NCBI RefSeq assembly: GCF_001650905.1
Contig: NZ_LXYG01000017.1
Coordinates: 124,001 to 188,000 of the forward strand
From: Balneola sp. EhC07
GTDB taxonomy: Bacteria; Bacteroidota; Rhodothermia; Balneolales; Balneolaceae
Length of the DNA: 64,000 bases
Reading direction: 5' to 3'
Shown: positions 1-64,000 of the stretch, in pieces
Layout: the number at the start of each line of letters is the position of its first letter
Numbering within the stretch: position 1 is the first letter of the stretch
Notes under the pieces: model-generated
Seen by the model: only the letters and a program-made list of their open reading frames with translations
What the model was told of the DNA's origin: nothing
Databases searched by the model: none
Made by a program: the position numbers and the translations under genes

Positions 1-1
1 G

Positions 2-205
2 TTTTTGCTGCATATCATCAAACATAAAAGAAGCGAAGATGTGTTGGTAATAACCAGCGATCACGGAAATCTGGAAGATCTGTCAGTAAAAACTCATACC
101 AGAAATGAAGTCCCGCTATTTGTAATGGGAGAAGGAATTGATCACTTTAATGATGTGGAGAGCTTGGTTGGGGTTAAGGATGGGATTCTAAAGGTAATAA
201 AGTAA
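2..205 (+). CDS. C-terminal end of a phosphoglycerate-mutase-like metalloenzyme (5' end outside window)
   Basis: The reading frame is open at the left edge and ends at TAA 203-205, so only about the last 67 residues are present. The visible motif ITSDHGNLEDLS followed by HTRNEVPLFV is the metal-binding Asp-His-Gly-Asn and downstream His of the alkaline phosphatase/iPGM metalloenzyme superfamily. The exact member (cofactor-independent phosphoglycerate mutase, phosphopentomutase or a family-specific hydrolase) cannot be decided from the tail. The ORF could start at a TTG at position 5, but the motif would be cut off from its domain, so a truncated gene is more likely. Confidence 0.7.
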   Translation, partial: FLLHIIKHKRSEDVLVITSDHGNLEDLSVKTHTRNEVPLFVMGEGIDHFNDVESLVGVKDGILKVIK

Positions 206-206
206 T

Positions 207-252
207 TCTCCCTTCGAAGGGAGATGATTCAATCGACAGTTCTCGATTGAAT
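207..252. repeat. Two back-to-back hairpins, relative of the 54-56 kb repeat element
   Basis: Directly after the first stop codon, 207-224 is a perfect 18-bp palindrome (TCTCCCTTC and its complement). About 227-252 is a second hairpin with 10-bp arms ATTCAATCGA/TCGATTGAAT. The same CTCCCTTYGAAGGGAG core followed by GAGGGATGT recurs near 54210 and 55899 inside the long direct repeats, so this is a member of a dispersed family. It may also serve as a terminator, although there is no long T run. Confidence 0.6.
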
Positions 253-512
253 CCGAGGGATGTCCGGATTTATGAATTAGCTCATATCGGATTTCAGTTC
301 CTTTGTTCTGAGTACTTTTGTGCCGACAAGAATTATTAGAGCTAACCCCGAGGTCTTGTTCTTATCTCAGTAACCAAAATCCGTCAGCCGTGCAAAGCCC
401 GACAGACGGACAAATAGCTACCCATCATTTCGCTGAAAGTGGGGTGATGGAAGATGAGATAATGAAGAGTTTGTAAACCGCAATCTTTGTTGTGATCAAA
501 TAAATAAATGGT

Positions 513-650
513 GGTCATTCCGCAGCGAAGGCCGGAATCTCAATTGTTAGAAATAAGACAAATTTTGTTCGCTATTCGAATAACACAGATAGGATTAGAA
601 AACAAAACTTATATAAAATCCAGATCTCGGGCATTCGCCGCGAGATGACC
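513..650. repeat. Inverted pair of GGTCAT...ATCT hairpin repeats (family A)
   Basis: One copy lies at 513-540 (GGTCATTCCG...CGGAATCT) and an inverted copy at 622-650 (AGATCTCG...CGAGATGACC). Each is a short hairpin whose stem differs between copies but stays paired (ATTCCG/CGGAAT versus ATCTCG/CGAGAT). Other family members are at 5099-5133 and 16965-17162. About 80 bp of AT-rich sequence lies between the copies. The rest of the 489-bp intergenic region (about 261-512 and 651-694) shows no gene or site I recognise. Confidence 0.7.
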
Positions 651-694
651 AAAACTTCTTCATGAATTATAAATTCTTTCATTAAATTCTATCC

Positions 695-2161
695 ATGAAA
701 AAGAAACTCATCTACAGTCTTTTAGGAATAATCATTCTCTACGGATTATTACTGATTCCCGACAATTCCACCATCAATATTGAAAGCGAAGGTAATTCCA
801 CACCTTTTATTTGGGATCAGGATGAACGTTGGGATTTTCTGGAAAGTAAATTTACTGAAGCAAAAGCAGATAAAGATATAATTACGCCCGGAGTTATTGA
901 AGCACTTATATCTGATCTGTTCTCAATTGTTGATGAAATTGAAAAAAGAAAGCCCAAACCGGATGATGTTATTTTCGATGAACTGCTCCTGAGTTTCTTT
1001 GAGTTGGCTCCGGTTATTGCTGCACAAGAGGTACAAAATCCTGAGTTTTTTGAGGTATATAACAGAGCACGAAGAGTGATCAAAGATCTGTCTGCGGAAT
1101 GGGATATATCAGAAAAAGAAAACAGAGATATTCTTTACAAAACGCTGTACGGAATGCGCGCAACAGTTGAAGAAGTTTTATTGCAATCAGAAGAGCCTAT
1201 AGATCCGGTTTTGTATGTGAAGGAAGAGGAATCACAAACGCCATCTACAAATATTCTGGGAATAAAAGTTCACAGTGGAGATCTTTTGGTATCACGAGGA
1301 GGAGCGGAAGTCTCAGCACTTATTTCAAGGGGAAATGATTATCCCGGTAATTTTTCGCACGTTGCTTTGATCTATGTAGAAGAAGGAACAAATATACCTT
1401 ATTTGATAGAAGCACATATAGAACGCGGTGTTGCTATCGCTACGCTGGAGGAATACATCAAAGACCGAAAGCTTCGGTTTATGGTTTTGCGCCCCAGAGC
1501 TGATCTTCCTGAAATAAAGGAAAATCCGATGCTTCCTCATATAGCAGCTAAAGAAATGTTTGAAGAAGTTCAGCAACGACACATTCCCTACGATTTCAAA
1601 ATGAATTTTTATGATCCGGAAGCTATGTTTTGTTCTGAAGTGGGATCATACGCTTACAAAAATAATGGTATTCAGCTATGGGAATCGGAATCAACCATAT
1701 CATCTAATGGAGTTGTGAAATTACTGAACACTTTTGGGGTTGAGAATTTTGTAACACAAATGCCGTCAGACTTAGAATACGATCCACAACTTTCCGTAGT
1801 GGCTGAGTGGAGAAGTGCTGAAAGTTTGTTCGATGATCATTTATATAACGCGGTAATAGACGCTATGCTTGTGTGCGCCGAACAAGGAGAGGAGATAGAA
1901 TTCAATCCGTTGATGCTTCCATTTGCAAGGATTATGAAAGGAAACAGTTGGGTCAAAAATCAGTTTGAATCGGAAGGACCGATTCCTGAAGGAATGAGTG
2001 CAACCCAGGCATTGAAAAGCGATGCCTTTATACAAAGACATAAAGAGTTGAAAGAGAAAACCTCAACAGCGGTTGATTCATTTATCGAAGAAAACGGATA
2101 TAAACCACCGTATTGGGAATTGGTTAAATTAGCTGAGAAAGAATCGGGTTGTAAGAACTAG
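695..2161 (+). CDS. YiiX/YebB-like NlpC/P60-superfamily cysteine hydrolase, membrane-anchored
   Basis: This 488-residue protein begins with a hydrophobic segment (about residues 5-22) that should act as a signal anchor, placing the rest in the periplasm. The N-terminal half is helical and charged with no recognised domain. From about residue 190 the YiiX-type permuted papain fold is visible: HSGDLLVSRGG, then NFSHVALIY (likely catalytic His), an acidic residue in LIEAH, and MFCSEVGSYAY (likely nucleophile Cys). Family members are thought to act on peptidoglycan peptides or acyl links, and the substrate here is unknown. It is followed 24 bp later by a patatin gene on the same strand, so the two are probably co-transcribed. 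Confidence 0.75.
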   Translation: MKKKLIYSLLGIIILYGLLLIPDNSTINIESEGNSTPFIWDQDERWDFLESKFTEAKADKDIITPGVIEALISDLFSIVDEIEKRKPKPDDVIFDELLLSFFELAPVIAAQEVQNPEFFEVYNRARRVIKDLSAEWDISEKENRDILYKTLYGMRATVEEVLLQSEEPIDPVLYVKEEESQTPSTNILGIKVHSGDLLVSRGGAEVSALISRGNDYPGNFSHVALIYVEEGTNIPYLIEAHIERGVAIATLEEYIKDRKLRFMVLRPRADLPEIKENPMLPHIAAKEMFEEVQQRHIPYDFKMNFYDPEAMFCSEVGSYAYKNNGIQLWESESTISSNGVVKLLNTFGVENFVTQMPSDLEYDPQLSVVAEWRSAESLFDDHLYNAVIDAMLVCAEQGEEIEFNPLMLPFARIMKGNSWVKNQFESEGPIPEGMSATQALKSDAFIQRHKELKEKTSTAVDSFIEENGYKPPYWELVKLAEKESGCKN

Positions 2162-2185
2162 AAGTATAATTATTGACTAGAAATA

Positions 2186-3064
2186 ATGTCAGAGAAGAAA
2201 AAAGTACATCTTGTATTAGGTTCCGGAGGAGCCAGAGGAGTTGCGCATATAGGCGTTATTGAAGAACTCGAAAAAGAAGGATACGAGATCATAGAAGTTA
2301 TTGGCTGCTCAATGGGAGCGGTTGTAGGGGGAATTTACTGTGCAGGCCAGTTATCTGAATACAAAAAATGGATGCTGAGTCTCACCAAAAAAGGAGTGTT
2401 TGATCTGTTGGATTTCACATTTACTTCTCAGGGTTTTGTAAAAGGAGAAAAACTGTTCGGAAAACATATCGAGGTTACCGGGCAACAGAAAATAGAAGAC
2501 TTTAAAATTCCTTTTACAGCAGTTGCAACCGATATGAAACATCACAAAGAGGTTCATTTTAAAGAAGGAGATCTCTTTAAAGCCTTGAGAGCATCGGTTT
2601 CCATTCCGGGAATTTTTACGCCCATTGTTGATGAAGATCTTGTTTTGGTGGATGGTGGCGTTTTAAACCCTTTGCCTATAAACCTGGTTCAAAAAAGAGA
2701 CGACGCGATCATTGTAGCGGTGGATATAAATTCCAGAACCATTGTAGAGGATTTATTGATCAAGGAAGAGAAGAAACAGCGTAAAAAGTACTGGTTCGAA
2801 AATATCCTGCCGGATTCCATAAAAGAGTTTGCACAAAACCACGAAGAAAAGAAAAAGGAATCATTTTCACTGTTTGAGCTCATGGAAAGCACTTTCAGTT
2901 TTACACAAGACCGACTTACAGAATTAATGATAGAACATTACAAGCCGGATATATTAGTAGAAGTGCCCAGAGACACTTGCGATACTTTTGAGTTCTATAA
3001 ATCAAAGCAGTTGGTGGAAGTTGGATCCAGAGCATTCAGAAATGCATTGGCTAAATCTTTTTAG
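2186..3064 (+). CDS. Patatin-like phospholipase (RssA type)
   Basis: A 292-residue protein of the bacterial patatin family, which are serine lipid acyl hydrolases. The oxyanion motif GSGGARG is near residue 13, the nucleophile elbow GCSMG is near residue 41, and the catalytic Asp lies in VDGGVLNPLP around residue 155, so the Ser-Asp dyad is intact. There is no signal peptide, so it should act in the cytoplasm or at the inner membrane face. A Lys/Glu-rich segment (about residues 190-235) is an insertion relative to the shortest homologues. Its position before the glycerol genes suggests lipid turnover, but that is only context. Confidence 0.88.
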   Translation: MSEKKKVHLVLGSGGARGVAHIGVIEELEKEGYEIIEVIGCSMGAVVGGIYCAGQLSEYKKWMLSLTKKGVFDLLDFTFTSQGFVKGEKLFGKHIEVTGQQKIEDFKIPFTAVATDMKHHKEVHFKEGDLFKALRASVSIPGIFTPIVDEDLVLVDGGVLNPLPINLVQKRDDAIIVAVDINSRTIVEDLLIKEEKKQRKKYWFENILPDSIKEFAQNHEEKKKESFSLFELMESTFSFTQDRLTELMIEHYKPDILVEVPRDTCDTFEFYKSKQLVEVGSRAFRNALAKSF

Positions 3065-3142
3065 GCGCTATACCCGAAAAAAAGCTTTGCGGTAGAGATA
3101 TTATTTAGTTTATTGATGTAAGCATGAATAATTGGGGTTGAA

Positions 3143-3538
3143 ATGTATGAACTTGAATTCAAAAGTCATGATGAAATAGAGATACTGGAAGTTGTTGCAA
3201 CAGGAAAACTGAATTTGGAATCCGCAATAGAAATCAGTTCAAAAAGCAGGGAAAAAGCACATAACCTTGGCTATCAATTATTAAAGGATTTAAGCAAACT
3301 AGAGTTGAACGCAGGTATACTACAGGTGATGGAGTTTTTTGACCCCCAAAAAAATGAAAAGCTAAATATTAAACACAAATACGTGATAACAGCACTTTTT
3401 GTGGAAGGCTCTAAAATAGACTATTGGAAATTCTGGGAAACGGTTGCCAGTAATAATGGATTGGTTTCTAAGATTTTTATGGATAAAGAGAAGGCTTTTA
3501 AGTGGCTGCAAAATAAAGCAGAAGAAAAACAAAAATAG
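3143..3538 (+). CDS. Small STAS/SpoIIAA-like protein (tentative)
   Basis: A 131-residue cytoplasmic protein without membrane segments or metal motifs. The order of strands and helices, with a start like ELEFKSHDEIEILEVVATG and a late FMDKEKAFKWL, recalls the SpoIIAA-like STAS/CRAL-TRIO fold proteins found as stand-alone genes in Bacteroidota. No catalytic residues can be named. It ends 15 bp before glpK on the same strand, so it is probably in that operon. Function is unknown. Confidence 0.5.
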   Translation: MYELEFKSHDEIEILEVVATGKLNLESAIEISSKSREKAHNLGYQLLKDLSKLELNAGILQVMEFFDPQKNEKLNIKHKYVITALFVEGSKIDYWKFWETVASNNGLVSKIFMDKEKAFKWLQNKAEEKQK

Positions 3539-3553
3539 CATTATGTTTTCTTC

Positions 3554-5044
3554 ATGGCTAAAGAATACATCCTATCTGTAGATCAGGGAACAACCAGTTC
3601 CAGAGCAATTCTTTTCAATAAAAATGGAGAAGTTGAACATGTTGCCCAAAAAGAATTCAAACAACATTTTCCTAAAGATGGCTGGGTAGAACACGATCCT
3701 GAGGAGATTTGGAACACTCAAAAAGAAGTGATTCAAGAAGTTGTTTCAAAATATGCAGAAGGCGGGAAAACAATTGCAGCGATAGGTATCACCAACCAAA
3801 GAGAAACTACCGTAGTTTGGGATAAGGAAACCGGAGAACCGATTTATAACGCTATTGTCTGGCAAGACCGAAGAACATCAGATTACTGTGATGAGCTTAG
3901 GAATGATGGATGGTCAGATAAAATTCAGCGAAAAACGGGACTCGTTTTAGACAGCTATTTCTCAGGTACGAAACTTAAGTGGGTTCTCGATAATGTTGAT
4001 GGAGCTCGACAAAAAGCAGAAGAAGGGAAACTAGCTTTCGGAACGATTGACTGCTGGTTGATATGGAATCTTACTAAAGGAAAAAAGCACGTTACGGATA
4101 TTACAAATGCTTCACGTACACTTCTTTTCAATATCCATGATAAAGAATGGGATACAGAACTTTTGGAGCTAATGGACATCCCGGAAAATATATTACCGAA
4201 AGTGTGTTCATCAAGTGGAGAAATTGCAGCAGCAGAATTGGACTGTTTTGAAAGTGGAATTCCAATTACAGGAATAGCCGGAGATCAGCAAGCGGCACTG
4301 TTCGGACAAATGTGTCTTGAGCCCGGGATGCTGAAGAATACGTATGGAACAGGTTCTTTTATCATGTTCAACACTGGTGATAAAGCGATCACTTCTGAGA
4401 ACAACCTGTTAACTACGATCGGTTGGCAAATGAACGGTGAGACGACCTATGCTTTGGAAGGTTCAATCTTTATTGCAGGAGCATTGGTTCAGTGGCTAAG
4501 AGACGGATTGGGAATTATTGAATCATCAGCAGATGTAGAAAAACTGGCTTTGACAGAAAAAGATAATGGAGGAGTGTATCTGGTTCCCGCTTTTGCAGGT
4601 CTTGGCGCTCCGCATTGGGATCAGAAAGCGCGCGGAGCCATGTATGGGTTAACGCGCGGAGCAACTGCCGGTCACATAGCAAGAGCCGCGCTTGAAGGAA
4701 TCGCATTTCAGGTGAAAGATGTACTGACTGCAATGGAAGCAGATTCCGGAATTTCAATTAAAGAGCTCCGGGTTGATGGCGGGGCTTCGGTAAACAAAAC
4801 ACTGATGCAGTTTCAGTCCGATATTCTGGGAATTCCGATCGTGAGACCAAAAGTAACGGAAACAACCGCATTAGGGGCGGCATATTTAGCAGGACTAGCT
4901 GTTGGTTTTTGGAAAAACACGGATGAGCTACAAAAGAAATGGGAAATTGATGCAAGGTTTGAGCCGGAAATGAAAACGTCAGAAAAAGAAAGGCTTTTAA
5001 ATAAATGGAACCAGGCGGTAGAGAAGAGTAAGAATTGGGTTTAA
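3554..5044 (+). CDS. glpK: Glycerol kinase
   Basis: At 496 residues this is the normal length for GlpK, the FGGY-family enzyme that phosphorylates glycerol to sn-glycerol-3-phosphate with ATP. Diagnostic stretches are [14 protein letters not shown] at the N terminus, [23 protein letters not shown], the FGGY signature region around [12 protein letters not shown], and the C-terminal [11 protein letters not shown] motif. The enzyme is cytosolic. The next gene, 137 bp downstream, is glpD, so the pair converts glycerol to dihydroxyacetone phosphate. No glycerol facilitator gene is visible in the window. Confidence 0.97.
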
Positions 5045-5098
5045 ATAATTAATAATTCTAAATGATGAATTTTGAATTAGTATTGTTTCAAGAAAGAT

Positions 5099-5133
5099 GG
5101 TCATCCCGTCCGCCAGCTGGCGGATCGGGATCT
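5099..5133. repeat. Family A hairpin repeat between glpK and glpD
   Basis: GGTCATCCCG and CGGGATCT bracket a second inner palindrome (TCCGCCAGCTGGCGGA). The termini match the copies at 513, 622, 16965 and 17135, with the stem changed to ATCCCG/CGGGAT. It is a dispersed intergenic hairpin that might also shape the glpK-glpD transcript. Confidence 0.65.
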
Positions 5134-5181
5134 TATGTAAGGGCTAAATTTAATTTTATATCTAAAATTTGAATAACCAAA

Positions 5182-6744
5182 ATGAATCGTACCGAATCAC
5201 TTAATCATCTTAGAGAATACAACGATTATTGGGATATTCTGATAATTGGAGGAGGAGCAACGGGCTTGGGTTGTGCTGTGGACTCAGCAAACAGAGGCTA
5301 CAAAACTCTGTTGTTGGATATGGCTGATTTTGCCAAAGGTACATCCAGCAGAAGTACAAAATTGGTTCATGGTGGGGTTCGATATTTACAACAAGGAGAT
5401 GTTTCATTGGTGATAGAAGCTTTACATGAACGAGGCTTGCTTATACAGAATGCTCCTCATTTGGTAAGTCACCAATCGTTTATAGTTCCAAGCTATGAAT
5501 GGTGGAATGGTCCGTTTTATGGAATAGGAATGAAAGTGTATGATGCTTTAGCCGGGAAACTGGGCATCAAAAAGTCTAAAACACTTTCAAAGGAAGAAGT
5601 TCTGGAAAAGATCCCAACTCTGGAGCCTGAAGGACTGAGAGGAGGAGTAATTTATTATGATGGCCAGTTTGATGATTCGCGTTTGGCAATCAATTTAGCT
5701 CAAACAGCAGCGGATCTTGGGGCGACTCCGGTAAATTACATGAAAGTAAATGAGTTGATAAAAGGCGATTCAGGTTTTATTGACGGTGTAGTTGCAAGGG
5801 ATCATATACATGGAGAAGAATTTACTATCAAAGCCAGAGCAGTTGTTAATGCAACGGGAATTTTTTCTGATTCCATACTCAAAATGGATGATCAAAAACA
5901 CGAAAATATAATTCAGTGCGCACAAGGCATTCATCTGGTGCTGGATAAAGAATTTCTGCCCGGAGACGCGGCTATAATGGTTCCTCATACAGATGACGGA
6001 CGAGTTCTTTTTGCTGTTCCGTGGCACGGGAAAGCTCTTGTGGGAACAACAGATACTCCAATCGACAAGCCCGCTTTAGAGCCAATAGCATTAGATGAAG
6101 AAATAGATTTTATTCTTAAACATGCGAAAGAGTACTTAACCAAAGATCCGACCAGAAAAGATGTAAAGAGTGTTTTTGCAGGGTTAAGACCCCTTGTGAA
6201 ACCGCCGGAGTCAAAGTCTACTTCTGAAATATCCAGGAGCCATCACATTCAGATTTCTGAATCCGGATTGGTTACTATTGCCGGAGGAAAGTGGACAACC
6301 TATCGAAAGATGGCAGAAGACACGATCGATCGGGCGGCAATGGTTGCAGGAGTGGAATTCAAAAAGACAAAAACAAAGAATCAACGTATTCACGGCTGGT
6401 TAAAAAATGTGGATAAGAAGGATCCTTTGAGTGTGTATGGCTCAGATCGGGTAGCTATTGAAAAAATAATGGAAGAAAATGACTCTATGAAAGAAGAGCT
6501 GCATCCGGGCCTTCCGTATATTAAAGCAGAGATCGTTTGGGCAATTAGGAATGAATGGGCTCAAACTATAGAGGACCTTTTATCCCGAAGAACCCGGGCC
6601 TTGTTGTTAGATGCAGAGGCTGCAATTGAAGTTGCTCCAAAGGTTGCAGAGATTTTGGCCGAAGAATTCGGTGAAGATAAAAAATGGCAAAAACAGGAAG
6701 TGAAAGAGTTTCTTGAATTGGCTAAAAACTATGTTATAAACTAA
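5182..6744 (+). CDS. glpD: FAD-dependent (aerobic) glycerol-3-phosphate dehydrogenase
   Basis: A 520-residue GlpD-type protein that oxidises sn-glycerol-3-phosphate to dihydroxyacetone phosphate and passes electrons to the quinone pool at the inner membrane face. The FAD-binding Rossmann motif is DILIIGGGATGLGCAVDSA near residue 19, followed by GTSSRSTKLVHGGVRYL, typical of the family. The C-terminal DAO_C-type domain (about residue 390 to the end) is present, including AIRNEWAQTIEDLLSRRTR. Its stop codon overlaps the start of the glutaminase gene by one base (TAATG), implying coupled translation. Confidence 0.96.
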   Translation: MNRTESLNHLREYNDYWDILIIGGGATGLGCAVDSANRGYKTLLLDMADFAKGTSSRSTKLVHGGVRYLQQGDVSLVIEALHERGLLIQNAPHLVSHQSFIVPSYEWWNGPFYGIGMKVYDALAGKLGIKKSKTLSKEEVLEKIPTLEPEGLRGGVIYYDGQFDDSRLAINLAQTAADLGATPVNYMKVNELIKGDSGFIDGVVARDHIHGEEFTIKARAVVNATGIFSDSILKMDDQKHENIIQCAQGIHLVLDKEFLPGDAAIMVPHTDDGRVLFAVPWHGKALVGTTDTPIDKPALEPIALDEEIDFILKHAKEYLTKDPTRKDVKSVFAGLRPLVKPPESKSTSEISRSHHIQISESGLVTIAGGKWTTYRKMAEDTIDRAAMVAGVEFKKTKTKNQRIHGWLKNVDKKDPLSVYGSDRVAIEKIMEENDSMKEELHPGLPYIKAEIVWAIRNEWAQTIEDLLSRRTRALLLDAEAAIEVAPKVAEILAEEFGEDKKWQKQEVKEFLELAKNYVIN

Positions 6745-7658
6745 TGGATTATCAAAAGATACTTAATGAAATAGATTCAGAGCTCGACAAAGGGAAGTTT
6801 GGGGGAAAAGTTGCAGACTATATTCCGGAACTTGCTGATGTTAAGGAAGATTGTTTTGGTATACATCTTTGTAGTCTGGAAAAAGGAAATTTTGCGATCG
6901 GACAAAATGAGCAGCGATTTTCTATTCAGAGTATCAGCAAAGTTTTTGCGCTCACAATGGCGTACCCAATGTTGGGCGAGAAATTGTGGAAAAGAGTAGG
7001 CGTTGAGCCTTCGGGAAACCCATTTAATTCTTTGGTTCAATTAGAATATGAATCAGGAATTCCAAGAAACCCACTTATAAATGCAGGAGCACTTGTTATT
7101 TGTGATATACTGATCTCTAAGCTTCAGAATCCAAAACAGGAATTTTTAGAGTTTGTACAAAAGCTGTCGGGTAACCCCGGCATTGGTTTTAATAAAAAAG
7201 TAGCTGAGTCTGAGAAAGAAACCGGATACAGAAATGTAGCACTCGCCAGTCTTATGAAATCGTTCGGCAACATTGAAAATCTTGTGGAAGATGTTCTGGA
7301 TTTTTATTTCTATATGTGTTCAATTGAGATGAGCTGCAAAGAACTCTCGCAAACCTTTTTGTTGTACGCAAATCATGGGAAACATTTTGTAACCGGTGAA
7401 CGAATTTTGAATGCTTCTCAGTCAAAAAGACTAAGTGCAATTTTACTCACTTGTGGGTTTTATGATCAGGCTGGGGAGTTTACTTTCAAAGTTGGTCTGC
7501 CCGGAAAAAGTGGTGTTGGTGGAGGAATAGTGGCCGTTTTTCCTGAACATTACAGCGTTGCGGTTTGGAGTCCAAAGCTAAATAAAGCGGGAAATTCTGT
7601 TCTGGGAATGGAGGTTCTGGAAAGGCTTACAACAAAAACAGGATTGTCTATATTTTAA
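6744..7658 (+). CDS. glsA: Glutaminase
   Basis: A 304-residue cytosolic glutaminase of the serine beta-lactamase-like fold, hydrolysing L-glutamine to glutamate and ammonia. The nucleophile tetrad Ser-X-X-Lys is seen in QSISKVFALTMAY (about residue 66), followed by the conserved NPFNSLVQLE and PRNPLINAGALV stretches and the late GKSGVGGGIVAVFP motif. Length is standard for the family. The start overlaps the glpD stop by one base. Coupling of glutaminase to glycerol catabolism is not a textbook arrangement. Confidence 0.95.
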   Translation: MDYQKILNEIDSELDKGKFGGKVADYIPELADVKEDCFGIHLCSLEKGNFAIGQNEQRFSIQSISKVFALTMAYPMLGEKLWKRVGVEPSGNPFNSLVQLEYESGIPRNPLINAGALVICDILISKLQNPKQEFLEFVQKLSGNPGIGFNKKVAESEKETGYRNVALASLMKSFGNIENLVEDVLDFYFYMCSIEMSCKELSQTFLLYANHGKHFVTGERILNASQSKRLSAILLTCGFYDQAGEFTFKVGLPGKSGVGGGIVAVFPEHYSVAVWSPKLNKAGNSVLGMEVLERLTTKTGLSIF

Positions 7659-7667
7659 TCTATTGCT

Positions 7668-8249
7668 ATGAAAAAAATCATTCAAAACCGAAGTTGGAAA
7701 TTTCTCTTACTGGAACTATTTGTCGTATTTATAGGGGTTTACGGCGCCTTTTATTTAACAACTTTAAGAGAAGAGGTTGTGGAAAGAAGGAACAGGGTCA
7801 ATTATTACGAAACGTTTCTTCTAAATCTGAATGATCTTTATGCGAAAGCTGTATCTGCAAAGGAAGAGGTTGACAGTTTAAGAAGTGAATTAGCCAACAA
7901 TCCGGATCACGAGATATCGCTAAACCGATCTATCGACTTCACTAATAATATGCTGATAGTAAGATCGGGGTTTGAGTCGGAAAACTTCACAACGATCGGA
8001 AAAGATTACCTTGCAAGTCTTGACCGGGGATCGAACCTGATCTCTGTTATTGAAAAAAGAGCCGATATTCTGGAAGCGGAAACAAGAAAGTTTTTGATCT
8101 ACGGAGAGGGAAATGAAAGGGAGTTTAAAAAATGGTACGCCGAAGAACTCGAGGTGCTTTCTGATTATTTAGGGGGCCTTCAGCTCACAATATTAAAAGG
8201 AGCGGTCCCTGAAACAAGAATTATGATAAAACAACTTAAGGATGAATAA
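7668..8249 (+). CDS. Single-pass membrane protein, DUF6090-like (tentative)
   Basis: A 193-residue protein with a short basic N terminus, one membrane segment (about residues 12-30, FLLLELFVVFIGVYGAFYL) and a charged, mostly helical remainder predicted to lie outside or form coiled coil. The pattern of a short basic leader, one helix and then a long helical domain resembles small Bacteroidota membrane proteins annotated as DUF6090, but I cannot confirm it. It starts 9 bp after glsA and ends at a bidirectional terminator, so it closes the glp-glsA operon. Confidence 0.5.
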   Translation: MKKIIQNRSWKFLLLELFVVFIGVYGAFYLTTLREEVVERRNRVNYYETFLLNLNDLYAKAVSAKEEVDSLRSELANNPDHEISLNRSIDFTNNMLIVRSGFESENFTTIGKDYLASLDRGSNLISVIEKRADILEAETRKFLIYGEGNEREFKKWYAEELEVLSDYLGGLQLTILKGAVPETRIMIKQLKDE

Positions 8250-8250
8250 A

Positions 8251-8277
8251 AAAAGCCATCAATAAGTGATGGCTTTT
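8251..8277. terminator. Bidirectional intrinsic terminator
   Basis: The perfect stem AAAAGCCATCA/TGATGGCTTTT with a 5-base loop lies between convergent genes (the membrane protein gene on plus, adk on minus). The A and T runs at both ends allow it to stop transcription in either direction. Confidence 0.85.
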
Positions 8278-8283
8278 AATTAA

Positions 8284-8838
8284 TTACTTTAACGAAGAAG
8301 CAATACGTTCAAAGATCTCATCAATGGTTCCTATGCCATCGATTTCTTTAACAACACCTTTTGAAGAGTAGTGATTTTGCACCGGCTCTGTTTCTTCGTG
8401 ATAAACCTCTAAACGAGTTTTTATCTTTTCTTCGGTATCGTCAGTTCTTCCCTGTCCTCTTGAAAGAATTCTGGAGATCAACTCCTTCTCGGGTACAGTA
8501 AGAACAACAAACGCGTCTATAGCTTTGTTTTGATTTTCCGCGATTTCATCAAAGGCTTCTGCCTGAGGAACCGTTCTCGGAAACCCATCCAGTATAAACC
8601 CGCTATCATATTTAGGATCTTTAAGCTCATCTGCCACAAGATCAACCACGGTTTCATCCGGAACCAGCTGACCTGCGTCAAGAATAGACTTAACCTTAAC
8701 GCCAAGAGGAGTCTGGTTTTTTATCGCAGTTCTAAATATATCACCGGTTGAAAGGTGAGGTATTGAGTATTTGTCCTGAAGTAATTTCGCTTGCGTGCCT
8801 TTTCCGGCACCGGGAGGTCCAAAAAGAATAATATTCAT
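8284..8838 (-). CDS. adk: Adenylate kinase
   Basis: A 184-residue enzyme that interconverts ATP + AMP and 2 ADP in the cytosol. The P-loop GPPGAGKGTQ is at residues 7-16, followed by the AMP-binding STGDIFR region, DGFPRTVPQA and RGQGRTDD. At about 184 residues it has a short lid rather than the longer zinc-type lid of 215-residue forms. It lies downstream of rplS on the same strand with a 77-bp gap, and may be read from the same ribosomal/SRP transcript or its own promoter. Confidence 0.96.
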   Translation of the reverse strand: MNIILFGPPGAGKGTQAKLLQDKYSIPHLSTGDIFRTAIKNQTPLGVKVKSILDAGQLVPDETVVDLVADELKDPKYDSGFILDGFPRTVPQAEAFDEIAENQNKAIDAFVVLTVPEKELISRILSRGQGRTDDTEEKIKTRLEVYHEETEPVQNHYSSKGVVKEIDGIGTIDEIFERIASSLK

Positions 8839-8915
8839 CTAAATAAATTTAGTTTTAAAAAAGAAGAAACGGGCTTCAAATAGACCGCCCGAATCCGGTT
8901 CTTAAAAAGAGAATG

Positions 8916-9275
8916 TTACTTCTTCTTGCTTTCCTGTCCGCGCTCTTTAATACGAGCAGCTTTACCTCTTAGTTCACGCAAATAAAATAGTTTAGAACGT
9001 CTTACACTTCCGCGTTTTTTAACTTCGATCTTTGCAATAAAAGGAGAGTAAAGAGGGAAAATACGCTCAACACCAACGTTGCTGCTTATTTTACGAACAG
9101 TAAACGTTTTGTTAGCTCCGCTTCCACGCTCATTCAATACAACACCTTCGTACTGCTGAATACGTTCCTTTTCTCCTTCACGTACACGGTAGTGAACATT
9201 CACTGTATCACCGGCGGTGAATTGAGCGATGTCGTCATTAACTATCGTTTGTTCTACAAGTTTTAGCTTATCCAT
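8916..9275 (-). CDS. rplS: Ribosomal protein L19
   Basis: A 119-residue L19 protein of the large subunit, located at the 30S-50S interface. Typical stretches are [22 protein letters not shown], the [10 protein letters not shown]-like region [12 protein letters not shown], and the basic tail [20 protein letters not shown]. It is the fifth gene of the classical ffh-rpsP-rimM-trmD-rplS operon and begins 30 bp after trmD. Confidence 0.97.
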
Positions 9276-9305
9276 GATTCTGTTTCTTTGCTGACTAATC
9301 AGCCG

Positions 9306-9998
9306 TTAATAATCTTTCTTAAATTTTTCGTACAAATCTTTTCTTCGTTCTTTGGTTTTTGCCAGAGACTGCTCGTTTTTCCACGCTTCGATCTTTTTAT
9401 GATCGCCGGATCTTAAGATCTCAGGAACATTCATTCCTTTGAACTCGGCCGGACGGGTATAAACGGGAGCTTCAAGTAATCCGTCCTGAAACGAATCGCT
9501 TAATGCGCTTCCGGCATCTCCAATGGCATTCGGTATCAATCTAACCAAAGCATCAGTAATAACCATAGCGGGAAGTTCCCCTCCTGAAAGCACGTAATCA
9601 CCAATGGTATATTCTTTGGTAATTAATGCATCTCTAACTCGCTGATCGATTCCTTTATAGTGGCCGCACAAAATGATCACATTTTCTAATAGTGACAGCT
9701 TGTTTGCTTCTTCCTGGTTAAACACTTCTCCATCTGGAGCTGTAAAGATGATTTCATCGTATTTCCTTTCAGAAGTCAGATGGTCTATACAGCTGAAGAT
9801 CGGTTGAGGTGTCAGCACCATGCCCGGTTCGCCTCCATAAGGGTAGTCATCAATCTTGTTGTGTTTGTCTTCGGTGTAATCCCGAAGATCATGAACAAAG
9901 ATCTCAACCAGTCCTTTTTCTTTGGCGCGTTGCACAATGCTGTTTTCCAGCGGACCTGTAAGTAATCCCGGAACTGCAGATATGATATCAATTCTCAT
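9306..9998 (-). CDS. trmD: tRNA (guanine-N1)-methyltransferase, m1G37
   Basis: A 230-residue SPOUT methyltransferase that methylates G37 of tRNAs and prevents +1 frameshifting. It starts [13 protein letters not shown] and shows the knot motifs [25 protein letters not shown] and [16 protein letters not shown]. The C-terminal domain after about residue 165 is also present. The start lies 2 bp after the rimM stop, in the order rimM-trmD-rplS found in most bacteria. Confidence 0.97.
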
Positions 9999-10000
9999 TT

Positions 10001-10543
10001 CTAAAGTTCTCCGAGTTCTTCCAGGTTTTGGCAGATGACAGATTCTTCTTCAAAATTTTCCTTAACCACATAGTGGCTAACATTAGGAATAAGAAGAGAT
10101 CCATTGTTTGAAGAAACATTCAGAATAGATTGCATGGAATTCTCGATGATGTCCATTACTGTTCCGATGTGCTTACCATTTGTGTTGTAAACATCAAAGT
10201 GAAGCAAGCTGTTTGTTTCTTCAACGTCAGGAATTAAAGTGTTGGCCAGGTCTGTTTCCAGATATACGCCTGAATTTTTTAATTCTTCTGCCGCTGTGCG
10301 ATCAGCGATATGTTCAAAATGTACAAAGAACGAAATTTCATTTCTTTTTTCCTCAGTCCGAACATCTTTAATTCGGGCAGGGAAGTAGTCGCCCCTTTCG
10401 TTCCGCAAATACACAACAGTTATTTCATTCAGGATTTCGGAATCGTCAAACTCAAAAATGATTTTAACTTCGCCGTCAAGTCCGTGCGAGCGATCTACGC
10501 GCCCGACTAAAGTAAATGGTTGTATATTGGCTTCCTGATTCAT
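10001..10543 (-). CDS. rimM: 16S rRNA processing protein RimM
   Basis: A 180-residue ribosome assembly factor for the 30S head, which binds S19. The N-terminal RimM domain has [19 protein letters not shown] and a PRC-barrel follows ([20 protein letters not shown] through [12 protein letters not shown]). It sits between rpsP and trmD with short spacers, consistent with one operon. RimM binds ribosomal protein S19 and matures the 3' domain of 16S rRNA. Confidence 0.93.
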
Positions 10544-10558
10544 AGGAGCCGGATTAAA

Positions 10559-11443
10559 TTATCCTTCAGATTGTTTGCTTTCCCATGCTGCAATAACGGT
10601 CTTTCTTGACTCGTCGTCAGAAATAAACCCTTTTAATGCATCAAGATCAGTATCTCTGATATGATCGATAGCTTCTTTAGCAGTCATGTCATCAGAAGTT
10701 TGAGATGAACTTGCTTCAGCTTTTGGCTCTTCAGCAACTTCTTCTTTTTCTTCTTCAGCCGGAGCGTCTTCTGTTTCTTCAACAGTTGCTTCTTCGGTAG
10801 CAGGCTCTTCAGTAGCTTCAGCTACATTTTCTTCTACTTCTTCAGCGGCTTCTTTTGCCTCAACTTCCGGTTCTTCCTCTGCTTCAGGAGCTGTTTCTTC
10901 AACAACTTCCTCTTCAGCGGGAGTTTCGTCAGTAGTTTCTTCTGTTGTAGCTTCTTCAGCCTCTTCAGTTTCAGCTGTAGCGGTTTCTTCGTCAGAAGAC
11001 TCAGTTTCTAATTCAACAGCTGCTTTAGCCGCCTTTTTCTGAATCTGATCTTTAAATTCTTTTTCTTCTGCAGCAAGAACGTCCTTGTGCTTGTCTTTAC
11101 GGGAATCGCTGTCGTCTCCTTTAGAGTCGCGGTAAGATTTCCACTCAGCAAGTGCTGTTTCAATCTCTTCTTCGCTTTTTCCCCACATCATCAAATGACG
11201 TTTGTAAAGAACTCCCTCATTTCTAAGGATCTTGCGTACAGTGTCGGATGGTTGAGCGCCGGTATCTAACCAGTAAAGAATGCGGTCTTCGTTGAGTACC
11301 ACTTCTTTTTTCTCAGTTACGTTGTCATAACGGCCAACTTGCTCAATGATTCTTCCATCACGAGCAACTTTGCTGTCTGCAACTACAATATGAAAGATTG
11401 GTCGTTTTTTACGTCCTTTCTTTTGAAGTCTAATTCTAATCAA
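10559..11443 (-). CDS. rpsP: Ribosomal protein S16 with a ~200-residue acidic extension
   Basis: The first ~85 residues are an ordinary S16 (IRLQKKGRKKRPIFHIVVADSK, then GRYDNV and YWLDTGAQPSDTVRKIL). Bacterial S16 is usually 80-100 residues, but here the protein runs to 294. The extension contains a basic helical stretch (about 95-140), a Glu/Ala/Thr-rich low-complexity segment (about 145-250), and a more ordered tail beginning TAKEAIDHIRDTDLDALKGF. The S16 reading frame shows no frameshift and the operon position (ffh-rpsP-rimM) is standard. Extended S16 proteins are known in Bacteroidota, and the role of the tail is not known to me. Confidence 0.93.
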   Translation of the reverse strand: MIRIRLQKKGRKKRPIFHIVVADSKVARDGRIIEQVGRYDNVTEKKEVVLNEDRILYWLDTGAQPSDTVRKILRNEGVLYKRHLMMWGKSEEEIETALAEWKSYRDSKGDDSDSRKDKHKDVLAAEEKEFKDQIQKKAAKAAVELETESSDEETATAETEEAEEATTEETTDETPAEEEVVEETAPEAEEEPEVEAKEAAEEVEENVAEATEEPATEEATVEETEDAPAEEEKEEVAEEPKAEASSSQTSDDMTAKEAIDHIRDTDLDALKGFISDDESRKTVIAAWESKQSEG

Positions 11444-11476
11444 TGTTGTTCTCCAGTGAGTTGTGTATATATAATG

Positions 11477-12817
11477 TTACTTACCAATCGGTAAATTTTT
11501 TAATCCTTGAAGAGCCCGGCCCATCTTTCCCATTTTGGACATGGTCTTCATCATTTTTTTCATCTGTTCGAACTGTTTAATGAGATCATTGATCTCACGG
11601 ACAGTAGTGCCAGAACCGGCTGCAATTCGTCTACGACGAGTTCCATTAAGAATTTCCGGATTCTGACGCTCCTCCGGCGTCATTGAATAGATAATAGCTT
11701 CAATCGGTTTGAAGGCGTCTTCATCGATTTCGTTGTTATCCAATGCTTTGCTGGCGCCGGGGATCATAGAAACAAGATCGGAGAAATCTCCCATCTTCTT
11801 GATCTTTTGAATTTGCTCGAGGAAGTCTTCAAGATCGAACTTATCAGAACTAATACGGCTCTGTAGTCGCTTGGCTTCGTCTTCATCAAATTCTTTTTGA
11901 GCTTTTTCAACGAGCGATACCACATCTCCCATACCAAGTATGCGCTGTGCCATACGGTCTGGGTAAAATGGGGAAAGAGCATCCAGCTTTTCGCCGGTAC
12001 TCACAAATTTGATCGGTTTATTTACAACAGTTTTTATAGAAAGTGCAGCACCACCTCTGGTGTCACCATCTAACTTGGTAAGAACTACCCCATTATAATC
12101 GATCCGCTCATTAAACTCTTTTGCTGTGTTAACCGCGTCCTGACCGGTCATCGAATCAACAACAAACAAAATTTCATGAGGATTTACGGCTTTCTTAATT
12201 TCCGCGACCTCATTCATCATCTCCTCATCTACATGTAAACGTCCGGCAGTATCAATGATAACGGTATCCATTGCCAAACTTTTTGCCATGGCGACAGCTT
12301 CTTTAGCTACGCGAACGGCATCTTGTTGTTCAATGGAATAAACCGGCACATCAATTTGGGATGCCAGAGACTTAAGCTGATTTACGGCGGCAGGGCGATA
12401 AACATCGGCGGCAGCAAGAAGAGGATTCCTTTTATGCTCCTGCTTTAGGTAACGGGCTAACTTTCCTGTAAAGGTCGTTTTACCGGAACCTTGTAAACCT
12501 GCAATAAGAATTACAGTAGGTGGGGTGTGGGCAGCTGCGATATCAGATTTTTCGCCACCAAAAGTTTCAACCAGTTCATCAAACACGATCTTCGTGAATT
12601 GCTGTCCCGGGTTAACGCTGGTGAGCACATCTGAACCGAGTGCTTTTTCCTGAATTTCTTTCGTGAACTCGCGAGCAACCTCATAGTTAACATCCGCATC
12701 CAATAAAGCACGACGAATTTCTCGTATAGTTTCAGCGATATTTACATCGGTGATACGAGCTTCGCCTTTCAGATTCTGAAAGGCTTTATCTAATTTTGAG
12801 GATAAACTATCAAACAT
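11477..12817 (-). CDS. ffh: Signal recognition particle GTPase Ffh
   Basis: A 446-residue SRP54 protein that binds 4.5S RNA and signal sequences and delivers nascent chains to FtsY. The N domain is followed by the GTPase motifs [28 protein letters not shown] and [14 protein letters not shown]. The C-terminal methionine-rich M domain (about 330-446, [16 protein letters not shown]) binds signal peptides and RNA. It is the first gene of the minus-strand ribosomal/SRP operon, so the promoter should lie in 12818-12900. Confidence 0.97.
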
Positions 12818-12878
12818 TTATTTGAACAGGATTATTCGCTTAGTTCAGAGCCGATAAAAATACGAGTTTATTCTTGGG

Positions 12879-12900
12879 TTATCAACAGTAATGTGGATAA
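12879..12900. other. Two facing DnaA-box-like 9-mers upstream of ffh
   Basis: TTATCAACA (12879-12887) and TGTGGATAA (12892-12900, complement of the consensus TTATCCACA) face each other across 4 bp. One is a perfect box and the other has one mismatch. Single boxes occur by chance, so this is weak evidence. The remaining 12901-13169 holds only a short inverted repeat (AAAGCTT/AAGCTTT near 13110-13131) and nothing else I recognise. Confidence 0.35.
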
Positions 12901-13169
12901 AGTTTATTAGAACTTTGAATAATTAACAGAGGAACATGGAATGGCGAAGTATTGAGCTTATATCTGGTTTAAATTACCTTTTTTGGGAGGTGCTAGATAT
13001 GACAATACTAATAGAAAGATTTACAGAAAGGCAGGATCTGAAGCAAGGGCTATTGAGGGGGCCCATACGAAGCAGGAAAAACCAAGATAATTAATGAATA
13101 AATATCTATAAAAGCTTAGCTTGGAAGCTTTAATAGTTCAATCTGTTGTAAACAAACATATAGGTTTTT

Positions 13170-14381
13170 ATGATGCGTAAAGGTGTTAAAATCAGTCTTC
13201 CGGTTTTCATTATTATATTTTTAACGATGTTATTTTCTTTTGAGGTTAAAAGTCAGGATAACTACAAGCCGGGATACATTATCAGTAATGACGGAGATAC
13301 AACCCATGGACATATAAACTACTTAGGGTGGGCAAAAACACCTCAAGTTATAGAGTTTGCTCAAAATTTAGGGGGCAGTGATGAGGTTATTGCCAGTTAT
13401 AAACCCGAAGAAATAAAATCTTTTCAGGTTCAAAATGAATTTTTTGAATCAAGAGTTTTAGAAATAGATTTAACCCCGCACAAAATAATACTTTCTAATA
13501 TCAACGCGGACATAGAGGCGTCCCAAGAAAACGTTGTTTCAAGAAAAGTATTTATACAAAGATTAATCGATAGCGAGGTTTTAAGTTTATTTCTTCATGA
13601 AGAGGAACGGCAAAACTTCTATATAAAGCACTATCAAAAAGGTTTGATCAGGCTAATTTCAAATGAATATGTGGTTAGAGGATACGAAGACAAGCTTTAC
13701 GTTAATAAGGAAAACAAATATAAGTTTAGAGACCAAATAACAAATACTATTAGCAATTGTAGTAATATCGGGGACATCGATAAGCAGAGTTACTCTACTG
13801 CATCGCTAATGGAATTTATTTTGGACTGTAATTCATATTTAGGTGTTGAAAATCTGTATTATTTTGAAAGAGAAAAGCCAAAAATAAGTCATGGGGTAGT
13901 AATTGGCTTAAATAAAAGCGACGCTGTTTTCGGACCTCGAGAGTTTAACGGTGAACAAGGAGCCATCTTTGGATATTCCATGCATATTGTCTTACCCAGG
14001 AATAGGAATACAAGGAGCATTACTATTGAAGCGATGTATTCTAAGTTAAATTCTATTGAAGACTCTCAGAATCAAAGAAATAAAAGGCTTGAAGTAGATG
14101 CGTTAAAGTTCAGGTTTTTGTATGGAAGACGACTTTCACCCTCAGGGGCAGCCCCAATTTTTTTATATGGTATTTCAACAACAAGGGTATTAGATGATAT
14201 AACAACAACGGAAGGCGAGGAGAGTCTATTTAATAAAAAACAAATGTTAAACTTAGCCATTGGGGTTAGCCTTAATATTGAAAAAAGTTCGATCATAGTT
14301 ATATATGAGCCTATTAAGAAAGAAAACAGCTTCTCATCTTTTAGGAGCTTTAGCGTAAATCTAAGGTTGGGAATCCTATGA
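13170..14381 (+). CDS. Exported Bacteroidota-type protein, probable outer membrane-associated
   Basis: The 403-residue product has an N-terminal signal (about residues 7-29, ending FEVKSQDN). After cleavage it continues PGYIISNDGDTTHGHINY and SYKPEEIKSFQV. This opening, with a secreted GYI-x-GDT-x-G-I start followed by a YxPxEIxxF stretch, recurs in Bacteroidota outer membrane proteins of unknown function. The C-terminal third looks strand-rich and ends SFSVNLRLGIL, compatible with a small beta-barrel. It is AT-richer than its neighbours and is followed by another exported protein gene, and neither has a clear role. Confidence 0.6.
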   Translation: MMRKGVKISLPVFIIIFLTMLFSFEVKSQDNYKPGYIISNDGDTTHGHINYLGWAKTPQVIEFAQNLGGSDEVIASYKPEEIKSFQVQNEFFESRVLEIDLTPHKIILSNINADIEASQENVVSRKVFIQRLIDSEVLSLFLHEEERQNFYIKHYQKGLIRLISNEYVVRGYEDKLYVNKENKYKFRDQITNTISNCSNIGDIDKQSYSTASLMEFILDCNSYLGVENLYYFEREKPKISHGVVIGLNKSDAVFGPREFNGEQGAIFGYSMHIVLPRNRNTRSITIEAMYSKLNSIEDSQNQRNKRLEVDALKFRFLYGRRLSPSGAAPIFLYGISTTRVLDDITTTEGEESLFNKKQMLNLAIGVSLNIEKSSIIVIYEPIKKENSFSSFRSFSVNLRLGIL

Positions 14382-14491
14382 TTTTCTATCTAAGTAGCAG
14401 AAATTCTTCTTCATGGGATATGTGTGTTGAGGGATGTTGGACGTCTCCAGAGTCCAGAACTCGTGTTTATTGCGAATATACTTAATACTGT

Positions 14492-15592
14492 ATGTCTAAA
14501 AGAATGAAATACTGTTTCAAAAAAAGCACGTTCATTTTTATATCTATTATAATTTTGGGCGTGTTTTTTTCAGGTTGTGTTAATAAAAAAGAACAAGAAA
14601 AACTTAAAGCTGTTCCTATCCATGATTTTGAGTTGAGCGAAACAACCCAAGAATATTTACTAAGACTTTATACACAAGTAGTAGATAATCCCGACAAGGA
14701 TGAATTACTCTTTACAAATTACGGTTCCGTAGTGGGTGTTGTAATAACGGACTATCAAGGCAACTTTATCGAAAAAATAGGCGAAAAAGGGCGGGGTCCT
14801 AAAGAACTATTAACATCAAGATTTTTTGGAGCACGGGATTCAAATAAGGTTTTAATTTTAGACAAAGCCTTAGCATTATTTAAATTATATAATAGAGAGT
14901 CCGGGGAGGTAAGCTTATACCCCTATGAAGTTAAAACGGGAATCTCTATAACTTCGAGAAACATATCTTTTTGTAATGATATGTGGTATGCGGGTGGTCA
15001 GATGCTTGATGTCGCACCACGACCATCAACTCCGACCATTGCAAAGTTTGATAAAAACTTAAGTTTAATCGATACGCTTGGCGGCTACGACCCTTTCTTT
15101 AATGGAAGGAAAGATATACTTCAGGAGACATCTTATTCTCTCGATTGTGAGAACGAAATTGTATACACGGTTCAGGGTAAAACCCCGAAGATACAAGCTT
15201 TTTCAACAGCGACTGGAGATCTTCTTGGGTCAACAGAAATACACCCACCTTCTTTTAAGGTTTCTGAAAAATTTATAACAATGGCGTCTAACCCTCAGGA
15301 AATGTCTAGATACTTATCTGAAGAACAAAGTATTAGTTTACATCTGGCTCACAATGATTCATATTTATATTTAGTATTTAGAAACGACAGCGGAATTTAC
15401 AAGAGAAATCGAGTTCTAAATGAAAGCAGCCACTTTGTGGGGGTTTATGATAAAAACACATTTGATTTTATTGGAGAAGTTAAAGTTTCGGGAGCTATCC
15501 TTGGGACAACGAAGAGAGGTAATTTGATAATGCTTAAAGACGAAGAAAATTTAGGAATTCAGATTATTGAAATTGTGCCAACGAGTTCTTAA
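14492..15592 (+). CDS. 6-bladed beta-propeller lipoprotein
   Basis: A 366-residue lipoprotein: basic N terminus, hydrophobic core (about 12-26) and lipobox FFSGC with Cys near residue 27. The mature part resembles the Bacteroidota 6-bladed propeller family, with VVITDYQGNFIEKIGEKGRGP followed by repeated strand blocks such as LILDKALALFKLYN. Such proteins sit on the outer membrane or periplasmic side, and the ligand is unknown. A second in-frame ATG lies 12 bp downstream and also leaves a valid signal. It forms a tandem with the exported protein gene at 13170. Confidence 0.65.
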   Translation: MSKRMKYCFKKSTFIFISIIILGVFFSGCVNKKEQEKLKAVPIHDFELSETTQEYLLRLYTQVVDNPDKDELLFTNYGSVVGVVITDYQGNFIEKIGEKGRGPKELLTSRFFGARDSNKVLILDKALALFKLYNRESGEVSLYPYEVKTGISITSRNISFCNDMWYAGGQMLDVAPRPSTPTIAKFDKNLSLIDTLGGYDPFFNGRKDILQETSYSLDCENEIVYTVQGKTPKIQAFSTATGDLLGSTEIHPPSFKVSEKFITMASNPQEMSRYLSEEQSISLHLAHNDSYLYLVFRNDSGIYKRNRVLNESSHFVGVYDKNTFDFIGEVKVSGAILGTTKRGNLIMLKDEENLGIQIIEIVPTSS

Positions 15593-15599
15593 AGAATGA

Positions 15600-15986
15600 T
15601 TATTCAAAATCCGAACCCGGTGTATTTTTAAAATCAGGCTCTCGCCAGGTATTATAGCTGTTCTTAAGAAGGAACAGAAACACCGCCCAATCAATTAAAG
15701 TAATCGCCCAGACCAGAAGTCCTGCGTTTGTGTCTGCTATTATAAAATAGTTGATCAAGAAAGGGCCAAGAACAAAGAGCGTAAAAGAAACCAGCCAACC
15801 GATTTTTTTCAACTTGAATAAAAGCCAAAGCAAATAAGGCGTTGAAACAGCGGCAATAAGAATCCATCCGCGGGCAACACCGTCAGGATTCAGATAAGCA
15901 ATCGTGGGCGTTTTTGAAGAAGCCTCAGTGCTCATCAATTTATCGAGTTTATCTAAGTAATAATTTCTTTTAAACTTTAACGACAT
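15600..15986 (-). CDS. Small integral membrane protein
   Basis: A 128-residue protein with a charged ~30-residue N terminus and three likely membrane helices (about residues 38-56, 66-84 and 88-110). No enzyme motif or named family is recognisable. It is convergent with the preceding lipoprotein gene, with only 7 bp between stops, and divergent from fabI. Confidence 0.6.
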   Translation of the reverse strand: MSLKFKRNYYLDKLDKLMSTEASSKTPTIAYLNPDGVARGWILIAAVSTPYLLWLLFKLKKIGWLVSFTLFVLGPFLINYFIIADTNAGLLVWAITLIDWAVFLFLLKNSYNTWREPDFKNTPGSDFE

Positions 15987-16104
15987 ATGTGGATGATAGT
16001 AAAAACCATAGAGAGTTCAATATTCGATTTTCATTCCCACTATCATTTTAGCTTAAGAATGATGATTTTCACTCATCATATAAACAGAAAAGAAATTTTA
16101 GATA

Positions 16105-16938
16105 ATGAGCGAAGGAAACGGATTACTTAAAGGAAAAAAGGGAATTATTTTTGGAGCGCTGGATGATCGAAGTATTGCATGGCGCGTTGCATTGGCTTGT
16201 GACAGAGAAGGAGCAAACATGGTTCTTTCAAATGCACCGATTGCATTAAGGTTGGGAGCGCTGAATGCTCTTTCTGAAGAAATAGACGCGCCAATAATTC
16301 CTTGTGATGTTTCGGACGACGATGCGGTTAAGGAGATGATGGAGAAGGTGAAAGAAGAGCTCGGAAGTGTGGACTTCATTCTTCATGCCATTGGGATGTC
16401 TCCAAACATCAGAAAGAAAAAGGAATACACGGACATAAATTATAAATGGTATCAACAGTCGCTCGATATTTCGGCGGTGTCTCTTCACAGAGTTCTGCAT
16501 CATGCAGATGAAGCGGGAATCTTGAATGATGGAGGAAGCGTGATCGCTCTTTCTTATATTGGTGCTCAGCGAATTTTCAGTAAGTATTCTGATATGAATG
16601 ATGCAAAAGCGTTGCTCGAGTCTATCGCCAGAAATTACGGAAGTAGATTGGCTCACAGAGGAATCAGAGTGAATACGATTTCTCAGGCGCCGACTAAAAC
16701 TTCAGCAGGTTCAGGAATCAAAGGTTTTGACGGGATGTATACTTTTGCAGAGAAGTTGGCCCCAATGGGAAATCCTTCTGCTGATGAATGCGCCGATTAT
16801 TGTGTAGCGATGTTTTCTGACCTGACAAGAAAGGTAACTATGCAGAATTTGTTCCACGACGGAGGCTTTGTAACGAATGGTATTTCTGAAGAAATGATGG
16901 AAGACCTAGCGAAGCTTTACTCAGAAGACGAAGAATAA
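16105..16938 (+). CDS. fabI: Enoyl-[acyl-carrier-protein] reductase (NADH)
   Basis: A 277-residue short-chain dehydrogenase that completes each fatty acid elongation cycle. The nucleotide-binding start is GKKGIIFGALDDRSIAW. The active-site Tyr-x6-Lys of FabI appears as YSDMNDAK, with the preceding ALSYIGAQRIF segment. The substrate loop SQAPTKTSAGSGI is also present. The acidic C-terminal tail (EEMMEDLAKLYSEDEE) is slightly longer than in E. coli. The enzyme is cytosolic and the usual target of triclosan-type inhibitors. Confidence 0.95.
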   Translation: MSEGNGLLKGKKGIIFGALDDRSIAWRVALACDREGANMVLSNAPIALRLGALNALSEEIDAPIIPCDVSDDDAVKEMMEKVKEELGSVDFILHAIGMSPNIRKKKEYTDINYKWYQQSLDISAVSLHRVLHHADEAGILNDGGSVIALSYIGAQRIFSKYSDMNDAKALLESIARNYGSRLAHRGIRVNTISQAPTKTSAGSGIKGFDGMYTFAEKLAPMGNPSADECADYCVAMFSDLTRKVTMQNLFHDGGFVTNGISEEMMEDLAKLYSEDEE

Positions 16939-16964
16939 TTTTAAATACTACAAAAACATTATTA

Positions 16965-17162
16965 GGTCATCCTGAACTTGTTTCAGGATCTTTGTAGAGA
17001 AGCTGAATTAAGAACGTCTACATACGATAGCAAAGGTGATAAGTATATTGCTGAAACTAATTGATTATTTATAAAGGCTACTTCTGTATAAAATTATAGA
17101 AAAGAAGTTTATAATAGATTATTAGCCGTTGCTTAAGATCCTGAAACAAGTTCAGGATGACC
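16965..17162. repeat. MITE-like element with perfect 28-bp inverted termini (family A)
   Basis: A 28-bp terminus at 16965-16992 (GGTCATCCTGAACTTG...) is repeated as an exact inverted copy at 17135-17162, enclosing 142 bp of AT-rich DNA without an ORF. Each terminus is itself a hairpin (ATCCTGAA/TTCAGGAT). It belongs to the same family as the copies at 513-650 and 5099-5133. The right end carries an ATG (17157) that could be mistaken for the ruvC start. No clear target-site duplication was seen. Confidence 0.8.
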
Positions 17163-17189
17163 CTTATTGAAAGAATTAAACAACAAACC

Positions 17190-17765
17190 ATGCCTGAAAT
17201 AATCCTTGGAATTGACCCCGGCTCCCGCTTTACGGGGTATGCTGTGCTCACCGAGGAAAAGGGAAAATTGGTTGCGCTCCGTTGCGATGTTCTAAAAATG
17301 GCGCATATGGAAGATCACTCCGATCGGTTAAAATATATATTCGATCAGATCTCCGGAATCATTAAATCAAACTCCCCTACCGCTTGCGCTGTTGAAACAC
17401 CGATCTATGGAGTTGATCCTCAGGCAATGTTGAAATTAGGAAGAGCTCAGGCCGCCGCGATATTAGCTATCAAAAACAACAATCTCCCTGCTTTTGAGTA
17501 TTATCCCAAAGAAGTAAAAAAGGCAATCACAGGGAATGGAAATGCGAGTAAGGATCAGGTGGCTTTTATGTTGGATAAAATGGTAACACTGCCGGATGAA
17601 AAGCTTAAGAACGACGCAACGGATGCACTGGCAGTTGCCTGGTGTCATTATATGAAAGGAAAAGGCTTGCCGGGAGTTACAAAAAAGAAAACACATCAAA
17701 ATAATAAAAAGTCGGATTGGGCAAGTTTTGTTGCGGACAATCCGGATAGGGTTAAGGGAGCATGA
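17190..17765 (+). CDS. ruvC: Holliday junction resolvase RuvC
   Basis: I chose ATG 17190 because the family begins MPEIILGIDPGS. An upstream ATG at 17157 lies inside a repeat terminus and would add 11 unrelated residues. This gives 191 residues, near the family norm. Acidic active-site residues are visible in GIDPGSRFTG, AVETPIYGVDPQAML and NDATDALAVAW. RuvC is a homodimeric nuclease that cuts Holliday junctions in complex with RuvAB. The stop overlaps the ruvA start by four bases (ATGA). Confidence 0.94.
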   Translation: MPEIILGIDPGSRFTGYAVLTEEKGKLVALRCDVLKMAHMEDHSDRLKYIFDQISGIIKSNSPTACAVETPIYGVDPQAMLKLGRAQAAAILAIKNNNLPAFEYYPKEVKKAITGNGNASKDQVAFMLDKMVTLPDEKLKNDATDALAVAWCHYMKGKGLPGVTKKKTHQNNKKSDWASFVADNPDRVKGA

Positions 17766-18349
17766 TCACATTTCTAAAAGGTTATGTAGAAGAGTTGGAA
17801 GAAAATAAAGCACACCTTGATGTCGGGGGCGTAGGTTACGGAGTGGAAATTTCAGCACAAACATTGGCTCACCTGAAACAAGGAACAGAAGTAAAGCTTC
17901 TTATTCATCATCATATAACAGACAGCGATCAGAGGTTGTTCGGGTTTTATGCTAAAGACGAAATGCAACTGTTTGAAAAACTGATAACAGTAAAAGGCGT
18001 GGGACCAAAGCTGGGGATTACAATTGTTTCCGGTTTGCCGGCAGATCATTTAATTGGTGCTATTACGGGAAAGGATGCTGCTTCATTGTCCAGAGTTCCC
18101 GGAATAGGCAAAAAAACTGCAGAGCGAATAATTTTAGAATTAAAAGACAAGCTTGGAGATGTTAAGACTTCAGGAGGAGTTTCAAAACCGGCGGCCGGAA
18201 ACATAACAGACGAAGTAGTGTCAGCGCTGGAATCTTTAGGCTTCAAAAAACGACAGGCAGAAGAAGCGGCTTCAAAGGCATTACAAGAAGAAGATGTTAA
18301 AACGGTTCCAGCGGCAATTAAGAAGGCGCTTAGCTACTTAAACAAATAA
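17762..18349 (+). CDS. ruvA: Holliday junction branch migration protein RuvA
   Basis: A 195-residue tetrameric junction-binding protein. The N-terminal OB-fold starts MITFLKGYVEEL, followed by two helix-hairpin-helix elements (TVKGVGPKLGITIVSGL and RVPGIGKKTAERIILELK) and the C-terminal domain III (EVVSALESLGFKKRQAEEA) that contacts RuvB. It starts within the ruvC stop codon. ruvB is not in this window. Confidence 0.96.
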   Translation: MITFLKGYVEELEENKAHLDVGGVGYGVEISAQTLAHLKQGTEVKLLIHHHITDSDQRLFGFYAKDEMQLFEKLITVKGVGPKLGITIVSGLPADHLIGAITGKDAASLSRVPGIGKKTAERIILELKDKLGDVKTSGGVSKPAAGNITDEVVSALESLGFKKRQAEEAASKALQEEDVKTVPAAIKKALSYLNK

Positions 18350-18577
18350 TTCATTCTACTGCAGGGCGGGTAGAACGAGCGTGATTATTCGGATTTGTTT
18401 CATTGATTAGATTACAGGCGTAATAAACAAAGGAAAACAAAAAAGATTTGAGCGTATAATTCTTCATTTTGAACGCTTAATTTAATTCACGTAACAATTT
18501 CTTCATTTTATATTAATGGCAGACATTAGTACCATTGTAGCAGAACTTACCATACCTCTTAACTAAACCTTAAAGAA

Positions 18578-19255
18578 GTGGCAAAGCAAACCATTCTTGT
18601 AGTTGACGACGAAAAAGATCTCTTAGATTTAATTGAGTATAATCTCCGAAAGGAAGGGTTTAATGTGCTTAAAGCCGAAAATGGAGAAGAGGGTATTGCG
18701 ATGGCGAAAGAGCATAGTCCGGATTTGGTCTTGCTCGATATTATGATGCCGAAAATGGACGGATTGCAAGCGGTCGAAGTAATGAGAAAGGATGCTGAGC
18801 TTAAAAGAATTCCGATAATACTTCTAACAGCAAGAAGCGACGAGAAAACCGAGGTCGAAGGCTTAAACAAAGGTAGCGACGACTATATAACGAAGCCGAT
18901 TAGCACAACGAAGCTTATTTCAAGAATCAAAGCGGTGTTGAGAAGATTTGATGAAAAGGAAGAGGCCACCAACATTCTTGAAGTTCATAATATAACAATA
19001 GACAGAGATCGTTATATCGTATATAAAGACGGAGAAGAGTTTCATTTACCAAGAAAAGAATTTGAATTGCTTTTTTTCCTGGCCAGCAGAAAGGGAAAAG
19101 TTTTGGACAGACAAACTCTTTTAAACAAGGTTTGGGGCGACAATATTTATGTTGTTGATCGTACAGTTGATGTTCATGTTAGAAAAATAAGAGAGAAACT
19201 CGGGGATCATTATATTGAAACGGTAAAGGGTGTCGGATATAGATTTAAAGAATGA
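18578..19255 (+). CDS. OmpR/PhoB-family response regulator
   Basis: A 225-residue regulator starting at GTG 18578 (ahead of AKQTILVVDDEK). The receiver domain (1-120) has the acidic pair DDE, the phosphoacceptor Asp in LVLLDIMMPKMDG, Thr in LLTARSDE and Lys in ITKPIS. The C-terminal winged helix includes LPRKEFELLFFLASRKGKVLDR and VDVHVRKIREKLG. It overlaps the kinase gene by four bases, so the two are a co-expressed pair. PhoB-like control of phosphate genes is plausible but no pho genes are nearby. Confidence 0.9.
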   Translation: MAKQTILVVDDEKDLLDLIEYNLRKEGFNVLKAENGEEGIAMAKEHSPDLVLLDIMMPKMDGLQAVEVMRKDAELKRIPIILLTARSDEKTEVEGLNKGSDDYITKPISTTKLISRIKAVLRRFDEKEEATNILEVHNITIDRDRYIVYKDGEEFHLPRKEFELLFFLASRKGKVLDRQTLLNKVWGDNIYVVDRTVDVHVRKIREKLGDHYIETVKGVGYRFKE

Positions 19256-20322
19256 CTGCATCAAAAAAGAAAAAAGTTTGGCTTTTTAAGCTGGGATTAA
19301 GGATAGCCCTGTATTCTTCTCTGGCGTCAGGGGCGTCTTCTTTTTTAGTTCTTATCATCTTTTCCGGACTTTCCTTATTAAACTCTTTTTTAGCAGCTTT
19401 CGGTATAGCTATTCTTGTATTGCTGATTTCCTACTTCTTCAATTATAAGTTACAGTATAACAGACTCAACAAGCTCGAGGAAATTTCGCGTAATATTTCC
19501 AAAAAAAGGTTTGCGGAATATCAGGATATAACAACCAATTATAGTGATGAGATTGATTATCTGGTTAAACATTTTGTGAAATCAAGCCGAACTATAGAAA
19601 GAGAAATCCAGCGGTTGAACAGAATTGAAAACTACAGGAAAGAATTTATTGGCGATATATCTCATGAATTAAAGACGCCAATTTTTGCAATCCAGGGATT
19701 TGTAGAAACACTTTTAAACGGTGCGCTAGAAGATGAAGACGTAAACCGGGAATTCCTTAAAAAAACAATGAGGAATGTTAATAGGTTGATCTATCTGACA
19801 AAAGACTTAATGGAAATATCCAAGCTTGAAACAGGAGAGCTGAAGTCTGACATGGAGCCATTTTATCTGTACGAAGTAATACACGATGTGATAGACAGCT
19901 TGCACCATAAAGCGGAAAGAGATGAGGTGGCCTTAATATTAAATGACTTTGATAAGAATATTCAGGTAAAGGCTGACAAGAACCAAATTAAACAGGTGCT
20001 CATAAACCTAATTGAGAATGGTGTTAAGTACAATATAAAGGGCGGTAAAGTAGAAATAGATGTGGTAAACTTTAAAAAAGATAAGAACAGGGTTTTGCTG
20101 ATCGTTAAGGACACAGGTATTGGGATTGACGAAGCAGATCTTCCAAGAGTAACGGAGAGATTCTTCAGAGTAGATAAATCAAGGTCCAGAGAAAGAGGCG
20201 GAACAGGGCTGGGCCTGGCGATAGTTAAACATATAATAGAAGCCCACAGAGAGCAGTTATATTTTGATAGCAAGGTCAATGAAGGCACCACTTTCAAATT
20301 TACTCTTCGTAAAGTTCATTAA
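19252..20322 (+). CDS. PhoR-like sensor histidine kinase
   Basis: A 356-residue inner membrane kinase with two N-terminal membrane helices (about residues 14-35 and 38-60) separated by almost no periplasmic loop, so the stimulus is likely membrane- or partner-derived. A HAMP-like linker (about 65-115) leads to the HisKA box FIGDISHELKTPIFAIQGF with the phosphorylated His. The HATPase region has NLIENGVKYN, DTGIGIDEADLPRVTERFFRVDKSRS and GTGLGLAIVK. No PAS domain is seen, unlike E. coli PhoR. It is translationally coupled to the regulator upstream. Confidence 0.88.
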   Translation: MTASKKKKVWLFKLGLRIALYSSLASGASSFLVLIIFSGLSLLNSFLAAFGIAILVLLISYFFNYKLQYNRLNKLEEISRNISKKRFAEYQDITTNYSDEIDYLVKHFVKSSRTIEREIQRLNRIENYRKEFIGDISHELKTPIFAIQGFVETLLNGALEDEDVNREFLKKTMRNVNRLIYLTKDLMEISKLETGELKSDMEPFYLYEVIHDVIDSLHHKAERDEVALILNDFDKNIQVKADKNQIKQVLINLIENGVKYNIKGGKVEIDVVNFKKDKNRVLLIVKDTGIGIDEADLPRVTERFFRVDKSRSRERGGTGLGLAIVKHIIEAHREQLYFDSKVNEGTTFKFTLRKVH

Positions 20323-20375
20323 GAATACAAGAATTCATACCTTAAGGTTTTACTAACATCAGAAGAGATCTTTAA

Positions 20376-21461
20376 ATGGTATATGCAGTTATAATGGCGG
20401 GCGGTTCGGGAACACGATTCTGGCCAAAAAGCACCAAAAAATATCCAAAGCAGTTTTTGAATTTGTTTGGTCAAGGAACAATGATTCAAAACACCGCTGA
20501 ACGAGTAAAAGAGTTGATTCCGCAGGAGCGGATACTCGTAGTAACAAACGATGACTATGTTGATATAGTAAAAGAGCAACTTCCGAAAGTTCCTGACACA
20601 AATATAGTGGGGGAGCCTGTTGCAAAAAACACGGCTCCTTGTGTTGCTATAGCCGCAGAGCTTTTAATAAAACAAGATCCGGATGCTGTAATGGTAGTCC
20701 TTCCTGCAGACCATCACATTACTAACCCGGAGGAATTCAGAAGAGTTTTAAAAACTGCAATTGAAAAGGCGGAGTCAGGAGACGACCTGGTAACAATAGG
20801 TATAAAACCCGACAGACCGGAAACAGGGTTTGGCTATATCCACGCTGACAGCTCTGTTGCAGAAGAAATTGCTGATAATAATGTCGAAAAAGTAAGAGCA
20901 TTTAAGGAAAAGCCTGACCTGGTTAAAGCTCAGGAGTTTTTGGACTCAGGAGATTACTACTGGAACAGTGGAATGTTTATTTGGAGAGCGGATACCGTTC
21001 TGAATGAAGTTAAGAATCAACTTCCTGAGATGTTTGAGTTGCTTAAATTAAATTCACAGGATTTATATACAGATTTACACAAAGCTGCGGTAAACGAGTT
21101 TTATCAGGACTGCGAATCTATCTCAATTGATTATGGGGTGATGGAGGGAGCAAAAAGTGTTTTTGTGGTTCCCGGAGAGTTTGGTTGGAATGATGTAGGA
21201 AGCTGGACAGCGGTTTACGATCTTGGAGAAAAGAATAAAGATGGTAATTCTATCCAGGCAGTTAACGTTACATTTACGGGTTCTCAAAAAAATCTGGTTG
21301 TTTCTAATTCCGGTAAGATGATATCACTTGTGGGAATGGAAAATACAGCCGTTGTTGAAACAGATGACGCCATTCTTATATGTGACCTTAATCAGGCGCA
21401 AGGAGTTAAGGAGATAGTGGAGCAGCTCAAAACGAACGAAGAACTAAAGAAGTTTCTTTAA
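20376..21461 (+). CDS. manC: Mannose-1-phosphate guanylyltransferase
   Basis: A 361-residue nucleotidyltransferase making GDP-mannose from mannose-1-phosphate and GTP for surface polysaccharides. The signature is MAGGSGTRFWPKST near the N terminus, then FKEKPD and YYWNSGMFIW. It lacks the C-terminal phosphomannose isomerase domain of the bifunctional type, so it is the short monofunctional form common in Bacteroidota. Its TAA stop shares the TTAA sequence with the stop of the convergent MBL gene. Confidence 0.9.
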   Translation: MVYAVIMAGGSGTRFWPKSTKKYPKQFLNLFGQGTMIQNTAERVKELIPQERILVVTNDDYVDIVKEQLPKVPDTNIVGEPVAKNTAPCVAIAAELLIKQDPDAVMVVLPADHHITNPEEFRRVLKTAIEKAESGDDLVTIGIKPDRPETGFGYIHADSSVAEEIADNNVEKVRAFKEKPDLVKAQEFLDSGDYYWNSGMFIWRADTVLNEVKNQLPEMFELLKLNSQDLYTDLHKAAVNEFYQDCESISIDYGVMEGAKSVFVVPGEFGWNDVGSWTAVYDLGEKNKDGNSIQAVNVTFTGSQKNLVVSNSGKMISLVGMENTAVVETDDAILICDLNQAQGVKEIVEQLKTNEELKKFL

Positions 21462-22219
21462 TCGACTTCAATTACTTGTTGGTCATAGGCTAAATTTATA
21501 TTGTCAGGCAACTTTTTGTTTGATGGCTCATGATCAACATAGCTATTCATATGAATAAGGTAACCGCGTGGAACTTCGAGTTCATTGATGAGGTCAGCGG
21601 CTTGAGGGATAGTAAGATGAGTTGGGTGTTCGGGCTCCCATCTTAGCCCGCTGATAACAATTACTTTAGATCCACGAATCAGTTCTTTAGTAGACTCGGG
21701 GATTTCTTTCACATCAGTTAGGTAGCACAAGTCGTTGATCCTAAACCCCAGAATTTTCAGGTCTCCGTGAAAACAAGGAAGAGGGGTTATCTCGATATCA
21801 TTTAAATAAAAAGTTTTTGATGCTTCAATCAGGTCTAATGAAGTAGAACCCAGATATTTATTCTCTCCAAACAAGTAATCAAAACGAGATCTTATCGATT
21901 CTATGCAAGAAGCCGAAGTGTATAAAGGAATGGAGCTTTCCTGAACATAATTATATGCTCTCAGGTCATCTAGTCCAGTCACATGATCCATATGTTCATG
22001 GGTTATAAGAACGCCGTCGATCTTCCTTATTCTTGAACGGATGCTTTGAATGCGAAACTCCGGTCCCGCATCTATTAAAATGGAAGTATCTTTAGTTTGT
22101 ATCCAGGCAGAACACCTTGTGCGAGTATTTCTCGGATCCTTAGAAAACCGGTTCGCCCCGAAGCCTCCCGCAACCGGTACGCCCATAGAAGTTCCAGTAC
22201 CAAGAAAAGTTAATTTCAT
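21458..22219 (-). CDS. MBL-fold metallohydrolase (PhnP/cyclic phosphodiesterase-like)
   Basis: A 253-residue metallo-beta-lactamase-fold protein. It starts MKLTFLGTGTSMGVPV, shows an AGPEFRIQ region, and has the metal box THEHMDHVTGLDDLRAY plus later His (CFHGD) and Asp (YLTDVKEI). The long internal insertion and starting GTGTSxGVP motif are seen in PhnP-like phosphodiesterases, but there is no phn context here, so the substrate is uncertain. Its ATG overlaps the stop of the upstream gene by one base. Confidence 0.8.
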   Translation of the reverse strand: MKLTFLGTGTSMGVPVAGGFGANRFSKDPRNTRTRCSAWIQTKDTSILIDAGPEFRIQSIRSRIRKIDGVLITHEHMDHVTGLDDLRAYNYVQESSIPLYTSASCIESIRSRFDYLFGENKYLGSTSLDLIEASKTFYLNDIEITPLPCFHGDLKILGFRINDLCYLTDVKEIPESTKELIRGSKVIVISGLRWEPEHPTHLTIPQAADLINELEVPRGYLIHMNSYVDHEPSNKKLPDNINLAYDQQVIEVD

Positions 22220-22518
22220 TATAAAAAATCCAGTTCGTCAATAGAGCTTCGGGGAGAAAGAACTAATCTTTCCCATAAAATATTCAATTCCTTTTTGACA
22301 GCAGGCTTTATATAGATGGCGCTCAAGTCAATATCGCTAAGTATTCTGGCAATAGTCCCGACTTGTGACTCAATCGGTTTGTTTTTATTGATGATGACCA
22401 AGCGGTCGCCTTCAATTACGCAGTTATTCCCTCTAAATGAGCCGCGCTCTTTTCTTAATGTGTAATTACACTGTTCTAAAAGTTGTTCTAGTTCCAGTAG
22501 GAGTTTGTCGGGTTTCAA
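22219..22518 (-). CDS. Conserved hypothetical protein
   Basis: A 99-residue cytoplasmic protein with no signal, membrane helix or catalytic motif. It is leucine- and glutamate-rich at the N terminus (LLLELEQLLEQCNYTL) with a central beta section containing GDRLVIINKNKP. The gene is tightly packed: it overlaps the outer membrane protein stop by 4 bp and the MBL start by 1 bp, so it is almost certainly real and co-translated. Function is unknown. Confidence 0.7.
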   Translation of the reverse strand: MKPDKLLLELEQLLEQCNYTLRKERGSFRGNNCVIEGDRLVIINKNKPIESQVGTIARILSDIDLSAIYIKPAVKKELNILWERLVLSPRSSIDELDFL

Positions 22519-23231
22519 AGCGAAATTCCTAGTGTTATTCTATGGTATAAAAGGTCATAATCAAAATCATCTGAATCAAGGTCGTACGAAGAGAATTTAT
22601 AATCATAACCAAGACTAATGCTCCGACTTTTAATAAGGTTCAGAAAATTAAGACGCGCTCTAACTAAAAGACTTTTATTTGACCCTCCGAAAAGTCCTCC
22701 TCTCGAATTACTGAAACCGTAAGAAGGAATCCCTTCAACTGAGAAAGAAAGTCTTTCAGGAATTTGGGCAGAAACAAAGGCTCCGGCTCCAAAAGCAAAA
22801 ACAGTTTGGCTAAAATCATTATTCTCTTGTTCATTTTGAACATTCACAAGGCTTGAGCTTAAGCCGAAGGGAATACCGAGCTGAAACGTACGCGTTCGTA
22901 CAAAAGAGAAGTGATTAAGGTAGTCTATACCTAGGTTCAAATAACGTTCATTGCCCGATGTTGTTAGCCCGTTAACAAAACTTAAAGAAGCGCTCAGAGA
23001 TGTGTTCTCAAAGAAAAAAGTTAGTGCCGGTGATTCAAAGTCTAGTCTTTGCTGATTCGGCAGGTTGCTACTATTTCCTGTGTAGTTAAAATCTACCAGG
23101 CTGTATCCAATTCTAAAATAGCTTGAAGAAGCGGGCTCTCGCTGTTGAGTTTGTCCGCCTACAGAAAACATTTGAGCGTAAGCCGGGGAATAGGCGGTTA
23201 TTAAAAATAATAAAACAAGAATATTTTTCAT
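22515..23231 (-). CDS. Outer membrane beta-barrel protein
   Basis: A 238-residue protein with a classic signal peptide (residues 1-19, ending SPAYAQ). The mature part has alternating hydrophobic strands with aromatic residues and ends in YHRITLGISL, typical of a C-terminal barrel strand. No named family was recognised. It is the first gene of the minus-strand three-gene operon with the 99-residue protein and the MBL hydrolase. Confidence 0.7.
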   Translation of the reverse strand: MKNILVLLFLITAYSPAYAQMFSVGGQTQQREPASSSYFRIGYSLVDFNYTGNSSNLPNQQRLDFESPALTFFFENTSLSASLSFVNGLTTSGNERYLNLGIDYLNHFSFVRTRTFQLGIPFGLSSSLVNVQNEQENNDFSQTVFAFGAGAFVSAQIPERLSFSVEGIPSYGFSNSRGGLFGGSNKSLLVRARLNFLNLIKSRSISLGYDYKFSSYDLDSDDFDYDLLYHRITLGISL

Positions 23232-23290
23232 TGGAACTAACTTAATTAAATATACATTTAAAGGTAAACGATAAATAACGGCAATATTTC

Positions 23291-23836
23291 ATGAAAATAG
23301 GATTAATTTTTATTCTGACATTAGTGTTTGGGTCAGCTCACTTCAGTTCAAACTCAATTTATGACTTCAAAGCAGAAAACATTGACGGTAAAATGATCTC
23401 TCTGGATTCCTATGAAGGAAAAGCGATCTTGATCGTAAATGTTGCATCCAAGTGTGGATATACTCCTCAGTACGAAGGATTACAATCTTTATATGAGGAG
23501 TACAAAGATGAAGGCCTTGTTATATTGGGATTCCCTGCAAACAATTTTAAAGGACAAGAGCCGGGAACCGATGAGGAGATAAAACAATTCTGTACTCTCG
23601 AGTATGGTGTTGAGTTTCCAATGTTCTCAAAGGTTTCAGTTAAGGGTGATGATCAGGCTGAACTATTTACCTATCTTACCGCTCTGGATAACCCGGATTT
23701 TAAAGGAGATATAAAATGGAACTTCGAAAAATTCCTTATCTCAAAAGAAGGAAATCTTACCCGAAGGTTCAGAAGCCAAACAAAGCCACAAAGTGATGAG
23801 TTGGTGACAGCCATCGAAAATGAGCTCTCAAAATAA
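23291..23836 (+). CDS. Glutathione peroxidase-family protein, exported
   Basis: A 181-residue protein with an N-terminal hydrophobic signal (about 1-20), so it probably acts in the periplasm. The GPx core shows NVASKCGYTPQYEGL with the peroxidatic Cys near residue 54, GFPANNFKGQEPG, and the Trp-Asn pair in KWNFEKFLI. The Gln of the classic Cys/Gln/Trp/Asn tetrad (NQF in most enzymes) is replaced by Asn (NNF). Most bacterial members use thioredoxin rather than glutathione as reductant. It is transcribed alone. Confidence 0.88.
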   Translation: MKIGLIFILTLVFGSAHFSSNSIYDFKAENIDGKMISLDSYEGKAILIVNVASKCGYTPQYEGLQSLYEEYKDEGLVILGFPANNFKGQEPGTDEEIKQFCTLEYGVEFPMFSKVSVKGDDQAELFTYLTALDNPDFKGDIKWNFEKFLISKEGNLTRRFRSQTKPQSDELVTAIENELSK

Positions 23837-23906
23837 ATATTAAAAAGATTTCAATAAATGGTTGACTTACTTTGATAATCAACCGTATATTTAGTGCTCT
23901 CAATTA

Positions 23907-23980
23907 GGTCCGGTAGTTCAGTTGGTTAGAACGCCTGCCTGTCACGCAGGAGGTCGAGGGTTCGAGTCCCTTCCGGATCG
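23907..23980 (+). tRNA. tRNA-Asp (GUC)
   Basis: A 74-nt cloverleaf without encoded CCA. The acceptor arms GGTCCGG and CCGGATC pair with one G-U. The anticodon arm CCTGC-CTGTCAC-GCAGG gives anticodon GTC, and the T arm GAGGG-TTCGAGT-CCCTT ends in discriminator G. It is followed immediately by a strong terminator. Confidence 0.95.
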
Positions 23981-23981
23981 C

Positions 23982-24020
23982 AAACCCCTCACATAAAGTT
24001 TATGTGAGGGGTTTTTTTGT
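23982..24020 (+). terminator. Intrinsic terminator after tRNA-Asp
   Basis: A long stem AAACCCCTCACATAAA pairs with TTTATGTGAGGGGTTT and runs into seven T residues, two bases after the tRNA. Confidence 0.92.
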
Positions 24021-24057
24021 TTGTATATTTCAAGTCCAATAAAAGAGAAAGAGTCTC

Positions 24058-25944
24058 ATGTCTTCTATTTACCCTTCTTACGATGTGATTGTTGTTGGAG
24101 CAGGGCACGCAGGTAGCGAAGCCGCTGCCGCCGCTGCACAATTAGGATCAAAGACCTTATTAATAACAATGAATCTGGAAGCCATTGCGAAAATGTCTTG
24201 CAACCCGGCAATGGGTGGGGTTGCAAAAGGACAGCTTGTTAGAGAGATCGACGCTCTGGGAGGACTTTCAGGAATAGTTAGCGACGCTTCAGGCGTGCAG
24301 TTTAAAATGCTCAACAAAAGTAAGGGTCCGGCAATGTGGAGCCCGAGATGCCAAAGCGACCGAATGCTTTACGCTCAGAAAATGAGAGAATTGCTCGAAC
24401 AAAAAGAGAATCTATTTTTCCGTCAGGACAACGTTGTTGATCTCATTTTCACCGAAGATAATAAGGTCGAGGGAGTAGTCACCCAAACAGGGCAGAAGTT
24501 TTACTCTAAAAGTGTAGTCCTTACAAGTGGCACCTTCTTAAACGGATTGATTCATATTGGCGATAGTAACTATGGGGGAGGTCGATCTGGAGAGAGGGCA
24601 TCTGTTGGTATTTCTGCCGCTCTAGAAAACAAGGGCTTCCTTGTAGGCCGTTTAAAAACAGGTACTCCGCCCCGGGTGGATGGTCGTTCAATAGATTATT
24701 CAGTGCTGGAAGTTCAAGACGGCGATGAGAATCCGACTCCTTTTTCTTTCTTAACAAAAAAGCTTCCTGCGCAAGAAGATCAATTAACTTGCTGGATTGG
24801 CTATACAAACAATAGCGTTCATGAGGTTCTGAAAAAGGGATTTGACAGAAGCCCGATGTTTAACGGAAGGATCAAGTCCACAGGACCGCGATATTGTCCT
24901 AGTATTGAGGATAAGATCAATAGATTTGCAGATCGTGACAGGCATCAGCTTTTTCTGGAGCCGGAGGGATGGAATACTTATGAAATGTATCTGAATGGTT
25001 TTTCAACTTCTCTTCCTGAAGACATTCAGCTGGAGGCGTTGAAAACAATACCCGGTTTTGAAAATGTAGTAATGCTACGTCCGGGCTATGCAATTGAATA
25101 CGATTACTTCCCGCCGCATCAAATTAAAAGAACGCTGGAAACAAAGAGAGTAAGCGGTTTGTATTTTGCAGGCCAAATAAACGGAACTACCGGTTATGAA
25201 GAAGCGGCCTGTCAGGGATTGATGGCCGGGATTAATGCTGCGCTGAAAGTACAGAGCAAAGAACCGTTAATTCTCAAAAGGTCTGAAGCATATATTGGAG
25301 TGTTGATCGACGATCTGATCAACAAGGGGACTGAAGAACCTTACAGAATGTTTACTTCCAGGGCAGAGCATAGAATTTTATTGAGGCAAGACAACGCTGA
25401 CCTTAGGTTAACTGAGATTGGCTACAAGATTGGTCTCGCAAGCAAAGAGAGGCTTGACAAAGTCCTCGAAAAGAAATCAGAACTGAATCGTGTGCTGGAT
25501 ATATTATCAAACCAAACGGTTAGACCGGAAGCTTTGAACGCAAAACTTAAAGAGCTTGGAACTACTGGTTTGAACCAACCGGTGAAAGCGGAAACGGTAT
25601 TGGCAAGGCCTCAGGTTTCTCTGTTTGATATGATGAGCGCGGACACAGATCTGAATAGTTGCATCGAAGAAGTTACTACAAACAACTATGTTCTTGAGCA
25701 AGCGGAAATACAAGTCAAGTACTCGGGCTATATTCAAAAAGAGTTTGAAATGGTAGAAGAGTTGGCTCAGAAGGAAAACACGCCAATCCCTTCTTCTTTA
25801 GATTATTCAAAAATAAAGAGCTTGTCCTCTGAGGGCTTGCAAAAAATGTCAAAAATAAAACCGGAAACCATCGGGCAGGCGAGTAGGATAAGCGGAGTGT
25901 CGGCAAGTGATGTGTCTGTGCTAATGGTTTACCTTAAGGGGTGA
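24058..25944 (+). CDS. mnmG: tRNA uridine-5-carboxymethylaminomethyl modification enzyme MnmG
   Basis: A 628-residue FAD enzyme that with MnmE modifies wobble uridine 34 of several tRNAs. The FAD motif is [20 protein letters not shown], followed by the signature [32 protein letters not shown] and the second GidA signature around [18 protein letters not shown]. The C-terminal helical domain, which interacts with MnmE and tRNA, is complete. It is followed 7 bp later by rsmG, an arrangement (gidA-gidB) often found near replication origins. Confidence 0.97.
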
Positions 25945-25959
25945 GTTTCACGTGGAACA
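25944..25959. other. parS-like site at the mnmG/rsmG junction
   Basis: AGTTTCACGTGGAACA matches the near-universal bacterial parS palindrome TGTTTCACGTGAAACA (variants TGTTCCACGTGGAACA) at all but the first base if the degenerate positions are allowed. The GTG start codon of rsmG lies in its centre. ParB binding is inferred from the motif alone. Confidence 0.7.
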
Positions 25960-26599
25960 TTCGATCCGTTACATAACAAAAGAAGAGCAGGGTCGAATTG
26001 AGTCTTTGTATGATGAAAACAAAGAAGAGCTGAGCGCTTATGTTGAGCGGCTTCTTTGGTGGAATTCTAAAATAAATCTTGTGAGCAGAGATGTTTCACG
26101 TGAAACTCTGAAGAAACACGTGAAGCATAGTCTGTACACTTCTTTGTTCGAAAGTTATCGGGAGAGCGGTTTTTTTATTGATACCGGTTCCGGGGGTGGC
26201 TTGCCGGGCTTGCCGCTTTCGTTATGTTTTAAGAATAAGCAAATTGAGATCAATGACATTGTTTCCAAGAAGGTTTTTGCGGTTAATGACATGATATTGG
26301 GTTTGAATCTTTCTGATCGGGTTAAGGGTCGACAGGGAGATGTTCGTGAGATGCGCTGGGACAAAGAAGCGATAATTATTACAAAACACGCCTTTAAGAT
26401 TGACCAGCTTTATAGTATGGTAAAGGAAAAAAAATGGAGCAAGATCATTTTTCTTAAGGGGTATGAAGAGGCGGTCGAAGAAGCGAAAAACCTAAATGGT
26501 TCTTTTAAATTAAGCATAATTAAACTGGATGATAAGTTTATGGATCCGTTTTATGAGGGGAAGGGAGTTGTAGAGCTAAGCAGGGGTGCGAATGAATAG
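25952..26599 (+). CDS. rsmG: 16S rRNA (guanine-N7)-methyltransferase RsmG
   Basis: A 215-residue SAM-dependent enzyme methylating G527 of 16S rRNA. The GTG start is supported by a Shine-Dalgarno-like AAGGGG about 10 bp upstream and by the 7-bp gap after mnmG. The family motifs WNSKINLVSR and FIDTGSGGGLPGLPLS (SAM site) and a later IIITKHAFKID are present. Two parS-like sites lie at the start codon and within codons ~47-52. The 3' end overlaps the next gene. Confidence 0.94.
   Translation: MEHSIRYITKEEQGRIESLYDENKEELSAYVERLLWWNSKINLVSRDVSRETLKKHVKHSLYTSLFESYRESGFFIDTGSGGGLPGLPLSLCFKNKQIEINDIVSKKVFAVNDMILGLNLSDRVKGRQGDVREMRWDKEAIIITKHAFKIDQLYSMVKEKKWSKIIFLKGYEEAVEEAKNLNGSFKLSIIKLDDKFMDPFYEGKGVVELSRGANE
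26092..26107. other. parS-like site inside rsmG
   Basis: TGTTTCACGTGAAACT differs from the classical parS only at the last base. Its centre is 148 bp from the site at the mnmG/rsmG junction. A weaker half-match (ACACGTGAAGC) follows near 26117. No parA/parB genes occur in the window. Confidence 0.75.
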
Positions 26600-27530
26600 T
26601 TCTGAGAGAAGATTGAAATTAATGTTGATGCTTCAACAGGGGAGAGATCGTAAGACTGTTCAGGAATTCGCGGATTACTTCGACGTAAGTAAAAGAACTA
26701 TATTCAGGGATTTCAATGCTTTACAGGAGATCAATGTACCCATCACCTGGGATAAATATAGTGGCTATGGGGTGATGCCTGGATTTAAAATACCACCACT
26801 CATGTTTTCGTCTCATGAGTTGGCAACCATTATTGTGGGGCTTAATTTTGTAAAATCACAGATCGATGCCAGACTTGTAGAGGATGCAAAGGGGGTTGAG
26901 GTAAAAATAAAAAATGTGCTTCCGGATGAATTGAAAGATTTTATGACTTCTTTGCAAAAAAAGACGGTTGTAGATCCTTATCTGAAATTCGGTTCGGAGA
27001 AAAAGGAAGGGGGCAACTGGTATAAAATAAGTAGCGCGATTTCTCAGAAAAAGAGAATACAGTTTTTATACACGGCAAAATCCGGAGAGAAGAAAATCAG
27101 AAAAGTGGACCCTTACCTTTTGGTTTTTTATCAAGACCACTGGAATATGATCGGGTTTTCTCACCTTCGAGGAGATTTCAGGAACTTTATTCTTGATAGG
27201 GTGCGTGATATAGAAATTTTAGAAGAAGATTTTGTAGAAAAGAAGGAAATGTCCATAGAGGACTTAATTTTTAGATTTGACGGCGCGCAGCATAAAGTAG
27301 AGGTGTTACTAGATAAAGAAGGATATAAGCGGTTTAAGGCAAATCTCCCCACTAAAAATTTTAAGGTATTGGATGAAAAATCCGAAAAAATTAAAGTGAG
27401 CTTCGAAATTGAAAATCTGGAATTTATAAATGTGTGGTTACTCCAGTTCGGGAAACAGGTGAAAATTCTTTCTCCTCAGGAGTTGATTTCCAAGAGAAAG
27501 AAGCTTCTTAAGGAAATGTTGGAGCAGTAA
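26592..27530 (+). CDS. WYL-domain transcriptional regulator (YafY-like)
   Basis: About 312 residues. An N-terminal HTH (RKTVQEFADYFDVSKRTIFRDFNAL) is followed by a linker and a WYL domain (about 140-225, with KIRKVDPYLLVFYQDHWNMIGF) and a C-terminal WCX extension. I chose ATG 26592, preceded by GGGG at 26583-26586. A GTG two codons upstream is possible. It overlaps the end of rsmG by 8 bp. WYL regulators sense nucleic acids or nucleotides and often control stress or defence genes, but the target here is unknown. Confidence 0.88.
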   Translation: MNSSERRLKLMLMLQQGRDRKTVQEFADYFDVSKRTIFRDFNALQEINVPITWDKYSGYGVMPGFKIPPLMFSSHELATIIVGLNFVKSQIDARLVEDAKGVEVKIKNVLPDELKDFMTSLQKKTVVDPYLKFGSEKKEGGNWYKISSAISQKKRIQFLYTAKSGEKKIRKVDPYLLVFYQDHWNMIGFSHLRGDFRNFILDRVRDIEILEEDFVEKKEMSIEDLIFRFDGAQHKVEVLLDKEGYKRFKANLPTKNFKVLDEKSEKIKVSFEIENLEFINVWLLQFGKQVKILSPQELISKRKKLLKEMLEQ

Positions 27531-27545
27531 ATTATTCAGCATAAA

Positions 27546-27576
27546 AAAAGAGGTTTCATAAAATGAAACCTCTTTT
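27546..27576. terminator. Bidirectional terminator between the WYL regulator and gyrA
   Basis: The perfect 14-bp stem AAAAGAGGTTTCAT/ATGAAACCTCTTTT with a 3-base loop sits between convergent genes. Confidence 0.9.
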
Positions 27577-27601
27577 GAAAACCTCGAAAGTAAAAGAGGT
27601 T

Positions 27602-30055
27602 CTAAACCTCTTCTTCTTCCTCATTTGCCACACGAGTTACGGCAGCGATGTTTCCTTCGTCATCTAGTCTCATAATACGAACACCCTGAGTATTTCTTCC
27701 CATAGTTCGTATTCCTGAACAACCCATTCTGATCACTTTACCTCTTTCGGTAATGATCATAAGGTCGTCCTCATCAGTGACTTCTTTAAGGGCAATAAGA
27801 CTTCCGGTTTTCTTAGTAACCTTTAGTGTTATCACGCCTTTACCGCCACGAGATTGTTCTCTGTAATCATCAACGAGGGACCGTTTTCCGAATCCATTCT
27901 CTGAGATAGCCAGAACAGTAGCTTCATGAGTATTGCGAATCACAACCATATCCACAACTTCATCATCTTTGCCGAGATTCATGCCACGAACACCGGAAGT
28001 GTTTCTACCCATTTCTCTAGCTTCAGATTCGTGGAACCTGATGGCGCGACCGTTTTTATTGGCCAGAATAATGTTGCTGTCACCATCTGTAAGTTCTGCT
28101 CCAAGAAGAGAATCACCATCCTTGATGTTAATCGCGATAATGCCATCACGTCTTGGACGTGAATAAGCTTCCAGTGAAGTCTTTTTGATCTGTCCTTCTT
28201 TAGTTGCCATAATGATAGAGTGCTTTTTCACATACTCTTCATCATCCAGGGTTTTAACAGGGACAAAGGCTTTAATGTGATCTTCTTTATCAATTTCAAT
28301 GAGATTCACAATTGCACGACCTCGAGCAAGGCGACCTCCTTCAGGTATTTCATAAACCTTCAACCAGTAACATTGTCCTTTTTCCGTAAAGAAGAGAATG
28401 TAATTATGATTGGTGGCTACGAATAAATGTTCTACCCACTCCTCATCTCTGGTGGTAGTTCCTTTCATTCCTTTTCCGCCGCGACGTTGTCTTCTGTATC
28501 CGCTAACAGGCATTCTTTTGATAAAGCCTTTATTAGAAATAGTAACAACTACATCTTCATCAGCAATCATATCTTCGATATTGAAATCATCAGCGGAGTA
28601 CACAACTTGTGTTCTTCGTTCATCACCATATCGCTCTTTGATATCCTGTAGCTCTGCTTTGATGATATCAAACTGGATATCTCTATTGGCTAAAATTTCA
28701 CGGAAACGTTCAATTTTGTCTACAATTTCTTGATACTCAGTATCGATCTTATCGCGCTCTAACCCGGTAAGTTTTTGAAGGCGCATTTCCAGAATAGCTT
28801 TTGCCTGGATATCTGTTAATGCGAATTGCTTACGAAGCCCAACGTTTGCTTCCTGTGGATTTTTTGAAGCACGAATAGTCTTAATTACTTCATCAAGATT
28901 ATCAAGCGCAATTTTAAGTCCCTCTAAAATATGAGCGCGCGCTTCTGCTTGATCGAGATCATAAATCGTTCTCCGAATAACAACGTCAACGCGGTGTTCT
29001 ACATAGTGGAAAATTAATTCTTTAAGACCCATTACTTTAGGTCGACCTTTAACGAGGGCTAAACTAATTACACCAAAAGTGGTTTGCATTTGGGTGTACT
29101 TATAAAGCTGGTTTAAAACCACTCCTGCATTAGCAGATCTCTTAAGAATGATAACAACACGCATACCGTCACGATCGGACTCGTCACGAATTTCTGAGAT
29201 CTCAGTTATTTTCTCGTTATTAACAAGTTCAGCAACTTTTTGAATCAGCGTACTCTTATTAACCTGATAAGGAATTTCGGTAATGACAATTTGCTCTCTA
29301 CCGCCCCTAAGCTCTTCAGTACTAGCTCTTGCTCGCAGAGTAATCTTTCCACGACCAGTTTCGTAAGCTTCTTTTACTCCTTCATATCCATAGATAATGC
29401 CTGCCGTTGGAAAATCCGGAGCTGTAATATGCTCCATTAATTCTTTGGTTTCAATATCCTGATTCTGGATGTAAGCGGTTATTCCATTTATAACTTCCGT
29501 CAAGTTATGCGGAGCCATGTTTGTGGCCATCCCAACCGCAATACCTGATGAACCATTTATAAGAAGGTTCGGAAGAGCCGCAGGCATAACAGTAGGTTCT
29601 TCGAGCGTATCATCAAAGTTCGATTGAAAATCTACTGTGTCTTTATTTAAATCAGTCAAAAGTTCTTCTGCAATTCTGTCCATACGAACTTCTGTATAAC
29701 GCATTGCAGCTGCGGAATCACCATCAACAGAACCAAAGTTACCTTGGCCGTCAACAAGCGGATATCTCAAAGAGAAATCCTGAACCATTCTTACGATAGT
29801 GTCATAAACAGCAGTATCACCATGCGGGTGATACTTACCCAAAACCTCACCAACAATACGAGCACTTTTCTTGTAGCCACGATTGTGAAGCATTCCAAGA
29901 TCACTCATTCCAAATAAAGCCCTTCTGTGTACCGGCTTTAATCCGTCACGAACATCCGGAAGTGCACGAGATACAATCACCGACATCGAATAATCGATGT
30001 AGGATGATTCCATTTCGTCTTCTATAGTAATAGGTATAATTTTTTCTCTAGCCAT
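27602..30055 (-). CDS. gyrA: DNA gyrase subunit A
   Basis: An 817-residue type IIA topoisomerase subunit. The N terminus shows [21 protein letters not shown], the quinolone-resistance region [18 protein letters not shown], and the catalytic Tyr in [11 protein letters not shown]. The C-terminal six-bladed DNA-wrapping domain (about 500-810) carries the GyrA-box-like RRGGKGM and ends in an acidic tail EEEEEV. It lies 36 bp downstream of gyrB on the same strand. Confidence 0.97.
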
Positions 30056-30091
30056 ATCTTAAATAATAAATTCTTTTTGTATTGTTTCGGC

Positions 30092-32050
<1,959 letters not shown>

Positions 32051-32181
32051 TTAGATGTGTAATTTGATAGTCGAAAATAGTGCTTACACGGGCAAAATCA
32101 AAAAAAGTGAAGAGTTATATCAAAAAAAATAGAGATTAAAATTCTGAAGCCAAATTCAACCAAATTTTGCAACCCCATTAA

Positions 32182-32210
32182 TGTGGATAATTGCAGAAAA
32201 ATGTGAATAA
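32182..32210. other. Two same-strand DnaA-box-like 9-mers between gyrB and rpmB
   Basis: TGTGGATAA (32182-32190, exact complement of TTATCCACA) and TGTGAATAA (32202-32210, one mismatch) are spaced 20 bp apart in an AT-rich divergent intergenic region (32030-32310). This could be DnaA control of gyrB/rpmB or part of an origin, or chance. Confidence 0.4.
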
Positions 32211-32310
32211 TTCAGTTTTTTGATAAAAATACTACTAAAAACGTTGATGTTTGGAGAGAATAGCTCTATCTTTGGCGTCTATTTCTCAATGAAAAATCAA
32301 TTATTATAAG

Positions 32311-32556
32311 ATGTCGCGAAGAGACGATATTACCGGAAAAAAAGCACTGAACGGTTACCGTTCATCTAAGTCTAACAATAAGACTAAGCATCGCTTTAAT
32401 TTGAATTTACAGAAAAGACGCTTCTACATACCAGAAGAAGATAAGTGGGTAACACTTAAGGTGTCTGCTAAAACATTACGTACTATCAATAAGAAAGGTA
32501 TTACTGAAGTTTTAAAAGATGCTCGTCGTAAAGGAACCCTGTTAAAAGAGGTATAA
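32311..32556 (+). CDS. rpmB: Ribosomal protein L28
   Basis: An 81-residue large-subunit protein beginning [19 protein letters not shown], with the conserved [18 protein letters not shown] and [16 protein letters not shown] segments. The order rpmB-rpmG-DUF4295 is the usual one in Bacteroidota. The three genes are separated by 4-8 bp and share a terminator. Confidence 0.95.
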
Positions 32557-32560
32557 GAAA

Positions 32561-32725
32561 ATGGCAAAAGGAAACAGAGTTCAAGTGATTTTGGAGTGTA
32601 CTGAAAAACCTGGTTCATCTAGATATGTGACCACGAAAAACAGACGTACGCAAACTGACCGCATGGAACTAAAAAAATATAATCCTGTTTTGCGTAAGCA
32701 TACAGTTCATAAAGAAATTAAATAA
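32561..32725 (+). CDS. rpmG: Ribosomal protein L33
   Basis: A 54-residue protein read directly from the sequence: [18 protein letters not shown] then [20 protein letters not shown]. It has the L33 core with the KNRRT and LxLKKY signatures. One Cys remains (ILECTE), so it is not a four-Cys zinc-binding form. It begins 4 bp after rpmB. Confidence 0.95.
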
Positions 32726-32733
32726 TCTGAGAC

Positions 32734-32904
32734 ATGGCTAAGAAACAAGTATTCGGTTCAGACGCACTAGCAGCAAAAGCGGCTCAACGCCGTATGGCAA
32801 AGGTTATCATTTCTACTAAAAATGAAAACGGTAAGTACTCTTATCGTGAAGCAATGGTAGATCAGGATAACGTAAAAGACTTTATCCAAAGCAATAAGGC
32901 GTAA
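32734..32904 (+). CDS. DUF4295 small basic protein
   Basis: A 56-residue protein (MAKKQVFGSDALAAKAAQRR, then MAKVIISTKNENGKYSYREA) in the position where Bacteroidota genomes carry a DUF4295 gene after rpmG. It is basic and small, consistent with a ribosome-associated protein, but its function is not established. It starts 8 bp after rpmG. Confidence 0.8.
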   Translation: MAKKQVFGSDALAAKAAQRRMAKVIISTKNENGKYSYREAMVDQDNVKDFIQSNKA

Positions 32905-32922
32905 TTCCGTTAAAAAAGATTT

Positions 32923-32960
32923 AAAAGGTTACGCAAGAAAATTGTGTAACCTTTTTTTTT
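32923..32960 (+). terminator. Terminator of the rpmB-rpmG-DUF4295 operon
   Basis: AAAAGGTTAC pairs with GTAACCTTTT across a 13-base loop and runs into nine T residues, 18 bp after the DUF4295 stop. Confidence 0.9.
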
Positions 32961-32990
32961 GCTTAATTTTAAAGGATTATTAAAAATACT

Positions 32991-33449
32991 ATGGCTTTAA
33001 AAGAACAAATTCTCGAAGACCTGAAAACAGCAATGAAAGCTAAGGACAAAGACCGTTTACAGGTTCTGCGTTCATTGAAAGCTAAACTTCAGGAAAAAGA
33101 AATAGCTGAACGAAAAGATGGAGAGGCTACTTTAACTGAAGAGCAGGCAATTGCTGTTTTGATGAAAGCGGCTAAGCAAAGAAAAGAATCCATCACCCAG
33201 TTTGAAGAGGGTAATCGTGAAGATCTTGCTGAAAAAGAAAAGGCTGAGCTAGAGATCATTGAAGAATATCTCCCGAAAATGCTTACTGAAGATGAAGTTC
33301 GTGAAGTTGTCTCAAAAAAGATTGCAGATCTCGGAGCAGAAGGCCCTCAGGATATGGGAAAAGTTATGGGGCCAATTATGGGAATGCTGAAGGGAAAAGC
33401 TGACGGCGGTATGGTAAGCAAAGTTGTTAAAGAGGAGCTCAGCAACTAA
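32991..33449 (+). CDS. GatB/YqeY-domain protein
   Basis: A 152-residue helical protein with MKAKDKDRLQVLRSLKAKLQEKEIAERK, AAKQRKESITQFEEGNR and the C-terminal DMGKVMGPIMGMLKGKADG motif of YqeY. It resembles the tRNA-binding tail of GatB, and its exact role is unsettled. Its TAA stop overlaps the cvpA start by one base, linking it to the cvpA-tyrS-xth series. Confidence 0.9.
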   Translation: MALKEQILEDLKTAMKAKDKDRLQVLRSLKAKLQEKEIAERKDGEATLTEEQAIAVLMKAAKQRKESITQFEEGNREDLAEKEKAELEIIEEYLPKMLTEDEVREVVSKKIADLGAEGPQDMGKVMGPIMGMLKGKADGGMVSKVVKEELSN

Positions 33450-34009
33450 TGAATACGGTGGACATAATAATTGCCATCCCCGTTCTGTATTTTGGATACA
33501 AAGGTGCCGTTAATGGTTTTGTGAAGGAGATTCTCAATATTGTGGGGATAACACTAGCGATCTTTTTGACGTTCAATTACATGGATGCCTTCGGAAATAT
33601 CATCGCACCGTTTTTTGAAGATACCCCGGAATATATACCATTTGCTTCGGGAGTGATCTTGTTTCTTGGCACGCTTATTATAATCGCCGTTATTGCGTAT
33701 CTCACTAAGAAATTTCTGGAAGCTGTTAAACTCGGAGCGGTAAACAGGGTTGTCGGTGCTCTTTTCGGAGCGCTTAAAGCCAGTATGATCGTAAGTGCCG
33801 GTCTATTGCTAATCTCAGGATTTAATGTTCCTGCTGAAGAAACAAGAGAAGATTCACTGCTTTACGATTATATAATTCAGGTTGGGCCCGCTGCTTATGA
33901 AACCATTGCATTCATTTATCCCGGAGCGGAAGGGTTTACAGAAACCATTCAGGAAAACATCAACAAATACAATCCGGCAGAAAACCTGCCCATTTTAAAA
34001 GATAATTAA
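33449..34009 (+). CDS. CvpA-family membrane protein
   Basis: A 186-residue inner membrane protein with four hydrophobic helices (about residues 2-20, 25-45, 63-88 and 100-125). It starts MNTVDIIIAIPVLYFGYKGAVNGFVKE, typical of CvpA, linked in E. coli to colicin V production and envelope homeostasis. It is co-translated with the YqeY gene and followed 2 bp later by tyrS. Confidence 0.85.
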   Translation: MNTVDIIIAIPVLYFGYKGAVNGFVKEILNIVGITLAIFLTFNYMDAFGNIIAPFFEDTPEYIPFASGVILFLGTLIIIAVIAYLTKKFLEAVKLGAVNRVVGALFGALKASMIVSAGLLLISGFNVPAEETREDSLLYDYIIQVGPAAYETIAFIYPGAEGFTETIQENINKYNPAENLPILKDN

Positions 34010-34011
34010 CA

Positions 34012-35226
34012 ATGTCATTTCCAAGTGTTGAAGAACAATTAGCAATCATTAAAAGAGGAGCGGTTGAAATTGTTCCTGAGCAAGAGCTGATTGAAAAACT
34101 CAAGAAATCAAAGAAAGAGAATAAACCTCTAAGAGTTAAGTTAGGTGTTGATCCTACTCGTCCTGATCTGCACTTAGGTCATTCTGTGATCTTAAGAAAA
34201 ATGAGGCAATTCCAGGATCTTGGACACGAAGTGATTCTGATCATAGGTGGATTTACCGCAATGATCGGTGATCCAACCGGGCAAAATAAAACGCGTCCAC
34301 CGTTGACTATTGAAGAAGTAAATGAGAATGCGCAGACATATATAGATCAGGCAAAAAAGATCCTGGATGAAGACAAGCTTACGCTGACCAATAATAATGA
34401 TTGGTTAGGCCCGATGGACTTTATGGATGTGGTTCGTCTATCTTCGAAATTGACTGTTGCAAGAATGATCGAAAGAGATGATTTTTCAAAACGATTTGAG
34501 AATAATGAGGCGATTTCACTACACGAATTTTTATACCCTCTAGCACAAGGGCAGGATTCTGTTTACTTGAAGTCAGATATTGAATTAGGTGGAACCGATC
34601 AGAAGTTTAATTTATTGGTAGGAAGACAGCTCCAAAAAGATGACGGGCAAGATCAGCAGGTTTGCTTGATGATGCCGTTGTTGGTTGGGACCGATGGTTC
34701 TGCTAAAATGTCTAAATCTTACGATAACTATATCGGAATAGATGAAGCTCCAAACGACATGTACGGTAAAACTTTATCAGTTCCTGATGAGTTGATCTAC
34801 ACCTATTTCGAACTGGTTACTGATATTGCAACGGAAGATCTTCCTGCGATCAAAGAGAAAGCTGAAAAAGATCCGCGGAATGCTAAACATGATCTGGCAT
34901 ACACTGTTGTTAGAATGTATCATGGTGAAGAAAGTGCAAAAGCTGCTAAAGATCACTTTGAGCAAACGGTGATCAACAAGCAGGTTCCGGACGACGCTCC
35001 CGAATTCGAATATAATTCCGGTGAAGAATTAAGACTTCTGGATGTTATTAGTGATACCGGTTTCTCTCCAAGTAACGGTGAAACAAAGCGTATGATGAAA
35101 CAGGGTGGAATCAGCCTGGATGACGAAAAGATCAAAGACATCAATCATACTATTACGCTGGAATCGGGTCAGGAAGTAGCTCTAAAAGTTGGAAAAAGGA
35201 ATTTCGGAATCATCAAAGGGAAATAA
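34012..35226 (+). CDS. tyrS: Tyrosyl-tRNA synthetase
   Basis: A 404-residue class I aminoacyl-tRNA synthetase. The HIGH motif is LHLGHSVIL and the KMSKS motif is SAKMSKSYDNYIG. A C-terminal S4 RNA-binding domain (about 335-404, RLLDVISDTGFSPSNGETKRMM) is present. The sequence resembles the bacterial TyrZ-like type rather than E. coli TyrS. It ends exactly one base before the TTG start of xth. Confidence 0.95.
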   Translation: MSFPSVEEQLAIIKRGAVEIVPEQELIEKLKKSKKENKPLRVKLGVDPTRPDLHLGHSVILRKMRQFQDLGHEVILIIGGFTAMIGDPTGQNKTRPPLTIEEVNENAQTYIDQAKKILDEDKLTLTNNNDWLGPMDFMDVVRLSSKLTVARMIERDDFSKRFENNEAISLHEFLYPLAQGQDSVYLKSDIELGGTDQKFNLLVGRQLQKDDGQDQQVCLMMPLLVGTDGSAKMSKSYDNYIGIDEAPNDMYGKTLSVPDELIYTYFELVTDIATEDLPAIKEKAEKDPRNAKHDLAYTVVRMYHGEESAKAAKDHFEQTVINKQVPDDAPEFEYNSGEELRLLDVISDTGFSPSNGETKRMMKQGGISLDDEKIKDINHTITLESGQEVALKVGKRNFGIIKGK

Positions 35227-35994
35227 TTGATAAAGATAAGCTCCTACAACGTAAACGGAATAAGAGCCGCTCACCGAAAAGGTTTTATTGACTGGGTTGA
35301 AGAATCCGCTCCTGATATTATTTGCATACAGGAGTTGAGAGCAGATGAAACTCAGATTCCCGAAGAAGTAAAAGAGCTTGGGTATCATCAATACCATCAT
35401 ATAGCCGAGAAAAAAGGATACTCCGGGGTTTCTATTTTATCCAAAGAAAAACCGCTCAATATTTTTGAAGGAGTTGGAACCGAATGGATAGATAAAGAAG
35501 GGAGAGTATTGGTTCTCGAATTCGACGCTTTCTATGTTTGCTCAGTTTATGCACCCAGCGGAACAACGGGAGATATAAGACAGGACATGAAATATAAGTT
35601 TCTGGACGATTTTTATAAGTTCGGAGAGTCTTATCTAAAAAAGGGTAACGAAATTGTCTTTTGCGGGGACTTCAATATTTGTCATGAAGCAATAGATATC
35701 CATAATCCTGAAAAGCAGAATAACACATCAGGATTTTTGCCGGAAGAAAGAAAGTGGGTCACAAGTTTTCTGGAACTTGGTTATGAAGACGTGTTCAGAA
35801 ACCTACATCAAAATGAAGGCGATCTCTATAGCTGGTGGAGTTATCGGGCGGCCTCGAAAGAGAGAAACAAAGGCTGGAGGATCGATTATCATTTAGCGAC
35901 AAAAGGCCTGGCGTCCAAAGCTGTTGAAGCAGAGATTGAAATGAAATGGGATATCTCAGATCATGCACCGGTTTCTGTTGTGTATGATATTTAG
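35227..35994 (+). CDS. xth: Exodeoxyribonuclease III / AP endonuclease
   Basis: A 255-residue member of the exonuclease-endonuclease-phosphatase family, acting in base excision repair. The TTG start (35227) is supported by an AAAGGG 5 bp upstream and by the family opening MIKISSYNVNGIRAA. Catalytic motifs are IQELRADE, VCSVYAPSG, CGDFNICHEAIDI and a late SDHAPVSV. It is the last gene of the yqeY-cvpA-tyrS-xth series. Confidence 0.94.
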   Translation: MIKISSYNVNGIRAAHRKGFIDWVEESAPDIICIQELRADETQIPEEVKELGYHQYHHIAEKKGYSGVSILSKEKPLNIFEGVGTEWIDKEGRVLVLEFDAFYVCSVYAPSGTTGDIRQDMKYKFLDDFYKFGESYLKKGNEIVFCGDFNICHEAIDIHNPEKQNNTSGFLPEERKWVTSFLELGYEDVFRNLHQNEGDLYSWWSYRAASKERNKGWRIDYHLATKGLASKAVEAEIEMKWDISDHAPVSVVYDI

Positions 35995-36001
35995 TTAGCG
36001 G

Positions 36002-37138
36002 TTATCTGTTTGCTAAAGTCTTTAGGATAATTTCTTTGAACATGGCAATCCCGGTTTCGATAATTTCGTCGGGGAAGTCGTAATCTGGATTGTGTAATGC
36101 AGGAGTTTCTTCTCCTGATCCTAATCCAAACATGGCTCCGGGATAACGCTGAGTAAATACACCAAAATCCTCCCCGAATTTAAAGGGATGCTTTCTCTGA
36201 TTCAGATCAAAGCCAGACTTTTCTGCGGCTGTTTTTATTATTGCGTTGCAAAAAGAGTCATTCTTGGTTGCTGAAAAGTAATCGAACCAAAGCAGTTTGT
36301 GTTGCAAAGAATGTTTAAGCGCCACGTCCTGAGCAATGCTTTCAATTTTCTTCATTAAAGCATTCATTTCTTCAGGTGTCCATGTTCGGATCGTCAAATG
36401 AAGTTCTCCATCAGCCGGAGATACGCCATAATCTTTCGTTCCCATTGAACTATACACGGGTGTAATTAAGGCAAAATCTTCACTATTGATATCATTGACT
36501 ACAATATCATTATATCTATTGATAAGCTCTGCGATAGCTAAGGCAGGATTCAATCCATTTTCCGGTTCGGCCGCATGAGATTCTTTGCCATGAAGAGAGA
36601 TAGAAACACTTTGCACAGTAGCTGTAAATTCTGAACCGGTCGATACGATCTGATGCATTGGGAATCCCGGAAGGTTATGAAGCGCAAAGATGTAATCAGG
36701 AATGATCTGTTCAAAACTCTCGTCCGCCAAAATACCCGGAGCGCCCTCTCCTGTTTCCTCAGCCGGCTGAAAAAGCAGAACAATTCTGGCGTCTTCAAGT
36801 GAGGCATTTTGCAACCAATCGGCAAGGCCTGCAACAATTACCATATGACCGTCATGGCCACATTTGTGAGATACAGAATCGGTAACAGAGCGATATTCAA
36901 AACTATTAACCTCCTGAATAGGCAGGGCGTCTAATTCGCAGCGTATCATGATCGTTGTTTCAGGGACTCCGAAATCATAAACAGCAGCCACTCCCGTGCA
37001 TCCAAGATCTGTAATGACCTGATCAGGCTCAAACGGTAAGAGAAAGTTTACAATACGCTGAGCAGTTTCAAATTCCAGACCGCTTAGTTCAGGAAATCTG
37101 TGTAATTCTCTTCTTAAAGCAACTAATTGTTGTATCAT
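36002..37138 (-). CDS. M20-family amidohydrolase (carboxypeptidase-like)
   Basis: A 378-residue cytosolic metallohydrolase. Binuclear metal ligands are recognisable in SHKCGHDGHMV, the Glu pair in FQPAEETGEGAPG, IFALHNLPG and a C-terminal LHNPDYDFPDE. The dimerisation insert lies at about residues 180-290. Related enzymes hydrolyse N-acyl amino acids, hippurate or IAA conjugates, and the substrate cannot be told. It is convergent with xth, with 7 bp between stops. Confidence 0.88.
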   Translation of the reverse strand: MIQQLVALRRELHRFPELSGLEFETAQRIVNFLLPFEPDQVITDLGCTGVAAVYDFGVPETTIMIRCELDALPIQEVNSFEYRSVTDSVSHKCGHDGHMVIVAGLADWLQNASLEDARIVLLFQPAEETGEGAPGILADESFEQIIPDYIFALHNLPGFPMHQIVSTGSEFTATVQSVSISLHGKESHAAEPENGLNPALAIAELINRYNDIVVNDINSEDFALITPVYSSMGTKDYGVSPADGELHLTIRTWTPEEMNALMKKIESIAQDVALKHSLQHKLLWFDYFSATKNDSFCNAIIKTAAEKSGFDLNQRKHPFKFGEDFGVFTQRYPGAMFGLGSGEETPALHNPDYDFPDEIIETGIAMFKEIILKTLANR

Positions 37139-37268
37139 TTAAAAGATCTTTTTGTGATCGAAATTTGTCAGGATGATTATAATGTGGGTAAGTTTTAACT
37201 AAATAAGGATGCTATTAGTTCATACATTGAATATATTAGCTTAACGCTAAACAATTTAACGTGTATCT

Positions 37269-37718
37269 ATGCCAACTCATTTTGAAGGCACCAAAGAGCA
37301 AAAAAATACATTAAATACTTTCATCAAATTGATGAGGGCAACAGAAAGTCTTAATCAAAGATTGTGCAGACATTTGTCAGAAGCAAATCTTACGATAAGT
37401 CAATTCGGTGTTTTGGAAGCGTTACTTCATTTAGGTCCTCAAAATCAGAAAGAACTAGGGCAAAAACTTTTGAAAAGCGGGGGGAATATAACATTGGTTA
37501 TAGACAATCTGGAAAAGAGTGGTTTTGTAAGCAGAAAAAAAGATCAAAATGACAGAAGAGCGTTGATAGTAGAGTTAACAGCACAAGGGAAAAGTTTTAT
37601 TGAAGATTTTTTCCCTAAGCATCTGGATAAGATTTCTGAAGAATTCAGCGTTCTTGACGATAAAGAGAAAGAAGAACTGGCGAGGCTTTGTAAGAAAATT
37701 GGAATGAAGGAAGAATAA
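37269..37718 (+). CDS. MarR-family transcriptional regulator
   Basis: A 149-residue dimeric winged-helix repressor. The DNA-recognition region reads LTISQFGVLEALLHLGPQNQKELGQ, followed by KSGGNITLVIDNLEKSGFVSRKKDQNDRRA, the wing with the conserved D-x-R-R. It stands alone, divergent from the M20 gene across 130 bp, so the M20 gene is a candidate target by position only. Confidence 0.9.
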   Translation: MPTHFEGTKEQKNTLNTFIKLMRATESLNQRLCRHLSEANLTISQFGVLEALLHLGPQNQKELGQKLLKSGGNITLVIDNLEKSGFVSRKKDQNDRRALIVELTAQGKSFIEDFFPKHLDKISEEFSVLDDKEKEELARLCKKIGMKEE

Positions 37719-37761
37719 GTTTCGTTATAACAAAAGAATTTTAAAACTCCATAAATCCCTC

Positions 37762-37797
37762 AGGGAGTAAGTCATGAAAAGCTTGCTCCCTTTTTTT
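37762..37797. terminator. Terminator after the MarR gene
   Basis: AGGGAGTAAG pairs with CTTGCTCCCT (one G-U pair) across a 10-base loop and is followed by seven T residues. It lies between the convergent MarR and uvrB genes. Confidence 0.85.
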
Positions 37798-37823
37798 ATC
37801 AATCTGTTTTTTCTAAAGGTTCA

Positions 37824-39878
37824 TCAAAGCTGATCTTCCAGTTGTCCGATCTGATCTCTGATCCTTGCAGCTTCTTCAAACTCCATATTTTTAGCGGCAT
37901 GAAGCATTGTTTTACGTAAATGCTCTATCAGTTTTTCTTTGCTTTCAAAAGTAACTTCGTTCATAGCAGGACTGGCTTTGTATTGAATCCCATCATCAGC
38001 AACTTTAATGGATTCCAGATAATCTTGCTGAGCAGCTTTTTCAGCTTCTTGCCCGAAATCCATGCTTTTGTTTGAGATCAAAGAAGGATCAACAAGTGGT
38101 TTCAGCTCTTTGATAATCGTTTGTGGAGTTATGCCATGCTTCTCATTGTACTCCATCTGAATTTTACGACGACGCTCAGTTTCGTCAAGAACCTTTTGCA
38201 TGCTGTCAGTAATTCTGTTAGCATACATAATGGCTTTACCGCCCACATTTCTGGCGGCACGACCAACGATTTGAAAAAGAGAAGTTTCTGACCTCAAAAA
38301 GCCTTCTTTGTCAGCGTCCATGATGGCAACCAAACTCAATTCAGGAATATCGATTCCTTCACGAAGAAGATTGATTCCAACAAGCACGTCAAAATCACCG
38401 CGCCGGAACTTATAAAGCACTTCAATTCTTTCCAGAGCATCTAATTCACTGTGCATGTATGCTGCCGAAACACCCACATTTTTGAGATATTCGCTGAGCT
38501 CTTCGCTTAGTCGCTTAGTTAAAGTAATAACCAAAACACGCTCTTTCTTCTCAATGCGCTGCCGGATCTCTTCCATCAGATCATCGACCTGATTATCAAG
38601 AGGACGAACTTCCAGTTCGGGTTCCATCAACCCGGTTGGGCGAATCAGTTGCTCAGTAAATGCTCCTTCACTTTTTTCCAGTTCATATTTACTTGGAGTC
38701 GCACTTACAAAGATCACTTGTTTAACGAGGTTTTCCCATTCGTCAAAAGTAAGGGGGCGGTTATCTAAAGCAGAAGGAAGTCGGAATCCGTGATCAACCA
38801 ACTGCACTTTTCTGGAGCGGTCGCCACCATACATTGCAGAGATCTGCGGGATGGTTTGGTGACTTTCATCTACAACCGTTAAAAAATCATCAGGGAAATA
38901 ATCGAGTAAACAAAAAGGTCGTTCTCCCGGCTTTCTGGCACTTAAGTAACGGGAATAATTTTCAATTCCGGAGCAATAACCAATCTCCTGTATCATCTCA
39001 ATATCAAAAAGAGTTCGCTGTTCAATGCGTTTTGCTTCGAGGAATTTTTCTTCATCAATAAGAACTTTGGTTCGCCACTGAAGCTCTTCCCGAATTTGTT
39101 TGATGGATTCTTCCAATCGAGATTTTGTAGTCACATAATGTGAAGCAGGATAGATCTTAAATTCATTTACCGTTTCTTTGATATCACCGGTATCAACATC
39201 GAACAACTGAAGTGATTCGATCTCATCTCCCCACTGAGATATCCGTAGTCCTTCATCAGAATAAGCCGGATAAACGTCGATAACATCACCGCGAACTCTG
39301 AAAGTCCCACGCTTGAATTCATTATCATTTCGATTGTAATGAAGATCAACCAAATCGTACAAAAGAGTATTTCTCGGAATGTTCATTCCCGTTTCCAGAG
39401 AAACGATCAGCTTAGCATATTCAGATGGAGAACCAATACCGTAAATACAACTTATGGAAGAAACGATCACAACATCGCGCCGACCTGAAAGCAAAGAACT
39501 TGTAGCGCGCAAACGCAGTCGCTGAATTTCTTCGTTGATGGAAAGATCTTTTTCGATGTATTTGTCCTGAGCCGACATATACGCTTCCGGCTGATAGTAA
39601 TCGTAGTAAGAGATAAAAAACTCAACACGATTGTCGGGGAAGAAATCACTTAACTCTCTGTATAATTGAGCGGCCAAAGTTTTGTTATGACTCATCACCA
39701 AGGTTGGGCGCTGCACATTTTCAATAACACTTGCAACGGTTCTGGTTTTACCGGAACCGGTTATTCCCAATAAAGTTTGAAATTTATCTCCGGCATTTAA
39801 CCCTTCCGTAAGCTCTTTAATTGCATTTGGCTGATCACCGGCCGGATTAAAAGGAGACTGTAAATTAAACTCTGACAT
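37824..39878 (-). CDS. uvrB: UvrABC system protein B
   Basis: A 684-residue damage-recognition helicase of nucleotide excision repair. The Walker A is GITGSGKTRTVASVI, and the beta-hairpin and helicase motifs include TVVDESHQT, FVSATPSKYELE and the C-terminal helicase half ending QIVGRAARN. The UVR motif that contacts UvrC is at the C terminus (AKNMEFEEAARIRDQI). The start is ATG at 39878. A TTG one codon upstream is in frame. Confidence 0.97.
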   Translation of the reverse strand: MSEFNLQSPFNPAGDQPNAIKELTEGLNAGDKFQTLLGITGSGKTRTVASVIENVQRPTLVMSHNKTLAAQLYRELSDFFPDNRVEFFISYYDYYQPEAYMSAQDKYIEKDLSINEEIQRLRLRATSSLLSGRRDVVIVSSISCIYGIGSPSEYAKLIVSLETGMNIPRNTLLYDLVDLHYNRNDNEFKRGTFRVRGDVIDVYPAYSDEGLRISQWGDEIESLQLFDVDTGDIKETVNEFKIYPASHYVTTKSRLEESIKQIREELQWRTKVLIDEEKFLEAKRIEQRTLFDIEMIQEIGYCSGIENYSRYLSARKPGERPFCLLDYFPDDFLTVVDESHQTIPQISAMYGGDRSRKVQLVDHGFRLPSALDNRPLTFDEWENLVKQVIFVSATPSKYELEKSEGAFTEQLIRPTGLMEPELEVRPLDNQVDDLMEEIRQRIEKKERVLVITLTKRLSEELSEYLKNVGVSAAYMHSELDALERIEVLYKFRRGDFDVLVGINLLREGIDIPELSLVAIMDADKEGFLRSETSLFQIVGRAARNVGGKAIMYANRITDSMQKVLDETERRRKIQMEYNEKHGITPQTIIKELKPLVDPSLISNKSMDFGQEAEKAAQQDYLESIKVADDGIQYKASPAMNEVTFESKEKLIEHLRKTMLHAAKNMEFEEAARIRDQIGQLEDQL

Positions 39879-40008
39879 CAATGGTTATTTAAATCTTTAA
39901 GCAACACACAAGGTACGCAAAATTAAGGAGGATTCGTTCCGGGATTGGGAATAGATTTTATAATTCAAGAGACTTTTGAACTCAATCTACTTCGTCATTT
40001 TGGAGGAT

Positions 40009-40132
40009 GTTACTTTTGGCTTGACCCAAAAGTAACCAAAAGGTCAATAAGATTCTAAACTCCTCCCATCAGAAGTGACATATCAGCGTTGACAGATATC
40101 CATACTGATGGTTCGTCAAACAAAGAATCTTA
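40009..40132. repeat. Structured dispersed repeat, family B, copy 1
   Basis: Three nested or adjacent helices are visible: GTTACTTTTGG/CCAAAAGTAAC (40009-40036), TAAGATTCT/AGAATCTTA (40048-40056 and 40124-40132) and CCATCAG/CTGATGG (40066-40072 and 40105-40111). A second copy at 53657-53800 keeps all three with compensatory changes. The rest of the 39882-40249 intergenic region shows nothing I recognise. Confidence 0.7.
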
Positions 40133-40249
40133 GGTTTTACGATTTGTGCAGTAAAGATAGAATTATTAATCCTAAGGCTACCAAAATAGAGTGAAGAAGT
40201 AGAACGATCAAACTGCTATATTAGCAGCGGAAAACAAGAAAAATTCAGA

Positions 40250-41383
40250 ATGTCAGACAAACAAAAAGCACTGGAAGGATCCCGGAAAAGGATTGACGAA
40301 ATCGATGAACAGATCCTTGATCTTCTGTCAGAACGGGCAGAGGTTGTAAATGCAGTCATCAAAACTAAAGTTGAAAACCAGTTGCCGGTTTTTGTGCCGA
40401 AACGTGAAGATGAGAAATCAGCGTCGTTCAAAGAAATGGCTCAACAAAAAGGAATCGATCCTGAATGGGCGGAAGATTTTTTAAGGATGATCATGACTTC
40501 ATCCCGGGACAAACAATCTCAGGATAAGTTTCCGATCGCTACCGCTGAACCAAAGCATATCTTGTACATCGGTGGTGAAGGAGGGATGGGAAAACTCTAC
40601 AAAAAGATCACGAATCAAACAGGACACAAAGCTTATTCTATCGATAAATCCAATTGGTACGAGCTGGAAGAAATAGCTCCAAAACTTGATATGGTGATCG
40701 TAACTGTTCCTATCAAAATTACGGAGCAAGTGATAGAGCGATTGAAAGGTAGGCTATCAGAAAAAACTATTCTGGCAGATTTCACAAGTAACAAATCTTC
40801 GCCAATTGAAAAGATGCTGGAGTGTCACGAAGGACCAGTAGTCGGATTGCATCCGATGCACGGACCGGACGTTCAAAATCTCAGCAAACAGTTGATGGTA
40901 GTTTGTCCCGGTAGAAATGCAGAGGAAGCAGATTGGTTTGTGGAGCAATGTGAACTTTGGGGAATGCGCGTAATTAAAGCGGACCAAAACAAGCACGATC
41001 ATGTAATGCATATGGTGCAGGGACTTCGACACTTTGTGGCGTTGCTTCACGGTTCCTTCATGGAAGAATATGATCTTCGTCCAAGCGATATGCTCGAATA
41101 TTCCAGCCCCATTTACCGGGCGGAAATGATGATGACAGGACGTATTTTTGCACAAAGTGCAGAACTTTATGCGGATATTGTTTTTGCCAATGAAGAACGG
41201 CGCGATCTTCTTATGAAATTCTTTGAGCACCACCAAAAACTGGCGGAATTGGTAAAACAGAATGATAGGGAAGGATTCATCAGAGAATTTGAAGGAGTAA
41301 CTGATTTCTTTGGAAAGTTCGCAACTCAGGCACTAAACGAAAGTGGTTATTTGATAAACAGATTAGCGGATAGGTTTGCGTAA
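40250..41383 (+). CDS. tyrA: Chorismate mutase/prephenate dehydrogenase (T-protein)
   Basis: A 377-residue bifunctional enzyme of tyrosine biosynthesis. The AroQ-type chorismate mutase domain (about 1-90) has RKRIDEIDEQILDLLSERAEVV and the later KREDEK. The dehydrogenase half begins with the Rossmann motif ILYIGGEGGMGKLYKK and shows VGLHPMHGPD and HDHVMHMVQGLRHF. It should convert chorismate to 4-hydroxyphenylpyruvate in the cytosol. It ends 5 bp before the next gene. Confidence 0.92.
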   Translation: MSDKQKALEGSRKRIDEIDEQILDLLSERAEVVNAVIKTKVENQLPVFVPKREDEKSASFKEMAQQKGIDPEWAEDFLRMIMTSSRDKQSQDKFPIATAEPKHILYIGGEGGMGKLYKKITNQTGHKAYSIDKSNWYELEEIAPKLDMVIVTVPIKITEQVIERLKGRLSEKTILADFTSNKSSPIEKMLECHEGPVVGLHPMHGPDVQNLSKQLMVVCPGRNAEEADWFVEQCELWGMRVIKADQNKHDHVMHMVQGLRHFVALLHGSFMEEYDLRPSDMLEYSSPIYRAEMMMTGRIFAQSAELYADIVFANEERRDLLMKFFEHHQKLAELVKQNDREGFIREFEGVTDFFGKFATQALNESGYLINRLADRFA

Positions 41384-41388
41384 AGATA

Positions 41389-41961
41389 ATGCAGTTTCAA
41401 CTTGAAATACCGACCACACAAAAGGTAGATCATCTGATCGTAATCTCTCCTCCTGATGAGATAATGAGCATAGCATGGGAGATAAAGCGAGAGGTTGAAA
41501 AAATAATAGGGGTTTATAAATCCAGAACCTCAACGCCACATATAACAATATGCAAAAGTGTTCTGACTACTGGAAATGAGGGAAGAATTACTGAACAGTG
41601 GCAAAGTCTTTTTATTGCCATTCCGGCGTTCCGAATGCGGGTGAAAGGGTTAAAAGTATTCGAAACCTCAGGCACTCTTTATCTTGAAACGGATTACCCG
41701 GAAGAACTTAAGGAGATAAGAAAAGAACTTTATATCAAAAACAAAGAACTCAGAATCAGCAAACAGTTCTACAGCCTTATTTCAACACCACATATCACAA
41801 TTGGTAGAGGCCTTAGTAAAGAATCTTTGAACAAGCTCGAAGATTATATCAGTAAAAGAGTTTGTGATAAGGAATTCTATGTAAAAGACTTATTAGGTTT
41901 AAGGGCAGATTCTGCGGATGTAAAATATCAGAAACGTTATAGATTTAAATTAAAGGAATAA
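41389..41961 (+). CDS. 2H phosphoesterase / 2'-5' RNA ligase-like protein
   Basis: A 190-residue protein with two His-x-Thr motifs in similar settings, TPHITICKSV (about residue 50) and TPHITIGRGL (about residue 136). This pair forms the active site of the 2H phosphoesterase superfamily, including bacterial ThpR. No other domain is seen. The substrate could be cyclic phosphates of RNA or nucleotides. It lies directly after tyrA and 6 bp before the DUF1643 gene. Confidence 0.82.
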   Translation: MQFQLEIPTTQKVDHLIVISPPDEIMSIAWEIKREVEKIIGVYKSRTSTPHITICKSVLTTGNEGRITEQWQSLFIAIPAFRMRVKGLKVFETSGTLYLETDYPEELKEIRKELYIKNKELRISKQFYSLISTPHITIGRGLSKESLNKLEDYISKRVCDKEFYVKDLLGLRADSADVKYQKRYRFKLKE

Positions 41962-41967
41962 GAAGTT

Positions 41968-42501
41968 TTGTTCGAAAATAAACCCTGGGTCTACGATCAT
42001 GATGAACCGCTAAGCCGTTATTCTTTAGGACAAGAAGGTAACAATCCATTGATCTGCTTCGGGGTGAATCCAAGTACAGCTGTTCCGGGAAATTTAGATC
42101 CGACAGTGGCCTCCGTTGCCAGGTATGCAAAAGAAAAAGGCTACGACGGTTGGTTGATGTTCAATCTTTATCCGCAAAGAGCCACCAACCCGGATAAAAT
42201 GCATAAGAACTTCCAGAAGCCTATTCACGAGAAGAACATCGCTGCAATTGCCGATCTTTTGGCAGAGCTTCCAAGCGGGTTAGACGTCTGGTGCGCGTGG
42301 GGAACGCTGATCGAAAAGCGACCATATCTATCCAGATGCATGAAAGACATCGCAGAAGTCCTCAAACAAAATAAATGCAGATATTTTACCAGAGGAAACA
42401 TTTCCAAAGCCGGTCATCCACACCACCCACTGTATCTCAGAAAAGAGTCGCCGATGGATGTGTTTGATCTGGAGGGGTATTTAGAGCTCATCAGCGATTA
42501 A
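41968..42501 (+). CDS. DUF1643 protein
   Basis: A 177-residue protein starting at TTG 41968. It has the DUF1643 features CFGVNPSTAVPGNLDPTV, GWLMFNLYPQRATNPD and a C-terminal KAGHPHHPLYLRK. Proteins of this family are small, cytosolic, and of unproven function, and some occur on mobile or defence-associated DNA. It is the last gene before the transposase region. Confidence 0.85.
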   Translation: MFENKPWVYDHDEPLSRYSLGQEGNNPLICFGVNPSTAVPGNLDPTVASVARYAKEKGYDGWLMFNLYPQRATNPDKMHKNFQKPIHEKNIAAIADLLAELPSGLDVWCAWGTLIEKRPYLSRCMKDIAEVLKQNKCRYFTRGNISKAGHPHHPLYLRKESPMDVFDLEGYLELISD

Positions 42502-42519
42502 TACGAAATAAATCCCAAC

Positions 42520-42797
42520 CCTGATATTGGTTGATGGTGATTCAAATTTTGTGCGATAAACGCTGTCATTTATCAATATGCGGATCCGTAGGGGCGAATC
42601 GCGATTCGCCCCTACGATGGGGTTTTATCAATAATTTCGATAATTCCATGGATATGATTTGGTATAACCACAAATTCATCCAAATTTACATTGTCACGAA
42701 TGGTTTTTGTGTTGAATCATTCATCATGCGCAACCAACCCGCATTCATTCATGCGTATTTCCCCGTTGATCACGTTCCCGAATACATATTCATTTCC
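42520..42797 (-). pseudogene. Decayed partial copy of the neighbouring REP-associated transposase
   Basis: By eye this segment aligns with 43015-43292 of the intact transposase gene, offset by 495 bp, with the palindrome at the same relative position. It covers the HVHG-encoding region (as GIGNPYHIHGIIEII on the minus strand) but is frameshifted and lacks both ends. It probably arose by local duplication followed by decay. Confidence 0.7.
42588..42615. repeat. 28-bp perfect palindrome, RAYT-associated REP, copy 1
   Basis: GTAGGGGCGAATCG followed by its exact complement. It lies inside the transposase remnant. Confidence 0.9.
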
Positions 42798-42819
42798 GAC
42801 GGCGAACCGGATTCACAAA

Positions 42820-43392
42820 TTACCTGTTTTGGTAAAACCGATCTGTATTCCAATTCATCGGATTATATTTGATGTATTCCCGGATGTAAAACAACGATTC
42901 TTCATTTCGGATGATGTGATCATAATAACCCCGCTGCCAGATTTTGGTCCCCGGTGTTTTACGGATTAGGTTGATTTGTTTGGTGACGGATGATTTGTAT
43001 CCCCGAATGATCGCTCCAATATTGTTTGATGGTGATTCAAATTTGGATTTATAAAATGAATTATTGATTCCAATTTTATTACGTAGGGGCGAATCGCGAT
43101 TCGCCCCTACGATTGGGTTTTTATCAATAATTTCGATAATCCCATGAACATGATTCGGCATAACCACAAATTCATCCAATCGAACATTATCCCTAATTAA
43201 TTCGGTTTTAAACCATTCATTGTGTGCAACCACACCACATTTATTCATATGCATTTCACCATTGATCACATCTCCGAATAAACATTCTTTTTGGTTGGTA
43301 CAAATGGTGATGAAATAATATCCCGGGCTGGAATAATCATAACCCTGTAAACGCATGGATTGTCGGTTTGGTAATTTCTTCTGCTTCATCAT
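42820..43392 (-). CDS. REP-associated tyrosine transposase (RAYT, Y1_Tnp family)
   Basis: A 190-residue HUH-type single-strand transposase. Recognisable stretches are SMRLQGYDYSSPGYYFITICTNQKECLFG, FVVMPNHVHGIIEI with the His-x-His metal motif, and the C-terminal GTKIWQRGYYDHIIRNEE and YIKYNPMNW that include the candidate catalytic Tyr. Between them the protein reads VGANRDSPLRN, which is the translation of the embedded palindrome at 43083-43110. RAYTs in other bacteria mobilise REP palindromes. The gene looks intact. Confidence 0.88.
   Translation of the reverse strand: MMKQKKLPNRQSMRLQGYDYSSPGYYFITICTNQKECLFGDVINGEMHMNKCGVVAHNEWFKTELIRDNVRLDEFVVMPNHVHGIIEIIDKNPIVGANRDSPLRNKIGINNSFYKSKFESPSNNIGAIIRGYKSSVTKQINLIRKTPGTKIWQRGYYDHIIRNEESLFYIREYIKYNPMNWNTDRFYQNR
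43083..43110. repeat. 28-bp palindrome embedded in the transposase CDS, copy 2
   Basis: It is identical to the copy at 42588. It is in frame with the transposase and adds about 9 residues in the linker between the HUH and Tyr regions. Confidence 0.92.
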
Positions 43393-43483
43393 ACACAGTT
43401 AGACAGATTGAGGACGGATTCCTTACAGAAAATATCCACGAGAATTTTCCAGGTATGCTTTGCGGATGATTTATTGGGTTCAA

Positions 43484-43523
43484 TTCCATGTAGGGGCGAA
43501 TCGCGATTCGCCCCTACATGGAA
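43484..43523. repeat. 40-bp perfect palindrome containing the REP core, copy 3
   Basis: The 28-bp core (43490-43517) is extended by TTCCAT on the left and ATGGAA on the right, giving a 40-bp perfect inverted repeat. It lies between the transposase and the M24 peptidase genes. Confidence 0.92.
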
Positions 43524-43625
43524 ATGTGCAATGGCTATACCAAATGTGTATACAAATCCGGACTCACTTTTTGTTTCCTGTTCCCAAAACCGGATATTCT
43601 TTTTCATTCCAAAATTCATTGTTAT

Positions 43626-44927
43626 ATGATCCGATATTTATTTGTCCTACTGATCTTCGTTTCCGCTTGTGCTCCTGATAATAAACCGCCCATAGAATGG
43701 GGAGAATCGCCTTGGCCGGAAATTCGAAAGGAACGCATTAATACCTTGTTGCCACAAGCCATGGAAGCAGCGGGTGTTGATCTCTGGTTGGTGATCTGCA
43801 GGGAAAACAATAACGACCCGATCGCCGATCACATCGGGGGAGAAAATGCAGGAGGAACGGCGGCATTTCTGTTTTACCGAGACAGCGAAGGTTTTCATTC
43901 CAAGGTATTTTCGCCATCCGGAGAATCCACGGCGTTGGATGAATTAGATATTCACGACGAAGTGATTCCGATTGAAAGAGGGAGATCGGCAGTAAGTATG
44001 GCGGTAGACTTTATCAAAGAAAAAGACTTTAAAACGATCGCCATAAACTCGAGCACCGGTAGCGCTCAGGCAGATGGATTGAGCTACACCCAACGAATGA
44101 ATCTGGAAAACCAGCTTGGTTCCGAATTGAGTAAAAGATTGGTTTCTTCGGATGAACTGATCTATGAATGGTTGTCGGTAAAATTACCGGCGGAAGTAGA
44201 GATCTTAAGAAAAGCAGCTGAACTGACCGCTGCATGGGAATTGGAAGCCTACGAAATGATAGAGCCGGGCGTGACGACCGATGCGGATGTAGCCGCTTTT
44301 CTGGATGCAAAGATGGAAGAATACGGAGTTGGCGAAGCGTGGAACCCAACCCAAAATCCGAATGTGAATTCCGGACCGGATCGTGGTCATTCTCATGCAA
44401 CTGATAAAGTAATTATGGGCGGGGATGTAATTCAGACCGATTTTGGGATCAAATTGTATGGTCGCTGGGTGAGTGATATCCAACGATTTGCTTATGTGTT
44501 GAAAGAGGGTGAGACCGAAGCGCCGGAAGATATTCAGTTCTATTGGGAATCGGCCAGAGCCGGAAACCGAGCGGCTTTTAACGCGATGAAACCAGGAGCT
44601 AAAGGAGTGGAAGTGGATGCGGCACAACGAGTGTTGATGAAAGAAAACAATTCTGAATATGTACCGTGGAGCACAGGGCATCCGGTAGGTTATGTAGCCC
44701 ATGATGTAGGACCAAATCTGGGAGGATCGCAATCGCCGAGTGTACGTCCGGCGGCACAAAAACTCTTAAAAGAAGGAATGGTCTTCGCATTCGACGGCTT
44801 CCATGCATGGACCTTAGAATCCGGCGGAACCAAAACGATCAGCGTAGAAGAAATGGTAGTGATCACCGAAAACGGTGCGGAGTATTTGATCGCACCGCAG
44901 GAAGAGTTGGTTTTGGTGTGGAATTGA
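43626..44927 (+). CDS. M24-family metallopeptidase lipoprotein (Xaa-Pro aminopeptidase-like)
   Basis: I chose ATG 43626 because it gives a lipoprotein signal (MIRYLFVLLIFVSAC, Cys about residue 15). The longer ORF would run through a palindrome. The 433-residue product has a creatinase N-domain and a pita-bread catalytic domain. Metal ligands are seen in VIQTDFGIKLYGRWVSDIQR, GHPVGYVAHDVGP and the late Glu of SVEEMVVIT. The last 87 bp (44832-44918) are repeated twice more downstream of this gene, so the present 3' end may have been exchanged. Confidence 0.88.
   Translation: MIRYLFVLLIFVSACAPDNKPPIEWGESPWPEIRKERINTLLPQAMEAAGVDLWLVICRENNNDPIADHIGGENAGGTAAFLFYRDSEGFHSKVFSPSGESTALDELDIHDEVIPIERGRSAVSMAVDFIKEKDFKTIAINSSTGSAQADGLSYTQRMNLENQLGSELSKRLVSSDELIYEWLSVKLPAEVEILRKAAELTAAWELEAYEMIEPGVTTDADVAAFLDAKMEEYGVGEAWNPTQNPNVNSGPDRGHSHATDKVIMGGDVIQTDFGIKLYGRWVSDIQRFAYVLKEGETEAPEDIQFYWESARAGNRAAFNAMKPGAKGVEVDAAQRVLMKENNSEYVPWSTGHPVGYVAHDVGPNLGGSQSPSVRPAAQKLLKEGMVFAFDGFHAWTLESGGTKTISVEEMVVITENGAEYLIAPQEELVLVWN
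44832..44918 (+). repeat. 87-bp 3'-end repeat, copy 1 (within the M24 gene)
   Basis: It encodes KTISVEEMVVITENGAEYL and the following IAPQEELVLV, the natural C terminus of the M24 protein. Copies 2 and 3 lie at 46098 and 47448, identical in length without gaps. Confidence 0.93.
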
Positions 44928-45072
44928 GTTTGTAAAGCAGTACTTCTTTTTGTTTCAACTTAGTTAGCCAACCGTTACTTTCTGTGCTAAAGCAACACGT
45001 ACAAAAATAAGCACATGCAAAATCTATTGGAAGATCCTATCAGATTATTCTAAGATTAAAGGGAAAATTGAA

Positions 45073-46086
45073 ATGGGGAAAGATGAGCAAATAAGCTTTT
45101 TACTATATACATCAAATCAGGGAGAAGTACGAGTTAACGTTGCTTTGGAGGAAGAAACCGTATGGCTTTCCCAAAAAGCAATGGCAAGCTTATTTGGGGT
45201 TTCCAAAAAAACGATTAGTGAACACCTGATCAATATTTACGACACCTTAGAGTTAGAAAAAACAACAACTGTCCGGAATTTCCGGACAGTTCAACAAGAA
45301 GGTGATAGAGAAGTAACTCGTAATATTGAATACTATAATTTAGATGCGATTATTTCAGTTGGGTACCGGGTAAATTCAGTTGAAGCTACACAATTCCGGA
45401 AGTGGGCTACAAAAACATTAAAAGAGTTTTTAATCAAAGGTTTTGCGATAGATGATGAACGTCTTAAACAAGGCAAGACATTGTTTGGCAAGGATTACTT
45501 TGATGAATTACTGGAGCGTGTTCGCGAGATTCGGGCGTCGGAACGTCGGTTTTATCAAAAGATCACCGATATTTATGCGGAAGCCAGTGTAGACTACGAC
45601 CCAAGTGCCGAGATAACGCGAATTTTTTATAAAACAGTTCAAAACAAATTACACTGGGCTATTACCGGCCATACTGCAGCAGAGTTGATTACAGAAAGAG
45701 CAGATTCTAAAAAACCAAATATGGGTTTAAAAACATGGAAAAAAGCCCCTAAAGGAAAAGTGCTTAAAAGTGATGTTTCGGTCGCCAAAAACTATTTGAA
45801 AGAAGAAGAGCTTAGCGGGTTAAATCGAATAGTGTCTATGTATTTAGATTATGCAGAGAATCAGGCGGAACGACAAATTCCAATGACTATGCAAGACTGG
45901 ATAAAGAAGTTAGATGCTTTCTTAGACTTTAATGATTATGAGATTCTTAAAAATGCAGGAAAAATTTCGGCTAAAGTGGCTAAGAAATTGGCGGAAGGAG
46001 AATATGAGAAATTCAGACCTATTCAGGATAAAAAATTCGAATCCGATTTTGATAGGTTGGTAGAAAAAACCAAGAAAAAAGATTAA
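45073..46086 (+). CDS. Virulence RhuM-family protein
   Basis: A 337-residue protein matching the RhuM family: VNVALEEETVWLSQKAMASLFGVSKKTISEHL, an HTH-like N-terminal region, then FRKWATKTLKEFLIKGFAIDDERL and the C-terminal TAAELITERADSKKPNMGL of the family. RhuM was named from a Salmonella pathogenicity island, and its homologues are common in phage- and toxin-related islands. The molecular activity is not established. It lies between copies 1 and 2 of the M24 3'-end repeat, with no recombinase next to it. Confidence 0.9.
   Translation: MGKDEQISFLLYTSNQGEVRVNVALEEETVWLSQKAMASLFGVSKKTISEHLINIYDTLELEKTTTVRNFRTVQQEGDREVTRNIEYYNLDAIISVGYRVNSVEATQFRKWATKTLKEFLIKGFAIDDERLKQGKTLFGKDYFDELLERVREIRASERRFYQKITDIYAEASVDYDPSAEITRIFYKTVQNKLHWAITGHTAAELITERADSKKPNMGLKTWKKAPKGKVLKSDVSVAKNYLKEEELSGLNRIVSMYLDYAENQAERQIPMTMQDWIKKLDAFLDFNDYEILKNAGKISAKVAKKLAEGEYEKFRPIQDKKFESDFDRLVEKTKKKD
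45267..45291. repeat. 25-bp palindrome inside the RhuM CDS
   Basis: AACTGTCCGGAA, one central T, and the exact complement. It encodes the TTVRNFRTVQ stretch, so the palindrome is compatible with protein coding. Confidence 0.85.
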
Positions 46087-46097
46087 GTACTTAATCT

Positions 46098-46184
46098 AAA
46101 ACGATCAGCGTGGAAGAAATGGTGGTGATCACCGAAAACAGCGCGGAGTATTTGATCGCTCCGCAGGAGGAGTTGGTTTTGGTG
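46098..46184 (+). repeat. 87-bp 3'-end repeat, copy 2
   Basis: It differs from copy 1 at 6 of 87 positions by eye. Four changed codons are synonymous and one encodes Gly to Ser. A stop follows at 46188. It lies between the RhuM and Fic genes and has no start of its own. Confidence 0.93.
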
Positions 46185-46203
46185 GAGTGAGGTATCACAT
46201 AGA

Positions 46204-46308
46204 TAGTTAATTTGTGTCTCACTTATGCAACGAAAGATCTTTTGTGTTGCATATTTATTTGTTTTTGATACACAAACTGTTTAACGTCTTATAAGTGATA
46301 CACAAACT
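46204..46308. promoter_or_regulatory. Candidate operator array upstream of the Fic gene
   Basis: GATACACAAACT occurs at 46267-46278 and again at 46297-46308, exactly 30 bp (about three helical turns) apart. A related inverted form (GTTAATTTGTGTCTCACTTAT region, 46204-46224) lies upstream. The second copy ends 17 bp before the Fic GTG. This is inferred to be a repressor or autoregulator site. Confidence 0.45.
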
Positions 46309-46325
46309 TCTTTAGGAAATAAAGC

Positions 46326-47417
46326 GTGAAACCATTTATTCCACACGACTTACCCATTAAAAATATGGATTGGCAAAAATTCCAACGGATTTTAGGCCCT
46401 GCGAACAGAGCTATTGCCAGATATGATGGTTTATTACAATCCATTCCAAATCCTGCTGTTCTATTATCGCCATTAACTACACAAGAAGCGGTACTATCAT
46501 CCAAAATTGAAGGCACACAAGCTACTTTAGAAGAAGTATTAAAGTTTGAAGCAGATCCAAACAGAGAAACAGAACATTATCAGGATATTCGGGAAATAAT
46601 AAACTACAGAAAGGCAATGGCGTTTGCAGTAGCAGAGCTTGAAGAGCGCCCAATGAGCCTGAACTTATTGAAAAGAATGCATTCAATATTGTTGGATAAT
46701 GTGCGTGGTGAAAACAAATCCAGAGGTGCATTCAGGAACATACAAAACTGGATAGGAAAGCCGGGTGCAGCCATAGAAGAAGCGCGATATGTGCCACCGT
46801 CACCATTAAAATTAATGGAAAACCTTGACGCGTATGAAAAATACCTGCATGCTGAAGATGATGATGCCTTAGTACAAGTGGCAATAATACATGCACAGTT
46901 TGAAATCATACATCCTTTTTTAGATGGAAACGGAAGAATTGGAAGAATTTTAGTGCCACTATACCTTCATTCTAAAAATATTCTTCACCAGCCAATGTTT
47001 TATATAAGTGCTTATCTGGAAAAGCACAGAGATGAATACTATGATCACTTAAAAGCTATTAGTGATGATGGTAACTGGGAAGAATGGATACAGTTCTTTT
47101 TAAAAGCCATTGATACACAAGCCAGGGCAAATACAGAAAAAGCACGAAGTATTCTTAACCTTTATGAACAAATGAAGCAAAAGGTTGTTGAAAGCACACA
47201 TTCTCAGTATGCACTTCAGTCATTAGATGGTATTTTTACTGCACCTATTTTTTCATCTTCGGAATTCAAGAGATTTACAGGAATACCTAAAGCAAGCAGT
47301 GCACGGATTTTAAGCACTTTAAGAGATGAAGGAATCATCTCTATTTTAGAAGAAGCCAGCGGGCGTAAACCGGCAGTATATATATTCAGGGAGCTTATTG
47401 ATATTGTAAATCAGTAG
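46326..47417 (+). CDS. Fic-family AMP-transferase with N-terminal inhibitory motif and C-terminal wHTH
   Basis: A 363-residue class II Fic protein starting at GTG 46326 (AGGA lies about 9 bp upstream). The Fic_N inhibitory motif is SSKIEG with Ser58 and Glu62. The catalytic loop HPFLDGNGRIGRI begins at His196 and is canonical, so AMP transfer to protein targets is expected. The C-terminal ~90 residues (SSEFKRFTGIPKASSARILSTL) resemble a winged helix and could bind the repeats upstream of the gene. It lies between copies 2 and 3 of the 87-bp repeat. Confidence 0.92.
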   Translation: MKPFIPHDLPIKNMDWQKFQRILGPANRAIARYDGLLQSIPNPAVLLSPLTTQEAVLSSKIEGTQATLEEVLKFEADPNRETEHYQDIREIINYRKAMAFAVAELEERPMSLNLLKRMHSILLDNVRGENKSRGAFRNIQNWIGKPGAAIEEARYVPPSPLKLMENLDAYEKYLHAEDDDALVQVAIIHAQFEIIHPFLDGNGRIGRILVPLYLHSKNILHQPMFYISAYLEKHRDEYYDHLKAISDDGNWEEWIQFFLKAIDTQARANTEKARSILNLYEQMKQKVVESTHSQYALQSLDGIFTAPIFSSSEFKRFTGIPKASSARILSTLRDEGIISILEEASGRKPAVYIFRELIDIVNQ

Positions 47418-47447
47418 AACCCCGGATTGATTAACTTAAGCAATGCA

Positions 47448-47534
47448 AAAACGATCAGCGTGGAAGAAATGGTGGTGATTACCGAAAATGGTGCAGAGTA
47501 TTTGATCGCCCCGCAGGAGGATTTGGTTTTGGTG
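47448..47534 (+). repeat. 87-bp 3'-end repeat, copy 3
   Basis: It differs from copy 1 at 8 of 87 positions by eye, 7 of them synonymous and one changing Glu to Asp. Beyond it the frame continues VACFNF and then stops, so this is the orphan end. The remaining 47535-47762 interval shows no recognised gene. Confidence 0.9.
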
Positions 47535-47762
47535 GCTTGCTTTAACTTTTAAAAGCGATATTCTAATCAAAGTTACACATTAAAAAGGCTAGTACTTTAA
47601 AAAAAAAGAAGAAGTGGGTACATTGAATAGGAAAGATTACGTCAAATTTTTAGGTGATATTCTTCCAATAGACTATTAAATAAAGGAGTATGCATATAAA
47701 GATCTCTAAACCAAAGAAGGTTAATGCACAACTTTATTACATTGCAAAAAACAAAAGCTAAA

Positions 47763-48158
47763 ATGAAAAAAATTGAAGTTGCTGCTGGAGTGATATTTTG
47801 TGAAGACAAAGTACTATGTGTTCAGAGGCCAAAAAATAAACTTCATTACATATCAGAGAAATTTGAATTTCCAGGAGGGAAAATCGAAGAGGGTGAGACA
47901 AGAGAAGAAGCACTAAAGCGCGAATTATTTGAGGAATTGAATATTTCTTCTAGGATTAGATCCCACTTTCTAACAGTTGAGCATAAATACCCAGACTTTG
48001 AATTAACGATGCACAGCTTTAAATGTGAAGTCGAGTCTCAAGAGTTAATTCTTAAAGAACACATAGATCAAAAATGGTTGAAAATTAACGATCTTACAGC
48101 ACTTGATTGGGCAGCAGCGGATATTCCTATAGTAGATAAACTAGTTTCGAATGGATGA
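47763..48158 (+). CDS. MutT-type NUDIX hydrolase
   Basis: About 131 residues from ATG 47763. An alternative ATG at 47724 adds 13 residues with no family match. The NUDIX box is GGKIEEGETREEALKRELFEE, a near-perfect match including the REL-x-EE metal residues, and the sequence resembles MutT/8-oxo-dGTPase-like pyrophosphohydrolases. Its stop overlaps the start of the large helicase gene by 8 bp, so the two are translated together. That physical link is the best clue to its role. Confidence 0.9.
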   Translation: MKKIEVAAGVIFCEDKVLCVQRPKNKLHYISEKFEFPGGKIEEGETREEALKRELFEELNISSRIRSHFLTVEHKYPDFELTMHSFKCEVESQELILKEHIDQKWLKINDLTALDWAAADIPIVDKLVSNG

Positions 48159-51100
48159 TCTGACCCAAAGCTTCAAACATAGCTTACATACCGGTTTTAT
48201 TGATAAAACAATTTTATCAGATTCGAATTATCAGCCTGAATTACTTATGAATCAAAAGAACCCACCCAAAAAGGTGCTTTCAACGATTCTTCATGAGCTT
48301 GAAAACTGTAATCAGTTTTTTATATCAGTTGCGTTTGTAACAACAAGTGGAGTTGCTGCAATAATCAACAAATTAAAGGAACTCGAACAGCGAGGAATAA
48401 AGGGTCAAATACTTGTTTCTCAATATTTGAATTTTACACAACCTGAAGCTCTTAAAAGACTTCTGAAGTTTAAAAATATAGACCTTAGAATAGCTACAAG
48501 TGGAAACACCCATACCAAAGGATACATTTTTAAGAGCAAAGACTATTATAATCTGATTATTGGTAGCAGTAATCTTACAGCACAGGCTTTATCTACGAAT
48601 AAAGAATGGAATATTAAAGTTTCTGCACTAGACGAAAGTGGCATTGTCGAGAAAGTGCTTCGTGAGTTTCATTCTGATTTTAAAGAGGGAACTCCCGTAA
48701 CAAGACAATATATTATGTCTTACGAGGAAATCTATCATAGTCAATTTCTTCTAAATCGAAAAAGTAAACTTGAAGATATAGTTGAGTCTCAACCTCTGGT
48801 CAGCCCTAATTCAATGCAAATAGAAGCATTAGAAAACCTACAAAAATTGAGAGATGAGGGGAAAAATAAAGCGCTAATCATATCAGCAACAGGAACAGGA
48901 AAAACTTATTTATCAGCATTTGATGCTAAAGCTTTTAAACCAAAAAAATTACTTTTTGTAGTTCATCGATTGACCATTGCGAAAGACTCACTAAACACAT
49001 TTCAAAGTGTTTTTGGCAAGGATAAAACTATGGGTTTGTATTCGGGAAACAGGAAAGACTTGGATTGTGATTTTGTGTTCTCGACTATTCAAACCATTTC
49101 GAAAACTAACCATTTAGATAACTTCTCGAAAGACCATTTTGATTACATCATAATTGATGAAACTCATCGATCGGGCGCGGATTCATATTTGCGCTTAATC
49201 GAGCACTTTGAACCTAAGTTTCTTTTAGGAATGACTGCTACTCCAGAGCGGACAGATGGCAATGATATATTTCAAATTTTTGATTACAACATTGCTTATG
49301 AAATAAGATTAAGCAGAGCAATGGAGGAGGAAATGCTTAGTCCTTTTCACTACTATGGTGTTACCGATTTAACTATTGACAACATAGAAATTGATAAAAA
49401 AACGGACTTCAATTATTTAGTCTCAAGCGAACGTGTTAAACGGATTATTGAGCAGGCAAAGTTCTATGGTAGTGATAATGGGGTTACGAGGGGGTTAATC
49501 TTTTGCTCAAGAAAAAAAGAAGCAATAGAATTGTCCGCATTATTCAATTTGAATGGATTTAAAACAATTGCTTTAACAGGTGATAATTCTGAAGATGAAA
49601 GAGCCGATTCAATTGAAAGATTAGAGTCAGAAAATCTAACTGAAAAGCTCGATTACATTTTCACTGTGGATATTTTCAATGAAGGGATTGATATTCCAAA
49701 AATCAATCAGATCATTATGCTGAGGCCCACAGAATCAGCGATTATTTTTATTCAGCAATTAGGAAGAGGGTTAAGAAAAGTTGATGGCAAGAACTATTTA
49801 ACTGTTATTGATTTTATTGGTAATTATGAAAACAACTACCTCATCCCCATCGCTTTGTATGGCGATACTTCATATAACAAAGATTCTTTGCGGAAATTAA
49901 TCACTGAAGGCAGCAGGATGATTCCTGGCGCTTCTACCATCAATTTCGATAAAATTACCAAAGAGAGAATCTTTCAATCTATTGATTCTTCCAATTTGCA
50001 GTTGTTCGCCGATTTAAAAAAGGATTACAATCTTTTGAAATTTAGGTTGGGTAGATCTCCAATGATGATGGACTTTATTGAGCATGGTTCACGCGATCCT
50101 TTTTCGTTCGTGGACTACAGTAAATCTTATTACAATTTCTATTTAAAAGTTGAGAGATTAGAGAGCTTAGAATTATCTAAGCAACACGAAAAGCTATTAG
50201 AGCTTTTTTCTAAAGAGATAAACAATTCAAAACGAGTTGAAGAAAGTCTTATCCTTAAATCATTAATTGAATTAAATGAATTATCGGTAGATGATTTAAG
50301 AGATATGATCCTTCAGCAGTACGGCTATTCGATAACTGAAGAAACCATAGAATCTTGCATCTCTAATTTGAATTTTAAGTTTATTAGAAAAGAAGAAAAA
50401 ATCCTTTATGAGGAGGGAGGGAAATTTCATTTTTATGAGGAATTCTTAGGCGTTTTGAAAAACAGAAAATTTAGGGAGTTTCTATTAGATTCAATTAGTT
50501 ATTCTATCTATGCTTTTAATAAATCTTATAGGGAAGAAAACTATAAAAAAGGTCTAATTCTCTATAATAAATACAGCCGTAAGGATGTATGTAGATTGCT
50601 TAATTGGGAAAAAGATATTAGTAGCACGATATATGGTTACAGAACAAAGGATGGTGTCACTCCGTGTTTTGTTACTTATCATAAATCAGACTCAATAGAT
50701 AACACTATTAATTATAACGATCATTTTATTGACCAATCTACATTTGCGTGGGAGTCAAGATCAAATAGGAAAATTGGGAGTAAAGAAATTAGGGAAGTGA
50801 GGAACTCCAGCCGCATTTTACTATTTGTAAAAAAGGAAGATGGGGAAGGAACAGATTTTTATTTTATGGGAGATGCTTCAATAGTTCCTAATTCAATTCA
50901 ACAAAGTACTATGAAGGACTCTAATCTACCGGTTGTTCATTTTAAATTTAACCTTGAACAACCTGTTGTTGATAGTCTATATCAATATATAACGACCGAC
51001 AAAATAAAAACATTTGACGAAGAGCCTCCCTCCGAAAACAAGGAAAGAAAAGCTACTGTTGACCCAATGTTAAAAGAAGAATTGAGTAACCCAATTCCGT

Positions 51101-51534
51101 TATATGATTTTTATGCAGCAGCAGGGTCGTTTAGTGAAATGCAATTAGAAAAAGATTTTTCCTTAATAGAAGGCCCAGAAAATATGAATTCTAATATCGA
51201 TTATTTTGCGTGTAAAATAGTCGGTGAATCAATGAATAGAGTTATTCCAAATGGCTCAATCTGCTTATTTAAGGCATATACTGGAGGAAGCCGTAACGGG
51301 AAAATTGTTTTGGTAGAAAATATGGATATTCAAGACGAAGATTTTAATTCCTCTTTTACCATCAAGACCTATTCAAGTGAAAAAGTAGTTTCGGAGGAAG
51401 GCTGGAAACACTCTTCAATTGTCTTAAGACCTAATTCATTTGATGATTCTTATAAAGAAATCAAAATAAATGAAGAAAATTCAGCTGGTATGAGGGTTGT
51501 AGGGGAGTTTGTAAAAGTTTTAGCGGAGGTATAA
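48151..51534 (+). CDS. PLD nuclease-SF2 helicase-DUF3427-S24 peptidase fusion protein
   Basis: An 1127-residue four-part protein. Residues 1-190 resemble a PLD-like nuclease with HTKGYIF (His121-x-Lys123) and IIGSSNLTA. Residues ~230-560 are a superfamily 2 helicase with Walker A SATGTGKT (~246), IIIDETHRSG (~336), GMTATPERTDG and FIQQLGRGLRK. Residues ~600-960 match the DUF3427 region found after such helicases. Residues ~980-1127 look like an S24/LexA-type peptidase with VGESMNRVIPNGS (Ser1027) and a candidate Lys1072 in FTIKTY. It overlaps a NUDIX gene. DNA-targeting defence or repair is plausible, but I know no characterised system with this whole architecture. Confidence 0.85.
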   Translation: MDDLTQSFKHSLHTGFIDKTILSDSNYQPELLMNQKNPPKKVLSTILHELENCNQFFISVAFVTTSGVAAIINKLKELEQRGIKGQILVSQYLNFTQPEALKRLLKFKNIDLRIATSGNTHTKGYIFKSKDYYNLIIGSSNLTAQALSTNKEWNIKVSALDESGIVEKVLREFHSDFKEGTPVTRQYIMSYEEIYHSQFLLNRKSKLEDIVESQPLVSPNSMQIEALENLQKLRDEGKNKALIISATGTGKTYLSAFDAKAFKPKKLLFVVHRLTIAKDSLNTFQSVFGKDKTMGLYSGNRKDLDCDFVFSTIQTISKTNHLDNFSKDHFDYIIIDETHRSGADSYLRLIEHFEPKFLLGMTATPERTDGNDIFQIFDYNIAYEIRLSRAMEEEMLSPFHYYGVTDLTIDNIEIDKKTDFNYLVSSERVKRIIEQAKFYGSDNGVTRGLIFCSRKKEAIELSALFNLNGFKTIALTGDNSEDERADSIERLESENLTEKLDYIFTVDIFNEGIDIPKINQIIMLRPTESAIIFIQQLGRGLRKVDGKNYLTVIDFIGNYENNYLIPIALYGDTSYNKDSLRKLITEGSRMIPGASTINFDKITKERIFQSIDSSNLQLFADLKKDYNLLKFRLGRSPMMMDFIEHGSRDPFSFVDYSKSYYNFYLKVERLESLELSKQHEKLLELFSKEINNSKRVEESLILKSLIELNELSVDDLRDMILQQYGYSITEETIESCISNLNFKFIRKEEKILYEEGGKFHFYEEFLGVLKNRKFREFLLDSISYSIYAFNKSYREENYKKGLILYNKYSRKDVCRLLNWEKDISSTIYGYRTKDGVTPCFVTYHKSDSIDNTINYNDHFIDQSTFAWESRSNRKIGSKEIREVRNSSRILLFVKKEDGEGTDFYFMGDASIVPNSIQQSTMKDSNLPVVHFKFNLEQPVVDSLYQYITTDKIKTFDEEPPSENKERKATVDPMLKEELSNPIPLYDFYAAAGSFSEMQLEKDFSLIEGPENMNSNIDYFACKIVGESMNRVIPNGSICLFKAYTGGSRNGKIVLVENMDIQDEDFNSSFTIKTYSSEKVVSEEGWKHSSIVLRPNSFDDSYKEIKINEENSAGMRVVGEFVKVLAEV

Positions 51535-51545
51535 TCGCAAGTCAA

Positions 51546-52535
51546 TTAATACCATTTTTCATGTACTTCTTTAAATCTTTTATTGTGAAGTAAAACAGCC
51601 TCAATCGCAGGATAATAATTCGGGTTATCAGGTAGTAAAATCTTTTTACCTTTTCTTTCTTCCAATCCTGAAATAATATTATCCGGAATATCCAGGTATT
51701 TTGAAATCTTTATCTTATAATATTCATCAATGGTTAACATGAAATTGTCAAACATCCAATGATGTGATTTACAAAGCGAAAGTCCGTTTCTGGGATCATC
51801 GTTTTTATAATCACTCCATGGAATAATATGTGCTGCATCAACAAGTGAATTACCATTAGGAGTTATTATTCTATCACCACAAATCGCACATTTATCATTA
51901 AAATTATTACGTATAACTCTTGAGAAACCTTTGCTTCGTACGGGTTTATGTACGGTGCTGAATTTTAATGGATTATCATTATGATCTAAATAAAAGGGAT
52001 CGGCGACCATACCTAAGAGAGAGTTGGAGTATGAATAACTCTTAGTAATGAGTTCTTGAGTTTTAGTAAGTCGTATAGCAATTTCATCTGAAAAATAGTT
52101 CTCAAAAAGGAGAAACCGTAGCTTTTTATTTTCTGAAGGGTCAGACATTATTTGAAACATATTCTGATCTATTTCAAATGATTCAACTCTTTTTAAAAGC
52201 GCTCCAAGAGACGGTGAATAAGAGAATTCATTTTCGCCCTGCTTATATATAAGTTTCCAGAAAGGCTCACTTTTCATGTGATAAAGAGGAAGAGCGATTG
52301 AGGTTTCTCTTTTTTCATCAAAAAGGTTTTCCCAGTAATCGAAAAAAGTTTCTCCTATAGAATCACTGAATTGAAAATGGCTTGAAATAATCCAACCATT
52401 TTCAATTCCATCCATAATAGATAGCAACAGAAGAGGTTTATGAGGAGCGCCAGTCTTAGTTCTTTCATCCCAAATATTAGGATTGGTATCCCGATTTAGG
52501 CTTATTAAAGAATCTATGATCTGTGATGAATTCAT
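51546..52535 (-). CDS. HNH endonuclease, McrA-like restriction type
   Basis: A 329-residue protein with a C-terminal HNH domain: CAICGD as first metal-binding pair, LVDAAHIIPWSDYKNDDPRNG and LCKSHHWMFD. The N-terminal ~190 residues include TGAPHKPLLLLSIMDGIENGW, which recalls the modified-DNA-binding N-domain of McrA/SBD-type enzymes, though this is only an impression. It is convergent with the helicase gene, with 11 bp between stops. No methyltransferase is present, so a type IV or orphan enzyme is more likely than a type II one. Confidence 0.82.
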   Translation of the reverse strand: MNSSQIIDSLISLNRDTNPNIWDERTKTGAPHKPLLLLSIMDGIENGWIISSHFQFSDSIGETFFDYWENLFDEKRETSIALPLYHMKSEPFWKLIYKQGENEFSYSPSLGALLKRVESFEIDQNMFQIMSDPSENKKLRFLLFENYFSDEIAIRLTKTQELITKSYSYSNSLLGMVADPFYLDHNDNPLKFSTVHKPVRSKGFSRVIRNNFNDKCAICGDRIITPNGNSLVDAAHIIPWSDYKNDDPRNGLSLCKSHHWMFDNFMLTIDEYYKIKISKYLDIPDNIISGLEERKGKKILLPDNPNYYPAIEAVLLHNKRFKEVHEKWY

Positions 52536-52538
52536 AAT

Positions 52539-53567
52539 TTATTTAACCAACAAAACAACCTTCCCGATATTCCTCCGCTCCTCGATGTAGCGGTGGGCTT
52601 CGCCGGCTTCTTCGAGGGTAAAGGTTTTGTCTACATGCGGACGGACCCAGCCGGTTTCTACGCCATCCAGAATGGCGTTCATCCATAAAGCGGCTTTATC
52701 GGATTCATGCCACAAATGACCGAGATTTACGCCATAAACGCCACGATTTTTATCGAGCAGAGAAAGCGGTTTAAAAGTGGGCATTTTCAGCACCGTTTTT
52801 ATGAGTTCGAACTTGGCTCTTAATCCACCGGAGGAATTTATACTGGCTACAGATATTCCAAACATTCCCAATCTACCGGTAGCGCGTAGTGCTCGGTAGC
52901 TTTTTTTCCATTCGTCGCCACCTAACGGGTCGGTGATCAGTTCCACCCCGCGTTTATCGGTGAGTTTCATGAGTTCATCGTACCAATCCTTGTTTCTGTA
53001 ATCGATGGGATGATCCAATCCGCGTTCTTTCAGGAAGTCGTGTTTACGCTCGCTGGCCGTTCCGTAGGTTCTGGCGCCAATATGTTTGGCAATATCCAAT
53101 TGAGCTAAGCCAACTCCACCGCCGGCATTGTGAATGAGAACGGATTCTTCTTTTTGGAGTCCGCCCATGGCTACCAACAACGCCCAAGCGGTCAAATAGG
53201 TAACCGGAATGGAAGCCGCTTCTTCAAAAGACAACTTATCCGGTTTTTCATACACCTGTTTTTCTTTCAGCACTACTTGTTCCGCCTGTCCTTTAAATCG
53301 GCATAACCCGATCACTTCTTTGCCGACCCAGCTTTTATCAATTTCTAAGCCAACTTCTGTAACAATTCCTGCGACTTCATAGCCCATCACACACGGTGTT
53401 TTTGGTCCGTCGGGATATTGCCCTTTTCGGGCGAGTATATCTGCGAAGTTCAATCCGGATGCTTTTACCTGAATGAGGAGTTCGTCTTTTTTTGGAGTCA
53501 GGTCAGGCACTTCCTGAACCTGAAGGACATCATAACTTCCGGTTTTGGTATAAACGAGTTGGCGCAT
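52539..53567 (-). CDS. Zinc-free medium-chain dehydrogenase, quinone oxidoreductase/VAT1-like
   Basis: A 342-residue NADPH-dependent MDR enzyme. The N-terminal GroES-like fold has LIQVKASGLNFADILARKGQYPDGP and the Rossmann part has VLIHNAGGGVGLAQLDIAK. No structural zinc Cys cluster is seen, which fits the quinone oxidoreductase class. It is 3 bp from the HNH gene on the same strand and appears to be a housekeeping boundary of the accessory region. It is GC-richer in style than the adjacent HNH gene. Confidence 0.9.
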   Translation of the reverse strand: MRQLVYTKTGSYDVLQVQEVPDLTPKKDELLIQVKASGLNFADILARKGQYPDGPKTPCVMGYEVAGIVTEVGLEIDKSWVGKEVIGLCRFKGQAEQVVLKEKQVYEKPDKLSFEEAASIPVTYLTAWALLVAMGGLQKEESVLIHNAGGGVGLAQLDIAKHIGARTYGTASERKHDFLKERGLDHPIDYRNKDWYDELMKLTDKRGVELITDPLGGDEWKKSYRALRATGRLGMFGISVASINSSGGLRAKFELIKTVLKMPTFKPLSLLDKNRGVYGVNLGHLWHESDKAALWMNAILDGVETGWVRPHVDKTFTLEEAGEAHRYIEERRNIGKVVLLVK

Positions 53568-53656
53568 GGTTTTTTAAATTGGTTTAATGGAGTGTAGGTA
53601 GTTTTAGGGAGAGGGGAAAGTACAATCAAGGGTTATTTTTAATGGGGTTTAGTGGT

Positions 53657-53800
53657 GTCACTTTTGTCAGATCCTGATATTCATCAGGACAGGCGCCAGT
53701 GACCAAAAGGTAAATAAGATTCCAAAACTCCTCCCATCGGAATCATTCAAAAAGCTCTGATTGAGATCTATCCCGATGGTTCGTCAAACAAGGAATCTTA
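53657..53800. repeat. Structured dispersed repeat, family B, copy 2
   Basis: Helices GTCACT/AGTGAC (53657-53662 and 53698-53703), TAAGATTCC/GGAATCTTA (53715-53723 and 53792-53800) and CCATCGG/CCGATGG (53734-53740 and 53773-53779) correspond to those of the 40-kb copy, each with a paired change. A family A-like hairpin (ATCCTGATATTCATCAGGA) interrupts the first loop. Confidence 0.7.
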
Positions 53801-53984
53801 GGGTTTGGCTTAGTAGTTGTCATTCTGATAATTTTACAGAGGAACGTGTAAGGTTTGTCGCCACAAAAGCACAGAAACACGAAAGTAAATTAAAGGGGTA
53901 AACCACGGAAAGTGAACCACAGAGCGCACAGAGGTTTTTTGGGGTGAATGTATTTAGTCTCTGTGTTCTTTGTGGTTAGTTTTG

Positions 53985-54539
53985 GACCTCATCTGTCTTC
54001 TCCTACATCAGGAGAAGGACTCGTTGATATTGTTTTGAATATGATTCGGAATTTCCCCTCCTGTTGCAGGAGGGGTGAGCTGCTCAGGAAGAAGAGTGTA
54101 AGTAGGTTTCGGGGAGGTTGGTGAGGGGGAAAGTTCATTTAAAACCACAGAGGATTCTTTGGTGAACAGGGGTGGGGCAGAAAATAGATGCGAAGATTCT
54201 AAATCTCCCTTTGAAGGGAGACCGATCGAGCACTAGTGTGAGATCAGAGGGATGTTGTGCGGTTTCTGAGCGAGTAAACCCCACAACATCCTCCGTCCGC
54301 CATTCGGCGGACACCTCCTTCAAAGGAGGATTTTAAAACCCCGAACATAAGCTAGCTTGCTTGCGCGAAACTTCTGCATAAGCTAGCAAGGGCTTCAGCC
54401 CTGCGTTTTTGTGGGCGGGACATTTAATCGCATTAATAGGTAACCGGTCGGACTAAAGTACTCTCTGATGAACTTGATACTGAATGTTGATAGAATATCA
54501 GATCTAATCAGGTACACCAGCCAGGGATTCATCCCGCAG
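53985..54539. repeat. Long direct repeat, left copy (~555 bp)
   Basis: By eye this segment is colinear with 55671-56209 and similar over nearly its whole length. It is packed with hairpins such as TCTCCT/AGGAGA, CCCCTCCT/AGGAGGGG, CTCCCTTTGAAGGGAG and GGATGTTGTG with its complement. No ORF of note. The 53801-53984 flank holds a shorter CCACAGAG-type repeat. The 54540-54912 interval holds a degenerate third copy of the repeat tail (about 54585-54685) and an AT-rich leader of the next gene. Confidence 0.8.
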
Positions 54540-54912
54540 CGTTACGGGTATCTATTAAGAATAATTTTAAGTGTAAGATTGTTCGGTCTAAAGTCCTCAC
54601 TGGTGAACTTAATACTGAATGTTGAATAGGTTTTAGATTTGCTCTGGTATATCAGCCAGTATCTTGATCCGCAGCGGGTTAGGAATTGGATGAGGTCTTT
54701 AAAAGGGTAAAAATGGTCGTTTTATACTAATATGTAATAAGTTGAGGGAGTCGCCCTCTTGATATAAAATGATGAGTATTAATGAAGCAAATTAGAAGTA
54801 TTTGAAAGGCTTTAAGTATGAGCGTTTATTAAAATTAAATAAATCTCACTACTATATGTGTGTATAAAGGGCTAAACTGTATTTTTAAATAACAATTAAA
54901 GCAAAAGTTTAA

Positions 54913-55353
54913 ATGGGACAACAACAAGTTTTGTTGATTCTGCTCGTGACAGTGATAGTGGGTATTGCAACAATACTGGCTATTAATACTATGTCCAATA
55001 CATTACAACAAAACAACATAGACGTGGTTCGAGTCGAACTGTCCGTAATAGCAGCTCAAATGCAGGCATACTATCAGAAACCAAGTGCCCTTGGTGGAGG
55101 GAGTAAATCTTTTGAGGGAGTTACATTTAATACAATAGTATTCCAGGCAGACACTATAAATGCTTCCGGATCAATGGCTCAAAATGATAACGGAATTTAT
55201 AGCATTGAATCAGCAACCAGTTCTGAAGTGGTAATTATAGCACAACCGGCATCTGGGCCAGCAATGACATTCGATAATATTACCAATTCAGAAATCACCC
55301 AACGCGCTACAGTTAGCCTTTCAGATGTAGTAATGCGTTATGAGATCGAGTAA
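54913..55353 (+). CDS. Pilin-like protein with N-terminal membrane helix
   Basis: A 146-residue protein: MGQQQVLLILLVTVIVGIAT and a hydrophobic helix to about residue 28, then a polar region and a Ser/Ala/Gly-rich ending. It resembles type IV pilin-like proteins in overall shape but lacks the Glu at position 5 of the mature chain. I recall similar MGQQQ proteins in Balneolota-type genomes, function unknown. It is the only gene between two ~550-bp direct repeats, so it may travel with them. Confidence 0.65.
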   Translation: MGQQQVLLILLVTVIVGIATILAINTMSNTLQQNNIDVVRVELSVIAAQMQAYYQKPSALGGGSKSFEGVTFNTIVFQADTINASGSMAQNDNGIYSIESATSSEVVIIAQPASGPAMTFDNITNSEITQRATVSLSDVVMRYEIE

Positions 55354-55670
55354 AGAAAGTCGTATTTGATAGAGAGGTGAATGAAACTTGGTAGTCACCA
55401 AGGAATCACAAAAGCACGGAAAGGGTAAACCACAGAGGGCACAGAGGTTTTGGTAGTTCTCGGTGTTGAAAAGAAACCCATCCCTGTCCCTTCCCTTCGT
55501 TGAGGGAAGGGAACTTTGATATTGGTATCTAATCTATTTTAAGAGTCTCCCTCCCTAAAGTTAGTGAGGGAATAAGGGTGGGTCAGGAAAGGCTGGGAAT
55601 TGTTTTAACCACAGAGGGCACGAAGGTTTTGAGATGAAGAAGCTTAATTTTCTCTGTGGTTATTTGTTTT

Positions 55671-56209
55671 GACCTCATCTGTCTTCTCCTACATCAGGAG
55701 AAGGACTCGTTGATATTGTTTTAAATATGATTCGAAATTCTCCTCCTTATGAAGGAGGGGTGAGCTGATCAGGAAGAAGAATGTGAGTAGGAGTCGGGGA
55801 GGTTGGTGAGGGGAAAGTTCATTTTAAACCACTGAGGGCACAAAGGGTTTTTAGGGAACAAGGGTGGGTCAGAGAATTGATGCGGATATTCTACATCTCC
55901 CTTCGAAGGGAGACCGATCGAACACTAGTGTGATATCAGAGGGATGTTGTGCGGTTTCTAAGTTATTAAACAGCACAACATCCTCCTTCAAAGGAGGATT
56001 TAAAAAACCTCGTACATAAGCTAGCCTGCTTGCGCGAAGCTTCAGCACAGGTAGGGAAGGGCTTCAGTCCTGCGTTTGTGTGGATCGGGATATTTAAGCT
56101 CATTAATAGGTAACCGGTCGGACTAAAGTCCTCTCTGATGAACTTGATACTGAATGTTGATGCAGTATCAGATCTAATCAGGTATACCAGCCGGGGATTT
56201 ATCCCGCAG
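55671..56209. repeat. Long direct repeat, right copy (~539 bp)
   Basis: It is offset by 1670-1686 bp from the left copy in the same orientation, with several small indels. It contains GGATGTTGTGC and its exact complement as a stem, plus CTCCCTTCGAAGGGAG. The 55354-55670 flank shows two more CCACAGAGGGCAC-type repeats (about 55433 and 55615) and TTCCCTTC/GAGGGAA hairpins, and no gene. Confidence 0.8.
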
Positions 56210-56244
56210 TGGTGTTAGAATTGCTCAGAAAAGCAGAACACCGA

Positions 56245-56544
56245 TCAACAATCTGCTTTCTGAATTTTTCTTAAAAGGATCAGCACAGAGTCGGGGTAAC
56301 TTTCGCTTAGTGCGATCGCGTGATCTGCCGCCGCTGACACTTTATAACCGGAGCTCTGACCTTGCATTACCAAGGAAGTATAAAGCTCACCCGAAATATG
56401 AGGCTCCACAAGAGTTTGAACATCAGACCAAGTGTATTCATTACATGAAAAATGTTCGGAAGGAGATTTGGTTCTTTTTCCCGAACAACCAATCAGCAGA
56501 AGAATTATAACGACTAAGAACCTTGAAAAAAATGAGGGGATCAT
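56245..56544 (-). CDS. Small lipoprotein
   Basis: A 99-residue protein with a hydrophobic signal and lipobox LLIGC (Cys about residue 20), followed by a short helical domain with two more Cys (FSCNEY and the C-terminal KADC) that could form a disulfide. No family was recognised. It starts one base after the DUF3127 gene ends on the same strand, so they are probably co-transcribed. Confidence 0.6.
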   Translation of the reverse strand: MIPSFFSRFLVVIILLLIGCSGKRTKSPSEHFSCNEYTWSDVQTLVEPHISGELYTSLVMQGQSSGYKVSAAADHAIALSESYPDSVLILLRKIQKADC

Positions 56545-56910
56545 TTAAAACGGAAGATCATCATCCATATCGTCGAAGTCTTTATCTATTGTAAATCCCT
56601 CAGCGCTTGGCGGTGGCGGCGCTTGTTCCTGTTGATTTCCTGATCCTTGTTCAACTTTCCAAGCTTTTACATCAGTATACCAATTGCCTTTGTATTCACG
56701 GCTCTGGATATCGATTGATACCGTAACTTCAGCATTTTGTTGAACAGCCTGCGCATCTATATTCTCTCCCCATTGAGTGATACATACTTTACGGGGATAT
56801 TTACCGGGAATTTCCAGAATAAAATCTCGTTTTCTCCACGGACCGTTTTTGCCCTCTCCTGATTGTTCTTCTAAAATTTGTACGACTCGTCCTTTTAATT
56901 GCAGATCCAT
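56545..56910 (-). CDS. DUF3127 OB-fold-like protein with an SSB-like acidic tip
   Basis: A 121-residue protein of the DUF3127 family (LKGRVVQILEEQSGEGKNGPWRKRDFILEI, then CITQWGENI). The core looks like an OB fold. The C terminus is Gln/Pro-rich and ends DFDDMDDDLPF, very close to the protein-interaction tip of SSB proteins (DDDIPF). This suggests a nucleic-acid-binding protein that recruits SSB partners, which is inference. Confidence 0.82.
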   Translation of the reverse strand: MDLQLKGRVVQILEEQSGEGKNGPWRKRDFILEIPGKYPRKVCITQWGENIDAQAVQQNAEVTVSIDIQSREYKGNWYTDVKAWKVEQGSGNQQEQAPPPPSAEGFTIDKDFDDMDDDLPF

Positions 56911-57066
56911 GGTGTTGATTTTTTAAGTTTTCATAAAGATATGGGTTTATATGGAATGATGTTATGAAGCAGAAAACTCTTTTTTATATGATTTGAGCCA
57001 AAAAATTAACAAGTAATAATTTTTCGGTAGGGCTTTTAAATACTATTATTGGAAAAATCGTACAAA

Positions 57067-60000
57067 ATGTTTGTCAGGCTTTTTATAACAGGGATCATAA
57101 TTACGTGTTTTTCTATTGAATTATGGGCGCAACCCACGTTCAAAAAGACTCGCTATGCCGGTGAACAGGGGCTTTCGCATAATACTGTTTTGGGCATCAC
57201 CATGGATGAAAGAGGATTTCTTTGGATAGCTACTCTGGATGGTCTGAACAGGTTTGACGGACTGGAAATGAAAGTGTACAGACCTAATGAAGAAGATTCG
57301 TTATCCCTGAATGATGGGTTTATACACGGCATCCATCAGCATGAAGATGGAAAGCTTTGGGTGAGTACCCGCGATGGCGGCCTGAATATTTTCGATCCGG
57401 TTACAGAGACATTTAGTAGTTTAAGTGATTCAAAACAGGAGTTGGGCCAGACTAATTTTCCGGAACACGAAATTAGTCTTTTTTACAAGGATAGCAGGGA
57501 GAATTACTGGATCGCCTTTTTTGGGCATAGTACAGGCTTGATGGATCCGGAAACAAAGATCTACTATCCAGCCAATATTGTTGATGGAGAAACGGGAGAA
57601 AGAAGAACCTCTGTTAATGCTTTTCTGGAATTCGGGGATGGAAGTATGCTTTTTACTTCGCTGAATGGATTGTTTTATTTGCCAGCAGAAGAAACAGAAA
57701 AATTTCTAAGTAACCCTGAATCTGATCAGAGTATCTATGCAGTTCCGATCCGTTATTCTGATTCGAACCCATCTCCAAATACGGTAAATATGAAGGTTGA
57801 TTCCCGGGGAAATCTCTGGGTAAATCTGGTTACATCGGGATTGGAAAAAATGTCCTCAGCTTATATTCCGGATTTTCTGAAAAAAAGCATGGAAACAGGT
57901 GTAGTGAGTAACTCATCCGGAAACTTGGTAGTGGAAAGAGACGGCTTTTTAATATCGGGTTATCTGAGCAACCAACTTCTTTTTGTCGATCTTGAAAACG
58001 GAGTGAAAAGTATTTCAAAGTTCGATCAGGGAATTAATTTACAAGGGGCTACGTACATTTATGAAGATCCGAATCAAGAGCTTTGGGTATATACATGGGG
58101 AAGTGGGTTTTATAAACTTGAACAAAAGACAGGTATAACTCTCGTTAATAACACGACACTTCCAGGCACATTTGAATCAAATTTTATGCTTGGTTTCGAA
58201 GAAGATGAGAATGGGTTTTGGATAGGAACAGGAGCAGAGGTTCAGTTCTATGACCTCAATAAAAAAGAATTTACGGCACTTAACGAACGATTATCAAACA
58301 CTCAGATTCACGGGATATGGGATATTGTAAGAGAGGAGTCGGGTCTGTGGATCGTTACCGTGGAAAAGGGATTGGTGTTTATCGGAAATGAAGAATTAAA
58401 AAAGAGAAAAGGGTTAAAAGCCCATCGTTTTACAAGCCAAAACAGCATAATTAAAAGCAAGAATCTGCATACGGTTTTTAAAGACTCCCGGGGTTGGCTA
58501 TGGCTGGGATATGAAGGTGAGGGTATCCAAATAGTTAAAAATCCGAAAGCGCTTATCACGGGATCAGTTTTAGATATCACAGAGCTGACAACAAACTCAG
58601 AAAGCGAACAGCCTGATATTTCATCGGAAAATATCCGTGAATTTTACGAAGATAGTTTTGGGAATATATGGGTGGCCACAAATGATCGTGGCTTTGACCG
58701 GATATCGATTCAGGAACAGGAAATTTTATCGGTAAGATCATTTCAAAATGAACCCGGGAATGTAAGATCTGTACCTCATAATGATGGAAGAAGCATTTTT
58801 CAGCAAACAGATTCTACCTATTGGTTTGCAACTTATGGCGGAGGTATCGCAAAATGGAATTCTTCAACTGATATTATCACCAGATACACCACAGACGACG
58901 GGCTTCCTAACAACAGTACGTATAGCGTGATCGGGGAAAATGAAACGCAATATATATGGACGAGTACAAATTCAGGCTTAGCCAGATTGGATACTAGAAC
59001 GGGTAAATTTGATGTGCTGACAGAAGAAGACGGATTGCAGAATAACGAGTTTAACACCGGCGCCTATTTAAAGCTAACAGATGGCAGACTCGTTTTTGGG
59101 GGAATTAACGGATTCAACATCATCGATCCGGCGGAATTAAAAAAGAATGACAGGGTTCCACCGGTTTATATCACTCGGATCAATTTGTTTGACGAATCTT
59201 TTCAGACGGATACTTCAGCCACAGTGATCAATAATATTAAATTAGCTTATAACGAGAACTTTCTTTCTTTTGAATTTGCAGCGCTCGATTTTGAAAACCC
59301 AAAACAAAATCAGTTTGCTTATAAAATGGAAGGCGTGGATGAAGATTGGGTATTTTCAAAGAACCGGAATTTTGCAGGCTATCCAAATCTGGCCCCGAGT
59401 AAATATAAATTCAAAGTAAAGGCTGCCAATAATGATGGTTTATGGAACGAAGCCGGTACAAGCATTAACATCGAAATCACCCCACCCTGGTGGCAAACAG
59501 TTTGGTTTAGATCGGTTTCAGGACTTCTGTTGTTAGCAGGGATTGTTTTCGGAGTAAGATATTTTTCTCAAAAAAGACTCCGAGAGCAGATCAGAAAAAT
59601 GGAGATAGAGAACAAGCTCAGAAATGAGAGAGAACGAATTTCCAGAGACCTTCATGATCACGTCGGGGCGCAATTGGCAAACATAATGTCCGGGCTGTCA
59701 CTGGCTGATAAGTACAATCAGATCGACAATAAAGAGAAGTCTTCCTCTCTGATGAACTCGCTGCGGGGTGATGCAGAAGTAACCATCAAACAACTGAGAG
59801 ACACCATTTGGGCGCTTAACCAAAATGAGCTTAACCTGTTGAATTTCAAAGATCATCTGCAAAGCTATTTTAATAATCAGACGGCTTTTAAAGAGTCTCT
59901 TATGTTTAACTATGAGATTTTGGGAAACAAGGAAACAAAGCTGTCTTCCACGCAGGCATTGAATCTATTCAGAATAATTCAGGAAGCTTCACAGAATACA

Positions 60001-60222
60001 CTAAAGTATGCAAATGCTGAAACCATTAATATAAAATTGCATCAAAAAAACGGATCTTTATTCGTATTTATAAAAGATGACGGCTCTTTTAAAGGAGATC
60101 AAAAGACCTTTAACGGAGGGTATGGTTTCGGGAATATGGAAAAAAGAACGAAAGAATTGGGAGGTAATATCTCAGTGAATACAGAGAATGGAACTGAGAT
60201 CAAGGTAAACATACCGATATAG
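57067..60222 (+). CDS. Two-component propeller sensor histidine kinase (Y_Y_Y, HisKA_3)
   Basis: About 1051 residues. I prefer ATG 57067 over the TTG at 57049 because it begins a clean signal peptide (FVRLFITGIIITCFSIELWAQ). A periplasmic double propeller follows (repeats such as GLSHNTVLGITMDERGFLWIAT), then a Y_Y_Y domain and one membrane helix (about 813-832). The cytoplasmic part has HisKA_3 (RERISRDLHDHVGAQLANI, phospho-His about residue 861) and an HATPase domain. The partner regulator gene starts 67 bp downstream. The ligand is unknown. Confidence 0.9.
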   Translation: MFVRLFITGIIITCFSIELWAQPTFKKTRYAGEQGLSHNTVLGITMDERGFLWIATLDGLNRFDGLEMKVYRPNEEDSLSLNDGFIHGIHQHEDGKLWVSTRDGGLNIFDPVTETFSSLSDSKQELGQTNFPEHEISLFYKDSRENYWIAFFGHSTGLMDPETKIYYPANIVDGETGERRTSVNAFLEFGDGSMLFTSLNGLFYLPAEETEKFLSNPESDQSIYAVPIRYSDSNPSPNTVNMKVDSRGNLWVNLVTSGLEKMSSAYIPDFLKKSMETGVVSNSSGNLVVERDGFLISGYLSNQLLFVDLENGVKSISKFDQGINLQGATYIYEDPNQELWVYTWGSGFYKLEQKTGITLVNNTTLPGTFESNFMLGFEEDENGFWIGTGAEVQFYDLNKKEFTALNERLSNTQIHGIWDIVREESGLWIVTVEKGLVFIGNEELKKRKGLKAHRFTSQNSIIKSKNLHTVFKDSRGWLWLGYEGEGIQIVKNPKALITGSVLDITELTTNSESEQPDISSENIREFYEDSFGNIWVATNDRGFDRISIQEQEILSVRSFQNEPGNVRSVPHNDGRSIFQQTDSTYWFATYGGGIAKWNSSTDIITRYTTDDGLPNNSTYSVIGENETQYIWTSTNSGLARLDTRTGKFDVLTEEDGLQNNEFNTGAYLKLTDGRLVFGGINGFNIIDPAELKKNDRVPPVYITRINLFDESFQTDTSATVINNIKLAYNENFLSFEFAALDFENPKQNQFAYKMEGVDEDWVFSKNRNFAGYPNLAPSKYKFKVKAANNDGLWNEAGTSINIEITPPWWQTVWFRSVSGLLLLAGIVFGVRYFSQKRLREQIRKMEIENKLRNERERISRDLHDHVGAQLANIMSGLSLADKYNQIDNKEKSSSLMNSLRGDAEVTIKQLRDTIWALNQNELNLLNFKDHLQSYFNNQTAFKESLMFNYEILGNKETKLSSTQALNLFRIIQEASQNTLKYANAETINIKLHQKNGSLFVFIKDDGSFKGDQKTFNGGYGFGNMEKRTKELGGNISVNTENGTEIKVNIPI

Positions 60223-60289
60223 ATAAATACCAAATTCGGGGTATAGCTAATAACTTCGGGATGAATGATATTTCTTAAAAAGATTGATT

Positions 60290-60979
60290 ATGGAAAGCAA
60301 AGAGCTGGGTAAAAAAATTAGGGTAGCTATTGTTGAAGATCATGACATCTTCAGAAAGAGGCTGACGGAGTTGTTGGGCTTCTATGATGAGCTGGAGTTG
60401 GTTTTTACAGCAGATTCGGGAGAGACGTGTATAAAACAAGTGTTTGAATCTGAGCCGGAGAAAATGCCGGATGTAATTTTAATGGATATTGAACTTCCGG
60501 GAATATCAGGTATAGAAACTACTTTTCAGCTTAAAGAGAAATTTGAAGAGATTGACATCATTATGTTCACAGTTTTCGAAGATGATGAGCGACTTTTTGA
60601 ATCCATTCAGGTTGGAGCAACAGGATATTTGCTGAAAGATACTGCTATAGACGAAGTGGTATCGTCTTTGAAGGAAGTAAGGGAGGGAGGGTCGCCTATA
60701 ACACCTTCGATAGCAAGAAAGCTGATCGGAATGGTTTCTAAACCAAAAAAAGAGAATTCTTCCAAATCTGAACCTGAAGTAGTTCCATTTGATCTGAGTC
60801 CGGCAGAAATTCGAATTTTGGAACAGGTTATCGATGGTAAATCAAACAAAGAAATAGCGGAAGAGGTATTTCTGAGCCCCTGGACTGTGAAAACGCACAT
60901 CAAGAACATCTATAAAAAAATGCATGTTAATTCAAGGGCTGCCGCAGTAAGACTAGCTCTGAAAAGGGATATTGTATAA
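60290..60979 (+). CDS. NarL/LuxR-family response regulator
   Basis: About 229 residues from ATG 60290 (a TTG two codons upstream is in frame). The receiver domain has VAIVEDHDIFRKRL, phosphoacceptor Asp in VILMDIELPGISG, and Lys in YLLKDTAIDE. A Ser/Lys/Glu-rich linker (about 145-165) leads to a LuxR helix-turn-helix (LSPAEIRILEQVIDGKSNKEIAEEVFLSPWTVKTHIKNI). It pairs with the propeller kinase upstream, and the next gene encodes a secreted protein that might be a target. Confidence 0.9.
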   Translation: MESKELGKKIRVAIVEDHDIFRKRLTELLGFYDELELVFTADSGETCIKQVFESEPEKMPDVILMDIELPGISGIETTFQLKEKFEEIDIIMFTVFEDDERLFESIQVGATGYLLKDTAIDEVVSSLKEVREGGSPITPSIARKLIGMVSKPKKENSSKSEPEVVPFDLSPAEIRILEQVIDGKSNKEIAEEVFLSPWTVKTHIKNIYKKMHVNSRAAAVRLALKRDIV

Positions 60980-61094
60980 GCTGATTTCACGGAAAAATAC
61001 TCCGTTTGGGTGATTTATTAACAACTGATTTATAGTGAAGTTTGACGGGCAGCGGTCTTTAGATGCTGTTCACTACTAATAAATCAGGATCAAG

Positions 61095-63221
61095 ATGAAG
61101 AAATTAACGTTACTATTTCTAGGGGTACTTTACTTTTCCTCGCCTCTTTTTGCACAAACAAAAACGATTCAAGACTGGATCGCATCACAATATTTGAATA
61201 CTTCACATCAGGCGTTTGTTTATCAGGTTTCGCCCCAAATGAAGCTTGCAGATGAACAGATCATAAATGCCGGAATACAAGAAAAGAAGGCTTTTTTGGC
61301 TAAATACAATCAGCTTAAAAGAAAAGGAGCTTTTGTAAATAATCCGGATACTACGTGGAGATTTGAAGAACACAAAGCACCGGGGGATTCTATGTATAGG
61401 CCTTCATCTTATGGTCAGCTTTGGTATGAAGGAGATGTTGCATCAGGAAATTATTTATATAGTAATGAATCGTTTAGGTGGCATCCGGATAGTTTAGATT
61501 TATTTCCGGATCGTCATAATTACAGCAGGGTTTATGAAGCAGGAAATGACACCAGTGAAACGGTATATTTTAATAACTGGAACCGAATACCTTACTACGG
61601 AATAAGAACGGCGTTTATAGAAGAGCCGTCAGGTGAAGCAGATTACGAGACCTTCTCGGATAGTTTTAATCCGCTTTTTGGGTGGGAAAAATATGCACAT
61701 GATCTCAGATATCAGGACGAAAACGGTTCGGATACACTGAGAATCTCAGAAAGATATAATTCTGAAACGATGGAATATTATCCTGAATCAGAGCAAAGAT
61801 ATATTTCTAATGAAAACTACAGCCTAAGCTCATATAAATCGTATAATTTTGATGGCGCTATCGGGTATTGGAGCTATGATTATACTAAGTTTGGAGAGGA
61901 TGGCAGATATATTTATCAGGTTTCAAAACAGTGGAATAGTACCGAAGAAAGGTTAGTTGGAAGAGACAGTCTTCATTTTAAATATGAGAATAATGTGATT
62001 GAAGGAGAGCAATATTACTGGGGAGACTCTCTATGGGTGGCCCAAGGTTTATACAAGACTTTTCAAAACCCAAATGATGAAACCGTTGTGGACAGCATTA
62101 TAAATTACAGTGTTTATCCTGACAGTTTAGATGAAAACAATGGACCGGTAATTGATGAAGCAATCATTCGTACTGAATTTGTATATGATATCAATGGGAA
62201 TCAAACAGAAGTTAGAACATATAGTCTTATTGAAGGAGTGTTAACCTTGACGAGCAGAACGGTTAGAACCTGGGAGTTAATAGGTGAATATTACGTAGTT
62301 GTCCGACAGGATACATATTCCAGAGACTTTACTACCGGTGAGCTTTATAAATCTGGATTTTTTGAGCGTTTTTATGATGAAGGAGGTTCAAATACCGGCG
62401 ATCGAACTTTTAACCTGAATGCTGCCGGTGACACGACTTATGGCAGAGGAAATCAATCGCTCACTCTTGAAGATGGAACCAGAGTTTACTTAACTCTGCA
62501 ATGGGATTTTAATTTAAATGAACTAGTTCCTCTGTATTACAGAGCGTATCCAAGATCAGTTTTTGGGGAAGGCGGGTACCTGAATCAAAGCACTTATTTT
62601 GATCTGATCACAAACAGCGGAACCAGGAGCATAAACGTAGGGGGAAATTATCCGGGTGTATTTAACGATGGACCCATACCAATTATGGCAGGTGATACAT
62701 TGTCCTTTTTTGTAAGTGCGCTGAATATGGATTTTTCAAAACCGGATGTAGAAATTACAAATATGCCGGCAACTGCGACTTTTGATCCTGAAACCAGAAA
62801 ATTCTGGTGGGTAGTAGATGAGGAAAACCCCGGACCGATGACATATACTGCAACCAATAAAAACGGAAGCTCGGAGGTCGTGGTTTACTTCGCAAATGTT
62901 GAAGCTGCAAATGATGACAGCAACCCGGTTTCAAACGAAGAAGATAATTTCAACCCGAAAGAATTCACGCTGAAGCAAAATTACCCTAACCCATTCAATC
63001 CAAGTACTAATATCAGTTTCAATTTACCTCAAGCTTCTGATGTGAGTTTGAAAGTGTATAATATGCTTGGGCAGGAAGTAGCAACTTTGGTAAGCGAAAG
63101 GCTTGGAGCAGGAACGCAAACGGTGAACTTCGATGCAAGTGATCTTTCTAGTGGAATGTACATCTACAGATTACAATCGGGCACTTTCAGCCAAACTAAA
63201 AAAATGATGCTGATCAAATAA
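61095..63221 (+). CDS. Secreted T9SS substrate with C-terminal sorting domain
   Basis: A 708-residue protein with a signal peptide (1-20, ending SPLFAQ) and a type A C-terminal sorting signal (about 620-708: [15 protein letters not shown], then [14 protein letters not shown] and [11 protein letters not shown]). The middle has repeated Tyr/Trp/Asp-rich segments and a cadherin- or Ig-like stretch near residues 540-600. It should be exported through the Sec and type IX systems and attached at the surface. No enzymatic motif was seen. Confidence 0.88.
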
Positions 63222-63248
63222 CAGTTTATAATTGAGGGATCAATGGCT

Positions 63249-63283
63249 AAAAAGGATCGGGTAGAAATATCTGATCCTTTTTT
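63249..63283. terminator. Bidirectional terminator between the T9SS substrate and VOC genes
   Basis: AAAAAGGATC pairs with GATCCTTTTT across a 14-base loop between convergent genes. Confidence 0.8.
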
Positions 63284-64000
63284 ATTTCATACGATTGAAC
63301 GTTAAGCCTGAAATAACCCAGTTTGGAAGGTTTTTTTCAGGATCGCGTTTAGTCATATCTATGAACCAGCCTAATTTTTTCATGATGGGGACTTTATGCG
63401 TTTCCACAAACTCAATAAGGGTTCCGTCCGGATCTTCAATGTAAGTAAAACGACCGGCAGCCTCTCCCATATCAAAACTTTCGGCGCTGTCTACAGTAAA
63501 CGGGAATCCCTTGGCTACACATTCTCTTTTTAAAGCATCCATGCCTTGCACATCAAAACAAAGATGGATAAATCCAATATCTCCCCAATATCTGTCTTCA
63601 AATATTTTTTTAGGATTTCGGCGCCCATCTTCACTTTGGACAAGCTCGATCTCAGTTGGACCAAGCATTTGGCTGAAGCCACCTTTTCTGGGTTGGGAGT
63701 GTCTGAGCAATACCCTTCGAAATTTAGTCTGACCTGAAGGGAGTCCATTCATATCTTCGAAAATATCCGTTTCGTCATAAACAACTTCATCATAGCCAAG
63801 AATATCAGAATATAATGTTCTTGCTTTATCTATATCAGAAGAACCAATGATCGCTCCGGAAACACCACCGGTAAGTCGACGCTCCTTCGTTTTAAACCAT
63901 CCCAATCCTTTCACAACGTTAAAGATGTTTCCGTTTAGATCTTCAACAAAAAAATTAAGATCTCCGGAAGGGTTTTCTTTTAAAGGTGTAAGAACTTTCA
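63282..64000 (-). CDS. VOC-family (glyoxalase/dioxygenase fold) protein, 5' end outside window
   Basis: The frame stays open to the right edge, so the gene starts beyond 64000. About 239 residues are visible. The part just inside the edge reads FFVEDLNGNIFNVVKGLGWF, the end of a first VOC module. A second module follows (SGAIIGSSDIDKARTLYSDILGYDE, IHLCFDV, RFTYIEDPDGTLIEFVE). VOC proteins bind metal through His/Glu residues to catalyse isomerisation, dioxygenation or epoxide opening. The substrate cannot be told. A GTG at 63914 is an internal start option, but it would cut the first module. Confidence 0.8.
   Translation of the reverse strand, partial: KVLTPLKENPSGDLNFFVEDLNGNIFNVVKGLGWFKTKERRLTGGVSGAIIGSSDIDKARTLYSDILGYDEVVYDETDIFEDMNGLPSGQTKFRRVLLRHSQPRKGGFSQMLGPTEIELVQSEDGRRNPKKIFEDRYWGDIGFIHLCFDVQGMDALKRECVAKGFPFTVDSAESFDMGEAAGRFTYIEDPDGTLIEFVETHKVPIMKKLGWFIDMTKRDPEKNLPNWVISGLTFNRMK

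What the first reader, a model, noticed from the sequence alone, without database searches (positions are those of the whole stretch)
48151..51534. PLD-SF2-DUF3427 helicase with an added C-terminal S24 peptidase domain
The PLD/helicase/DUF3427 series is a known protein architecture, but here residues ~980-1127 carry VGESMNRVIPNGS (Ser1027) and FTIKTY (Lys1072), the marks of LexA/UmuD-like self-cleaving peptidases. A nuclease-helicase that can cleave itself on a DNA-damage or invasion signal would be a new control principle for a defence protein.
Basis: partly seen in the sequence, partly recalled or inferred. Interest (0 to 1): 0.75.

Follow-up and report, generated by a model that had tools for sequence, protein, structure and literature searches.

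The report
Self-cleaving tail on restriction enzymes
A bacterial enzyme that shreds methylated foreign DNA carries at its end a LexA-like protein-cutting domain with its active site and cut site intact, and the same tail recurs on several unrelated DNA-destroying defence motors, which suggests a portable switch that lets the defence cut itself when DNA is damaged.

Summary
ORF 48151-51534 (1127 aa) is collinear over residues 3-948 with SauUSI (PDB 7clg), the type IV 5-methylcytosine-dependent restriction enzyme. After a variable, disordered linker, residues ~980-1127 form an S24 domain. Its model matches LexA, lambda CI and UmuD (best 1jhe, Z 14.7). Ser1027, Lys1072 and a LexA-type scissile Ala991-Gly992 are all present and almost invariant in about 100 copies.

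The tail is not a one-off. Copies occur at the C-terminus of SauUSI-like enzymes (Nudix gene upstream), GIY-YIG/Schlafen-type helicases (MazG-like gene upstream), type I HsdR and a type III Res. Every complete host protein examined is a helicase-like defence or restriction motor. I found no published description of such a fusion.

Best reading: a self-cleaving control switch, probably triggered by RecA filaments. I favour an off-switch: cleavage leaves the enzyme ending in -YAAA, resembling the latent ClpXP degron of cleaved LexA, which would be a built-in restriction alleviation. Cleavage, trigger and direction are inferred; activation remains a live rival. The 'known architecture' is SauUSI, the fusion is widespread, and the control principle is plausible but untested.

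The parts
47724..48158 (+). Upstream Nudix/MutT-like hydrolase gene. The true start is probably ATG 47763 (MKKIEV, where homologues start). Overlaps the restriction gene by 8 bp.
   Evidence: NUDIX PF00293 1.7e-18; closest NCBIfam models MutT and pyrimidine-dNTP diphosphatase, all below cut-off; PADLOC PDC-S07. A same-strand Nudix gene is present upstream in 47 of 47 SauUSI-S24 loci with enough upstream sequence, within 60 bp in 45, with an 8-bp overlap in 30.
48151..51534 (+). SauUSI-type type IV restriction enzyme with C-terminal S24 domain, 1127 aa
   Evidence: ORF; PADLOC mREase_IV 3.3e-245 over 1-948; PDB 7clg phmmer 5.2e-235 over 3-948
48151..48723 (+). PLD nuclease domain, residues ~1-191; catalytic HxK = His121/Lys123 (48511-48519)
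   Evidence: PF13091 7.1e-11; His121, Lys123 and Asn141 invariant in 46 homologues; boundary transferred from SauUSI (PMC7913695)
48724..49998 (+). SF2 helicase-like motor, residues ~192-616
   Evidence: ResIII 5.2e-42, Helicase_C 3.7e-14; Walker A, DETH and QQLGRGLRK motifs invariant
49999..50562 (+). Helical coupler domain, residues ~617-804
   Evidence: collinear with SauUSI 618-805 (PMC7913695); helical in the model
50563..50994 (+). SRA-type modified-base reader (C-terminal part of DUF3427), residues ~805-948
Evidence: DUF3427 3.9e-78 over 686-948; SRA fold of the aligned SauUSI region from PMC7913695.
50995..51087 (+). Variable flexible linker, residues ~949-979
   Evidence: length 17-43 aa over residues 949-981 and lowest conservation in the protein; pLDDT below 50 over 952-976
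51088..51531 (+). S24 (LexA/UmuD-type) peptidase domain, residues ~980-1127
   Evidence: PF00717 8.2e-7; fold matches LexA, CI and UmuD
51121..51126 (+). Predicted self-cleavage site Ala991-Gly992, in IPLYDFYAAA|GSFSE
   Evidence: Ala 99/100 and Gly 98/100 copies; aligned with the UmuD cut-site region
51229..51231 (+). Catalytic nucleophile Ser1027 (VGESMN)
   Evidence: 100/100 copies (seed motif caveat); 16/16 in the alignment from the unseeded search
51364..51366 (+). Catalytic general base Lys1072 (FTIKTY)
   Evidence: 101/101 copies, not part of the seed motif used in the genome scan

Best explanation
A SauUSI-type type IV restriction enzyme (PLD nuclease, SF2 motor, coupler, SRA reader of 5-methyl- or 5-hydroxymethyl-cytosine) with a LexA/UmuD-type self-cleaving S24 domain tethered to its C-terminus by a flexible linker, acting as a control switch. 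Proposed course: (1) while tethered, the S24 domain is inert and the enzyme restricts incoming modified DNA; (2) when the cell's own DNA is broken, by other damage or by the enzyme attacking self DNA, RecA filaments form on single-stranded DNA and bind the S24 domain as they bind LexA; (3) Ser1027/Lys1072 cut Ala991-Gly992; (4) the motor-nuclease is left with a C-terminal ...YDFYAAA, resembling the latent ClpXP degron uncovered in cleaved LexA, and is degraded. That would be a built-in fuse, a cis-encoded form of the restriction alleviation known for type I enzymes. Shown: domain identity, fold, intact dyad and cut site, purifying selection, recurrence on unrelated motors. Inferred: self-cleavage (likely), RecA as trigger (likely), degradation rather than activation as outcome (preferred, not tested).
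For: Fold and catalytic/cut-site residues. Alignment to LexA, CI and UmuD chains solved on RecA filaments (8gms, 8trg, 8gmu, 8gmt). The tail is more conserved than its linker and shows no amino-acid change in 145 codons against a sister species while synonymous sites changed (dS 0.059). The host has recA, lexA and a UmuD-like gene. The tail recurs on SauUSI, GIY-YIG/Schlafen-type helicase, type I HsdR within an HsdM/HsdS operon, and type III Res next to Mod; all are translocase-type enzymes that endanger self DNA, and the S24 tree needs at least one further exchange between host types. S24-less SauUSI (953 aa) is active alone (PMC7913695), so the tail is not needed for catalysis and regulation is its natural role. 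LexA-like proteins carry ClpXP C-degrons next to the cut site (PMC5742171), and ClpXP removes HsdR in type I restriction alleviation (PMC4231737, PMC11109961). The Ala at P2 and P1 is nearly invariant (97/100 and 99/100).
Against: No cleavage, RecA binding or degradation has been observed for this protein or any fusion. Ala-Ala at the cut site could reflect peptidase specificity alone. Ten of 20 genomes carrying the tail have no LexA match, so a classical SOS regulon is not needed, although RecA could still act. No LexA box lies upstream of the operon beyond a chance-level match. Classical restriction alleviation does not need LexA autoproteolysis or SOS (PMC11109961), so the analogy is functional, not mechanistic. 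The full-length model (pTM 0.41) says nothing on how the domains pack.
Confidence: 0.5

Rival explanations
1. On-switch: the tethered S24 domain holds the enzyme back (or the dimer in an inactive arrangement), and RecA-triggered cleavage frees an active 1-991 SauUSI-like enzyme, as UmuD becomes UmuD'. Defence is then armed only when incoming phage or plasmid DNA generates RecA filaments.
For: The 1-991 product keeps every domain of SauUSI, which works without a tail (PMC7913695). The same architecture on other motors would give latent nucleases.
Against: A flexible 17-43 aa linker of poor conservation is an awkward way to inhibit four unrelated motors allosterically, whereas a degron works on any of them. 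Type IV enzymes are normally constitutive, since unmodified self DNA is not a target.
Confidence: 0.25
2. Non-proteolytic role: the S24 domain serves as a dimerisation or protein-docking module (for RecA or another partner) and self-cleavage is absent or incidental.
For: S24 C-terminal domains dimerise in LexA, CI and UmuD (general knowledge). SauUSI is a dimer (PMC7913695).
Against: Ser, Lys, and the scissile Ala-Gly are each kept in about 98-100% of copies across at least three host architectures; a docking role would not need all of them. The one type III copy (L126) has Ala-Thr, so a few copies may indeed be non-cleaving.
Confidence: 0.15
3. Trans-acting protease or signal: the S24 domain is freed or used to cleave or sense other S24 substrates such as phage repressors, LexA or UmuD, linking restriction to the SOS or prophage state.
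For: UmuD can cleave other UmuD molecules in trans (general knowledge). Host LexA and a UmuD-like protein exist in this genome.
Against: Half of the checked genomes with the tail have no LexA match. The own cut site is conserved, which a trans-only enzyme would not need.
Confidence: 0.05
4. Artefact: misassembly, frameshift fusion or decaying gene.
For: Some individual relatives are broken (for example L052, L055, L083, L104 split by frameshift or stop).
Against: The fusion is intact in 98%-identical sister species G026 and in dozens of named isolates. dN/dS is low in the tail.
Confidence: 0.01

Closest known systems
SauUSI (PDB 7clg; [quoted passage not shown]
   Same: PLD nuclease, SF2 motor, coupler and SRA reader, collinear over residues 3-948; HxK nuclease, Walker A, DE.H and QxxGRGLR motifs kept.
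   Different: SauUSI ends after the SRA domain at 953 aa. Here a 30-residue linker and an S24 domain follow. The SRA domain exists in at least two exchangeable classes among the S24-bearing relatives.
LexA / UmuD / lambda CI C-terminal domains (MEROPS S24)
   Same: Fold (Z up to 14.7), Ser-Lys dyad, Ala-Gly cut site, peptide order.
   Different: No N-terminal HTH or polymerase partner: the domain sits at the end of a 950-residue restriction enzyme. It has a longer segment between Ser and Lys (45 residues against 37 in E. coli LexA and UmuD, the latter from general knowledge) and a family-specific GGSRNGKIVLVE...FTIKTYSSEK signature.
Restriction alleviation of type I enzymes by ClpXP (EcoKI)
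   Same: Proposed purpose: switch off a translocating restriction enzyme when self DNA is at risk. A degron-based outcome is proposed here.
   Different: EcoKI HsdR has no S24 tail, its degron has not been located (PMC4231737), and the process does not need LexA-type autoproteolysis (PMC11109961). Here the switch would be encoded in the enzyme itself.
GIY-YIG + Schlafen-group-3 (DUF2075) helicase proteins with MazG-like partner
   Same: Carry the same S24 tail (45-51% identity) and a small NTP-pyrophosphohydrolase gene immediately upstream.
   Different: Unrelated nuclease and helicase; target unknown; no PADLOC system model covers the protein.

Membership tests
SauUSI-type type IV restriction enzyme | Collinear PLD-SF2-coupler-SRA(DUF3427) architecture | tested here: met
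   786 bits to 7clg over residues 3-948; DUF3427 263 bits
SauUSI-type type IV restriction enzyme | Intact HxK nuclease and motor motifs | tested here: met
   His121, Lys123, Walker A 245-252, DETH 336-339 and QQLGRGLR 535-542 invariant or nearly so in 46 sequences
SauUSI-type type IV restriction enzyme | ATP-dependent cleavage of 5mC/5hmC DNA; dimer | not testable with these tools
   needs biochemistry; known only for SauUSI (PMC7913695)
S24 self-cleaving peptidase (LexA/UmuD/CI) | S24 fold | tested here: met
S24 self-cleaving peptidase (LexA/UmuD/CI) | Ser-Lys catalytic dyad | tested here: met
   (100/100, 101/101); from the unseeded search
S24 self-cleaving peptidase (LexA/UmuD/CI) | Ala/Cys-Gly cleavage site N-terminal to the dyad | tested here: met
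   Ala991 99/100, Gly992 98/100
S24 self-cleaving peptidase (LexA/UmuD/CI) | RecA-filament-stimulated autocleavage | not testable with these tools
   needs protein; only the fold similarity to RecA-bound LexA/UmuD structures is shown
LexA repressor proper | N-terminal winged-helix DNA-binding domain | tested here: not met
   no HTH; the domain is fused to a restriction enzyme. The genome has a separate LexA
Restriction alleviation (works like) | Loss of the motor subunit by ClpXP under self-DNA threat | not testable with these tools
   inferred from the -YAAA end after cleavage; no direct test
SOS regulon member | LexA box upstream of the operon | tested here: not met
   box inferred from lexA/umuD/recA promoters; only a 3-mismatch match upstream, and the window has no excess over shuffles (121 against 149 expected). 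The box was inferred from few promoters, so this is a weak negative.

The most novel reading that the evidence does not exclude
A portable LexA-type self-cleaving tail is a general, previously undescribed control device for DNA-translocating restriction enzymes of types I, III and IV and for GIY-YIG/Schlafen-type defence helicases. It senses RecA filaments directly, also in genomes without LexA, and removes or releases the motor within one polypeptide, so that restriction alleviation is encoded in the enzyme.
Probability: 0.4. Interest if true: 0.85.

Novelty: new variant of a known kind. Interest (0 to 1): 0.7.

Why it matters
Restriction motors are dangerous to their owner. For type I enzymes the answer is ClpXP-driven restriction alleviation, with an HsdR degron that was sought and not located (PMC4231737). 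[quoted passage not shown] A self-cleaving LexA-type tail on type I, III and IV motors would give a concrete, mutable switch (one serine, one lysine, one peptide bond) with which that question can be tested. It would also show that LexA-type proteolysis controls enzymes of immunity directly, not only repressors and polymerases, and can operate in bacteria that have no LexA match. The fusion is common in Bacteroidota, so it bears on defence and on transformation barriers in many environmental and host-associated species.

Tried and rejected
Plain sequence search of the tail against the PDB found only a weak LexA match (0.19), so structure prediction was needed. SOS control by transcription: a LexA-box consensus ACATAYNTTNNACAT was read from lexA, umuD and recA promoters of this genome and lexA promoters of relatives; nothing better than chance lies upstream of the Nudix-restriction operon. 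Full-length AlphaFold with 46 sequences gave pTM 0.41, so no claim is made on S24 docking or on autoinhibition. A phage origin for the module was looked for: no match in 50,697 phage genomes, two matches in IMG/VR contigs, one on a Halomonas megaplasmid. Literature searches for S24 or LexA-like domains fused to restriction enzymes, DUF3427 or GIY-YIG helicases found no description; the library is partial, so earlier mention cannot be excluded. Artefact/pseudogene explanations were rejected on intact homologues and low dN/dS.
Full report
What is there. The ORF 48151-51534 (+) encodes 1127 aa from an ATG. Residues 3-948 align end to end with the 953-residue SauUSI of Staphylococcus aureus (PDB 7clg, E 5.2e-235), and PADLOC calls it a type IV methyl-directed restriction enzyme (3.3e-245). 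In SauUSI these parts are a PLD nuclease that forms the dimer, an SF2 motor, a helical coupler and an SRA-fold reader of 5-methylcytosine (PMC7913695). SauUSI stops there. Here a linker and about 148 further residues follow, which Pfam assigns to Peptidase_S24 (8.2e-7 on the tail alone, above the gathering score).

Is the tail really an S24 peptidase? The sequence score is modest, so I modelled the tail from 16 relatives (mean pLDDT 72.8). The best PDB matches are LexA, lambda repressor and UmuD, including chains solved on RecA filaments (Foldseek E 2.2e-6; VIA-align Z 14.7 to 1jhe, 120 residues, 2.4 A). Signal peptidases, the other branch of the Ser-Lys clan, follow far behind (Z about 6-7). 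The nucleophile Ser1027, the base Lys1072 and the LexA-type scissile pair Ala991-Gly992 are all present. Across 101 copies they are kept in 100/100, 101/101, 99/100 and 98/100. The large scan was seeded with the Ser motif, so Ser is partly selected there; Lys, Ala and Gly were not in that seed, and the 16-copy alignment from the unseeded search has all four invariant.

Selection. Within 46 SauUSI-S24 proteins the linker (residues 949-981) varies from 17 to 43 residues and is the least conserved stretch. The block IPLYDFYAAAGSFSE that follows is among the most conserved. Against the sister species G026 (L029) the S24 part shows synonymous changes but no amino-acid change in 145 codons, whereas the 32-residue linker has three. 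In the full-length model residues 952-976 are below pLDDT 50. This is what a tethered domain with a selected cut site would look like.

Distribution and other host proteins. In 394 genomes of the phylum the module was found in 17. A scan of 84,980 species found 567 relatives, of which the best 80 loci were read. Four kinds of host protein carry it, always at the C-terminus: (A) SauUSI-like enzymes; (B) GIY-YIG + Schlafen-group-3 (DUF2075) helicases of about 730 aa; (C) HsdR-like proteins of about 1180-1200 aa, one in an operon with HsdM and HsdS; (D) a type III Res protein directly after its Mod methylase on a viral contig. A variant of B with a different N-terminus occurs in Pseudomonadota. 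Every complete host protein I examined is a helicase-like restriction or defence motor. In the S24 tree A forms one well-supported block, except for two SauUSI-like proteins (L111, L112) whose tails lie among those of B; C and D form a separate group. The tail has therefore moved between unrelated motors at least once more than a single fusion per class would need.

Partners. A Nudix/MutT-like gene lies directly upstream in 47 of 47 SauUSI-S24 loci that could be checked, usually overlapping by 8 bp. A MazG-like gene lies directly upstream in 32 of 32 GIY-YIG/Schlafen-S24 loci, usually overlapping by 4 bp. The Nudix gene also accompanies three S24-less SauUSI relatives (L030, L031, L032), so it belongs to the SauUSI family rather than to the tail. 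From general knowledge, E. coli NudG hydrolyses 5-methyl- and 5-hydroxy-dCTP; one idea is that this partner keeps modified cytosine out of the cell's own DNA. The HMM scores do not decide between MutT-like and NudG-like activity.

Reader exchange. Identity of the SRA region to the window falls into two classes, 65-81% and 39-44%, independent of the nuclease, motor and S24 regions (for example L060: 83, 86 and 74% in those, 41% in SRA).

How it most likely works. Shown: the parts, their fold, their intact residues and their recurrence. Likely but inferred: RecA filaments trigger cleavage at Ala991-Gly992, as in all the close structural relatives. Preferred but unproven: the outcome is shut-off. 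Cleavage leaves the whole restriction enzyme with a new C-terminus ...YDFYAAA. LexA-like proteins are known to hide ClpXP C-degrons beside their cut site (PMC5742171, citing Neher 2003), ClpX acts on the cleaved N-terminal fragment of a staphylococcal CI (PMC10584840), and type I enzymes are switched off by ClpXP when self DNA is at risk (PMC4231737, PMC11109961). A degron fits a tail that works on unrelated motors through a loose linker. The rival, activation by release of an inhibitory domain as in UmuD, is open, because the 1-991 product contains everything that SauUSI needs.

Limits. No cleavage has been seen. Ten of 20 tested tail-bearing genomes have no LexA match, so the trigger cannot be a full SOS regulon in all of them, although RecA is general. 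The operon has no convincing LexA box. The window's own genome has recA, lexA and a UmuD-like gene next to a Y-family polymerase (the polymerase was identified by reading the sequence).

Novelty. SauUSI and S24 peptidases are both known. I found no description of S24 tails on restriction enzymes in the searchable literature. I rate it as a new variant of a known kind, with a credible case that the tail is a general control device.

Noticed in passing
window 44832-44918, 46098-46184, 47448-47534: The last 87 bp of the M24 aminopeptidase gene occur three times: at the gene's own end, right after a RhuM gene (45073-46086) and right after a Fic gene (46326-47417). Sister species G026 (L029) lacks both genes at this place, so two single-gene cassettes of defence-candidate families seem to have been inserted stepwise at the 3' end of a peptidase gene, each bringing or duplicating the gene end.
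   Followed up: partly
window 47724-48158 and homologous loci: A Nudix gene directly upstream of every SauUSI-like gene checked (47 of 47 with S24, 3 of 3 without). It could sanitise modified dCTP so that the type IV enzyme does not attack self DNA.
   Followed up: partly
L033, L035, L037-L042, L092, L095 and others: GIY-YIG + Schlafen-group-3 helicase + S24 with a MazG-like gene immediately upstream (32 of 32): a conserved two-gene system, probably defence, that no PADLOC model covers as a whole.
   Followed up: partly
L052, L115; also L069: In L052 and L115 a GIY-YIG/Schlafen-S24 gene lies next to a Nudix/SauUSI-S24 pair (with its MazG gene in L052). In L069 the neighbouring Schlafen-type helicase with MazG lacks the S24 tail.
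   Followed up: no
window 50563-50994 and alignment A2: The SRA reader domain is exchanged between at least two classes in otherwise similar SauUSI-S24 enzymes, suggesting changing base or sequence specificity.
   Followed up: partly
L126 1607-7541 (IMG/VR contig): Type III R-M operon (Mod, then Res with S24 tail) followed by a Fic gene on a contig classed as viral. Its S24 cut site reads Ala-Thr instead of Ala-Gly.
   Followed up: partly
window 51546-52535 (-): HNH endonuclease gene convergent with the restriction gene, 11 bp away, also present in G026. Below-cut-off similarity to phosphorothioated-DNA restriction enzymes (94 bits against a cut-off of 180).
   Followed up: no
L131 2833-3492 and L147, L148, L149, L150, L151: Probable LexA box of this lineage, a direct repeat ACATAYNTTNNACAT with 11-bp period, read from lexA, umuD and recA promoters.
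   Followed up: partly
L152 3053-5905, L153 240-2711, L145: Pseudomonadota variant: Schlafen-group-3 helicase with an N-terminus not recognised by Pfam and an S24 tail. In L152 and L145 a MazG-like gene lies downstream instead of upstream.
   Followed up: partly
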